Source: Planctomycetota bacterium
Lineage (GTDB): Bacteria > Planctomycetota > UBA1135 > UBA2386
Assembly: GCA_003235605.1 (NCBI GenBank)
Contig: QJVU01000073.1
Location: forward strand, 1 to 11,913
DNA: 11,913 nucleotides
Reading direction: 5' to 3'
Below the pieces are notes generated by a model. It ran no database searches. It saw only the letters and a list, made by a program, of their open reading frames with translations, and was not told the DNA's origin. Below are positions 1 to 11,913 of this stretch, one piece after another; positions within the stretch are counted from its first letter, which is position 1; the number at the start of each line of letters is the position of its first letter. Made by a program: the position numbers and the translations under genes.

Positions 1-2
1 AG

Positions 3-134
3 ACCATCACCTGGGTCGGCGGTGACAAGCCGGATGGCATCCTCTAGGAGTACATCGCCGAGAATGTACACGAGATATCCCAGCAGGCCGGCCGGCGCGC
101 CCGCGAACTCAAGGACGTCGGCGAGACACGGCGC
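3..134 (+). pseudogene. Upstream in-frame part of the NapC/NirT-type cytochrome, interrupted by a TAG codon
   Basis: The frame of the cytochrome that follows (ATG at 135) stays open upstream to the window edge except for one TAG at 45-47. Before the stop it reads TITWVGGDKPDGIL. After it comes EYIAENVHEISQQAG and then a charged stretch leading into the CYDCH heme motif. This is the kind of sequence expected just before the first of the C-terminal heme motifs in NapC/NirT-type multiheme cytochromes, so the coding sequence looks continuous across the stop. No ATG, GTG, TTG or CTG occurs in this frame between the stop and 135. The interruption could be a real nonsense mutation (CAG, AAG or GAG to TAG), a sequencing or assembly error, or a recoded stop. 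The sequence alone cannot say which. Confidence 0.6.
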
Positions 135-932
135 ATGGGCTGCTATGACTGCCACAACCGGGTCGGACACGAGTTCACAACGCCCACACGCGCCCTCGAT
201 GAGGCTATGGCGGAGGGCACCATCGACCGTGGCCTTCCCTATATCAAGAAACTCGGGCTCGATATCGTTAGCCAGAGATACGGTACCGTCGCCTCCGCCT
301 ACGATGCCATCAACACTCTGCGCGTCACCTACCACAGCGAATACCCGTGGGTCTTCTTGGAACGCCCAACCCAGCTGCAGGACTCGCTGGATACCCTGGC
401 CTCTATCTACGCCCTAAACGCCAACCCGGAGATGAACGAGGCGAGTTCCGACTATCCCAGCTACATGGGACACATCGATTCCGCCGGCTGCTTCCGCTGC
501 CATGACGGCGGCCACTACAAGATCGTAGACGGCGCCCTCAGCGACGAGCCCATTCCCTCTCGCTGCTCTCTCTGCCACACTTTCCCCTCGTCCGGCGCCG
601 CTGTGACCAATGTCATGATCGGCATCCCACCGAAGACGCACGAGAACAACCTCTGGGTGTTTGAGCACAAGGACATGGCTGGCTCACTTGATGTGGGCAG
701 CACTTCCTGCAACGCCTGTCACAGCCAGACCTACTGCTCCAACTGCCACAACAGTGGCGCCACGTCCGTCAAGCACGACGACATGTACTACGATCACGCC
801 AACGTCATTGCCGGTGCCGGCCAGCAACCCTGTGCCTACTGCCACCAGCGCCCCTTCTGCGTCCGCTGCCACGAGGCAGACAAGGACAAGATCTTCCCCC
901 GCAGCGACGAACTCACCTTGACGCACCCATAG
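135..932 (+). CDS. Multiheme cytochrome c, NapC/NirT-type, C-terminal part (7 visible heme motifs)
   Basis: This 265-residue frame carries seven CXXCH c-type heme motifs: CYDCH at 3, CFRCH at 119, CSLCH at 144, CNACH at 192, CSNCH at 201, CAYCH at 233 and CVRCH at 242. Between the first and second are the segments YPWVFLERP and MGHIDSAGCFRCHDG. From memory, both are typical of NapC/NirT-family periplasmic multiheme cytochromes that pass electrons from quinol or membrane partners to extracytoplasmic acceptors. No signal peptide or membrane anchor follows the ATG at 135, so this start is only the first one available after an in-frame TAG at 45-47. The true N-terminus, with its anchor and further hemes, probably lies left of the window. 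There is no clear ribosome site before 135. The gene runs toward the minus-strand operon that ends at 1025, leaving a 92-nt convergent gap. Family assignment is fairly sure; whether the gene is functional is not. Confidence 0.75.
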   Translation: MGCYDCHNRVGHEFTTPTRALDEAMAEGTIDRGLPYIKKLGLDIVSQRYGTVASAYDAINTLRVTYHSEYPWVFLERPTQLQDSLDTLASIYALNANPEMNEASSDYPSYMGHIDSAGCFRCHDGGHYKIVDGALSDEPIPSRCSLCHTFPSSGAAVTNVMIGIPPKTHENNLWVFEHKDMAGSLDVGSTSCNACHSQTYCSNCHNSGATSVKHDDMYYDHANVIAGAGQQPCAYCHQRPFCVRCHEADKDKIFPRSDELTLTHP

Positions 933-955
933 CTCGCGCCACGCCTGGTTGTTGC

Positions 956-967
956 GGCTGCACAGCC
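956..967. repeat. Short inverted repeat in the convergent gap (weak terminator candidate)
   Basis: The 92-nt gap between the converging cytochrome (ends 932) and NHL-3 (ends 1025) contains GGCTG-CA-CAGCC. As a hairpin this gives only about four base pairs with a four-base loop. No T-run follows on either strand, so it is not a convincing intrinsic terminator. A second weak pairing, GCCC/GGGC, lies around 1022-1034 over the NHL-3 stop codon. Nothing else recognisable lies in the gap. Confidence 0.2.
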
Positions 968-1024
968 CGACGGTCTCGGATGGAGTCCTGCGTCTACTGG
1001 TGCCCTGGGGGTCCGTCCCGCGCC

Positions 1025-2104
1025 CTAACGGGGCCTCTCGGCGATCGGCACCGCTTCAGGTTCGGACAGTGCCAGCGTGATAAGTCCGCCCATCCTGTCT
1101 ACGACGTACAGCGTTCCCCCCGTAATCCGCAGTCCAGCCGGCGCCTGGAAGATCGAATCCGACGTCGCATCATCCTCGCTCCGCCGCCCGATCATCCCCA
1201 GGTACGTCCCGTCGGCGGCGAACACCTCCACGGCCGCCTTCAGACCGTCGCTCACGAACACCTGTCCCTCTCGGTCCACCGCCACCCCCTTGGGTCGCGC
1301 CAGGCTGCCCGCCGTGTCACCCAGCTTCCCGAACTCGTCCGAATAGGCGCCCTCCGGCGATAGCTTCACGACCCGGCCGTTCAGCGTGTCTACTACATAC
1401 AGGTTTCCCGCCTCGTCCGTCGTCAGCGCGGACGGCACGTTGAATCCGTCGTGCCCGCCCGCCCGGGAGCCCGTTCCCGCGGCCGCGGTCAGATTACCGT
1501 CCGAGTCCAGGAGCAGCACCCTGTGGTTGTTGGCATCCGATACAGCAAGGCCGCCGGTCTTCAGGACGGCGATTCCGATCGGCCTTGGCGCCAGCGTATC
1601 ACCGGGACCTGGGGCGAGCGTCAGCGTCTTCTCCACGGTCCCGTCCAGCCCCATCGCGACCACCTGCGAGGCCATGGAGTTCGCAATGTACAGCCGCTCA
1701 CCGTCCGTCGCCAGCGCCATCGGGCCTGCCAGCCCTGCTCCTTCGCCCAGTGCGCCTGTCACCGTCCCGGACGCGTCTAGCTTCAGGACGCGGTTGTTGC
1801 CGCTGTCCAGCACGAAAGTGGCCCCGCCGGCTTCCACCGATGCTGCCGGAAACATCCAGTCCCCGCCTCCGGGTTGCGGCAGCTCGGCCCGCAGCTCGGC
1901 CGGGTATACAAGGTGAGATATCCCCAGCACCGGCAGCCCTTCGTGCTCTTCCCCCGCGCCGTGCTCGCCGGCCGGCAGGAAGGCGACGGCCCCCAGCGCT
2001 GCCCCGGTCACCAGCAACGCCAGCACCCCCAACAGACGGAGTCCCAGGCGGCTTTCAGATGCCTCTGCGTAAGGCCCGTACGGTGGCGACTGATATGCGT
2101 CCAT
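1025..2104 (-). CDS. Membrane-anchored NHL-repeat beta-propeller protein (NHL-3)
   Basis: The protein has 359 residues. It has a short cytoplasmic N-terminus, one transmembrane segment at about residues 21-43 (LLGVLALLVTGAALGAV), and then NHL-type repeats making one beta-propeller outside the membrane. Repeat signatures include FVLDSGNNRVLKLD, GLAVSDANNHRVLLLD and LYVVDTLNGRVVKLSP. It has no cysteine and no heme motif, so it is probably a structural or docking subunit rather than a redox carrier. The frame is open back to 2317, but I chose ATG 2104. It lies 8 nt after the stop of cytochrome A and begins immediately before the anchor, like its paralogue at 6911. Upstream of 2104 the frame only mirrors cytochrome A's coding strand. 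It is closely related to NHL-2, down to the shared DTAGSLARPKGVAVD block. It is the last gene of the operon. Its exact function is unknown. Confidence 0.85.
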   Translation of the reverse strand: MDAYQSPPYGPYAEASESRLGLRLLGVLALLVTGAALGAVAFLPAGEHGAGEEHEGLPVLGISHLVYPAELRAELPQPGGGDWMFPAASVEAGGATFVLDSGNNRVLKLDASGTVTGALGEGAGLAGPMALATDGERLYIANSMASQVVAMGLDGTVEKTLTLAPGPGDTLAPRPIGIAVLKTGGLAVSDANNHRVLLLDSDGNLTAAAGTGSRAGGHDGFNVPSALTTDEAGNLYVVDTLNGRVVKLSPEGAYSDEFGKLGDTAGSLARPKGVAVDREGQVFVSDGLKAAVEVFAADGTYLGMIGRRSEDDATSDSIFQAPAGLRITGGTLYVVDRMGGLITLALSEPEAVPIAERPR

Positions 2105-2112
2105 CGCTGGTC

Positions 2113-2820
2113 CTACTGCCTCGCCCGGTAATGGCAGTTCTGGCACAGGGGCAAGAACTCGTCGTGGGTCGTTGAAATCCCCAGCGTGTTCATCTTGGTC
2201 TCCGGCACCCCACCGTGCGGAGCGTGGCAGGTCAGGCACTGCACGTAGCTTCCCGGTTCCGTCCCTGCGGCGTTCCACAGACGCGTCCCATGGTAGTCGC
2301 CGGCGCCCGGGTCCCACGTAGTGTCCAACGGCTCCTGTTCCAGCACTTCGATATCCACATTAGTGGGATGGTCTTCCGGCCCTGCGTCTGCGTGGCAGTT
2401 CTCGCAGAAGCCTGCGCCCCCTGAGTGCTTCACAAACTTCCCGTATCCCTCATCATGCGGGTCGTGGCACCGGTCGCAGTCCTGTCCCTTGAGCCCTGGA
2501 ACGCTGAGGTGCTCGGGATATCCCTCGGCGAACGCGTATCGGCCCACCGTTGCCACTGTCCCGTCGTGGCAGCTGTAGCAAAGCGGTTTAAGTCCCGAAA
2601 ATTCCTCCTTCGGGTACGGGTCTCCCGCCCATAGCAGCTCCCCGTCCGACTCCCGTGGTATGTGGCATGACACGCAGGACTCGTTGCCCGGCGTCGCCAC
2701 GTCGTGCGGCGTCCCTGAGACGTCCTTTCGCTTCTCTGCCAGTACCAGCCCGCCGCCGCCCAGCACCGCGGCGGCCAGCGCGATAACGAGTCCCGCCTGG
2801 ATCAGCCGCAGCCCATGCAT
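2113..2820 (-). CDS. Exported hexaheme cytochrome c (cytochrome A), doubled-CXXCH type
   Basis: This 235-residue protein has a Sec signal or uncleaved anchor at residues 1-28 (hydrophobic LVIALAAAVLGGGGLVLA) and six CXXCH motifs: CVSCH at 49, CYSCH at 81, CDRCH at 115, CENCH at 139, CLTCH at 195 and CQNCH at 226. The HIPRE, HDGTV and HxPHxE neighbourhoods are characteristic of doubled-CXXCH periplasmic cytochromes. It should carry six c-type hemes outside the membrane and relay electrons to or from the NrfD-2/FeS-2 module. ATG 2820 lies 9 nt after the NrfD-2 stop. NHL-3 follows 8 nt after its own stop, so co-transcription is very likely. Its sister at 7625-6918 has exactly the same length, and its second and third heme motifs sit at identical residue positions. 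Exact electron partner unknown. Confidence 0.88.
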   Translation of the reverse strand: MHGLRLIQAGLVIALAAAVLGGGGLVLAEKRKDVSGTPHDVATPGNESCVSCHIPRESDGELLWAGDPYPKEEFSGLKPLCYSCHDGTVATVGRYAFAEGYPEHLSVPGLKGQDCDRCHDPHDEGYGKFVKHSGGAGFCENCHADAGPEDHPTNVDIEVLEQEPLDTTWDPGAGDYHGTRLWNAAGTEPGSYVQCLTCHAPHGGVPETKMNTLGISTTHDEFLPLCQNCHYRARQ

Positions 2821-2829
2821 GGACGTTAC

Positions 2830-4083
2830 CTAGCGTCCCGTCCTGTCCCAGACGTCGCCCCGCAGTGCCGAAGCTGCCTCCCAGGCCTCCCGGCCGGTCA
2901 CGTCAGGCTCCGGGTGCGTGATTACGTCGTCGACCTGTGGCCGGTCCCAGGGCGGGATGATATTTGCCAGCACCGAGAAGATATAGAACGGCAGGAGGAG
3001 GAACAGCACGGCCGCGGCCACGCCCTCTCGCCCCCCTATCGGCGGTGTGTAGCTTACGAACCCGCGCAGGCTCTTCGATATCTCCTGCCCCCCGATCACC
3101 ACATTCCATCGCATGGCGAACACCCCGACCACCACAAGCGCCGCCGCCAGCAGTGCCACCTGCGTGAACCTCTCCGGCTTCAGGCCGTACGAGAGGGCCA
3201 GGTATGCCAGGATGACCAGTGGCACGAGCGATCCCAGGAATATCTGCACCCCGAAGTAGGTAATCGGTATCTGTTGGGTCATCAGCGTCGAGATCGCCTC
3301 CCAGCTCTCCTCCGCCTCGTAGGCCATGCTCAGCACTTCCAGCCCCTCAATCGCCAGGTCAACGGCCAAGAACCCCAGTAGCCACTTCGTCATCGCGGCC
3401 ACGCAGTCGTGGTCCACCTCTCTGCCGCGGAGCTTTGATACAACGATGTACATCACTATCAGCAGCGCGATCCCCGAGACGATCGCGGATAGCAGGAATA
3501 TCACCGGCATCAGCGGTGTCGACCACCACGGGTTCGCCTTGATCGCTCCGAACAGGAATCCGACGTACCCGTGCAGCATCGCCGCCGAAGGGATTCCCAC
3601 TCCGGCCAGCACCTTGATCAGCCTCTCGTCCACCTCCCGGTCCTCTTCCGTGATCTTTGTGACCCCCAGCGTCGCGATCTTGCACACCAAGCCTCTGATA
3701 CCGCCTGCGTTGCGGGCGTAGTGGACAATGTCCGGGCGGAATACGAGCCAGACCTCAACTGTCACCAGGATCAGGTAGAACAGCCAGATGTACCCGAATC
3801 CCGCCATCGCGGATGTTGGGTTTGGCGTCAGGAATATCTGGAAACCACGCTCCGGCCGGCCCAGGTGCGCCTGCAAAGCGAGCGGCGCCACCAGCAGGAA
3901 CGACAGCGCCACTAGGAGCGACATCGCCGCCACTGGCTTCAGCGCCTTGATGTTGAACACGTGGTACAGCGACGACACGACGAACGCTCCCGCCACCAGC
4001 CCAGTGATAAACGGGTACAGGACGATCAGGATGCTCCACTGGATCTCCGCCTCGTTTGGGTAGATGAAGCCTTCCACCGGCAC
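2830..4083 (-). CDS. NrfD/PsrC-type integral membrane quinone-interacting subunit (NrfD-2)
   Basis: The protein has 417 residues and about eight to ten hydrophobic helices, in the usual size range for NrfD/PsrC proteins. Family marks are LGRPER at residues 74-79, the HGYVGFLFGAIKANPWWSTP segment near 171-190, and RWNVVIGGQ at 325-333. Members of this family anchor extracytoplasmic iron-sulfur subunits and exchange electrons with the quinone pool at the membrane. The start is a GTG at 4083, one nucleotide after the FeS-2 stop, with GAGG four bases upstream; the two are surely translationally coupled. The C-terminal tail from about residue 381 is hydrophilic. It differs clearly from NrfD-1 (longer, ActC/HmcC-like), so the operon has two subtypes. 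I cannot tell quinol oxidation from quinone reduction from the sequence. Confidence 0.9.
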   Translation of the reverse strand: MPVEGFIYPNEAEIQWSILIVLYPFITGLVAGAFVVSSLYHVFNIKALKPVAAMSLLVALSFLLVAPLALQAHLGRPERGFQIFLTPNPTSAMAGFGYIWLFYLILVTVEVWLVFRPDIVHYARNAGGIRGLVCKIATLGVTKITEEDREVDERLIKVLAGVGIPSAAMLHGYVGFLFGAIKANPWWSTPLMPVIFLLSAIVSGIALLIVMYIVVSKLRGREVDHDCVAAMTKWLLGFLAVDLAIEGLEVLSMAYEAEESWEAISTLMTQQIPITYFGVQIFLGSLVPLVILAYLALSYGLKPERFTQVALLAAALVVVGVFAMRWNVVIGGQEISKSLRGFVSYTPPIGGREGVAAAVLFLLLPFYIFSVLANIIPPWDRPQVDDVITHPEPDVTGREAWEAASALRGDVWDRTGR

Positions 4084-4084
4084 G

Positions 4085-4990
4085 CTACCTCACCGCCTCG
4101 TCCAGCCCGATGTACTTCGTTTTCGGCTTCGTGCCCAGTTCTGGCTTCAGCACCTGTACCCGCTCTTCGGCGAGGATCTTGCTGACAGCGCTCTCAGGGT
4201 CGTTCAGGTCCCCGAACACGCGGGCGCCCACCGGGCAGGCATCGACGCAGGCCGGCATCAGCCCCTTCGTGATCCGGTGGTAGCACCACGTGCATTTGTC
4301 GGCCACGCCCGATTGCCCTGTGGGCGTCACCTTGCCCTTCGGCACAAGGTACCGCGTACCGTATGGGCACGCCTGCACACAGTAACGGCAGCCGATGCAC
4401 CGCTCCTGGTTCACCAGCACGATCCCGTCCCGCGTCTTGTACGTCGCCCCGACAGGGCATACCTGCACGCATGGCGAGGCGTCGCACTGGTTGCAGAGTT
4501 TGGGCACGAAGAACGACTTCTCAATCTCCTCCGGGTCTACTTCGTCCCCGTCGTTCGGGAGCGGCACGTAGTTGGGCAGGCCGTTCTCGTTGTAGTCCAC
4601 CGTTGGCTCCACCACCAGCCGCTCTTGGCCGTCCGGGTTGTAGAACCCGTTAATCCCCCCTTCCGGAGAGTCCACCAGCACCTCGCCGTTCTTCAAGAAC
4701 CGGTACCGCTCCACCCACGTGCGGTTGCACTGGGGCTCCCAGGGCACGTTGTTTTCCAGCTTGCAGGCGCGGGCGCAGAGCCCGCAGCCGATGCACTTCG
4801 TCGTGTCCACGATGAACGCCCACGCGTGGTCCTCGGGGTTGTACCGGGCCCACGCCGCGTCCCCCTCGGCGTCAGCGTTTTCCGTCCCGCCGTTGCCACC
4901 CGGGATCACGCCCCGAAGCGTATAGACCAGCATGCCGCCGAACGCGGCATGAGTACCCAGCTTAAGGAACCTTCGCCGTGACAGAGCCAC
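4085..4990 (-). CDS. Tat-exported 4x[4Fe-4S] ferredoxin-like electron-transfer subunit (FeS-2)
   Basis: This 301-residue protein begins with a near-perfect twin-arginine signal (ALSRRRFLKLG), so it is exported folded with its cofactors. Sixteen cysteines fit four [4Fe-4S] clusters of the DmsB/NrfC/HmcB type: C66/69/72/76, C166/169/174/178, C198/201/204/208 and C233/236/248/252, three of the four groups ending in CP. Between the first two groups (residues 80-160) is a longer acidic insert. The start is GTG 4990, one base after the stop of cytochrome C, with a strong GGAGGAGGG ribosome site upstream. NrfD-2 follows after one base. In known complexes such proteins link a catalytic subunit to the NrfD quinone site. 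Here no molybdopterin subunit is adjacent, and hexaheme cytochromes flank the pair, so cytochromes are the likely partners (inference). Confidence 0.92.
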   Translation of the reverse strand: MALSRRRFLKLGTHAAFGGMLVYTLRGVIPGGNGGTENADAEGDAAWARYNPEDHAWAFIVDTTKCIGCGLCARACKLENNVPWEPQCNRTWVERYRFLKNGEVLVDSPEGGINGFYNPDGQERLVVEPTVDYNENGLPNYVPLPNDGDEVDPEEIEKSFFVPKLCNQCDASPCVQVCPVGATYKTRDGIVLVNQERCIGCRYCVQACPYGTRYLVPKGKVTPTGQSGVADKCTWCYHRITKGLMPACVDACPVGARVFGDLNDPESAVSKILAEERVQVLKPELGTKPKTKYIGLDEAVR

Positions 4991-4991
4991 C

Positions 4992-5600
4992 TTACCCGCC
5001 CTCCTCCTTCAAGCTGTGGCAGTTCAGGCACATATCCTCAGTCCGGTCCGCGTGGTTCAGCGGCAGTGGCTGCCACTCGCCCGGCCCGTGACACGCCATG
5101 CAGGCATTGCGGCCCTCAAGCGTGTGTGCCAGCTCCGGCGGGATCCCGGGGTCGTGCGGGTTGTGACAGGAAGTGCAGTCTGCCGCAACAGCACCCACCT
5201 CCGTCGCATGGTCCAGCGGGTCTACTTGCGGGAAGTTCTCCGGCCGGGATTCCAGCCCCGCGTGACACGTCAGGCACAGGTCTCGCGCGTTTGAAAGGAC
5301 CAGCGTCGCGTCTTCACCGGCCCGTGCTGCCTCGATATGCGGCTTCGTCAGGCCGTGGCAGTCCTCGCACCGTACTCCGGTGTGCGCTGACCCTTCCCAG
5401 ACCAGGTTGGTCTCCTCGTGGCACTCCGCGCACGACGTCGAAGCCTCGTGCTGCACCAGGCGTGTCGCCCACGCCCGCGGGTTATCCTCGGCCGAAAGGC
5501 CGATATACTCGATCGATAGCGTTGTGGCGAACGACCTCACGAAGAGGAACGTAATCACGAGCGCTATCAGCAGAGCGCCGGCACGTGCCAGGTGAGACAT
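4992..5600 (-). CDS. Membrane-anchored hexaheme cytochrome c (cytochrome C)
   Basis: The protein has 202 residues, with one N-terminal transmembrane segment (about residues 7-21, AGALLIALVITFLFV) and six CXXCH motifs: CAECH at 57, CEDCH at 78, CLTCH at 109, CTSCH at 142, CMACH at 167 and CLNCH at 191. The anchor followed by dense hemes resembles NrfH/NapC-like or ActA-like membrane cytochromes. It could take electrons from, or give them to, FeS-2/NrfD-2. I start it at ATG 5600, which has GGAGG four bases upstream and lies directly before the anchor. The frame is open back to 5819, but that stretch has no membrane signal and falls in the intergenic gap. It is not a close paralogue of cytochromes A and B: it is shorter and its heme spacing differs. 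It opens the second half of the operon after a 246-nt gap and ends one base before FeS-2. Confidence 0.87.
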   Translation of the reverse strand: MSHLARAGALLIALVITFLFVRSFATTLSIEYIGLSAEDNPRAWATRLVQHEASTSCAECHEETNLVWEGSAHTGVRCEDCHGLTKPHIEAARAGEDATLVLSNARDLCLTCHAGLESRPENFPQVDPLDHATEVGAVAADCTSCHNPHDPGIPPELAHTLEGRNACMACHGPGEWQPLPLNHADRTEDMCLNCHSLKEEGG

Positions 5601-5846
5601 AGTACCTCCGTGTACCAAGATCTGACACGAACGTGCCATCCCGCCATGTGGCGTCCGATGGATTTTTGCCCGGCCAAGTGATAGAGCGACTTCAGGCACA
5701 GCCCCCGTGTACCTGTTACAGGCGCGGGGTAGGTGGCAAAGGTAACGTATCTCTGAACCGATGGCGGCAGCGGAAAACCTGTGTCTGGAGGTAGAGCGGG
5801 CGAGCTTGGCCAGGGCCACGCCGCTCTCAGGCTGGCTGGCTATACG
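5601..5846 (-). promoter_or_regulatory. 246-nt gap inside the operon with several inverted repeats
   Basis: This is the only real gap among the ten minus-strand genes, between the NHL-2 stop (5847) and cytochrome C (5600). It holds CGCCA-TG-TGGCG at 5642-5653, CACG-AA-CGTG at 5626-5635, and a larger imperfect hairpin at 5703-5729. That hairpin has outer arms CCCCG/CGGGG and inner arms CCTGT-T-ACAGG. No hairpin is followed by a T-run, and I find no convincing -35/-10 pair. It could hold a second promoter, an attenuator or a processing site separating the two half-operons. Ribosome site GGAGG sits at 5605-5609. Confidence 0.4.
5703..5729. repeat. Imperfect inverted repeat within the intra-operon gap
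   Basis: Outer arms CCCCG (5703-5707) and CGGGG (5725-5729) enclose an 11-bp palindrome-like core, CCTGTTACAGG (5712-5722), with unequal internal spacers of four and two bases. It could be a hairpin in the transcript or an operator. A related 11-mer, CCTATCACAGG, overlaps the candidate promoter at 11482-11492. Confidence 0.4.
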
Positions 5847-6911
5847 CTAATAAGGGCTCGGCGGCGCCGGTTCCGGCGGTTCGGATAGCTCCAGGACGAC
5901 AAGCCCCGCAAGGCCGTCCATCACGGTCAGAGTGTTCCCCTCTAGAAGGAGTCCGGCGGGGGCCTCGAACACAGAGCCCTCCCCGGCGTCCTGCGGATCG
6001 GCTCTCCCGATCACTCCTAGGTACGCACCGCCCGGTCCGAATACCTCTATCGCTGCTTGGAGGCCGTCGCTGACGAACACTCGTCCTGAAGCGTCTACGG
6101 CTACGCCCTTGGGCCTCGCCAGCGACCCCGCCGTATCCGCCAGACCGCCGAACTGAGCAAGGAAGGCGCCACGCGGCGAGAGCTTGATAACCCGCCCGTT
6201 CAGCGTGTCCACGACGTACACGTTGCCCGCAGCGTCTGTGGTCAGTCCCGCCGGAACGTTGAATCCATCAACGCCGTCGGCTCGCAATCCTTTCCCGGCC
6301 TGTGCCACCACGTTTCCGTTCTGGTCCAGGAAGATGACGCGGTGGTTATCCGCGTCGGAGACAACAATGGTGCCGTCCGGACTGACTGCTATGCCTATTG
6401 GCCGTGGGTTCACGTCGCCCGGCTGTCCCTGCAGGGGAATGGTCTTCAGCAGCTGACCGGCAGTGTTCAGCACCACCACCTCCGACGCCAGCGTGTTCGC
6501 TACGTACAGGGTTGCCCCGTCTGTCGCCATCGCCATCGGCTGGTTAAGAGCGGCCCCCCACTCAGACGAGCTATCCAGCACCCCCAGCACTCGGTCGTCG
6601 TAGTCCATCTTCAAGATACGATTGTTACCCGAATCCAGGACGAACCTGTCTTGACCAATGGCGACGACTCCCGTGGGCAGCAGCCAGCGCTCACCCGCCG
6701 GCTGCGCGATGGCCTGCACCACCTCGGCAGGATACACATGTTGAGACACCTTCCTGCTCACCGGTATGCCTGAGTGTGTGGCTTCGATCGGCGGGAAGAG
6801 AATCGCCAGCACCGCACCAGCTATGATCAGCAGCCCTACGATGAGCACAAGGAGCGGCCGCAGCCCTGACTCTCGCTTCTCCTCCTCCCACGGACCGAAC
6901 TCGCTGTCCAC
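5847..6911 (-). CDS. Membrane-anchored NHL-repeat beta-propeller protein (NHL-2)
   Basis: The protein has 354 residues: an acidic cytoplasmic N-terminus, one transmembrane segment at about 19-39 (PLLVLIVGLLIIAGAVLAILF), then NHL repeats predicted to fold into one extracytoplasmic propeller. Signatures include RFVLDSGNNRILKMD, IVVSDADNHRVIFLD and VYVVDTLNGRVIKLSP. It contains no cysteine. The start is a GTG at 6911, six bases after the stop of cytochrome B, with a purine-rich AAGGGG just upstream. It is a close paralogue of NHL-3 (359 residues), sharing DTAGSLARPKGVAVD exactly and aligning along its full length. It differs from the larger fusion NHL-1. NHL propellers usually serve protein-protein contacts. 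Here the context suggests organising the hexaheme cytochromes at the membrane surface. The short C-terminal tail is proline-rich. Confidence 0.88.
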   Translation of the reverse strand: MDSEFGPWEEEKRESGLRPLLVLIVGLLIIAGAVLAILFPPIEATHSGIPVSRKVSQHVYPAEVVQAIAQPAGERWLLPTGVVAIGQDRFVLDSGNNRILKMDYDDRVLGVLDSSSEWGAALNQPMAMATDGATLYVANTLASEVVVLNTAGQLLKTIPLQGQPGDVNPRPIGIAVSPDGTIVVSDADNHRVIFLDQNGNVVAQAGKGLRADGVDGFNVPAGLTTDAAGNVYVVDTLNGRVIKLSPRGAFLAQFGGLADTAGSLARPKGVAVDASGRVFVSDGLQAAIEVFGPGGAYLGVIGRADPQDAGEGSVFEAPAGLLLEGNTLTVMDGLAGLVVLELSEPPEPAPPSPY

Positions 6912-6917
6912 CGCCCC

Positions 6918-7625
6918 TTACCTCTCACTTGCGCGGTTGTGACAACTCCCGCAAAGCGACTCTGAATAACCGACCTCGGCCGTGTAGGGGACCGTCATAA
7001 TCAGTGTGTCGTGCTGACCCCCGTGCGGGCTATGGCACGTCAGGCACGCTACCAGGTTGCCCGGCCCCGTTCCCTCCGCGTTCCAGAGTCGAGTGCCGAC
7101 GAAATCCCCCGCCTTCGGGTCGAACGTCGTATCGTCCGGGTATATCCCCGCGGCCGGGGCGTCCACTCCAATCGGATGGTCTGCCGGTCCCGCGCGGAAG
7201 TGGCAGTTCCAGCAGAGGTTTGCCTCGTGAGGCATCTTCAGGAACTTGCTGGTCTCCTCGTGAGGATTGTGGCAACGGTCGCAGTCCTCTCCCTCCACGC
7301 CCGGCTTCCGCAAATGCTCCGGCCGGTTCGAGTCGAATACATAGCTCCTCTCACGTGTGACCGTTCCGTCATGGCAACTGAAGCACATGCGCTTTTCCCC
7401 CGACAGCGGGCCATCCTGGTTCGTCAGTCCCCCTGGCCACAGCAACTGTCCGGCGGCGTCTCGCGGAATGTGACAATAGATGCAGGCCGGTACACCAGCG
7501 GATGACACGTCGTGCTTCGTCTGCGCCACGTCCTTCTGTTCGCCCAGCGCCAGCCGGCCGCTGCTCACCAGGGCAAGGGCCGCCAGCCCCGCTACAAGCG
7601 CAAGTGCCAGCGCCGCGTTTCTCAT
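6918..7625 (-). CDS. Exported hexaheme cytochrome c (cytochrome B), paralogue of cytochrome A
   Basis: This 235-residue protein has a signal peptide or anchor at residues 1-28 (ALALALVAGLAALALVSSG) and six CXXCH motifs: CIYCH at 48, CFSCH at 81, CDRCH at 115, CWNCH at 138, CLTCH at 194 and CGSCH at 225. Length and motif order match cytochrome A, with shared CHIPR, SCHDGTV, GTRLWNA and CLTCH blocks, so the two are duplicates that have diverged. It should hold six c-type hemes in the periplasm or on the outer face. Its ATG overlaps the NHL-1 stop by four bases (ATGA), which implies translational coupling. NHL-2 follows after six bases. It probably exchanges electrons with the FeS-1/NrfD-1 module, though this is inferred from position only. 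Confidence 0.9.
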   Translation of the reverse strand: MRNAALALALVAGLAALALVSSGRLALGEQKDVAQTKHDVSSAGVPACIYCHIPRDAAGQLLWPGGLTNQDGPLSGEKRMCFSCHDGTVTRERSYVFDSNRPEHLRKPGVEGEDCDRCHNPHEETSKFLKMPHEANLCWNCHFRAGPADHPIGVDAPAAGIYPDDTTFDPKAGDFVGTRLWNAEGTGPGNLVACLTCHSPHGGQHDTLIMTVPYTAEVGYSESLCGSCHNRASER

Positions 7626-9274
7626 GGACTCTCCGCCTCGGTCACCAGAGGTTCATAGACAAACACGCCCGCCAGTTTGTCGGCGACATAGAGATCGTTG
7701 CCTTCCACCTTGACGCTGTGGGGCGCCCCGAACCGCGCATCGGTAATCGACCCCACGTATCCACCGTTTGGCGCGAACACCGAGACCATGTGCGCTGCTT
7801 CGTCGGCAACGAAGATTAGGCCTTGTTCGTTCACCGCGACGCCCGTCGGTGTGTCAAGGCGTCCGGCGCCGATGGTCTGCAGTAAGACTCCGAACGGTGA
7901 GAACTTCTTTATCACCCGGTTCAGGCTGTCGGCGACGTACAGGTTCTCGTATATATCGAGCCCAATGCCGCGCGGCTCGTTGAAACCCTCGGGCTTGGTC
8001 GAACGTGCGCCTTCCCCTATCACCCGCCGGTACTCGCCGCTCTCGTTCAGCAAGATCACGCGGTGATTTGCCGAATCGCTGAGCCATATGTCGCCCGATC
8101 CGGTCAGGACGATCCCCGCCGTCGCGATCGGCTCTTCCCCTTCGGGGATCACGGGCCGGATCACGTTGTCAACGCTTCCAGACACGCTAACCACAACCAC
8201 GTCGCCGCTCGGCGCCGCAACATAGAGATGCTCTCCCGACGCATCCATCGCCTGCGAATTCTTGATCGAGACGTCGCCAGTCCGCCCGGCCTCAAGTATG
8301 AAGGTCAGGGTTCCCTCAGACGTAACCGTTGCGATTCGCCCGCGTTCCCCATCCAGGATACGAATGCGTGTGCCGTTGAGTGCCACATCGGTCGGCAGCG
8401 CAATGGATCCCGGCGCCGGTTGCCCCGACGCATCGTACGTCACCGTCTGTATGTACGAGGTGAGTGTCGCGGGAAGAGGCACCGGATCCGGCAGCGTAAT
8501 CGGCTGCGTCGGGTCGAATTCTCCGCCTGCTCCGTCCCCTTGGAACTGGGCGCCCGGAGTTGCCAGGCTCGCTTCTTCGGGCTCCCGCGCTCTATTGACA
8601 AGCCATGACGCAGGCACCGCTATCGCCACCATCAGTACCACGAGTACGAATAGAATCCTGCCTAGTGGCGCCGGACGGTGCACCTGTCTGTCCCACGGCT
8701 GGGGCGCTCGCATCGCTGCTGCACCCGCCTCGGCGCCGGCTGTGCGAATGCCGATGACGGTCGTCAACAACGCGAACATCAGGCTCCCCCACACCGCCAG
8801 CACCATTACGCCAACCCCCAGCGGTAGCCACTCCCTGATCGGATCGATTCCAAAGTGCGCCGGCTCGTATGGCGACTCCGCTTCGGCCGCCTCGAAGTGA
8901 TATGTCGCTTGCGTCGCCGCATAGTCACCCGCGCCGTCGAACCGCACCACCGCCGTGTGCTCACCCTCCCACCTTGGCTGGTACAGCACCGAAGCCATCC
9001 CCGTGGCGTCCGAGACGGAGTCCCCCACCTTCATCAACCGCTCACCGAAGATGTTCGTGATGATGTAGAAAGTTATCGGCATGCCCGCCACAGGCGAGTC
9101 GTTATCGGTGAGACGCGCCGAAAGCACCAGTGTCCGTTGGCCGGGGCTCGGCTCCTTCGGCGGGAGTCCCTCCAGGTGCATTCCCGAATGTCCGTCGGCG
9201 GAGACGTCGCCGGCATACAATGAGCCCCCCAGCAATGCCACCAGCAGAAGTCCGAGGGCGGCCAGGCGTCTCAC
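7622..9274 (-). CDS. Ig-like domain, two TM helices and NHL propeller fusion protein (NHL-1)
   Basis: This 550-residue protein has an unusual layout. A signal peptide (about 1-26, VSA before the likely cut) is followed by an Ig-like beta domain at about 45-130 (GQRTLVLSARLTDNDSPVAG, with RWEGEHTAVVRFDGAGDY near its end). A transmembrane helix lies at about 149-175, a short positively charged loop at 176-204, and a second helix at about 205-226. A linker rich in acidic and proline residues leads to an NHL-type propeller at about 285-545 (IWLSDSANHRVILLN, LYVADSLNRVIKKFSP, IFVADEAAHMVSVF). Predicted topology puts both the Ig-like domain and the propeller outside. It has no cysteine. The GTG start at 9274 directly follows the NrfD-1 stop, and its end overlaps cytochrome B by four bases. 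The propeller is more divergent than the NHL-2/NHL-3 pair. A scaffold role is inferred. Confidence 0.85.
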   Translation of the reverse strand: MRRLAALGLLLVALLGGSLYAGDVSADGHSGMHLEGLPPKEPSPGQRTLVLSARLTDNDSPVAGMPITFYIITNIFGERLMKVGDSVSDATGMASVLYQPRWEGEHTAVVRFDGAGDYAATQATYHFEAAEAESPYEPAHFGIDPIREWLPLGVGVMVLAVWGSLMFALLTTVIGIRTAGAEAGAAAMRAPQPWDRQVHRPAPLGRILFVLVVLMVAIAVPASWLVNRAREPEEASLATPGAQFQGDGAGGEFDPTQPITLPDPVPLPATLTSYIQTVTYDASGQPAPGSIALPTDVALNGTRIRILDGERGRIATVTSEGTLTFILEAGRTGDVSIKNSQAMDASGEHLYVAAPSGDVVVVSVSGSVDNVIRPVIPEGEEPIATAGIVLTGSGDIWLSDSANHRVILLNESGEYRRVIGEGARSTKPEGFNEPRGIGLDIYENLYVADSLNRVIKKFSPFGVLLQTIGAGRLDTPTGVAVNEQGLIFVADEAAHMVSVFAPNGGYVGSITDARFGAPHSVKVEGNDLYVADKLAGVFVYEPLVTEAESP

Positions 9275-10654
9275 TCACCACCCGCTTTCCAGCGGCGACG
9301 TTTCCCGTGTAGCTTCCGGTGATTCCGGTGTCGCTGCGTGTTCTTTCTCTTCCAGTTCCTCCATCTCATAGATGGACAGGACCGGGAAGAGGCGGAAGAA
9401 CAGCATCAGCAACAGCGGCACAGCTGCCGCCGCGGCGAGGGTGATGGCGATTTCGACCCGGCTCGGCCAGTACACCCCAAAGTTCGTGGGCATCATGGGC
9501 GTCGCCATCGCCGGTACCACGATGAGAAATCGCTTGAGCCACATGGCCACCACCACAAGAGCGGATGCGACGACGATCCAGTTCACGGTTCTCGTTTTCG
9601 GGAAAGAGAGGAGCGTGATGGGCACCACCAGGCCGCCAAACACGAATCCCCAGAACAGCGGCGCATATCTCCCCAGCAAGGTCTCCTCAAGGAGCGCGCC
9701 CGATCCCTGCCCCTCCACGAATCCCTCCATCTTGTAGCCCTCTGTCAATAGCTCCGCGAACATGAAGTACCCGTAGCCCATCGCGAGGGCCAGCAACATG
9801 TTGGCCAGGTACTTGAAATGTTGTTCATTCAGGTAATCCTCCAGCCGGTAGGCCTTTCTGAACCCTGCGATCACGAGGATCACCGTGGCGACTCCGGAGT
9901 AGAGTGCTGCAACAACGAAATAAGGTGCGTACATCGTGCTGTTCCATCCTGGCCGGACCGTCATGCCGAACAGCCATGCCAGCACCGAGTGAACCGAAAC
10001 CGCCAGCGGAATGATCACCACTGCCACTACCGTCATGTTCCGTTCCAGGATGTTCTTCTCTGGCTTCGTGCCCTGCCACCCCAGCGAGAGCCGGTCGTAC
10101 AGAAGGTTCCGCAACCGGCCTGCCGCGGGGCCCACGTGATCCCTGCAAAACGCCAGGTCCGGTATCAGGGGCAGGAACAGGAAGACGATCGTGGCCGCCA
10201 TGTACGTGTTCACCGCCACCACGTCCCACAGCACAGGGGACCCAACCTGTCCGTGGACCACCAGATTCAGCATGCGGTCCGGCCGCCCGAGGTCGATGAT
10301 CGGGAACAATGATCCGATCAGCAACGTAACCAGGGCCATCGCCTCGGCCATACGCACCATTGGCGCCCGCCACGGGGCGTTCGTCAGCCGAAGGATCGCC
10401 GAGGTCACCGCTCCCCCGTAGCTCAGACCGATGAAGAACACCATGTCTGTGATGTAGAAGCCCCATGACACCCGCTGGTTCAGGCCCGTCACCCCCAGCC
10501 CGTAGTGCAGCTGCTCTAGGAAGGCCACCGCGCCTCCGAGCACGATGATCCCCAGCAAGACCAGGATAGGCCAGAACAACATCCCCGGTGCCACCATGGG
10601 CCTCAGGGCTGCTGCGTGAAGCTTGTTTGTCTCCAGGGCGACGGGGCGATCCAC
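9275..10654 (-). CDS. NrfD-family integral membrane subunit, ActC/HmcC-like (NrfD-1)
   Basis: The protein has 459 residues and about ten hydrophobic helices, in the size range of ActC/HmcC/DsrP-type NrfD proteins. Marks are WGFYITDMVFFIGLSYGG at 64-81, DLGRPDR at 121-127, HSVLAWLFGM followed by GWNSTMYAPYF at 222-246, and WLKRFLIVVP at 372-381. The charged C-terminal tail is cytoplasmic or flexible. In known complexes this subunit carries the quinone site and holds the iron-sulfur protein at the membrane. The GTG start at 10654 lies seven bases after the FeS-1 stop, with GAGGA four bases upstream. NHL-1 starts directly after its TGA. NrfD-2 in the same operon belongs to a different NrfD branch. 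Two NrfD proteins per operon recalls ACIII, where ActC and ActF are both NrfD-like, but no ActB-type large subunit is present here. Confidence 0.9.
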   Translation of the reverse strand: MDRPVALETNKLHAAALRPMVAPGMLFWPILVLLGIIVLGGAVAFLEQLHYGLGVTGLNQRVSWGFYITDMVFFIGLSYGGAVTSAILRLTNAPWRAPMVRMAEAMALVTLLIGSLFPIIDLGRPDRMLNLVVHGQVGSPVLWDVVAVNTYMAATIVFLFLPLIPDLAFCRDHVGPAAGRLRNLLYDRLSLGWQGTKPEKNILERNMTVVAVVIIPLAVSVHSVLAWLFGMTVRPGWNSTMYAPYFVVAALYSGVATVILVIAGFRKAYRLEDYLNEQHFKYLANMLLALAMGYGYFMFAELLTEGYKMEGFVEGQGSGALLEETLLGRYAPLFWGFVFGGLVVPITLLSFPKTRTVNWIVVASALVVVAMWLKRFLIVVPAMATPMMPTNFGVYWPSRVEIAITLAAAAAVPLLLMLFFRLFPVLSIYEMEELEEKEHAATPESPEATRETSPLESGW

Positions 10655-10661
10655 AGCGTCC

Positions 10662-11456
10662 TCAGCTTTCCAGGTCCTGGCCGTGGCCTTTCACGTACCA
10701 CACCCGCGGACTCGTGTTCAGCTCCTCTTTGTAGCGGAACCCATCGTTCTCGCGAAGGTACTGGTAAAGGTCATATGTTTCGCCGGACCTGTTCGTCATC
10801 ACTCCGGACACCATGTCCGCAATGTATATCGCGTCCATCCGGCAGGCTTCCACGCATGCCGGCAGCCGCCCCACACGCGTGTAGTGGACGCAGAGAACGC
10901 ACTTCCCAACGGTACCTCGCGTCTGTGGCACCGGATATTCGGGCATCGGGTTCTCGAACGGTTGCGGCGGCTTCACCTGCTCCCAGTAGTTGAAGTAGCG
11001 GGCGTTGTACGGGCAGGCCGCCATGCAGATCCGGCACCCTATGCAGAGCTCCTGGTCCACCAGGATCACGCCTTCCGGGTTCTTGAACGTGGCCCTCACA
11101 GGGCAGACCTTCAGACAGGGCGCTTCCTCGCAATTCATGCAAGGCCGGGGCATAAAGACCTTGTTCCCGTGGTGGTCCTCTATTTCGTAGACCTTGATCC
11201 ACTCATGGTCGTTCGGCAGGTAGTGGGTGTTCTGGCAGGCTCCCGTGCATTCCTTGCAGCCGTCACACCGGCGGAGGTCGATCACCATCCCCCACTGTCG
11301 CTCCGTCTCCTCGCGCTGCGATGAGCTGCCCAGGGCGCGAAACGGTCGCCGTGCCAGGCCGAGTCCGCCCAGCGTAAGCGCGGCCAGCCCCCCCAGTCCC
11401 TGGAGTAGACGTCTTCGTGAAACCGCCAATTGGCTCCTTGCTAGCGGCCCCCTCAT
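10662..11456 (-). CDS. Tat-exported 4x[4Fe-4S] ferredoxin-like electron-transfer subunit (FeS-1)
   Basis: This 264-residue protein has a twin-arginine signal (AVSRRRLLQGLGG) and sixteen cysteines for four [4Fe-4S] clusters: C64/67/70/74, C106/109/114/118, C138/141/144/148 and C186/189/201/205. The last group ends CVEACR where CP is more usual, as in FeS-2. ATG 11456 has no clear ribosome site. TTG at 11429 has AAGGAG four bases upstream and would give LAVSRRRLLQ, matching the MALSRRRFLK start of FeS-2, so it may be the true start. The two ferredoxins share fold and cluster layout but differ between clusters: FeS-1 lacks the long acidic insert after cluster 1. It is first in the operon, followed after 7 nt by NrfD-1. 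It probably passes electrons between NrfD-1 and the cytochromes. Confidence 0.9.
   Translation of the reverse strand: MRGPLARSQLAVSRRRLLQGLGGLAALTLGGLGLARRPFRALGSSSQREETERQWGMVIDLRRCDGCKECTGACQNTHYLPNDHEWIKVYEIEDHHGNKVFMPRPCMNCEEAPCLKVCPVRATFKNPEGVILVDQELCIGCRICMAACPYNARYFNYWEQVKPPQPFENPMPEYPVPQTRGTVGKCVLCVHYTRVGRLPACVEACRMDAIYIADMVSGVMTNRSGETYDLYQYLRENDGFRYKEELNTSPRVWYVKGHGQDLES
11434..11439 (-). promoter_or_regulatory. AAGGAG ribosome site supporting an internal TTG start for FeS-1
   Basis: On the minus strand AAGGAG is followed by four bases and then TTG at 11429-11427. No comparable purine-rich site precedes the ATG at 11456. Starting at the TTG puts the Tat motif four residues from the N-terminus, exactly as in FeS-2. 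The spacing is a little short, so the choice remains open. Confidence 0.45.
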
Positions 11457-11484
11457 CGCAGCCAGCTACGAGTGCTGAGGCCCT

Positions 11485-11513
11485 ATCACAGGTGCATCTG
11501 CACCTACTTTCAA
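11485..11513 (-). promoter_or_regulatory. Candidate sigma-70-type promoter for the ten-gene operon
   Basis: Minus-strand TTGAAA (11513-11508) is a five-of-six match to the -35 consensus. After a 17-base spacer comes TGTGAT (11490-11485), a four-of-six match to the -10 consensus. Transcription would start near 11478, giving a leader of about 22 nt to ATG 11456 or about 49 nt to TTG 11429. The spacer is filled by a perfect inverted repeat. Weak -10 elements are common by chance, so this is a candidate only. Confidence 0.4.
11490..11505. promoter_or_regulatory. Perfect 7-bp-arm inverted repeat, probable operator
   Basis: The sequence is AGGTGCA-TC-TGCACCT, two perfect seven-base arms around two bases. 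It sits between the candidate -35 and -10 elements and touches the first base of the -10, which is the classic position for a repressor site. I do not recognise the site as that of a named regulator; it is unlike the FNR, CRP or Rex consensus. Confidence 0.5.
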
Positions 11514-11551
11514 GCTAGAAAGGGTCGCGCTGACGGGCACGTGCCTTGGGA

Positions 11552-11572
11552 TAGATATACGTTAGATACACG
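11552..11572. repeat. Tandem direct repeat TAGATAYACG with 11-bp period
   Basis: TAGATATACG (11552-11561) and TAGATACACG (11563-11572) match at nine of ten bases and start 11 bp apart, one helical turn. They lie about 75-95 bp upstream of the candidate transcription start, a usual place for tandem sites of a response regulator or other activator. No known consensus is claimed. Confidence 0.4.
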
Positions 11573-11628
11573 GGAGGACATATCGATAGATGGTCTGACC
11601 CCCGGGGGTCTACCCTGTTCCCCCGTGT
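11568..11628. repeat. Nested inverted repeat; possible terminator of the LLM gene
   Basis: Outer arms ACACGGG (11568-11574) and CCCGTGT (11622-11628) enclose a perfect 14-bp palindrome, GACCCCCGGGGGTC (11597-11610). The region lies just after the stop of the minus-strand LLM oxidoreductase (11655), so it may terminate that transcript. No T-run follows on the minus strand. The plus strand has TTTT directly after the outer arm, but no plus-strand gene is seen here. Confidence 0.35.
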
Positions 11629-11654
11629 TTTGAGGCCCGCGTGAACTGCCTCTT

Positions 11655-11913
11655 CTACTTCAGCAGTTGCTCGTAGATTCGCCCTTCTTCGACGGGGTCG
11701 TATCCCGAAACGTTCACGTTGTGCAGGTTGATCCCGGCCGCCGCCTCTTCCTCCAGGCGCTCCCGGCACTCCTCAACCGGCCCGATGAATCCCAGCGAGT
11801 TCGACAGCTCGTCCGAAACGGCGTCGTATCCGGCCGCCGAGCCTCCCTCTTTCCACGCCATCCGGATCGCGTTTGCCTCGTCCGCGAACCCCATATCGCC
11901 CAGCTGCTGGTAG
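11655..11913 (-). CDS. Luciferase-like (LLM) flavin-dependent oxidoreductase, C-terminal fragment
   Basis: The frame is open to the right edge of the window. It encodes the last 86 residues, beginning YQQLGDMGFADEANAIR. It includes LSNSLGFIGPVEECRERLEEEAAAGI and ends IYEQLLK. The GFIGPVEECRERLEE block fits the C-terminal part of bacterial luciferase-like monooxygenases and F420- or FMN-dependent reductases (the GTPEEVAERLRE-like helix). The catalytic N-terminal barrel is outside the window, so cofactor and substrate cannot be judged. It points the same way as the cytochrome operon but is 198 nt upstream of it, with a likely promoter between. It is probably a separate transcription unit. An ATG at 11894 lies inside the conserved region and is not the real start. 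Confidence 0.75.
   Translation of the reverse strand, partial: YQQLGDMGFADEANAIRMAWKEGGSAAGYDAVSDELSNSLGFIGPVEECRERLEEEAAAGINLHNVNVSGYDPVEEGRIYEQLLK

Follow-up and report, generated by a model that had tools for sequence, protein, structure and literature searches.

Alternative complex III (ActABCDEFG), with its pentaheme ActA, and Geobacter Cbc4 (CbcSTU), whose CbcU is NrfD-like, are among the described systems that resemble the locus reported here. In Ca. Methanoperedens, clusters encoding NrfD, a four-cluster iron-sulfur (FeS) protein and multiheme cytochromes have been proposed to act as menaquinone:cytochrome c oxidoreductases (PMC7327174, PMC10874420). Electron export was proposed for these clusters, the gene sets were interpreted as quinol oxidising, and one of the NrfD groups is akin to a family of Dehalococcoidales (PMC7327174). 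Cbc4 and Shewanella SirCD are quinol dehydrogenases in which an FeS protein is combined with a membrane subunit, with no catalytic subunit of their own; SirCD, an FeS-NrfD pair with SirD of the NrfD/PsrC type, feeds several respiratory pathways (PMC11434368). In Qrc, the FeS-NrfD pair works as a quinone reductase, with electrons passing from cytochrome to quinone (PMC13059093, PMC8076601). NHL proteins have been reported among extracellular cytochrome genes, including UetHI in Gallionella (PMC10734462) and DFE_0451 and DFE_0463 in Desulfovibrio ferrophilus (PMC9769857). The portions consulted of PMC11650866 hold nothing on the genes described below, and those of PMC10553843 contain no NHL or NrfD.

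Here, we describe a ten-gene operon on one contig of 11,913 bases, which is apparently whole, probably belongs to an uncultured bacterium of Dehalococcoidia type and is the window analysed throughout; the operon is seen with both contig ends cut. Based on sequence, we read it as two predicted membrane quinone:cytochrome c oxidoreductases, each lacking a catalytic subunit, together with their first electron acceptors, and give this reading a probability of roughly 0.65. The features are as follows.

10662..11456, minus strand: FeS1, module A; Tat-type four [4Fe-4S] protein with 4 Cys groups, like the ActB C-terminal part, DsrO and PsrB
9275..10654, minus strand: NrfD1, module A; putative ActC-like quinone-binding membrane subunit (PF03916, 133 bits; D121, S139, R375)
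7622..9274, minus strand: NHL1, module A; fusion of an Ig-like domain, transmembrane segment(s) and an NHL propeller
6918..7625, minus strand: Cyt1, module A; hexaheme cytochrome c of Paired_CXXCH type with an N-terminal hydrophobic segment (6 CXXCH; PF09699, 57 bits)
5847..6911, minus strand: NHL2, module A; NHL propeller with an N-terminal hydrophobic segment, pairs with Cyt1
5601..5846, no strand: gap of 246 nt between modules A and B, with no consensus sigma-70 or terminator match
4992..5600, minus strand: Cyt2, module B; hexaheme cytochrome c with an N-terminal hydrophobic segment, in the place of NrfB in nrfBCD
4085..4990, minus strand: FeS2, module B; Tat-type four [4Fe-4S] protein, NrfC/TtrB/DsrO-like
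2830..4083, minus strand: NrfD2, module B; putative quinone-binding membrane subunit on the NrfD/TtrC side of the family (PF03916, 150 bits)
2113..2820, minus strand: Cyt3, module B; hexaheme cytochrome c (6 CXXCH), homologue of Cyt1
1025..2104, minus strand: NHL3, module B; NHL propeller with an N-terminal hydrophobic segment, pairs with Cyt3
48..932, plus strand: convergent multiheme cytochrome fragment with seven CXXCH, running off the left contig end

As the preliminary description had reported, the ten genes all lie on the minus strand and account for 18 hemes, with 6 CXXCH motifs in each of the three cytochromes. Both ferredoxins have twin-arginine starts (SRRRLLQ in FeS1, SRRRFLK in FeS2) and four 4Cys groups, with 16 Cys in FeS1 and 17 in FeS2. 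The tight packing that had been described applies to eight of the nine junctions, which overlap or are at most 9 nt long, but not to the ninth, between NHL2 and Cyt2. This gap measures 246 nt with the Cyt2 start at ATG 5600, which fits the alignment of eight relatives, and 27 nt with GTG 5819. It is the sole long gap in the operon and marks the border between module A (FeS1-NrfD1-NHL1-Cyt1-NHL2) and module B (Cyt2-FeS2-NrfD2-Cyt3-NHL3). The promoter and terminator scans returned only one weak plus-strand terminator match, at 11604-11622. All three proteins described as tethered propellers match NHL, but NHL1 also carries an Ig-like domain ahead of its transmembrane segment(s). The convergent plus-strand cytochrome gene, absent from the earlier account, ends at 932 and is cut by the contig end; an in-frame TAG lies at 45-47, and the open stretch has its first ATG at 135. 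It is akin to a NapC/NrfH-type 7-heme cytochrome that adjoins module B in locus L114 of a relative.

In each module, quinol would bind to NrfD close to the outer membrane-water boundary of the cell membrane, and electrons would pass to the Tat-exported four-cluster FeS protein and then to the membrane-anchored hexahemes. Half-channels in NrfD may couple electron transfer to ion movement. Module A would contain an alternative-complex-III-like core of FeS protein and ActC-like NrfD, with the Ig-like/propeller protein in the place of the molybdopterin-like part of ActB, and module B would be an NrfB-C-D-like unit of hexaheme, FeS protein and NrfD. The membrane-anchored propellers accompany the hexahemes, for which they probably serve as scaffolds or docking sites. 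From the hexahemes, electrons would flow on to larger secreted multiheme cytochromes, whose genes lie nearby in relatives, and then probably leave the cell or reach a soluble partner. The quinone-to-cytochrome conduit suggested at the outset is supported, at the sequence level, by composition, order and the kept quinone-site residues.

The two NrfD subunits fall on different branches, as had been proposed. In a tree of 50 hand-chosen rows, mostly from 140 profile hits and with E. coli NrfD and HybB on long branches, NrfD1 is placed beside, not inside, the ActC/ActF clade, with the fork unresolved, and NrfD2 forms part of its own separate clade (100/100). In profile searches, the best PDB matches of NrfD1 were four ActC chains (E 2e-83 to 1e-75), whereas the ActF chains reached only 1.5e-9 and 5.6e-4. 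The likeness to alternative complex III extends to FeS1, which resembles the FeS part of ActB, and to the presence of a multiheme partner. However, the ActB molybdopterin-like subunit is absent from the contig, ActF, ActD and ActE were not seen, and an Ig-like/NHL protein is there instead, together with hexahemes; the alternative-complex-III-like loci compared here carry a gene with 5 CXXCH. NrfD1 has Asp121 where seven ActC rows have His. NrfD2 does not stand in for ActF as a second NrfD: it sits in another clade, and both the helix-2 His and the Ser are retained in it. At the helix-2 position the two ActF rows carry Ser and Gly, and one of them keeps the Ser. The gate Arg is described as not conserved in ActF (PMC8076601); since an Arg aligns at the gate in both ActF rows, we do not claim that the gate separates NrfD1 from ActF.

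The best match to ActC also favours a respiratory role, in which module A (and B) would take the place of complex III or supplement it, and electrons from quinol would reach a heme-copper oxidase by way of the hexahemes, as they do with alternative complex III. COX1 was found in the genomes of all six relatives, so electrons could reach an oxidase instead of the outside, but in these drafts it lies on contigs other than those of the modules. Cytochrome b was not found in two of the six drafts (G003 and G028), whereas PF00033 was present in the other four (G001, G178, G324 and G002). A monoheme cytochrome c often comes after kindred FeS-NrfD-Ig units, whereas the acceptors here are hexahemes, with larger multiheme cytochromes nearby in relatives. 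We consider a respiratory role of this kind unlikely.

Module B resembles NrfBCD in its order of cytochrome, FeS protein and NrfD. Comparison of NrfD2 with NrfD gave an hhalign probability of 95.6, and the NrfD2 profile, but not that of NrfD1, matched E. coli NrfD (27 bits). The best NCBIfam models for NrfD2 were NrfD and then TtrC, both below cut-off; among solved structures NrfD2 had no real match, Cyt1 had none and Cyt2 had three weak ones. The quinone-site and gate residues are kept in both subunits, as D121, S139 and R375 in NrfD1 and as H73, S91 and R325 in NrfD2, which align with H74, S92 and R306 of E. coli NrfD. Module B differs from NrfBCD in having a hexaheme and not a pentaheme cytochrome, an added Cyt3-NHL3 pair and no NrfA, which is not encoded in the contig. 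The two NrfDs carry different helix-2 residues, Asp121 and His73, and fall in different clades, both of which are consistent with electron uptake, in which electrons flow inward from outside donors or partner cells through the hexahemes to quinone, as in Qrc with cytochrome c3, or with the two modules working in opposite directions. FeS-NrfD does act as a quinone reductase in Qrc, but neither module belongs to that complex, and the nearest published gene sets were interpreted as quinol oxidising; inward flow therefore seems to us quite improbable.

The operon does not correspond to one known complex, and none of the Nrf, Ttr, Qrc, Hmc and DsrP cut-offs was reached. NrfD2 scored 61.2 of the 347.6 needed for NCBIfam NrfD, and FeS2 143.1 of 377.6 for NrfC. 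The best Qrc scores were 128.9 of 400 bits for QrcC (FeS1; FeS2 122.2) and 44.2 of 570 for QrcD (NrfD1; NrfD2 29.1). HmcB (cut-off 420) was not reached by FeS1 (85.6) or FeS2 (95.2), HmcC (550) by NrfD1 (31.5) or NrfD2 (36.4), or HmcA (400) by Cyt1 (19.2). FeS2 just passed the DsrO cut-off of 200 with 202.0, which FeS1 (182.6) did not reach; neither NrfD1 (116.1) nor NrfD2 (45.9) reached that of DsrP (350), and DsrM, DsrK and DsrJ were not among the matches listed, which for the two FeS proteins are the best 25 of 44 and the best 25 of 56. Within the contig, the operon combines four-cluster FeS proteins, NrfD and multiheme cytochromes with no catalytic subunit. As the preliminary description supposed, the gene set as such appears to be new to the literature, in that no paper describing it was found in open-licence PMC full text.

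The same account had also singled out the missing large subunit. No molybdopterin subunit is encoded within the contig; the sequence covered for this host is the window, apparently the whole contig, and "no catalytic subunit" applies to this contig only. The view of the absence as an anomaly is not supported, since FeS-NrfD-multiheme clusters without a catalytic subunit have already been proposed (PMC7327174, PMC10874420). A catalytic subunit lost only in this contig was also considered and rejected, as none is adjacent in the relatives examined. An Ig-like domain follows NrfD, or is fused to it, in 60 of 77 NrfD1 loci, as counted with an Ig profile iterated four times (67 then 92 hits), in which drift is possible. 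A molybdopterin/ActB-like large subunit lies within two genes of NrfD1 in none of these 60 loci, as against 11 of 14 loci without the domain; this count used as queries the longest frames of 12 PF00384 loci and one ActB, taken from L063, which is also counted among the 11 positives. Among the Ig loci, L012, L073 and L074 begin with NrfD and others are short-flanked, so that such sides cannot be judged. In L011, a molybdopterin gene lies six genes off on the other strand. As judged from these neighbourhoods, the lack of a large subunit is not a loss. Tentatively, FeS-NrfD-Ig may represent a family of quinol dehydrogenases that has no name yet and is closely related to alternative complex III, with an Ig-like membrane subunit in place of the molybdopterin-like part of ActB. 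It occurs in records labelled Chloroflexota, Bacteroidota, Actinomycetota, Deinococcota, Bacillota and archaea. In some Dehalococcoidia this core might have gained NHL propellers and hexahemes and joined an NrfBCD-like second module, giving a double-entry electron export complex of undescribed type.

Alternatively, the modules could supply a soluble enzyme encoded elsewhere, be it a molybdopterin reductase or a nitrite or other multiheme reductase, in the way that nrfBCD does for NrfA. The gene order of module B and the several pathways supplied by SirCD (PMC11434368) agree with this. PF00384 has 11 to 39 matches in each of the six relatives' genomes, and with so many molybdopterin enzymes elsewhere a catalytic partner could act in trans. 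However, PF02335 (NrfA) was detected in only one of the six genomes, G028, with both of its matches falling in the pair of 7-heme cytochromes that adjoin module B there, and ten NrfD2 entries (nine places) yielded a single molybdopterin-type match, on the opposite strand in L117. A soluble partner of this kind is, in our view, improbable as the main explanation.

The preliminary description raised the possibility of an undescribed conduit; a reading of the operon as one such complex is not supported, as it consists of two modules that are found apart in relatives. Module A stands alone on its contig in L002, L003 and L012 (the last with its start cut), and module B, as Cyt2-FeS2-NrfD2-Cyt3-NHL3, in L095. 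The full ten-gene order was seen only in this contig, and at none of the loci examined after searches of 393 sampled genomes of one class and of two orders and one family within that class (25, 18 and 15 genomes), as might be expected of chance neighbours or of an assembly join of two unrelated operons. On the other side, the protein collection contains homologues with 93-97% identity (NrfD1 to P0002, 95%, and P0003, 94%; NHL1 to P0121, 93%; NrfD2 to P0241, 97%), and the order within modules recurs in relatives, which argues that the gene set is not due to chance. P0010, P0128 and P0248, homologues of NrfD1, NHL1 and NrfD2, have the same sources and the same longest contig of 261,099 bases, which suggests that they share one contig bearing both modules. 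Cyt1 and Cyt3 form a related pair, as do NHL2 and NHL3, and in L001 a Cyt-NHL pair lies directly ahead of FeS1-NrfD1. We therefore regard chance or a false join as very unlikely.

Similar parts recur around both modules. L002 (module A) and L101 (a Cyt3-NHL3 end) have in common a second NHL gene (44%) and large hexaheme cytochromes, the best pairs being 39-52% identical. In 12 loci hand-chosen to avoid repeats, an NHL gene follows a cytochrome with at least five CXXCH in 9 of 11 places. Descent of the Cyt-NHL pairs along with modules A and B was rejected, as the propeller and cytochrome trees give no supported A/B split; the NHL1 propellers form one clade (98/99), the sole such clade in these trees. 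Locus genes were called by our own scripts in place of a published gene finder, with some starts in error, as in L002, where NHL2 was called short. NrfD1 is fused to the Ig-like domain in six loci, Ig to NHL in NHL1, and NrfD2 to NHL in L078 (788 aa) and P0274; these fusions suggest contacts between the parts. NrfD2 was not found in viral contigs.

Compared with the published systems, the Ca. Methanoperedens clusters share FeS protein, NrfD and multiheme cytochromes, and the parts of the sources consulted name no catalytic subunit, as here. One such cluster, in part raised at electrodes, further encodes a pair of 7-heme cytochromes together with an Fdh-like membrane cytochrome b, and L114 resembles it, with two 7-heme cytochromes and a b561-type protein ahead of Cyt2-FeS2-NrfD2. 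These clusters, compared with NrfD2 by description, are single modules with no NHL propeller or Ig-like subunit noted in those parts. Cbc4 and SirCD are likewise single modules with no propellers noted, CbcU being termed a b-type cytochrome (PMC11434368, in part). UetHI and the DFE proteins, compared by description only, lie among multiheme cytochromes as the propellers do here, and the portions consulted note no NrfD. Machines of this kind are known; what look new are its propeller and Ig-like components and the way in which two modules are paired.

To our knowledge, how electrons move out of the membrane in uncultured Chloroflexota is poorly understood. The operon provides a concrete parts list, with two quinone-binding cores from different branches, three hexaheme acceptors and three propellers. 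Database names such as "polysulfide reductase NrfD" and "molybdopterin-containing oxidoreductase membrane subunit" are attached to this family, and no such enzyme is encoded adjacent in the loci examined. The Ig-like domain that accompanies ActC-like NrfD, not seen beside an ActB-like subunit in the loci examined, offers a testable rule for the exchange of peripheral parts in complex-III-like machines.

All ten same-strand genes proposed in the preliminary description were recovered in the window by gene calling and Pfam searches. They are listed in transcription order.

10662-11456, minus strand, FeS1, four-cluster ferredoxin
9275-10654, minus strand, NrfD1, quinone-binding membrane subunit
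7622-9274, minus strand, NHL1, Ig+NHL propeller protein
6918-7625, minus strand, Cyt1, hexaheme cytochrome
5847-6911, minus strand, NHL2, propeller
4992-5600, minus strand, Cyt2, hexaheme cytochrome
4085-4990, minus strand, FeS2, four-cluster ferredoxin
2830-4083, minus strand, NrfD2, quinone-binding membrane subunit
2113-2820, minus strand, Cyt3, hexaheme cytochrome
1025-2104, minus strand, NHL3, propeller

Both FeS1 and FeS2 open with a twin-arginine motif and carry four groups of cysteines, and each cytochrome contains six CXXCH motifs. Cyt1, Cyt2, Cyt3, NHL2, and NHL3 carry a single N-terminal hydrophobic segment; in NHL1, the N-terminal segment is accompanied by further ones at about 149-177 and 198-216. 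The gaps from FeS1 to NHL3 are 7, 0, -4, 6, 246, 1, 1, 9, and 8 nt. The tight packing claimed for nine genes holds at 8 of 9 junctions (9 nt or less, or overlapping) and fails at the sole long gap, between NHL2, the last gene of module A, and Cyt2, the first of module B.

A plus-strand cytochrome gene absent from the preliminary description runs convergently towards the operon and stops at 932. The left end of the window truncates it; the part that can be read has seven CXXCH motifs and an in-frame TAG at 45-47 (plus strand), upstream of an ATG at 135. A sequencing error, disruption of the gene, or a true start further in could account for the TAG. Among 1,421 called proteins of relatives' loci, its single match at E <= 1e-3 was a 495-aa cytochrome of locus L114 (E 1e-22), which matched the NapC/NirT and NrfH models and lies directly before Cyt2-FeS2-NrfD2 of that locus. 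At the right end, upstream of the operon, 11655-11912 (minus strand) encodes the C-terminal part of a luciferase-like monooxygenase, truncated where the contig stops (Bac_luciferase, 23.7 bits, below the Pfam cut-off of 27.9). The window appears to be an entire contig, since 11,913 bases is the longest contig recorded for its own NrfD1 (P0001).

The two modules occur separately in relatives. Among the 77 loci recovered from named genomes with the NrfD1 alignment, the module A order (FeS1-NrfD1-NHL1-hexaheme-NHL) stands alone in L002, L003, and, with its start cut off, L012; L002 and L012 are two copies within one Dehalococcoidia genome. The module B order (Cyt2-FeS2-NrfD2-Cyt3-NHL3) stands alone in L095 of genome G178. 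In 393 sampled Dehalococcoidia genomes, the NHL1 profile matched 8 (E <= 1e-40) and NrfD2 matched 9 (E <= 1e-100), and only G001 (two) and G003 (one) had matches spanning the full Ig+NHL length. Relatives of both modules, or of the module cores, are present in genomes G003, G324, and G178, each time on separate contigs, and the ten-gene order was not seen at any relative locus examined. Proteins P0010, P0128, and P0248, homologues of NrfD1, NHL1, and NrfD2, have common sources and a common longest contig of 261,099 bases, so one other genome probably carries both modules on a single contig. In G324, L113 ends within a Cyt3-like gene (4 CXXCH) and L101 begins with the end of one (2 CXXCH) followed by NHL3; the two may be adjacent pieces of one module B.

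The preliminary description was right to place the two NrfD proteins in different branches, as they fall into separate 100/100 clades of a 50-row tree. NrfD1 and 13 near relatives lie beside a 99/99 clade of the alternative complex III subunits ActC and ActF, with connecting forks not resolved. The NrfD2 family lies on the opposite side together with E. coli NrfD and HybB; the placement of these two is uncertain owing to their long branches. Against solved structures, the NrfD1 profile matched four ActC chains (E 2e-83 to 1e-75) and ActF chains weakly (E 1.5e-9 and 5.6e-4). One of the four ActC chains is labelled 'Alternative Complex III subunit C', and the other three entries we take to be alternative complex III too. 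No relative of NrfD2 was found among solved structures by sequence; its profile aligned to E. coli NrfD with a probability of 95.6. No operon protein reached the NCBIfam cut-offs for Nrf, Ttr, Qrc, Hmc, or DsrP. FeS2 narrowly passed that of DsrO (202.0 of 200), and DsrM, DsrK, and DsrJ were not among the NCBIfam matches listed for operon proteins.

Residues proposed in PMC8076601 for quinone binding and ion gating in NrfD-like proteins are a Ser close to the pocket, a helix-2 residue that is acidic or His (or Ser), and a helix-8 Arg. H73, S91, and R325 of NrfD2 align with H74, S92, and R306 of E. coli NrfD, and D121 and S139 of NrfD1 with D109 and S129 of HybB; R375 of NrfD1 is kept in 36/36 rows of the NrfD1/ActC/ActF alignment. 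The helix-2 position is His in all 7 ActC rows, Asp (14), His (7), or Cys (2) in 23 NrfD1-type rows, and Ser and Gly in the two ActF rows. On this evidence, both NrfD1 and NrfD2 seem capable of using quinone.

The missing catalytic subunit had been presented as an anomaly, a view that the relatives' loci do not support. NrfD1 is followed by an Ig-like gene in 51 of the 77 loci and by Ig+NHL in 3, and is fused to Ig in 6 (L020, L021, L025, L032, L034, and L041; ActC-like NrfD, 648-693 aa); of the rest, 3 loci stop at NrfD and 14 lack Ig. The fusions come from Chloroflexota and Actinomycetota records, a Cryobacterium included. Queried with 12 molybdopterin-type frames of relatives and one ActB, the molybdopterin-like large subunit of alternative complex III, 0/60 Ig loci had such a subunit within two genes of NrfD, the upstream side being unjudgeable in L012, L073, and L074, which begin at NrfD, and flanks being short in others; 11/14 non-Ig loci had one. 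More distant molybdopterin-type matches lie on the same strand in L022, L028, and L031 and on the opposite strand in L011. At the nine NrfD2 places (ten entries, L078 being L121), only L117 has a match, on the opposite strand. With none of 60 Ig loci positive and only this match around NrfD2, the loci examined as a rule have no catalytic subunit beside them, and its lack in the window is not a loss. The modules could still serve an enzyme encoded elsewhere, as PF00384 matches number 11 to 39 per genome in six relatives (G001, G003, G178, G324, G028, and G002). Many of these matches are in frames of ~940 aa, an apparent family expansion.

The genes that follow module A relatives include those for CBB3-type cytochrome c and ethylbenzene-dehydrogenase-like (EB_dh) proteins, or proteins without Pfam matches. 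In L009 (11919-13975) and similar Chloroflexota loci, FeS-NrfD-Ig is often followed by two of the latter, of ~200 and ~500 aa. Proteins encoded near NrfD2 include ones of the SPFH/HflK-like, Rieske, and cytochrome b types; L114 has a b561-type protein and two 7-heme cytochromes there. Similar-looking genes precede Cyt2-FeS2-NrfD2 in L115 (158-919), L116 (115-900), and L118 (7681-8448), the L115 copy, which was scanned, being SPFH/HflK-like. L115 and L117 also have genes for Rieske and cytochrome b proteins nearby. L002 (module A) and L101 (Cyt3-NHL3 end) have related genes in common: L002_4961 and L101_6659, the second NHL, are 44% identical, and the hexaheme L101_4426 is 52% identical to L002_7515 and 39% to L002_6028. 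The L002 hexaheme at 7515-8825 has a C-terminal stretch that, on visual inspection, resembles a dockerin. In 12 chosen loci, an NHL2/NHL3-type gene follows a cytochrome with at least 5 CXXCH at 9 of 11 places, the exceptions being L099, with no cytochrome before NHL, and L101, cut by the contig end. NrfD2 is fused to an NHL propeller after Cyt2-FeS2 in L078 of G003 (788 aa) and again, as the Pfam matches and sequence indicate, in P0274.

Comparable systems have been described. In PMC7327174, a putative menaquinone:cytochrome c oxidoreductase role is assigned to Methanoperedenaceae clusters in which NrfD adjoins a 4Fe-4S protein and multiheme cytochromes, and one NrfD group is reported to be akin to a Dehalococcoidales family. 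PMC10874420 describes a cluster, partly upregulated at electrodes, that is much like the L114 gene set: besides an NrfD-like and a four-cluster protein, it has two 7-heme cytochromes and an Fdh-like membrane cytochrome b. PMC11434368 offers Cbc4 and SirCD for comparison, and PMC10734462 and PMC9769857 place NHL proteins amid extracellular cytochrome genes. No paper linking NrfD, NHL propellers, and Dehalococcoidia was found in open-licence PMC full text.

Judged from the observed parts, order, kinship, key residues, and lack of a catalytic subunit alongside in the loci examined, we give a probability of roughly 0.65 that both modules oxidise quinol and pass electrons through the FeS clusters and hexahemes to larger secreted cytochromes. 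That direction, ion coupling, assembly, and the final acceptor are putative. Oxygen may be the end acceptor: COX1 occurs in 6/6 and cytochrome b in 4/6 relatives' genomes. In the quinol-to-secreted-cytochrome route, the propellers would act as docking or scaffold parts, as the fusions and gene pairs suggest. The operon joins two quinone:cytochrome c modules of known type that carry propeller and Ig-like parts; both these parts and the pairing of modules look new, and the broader FeS-NrfD-Ig pattern may prove the more useful finding.
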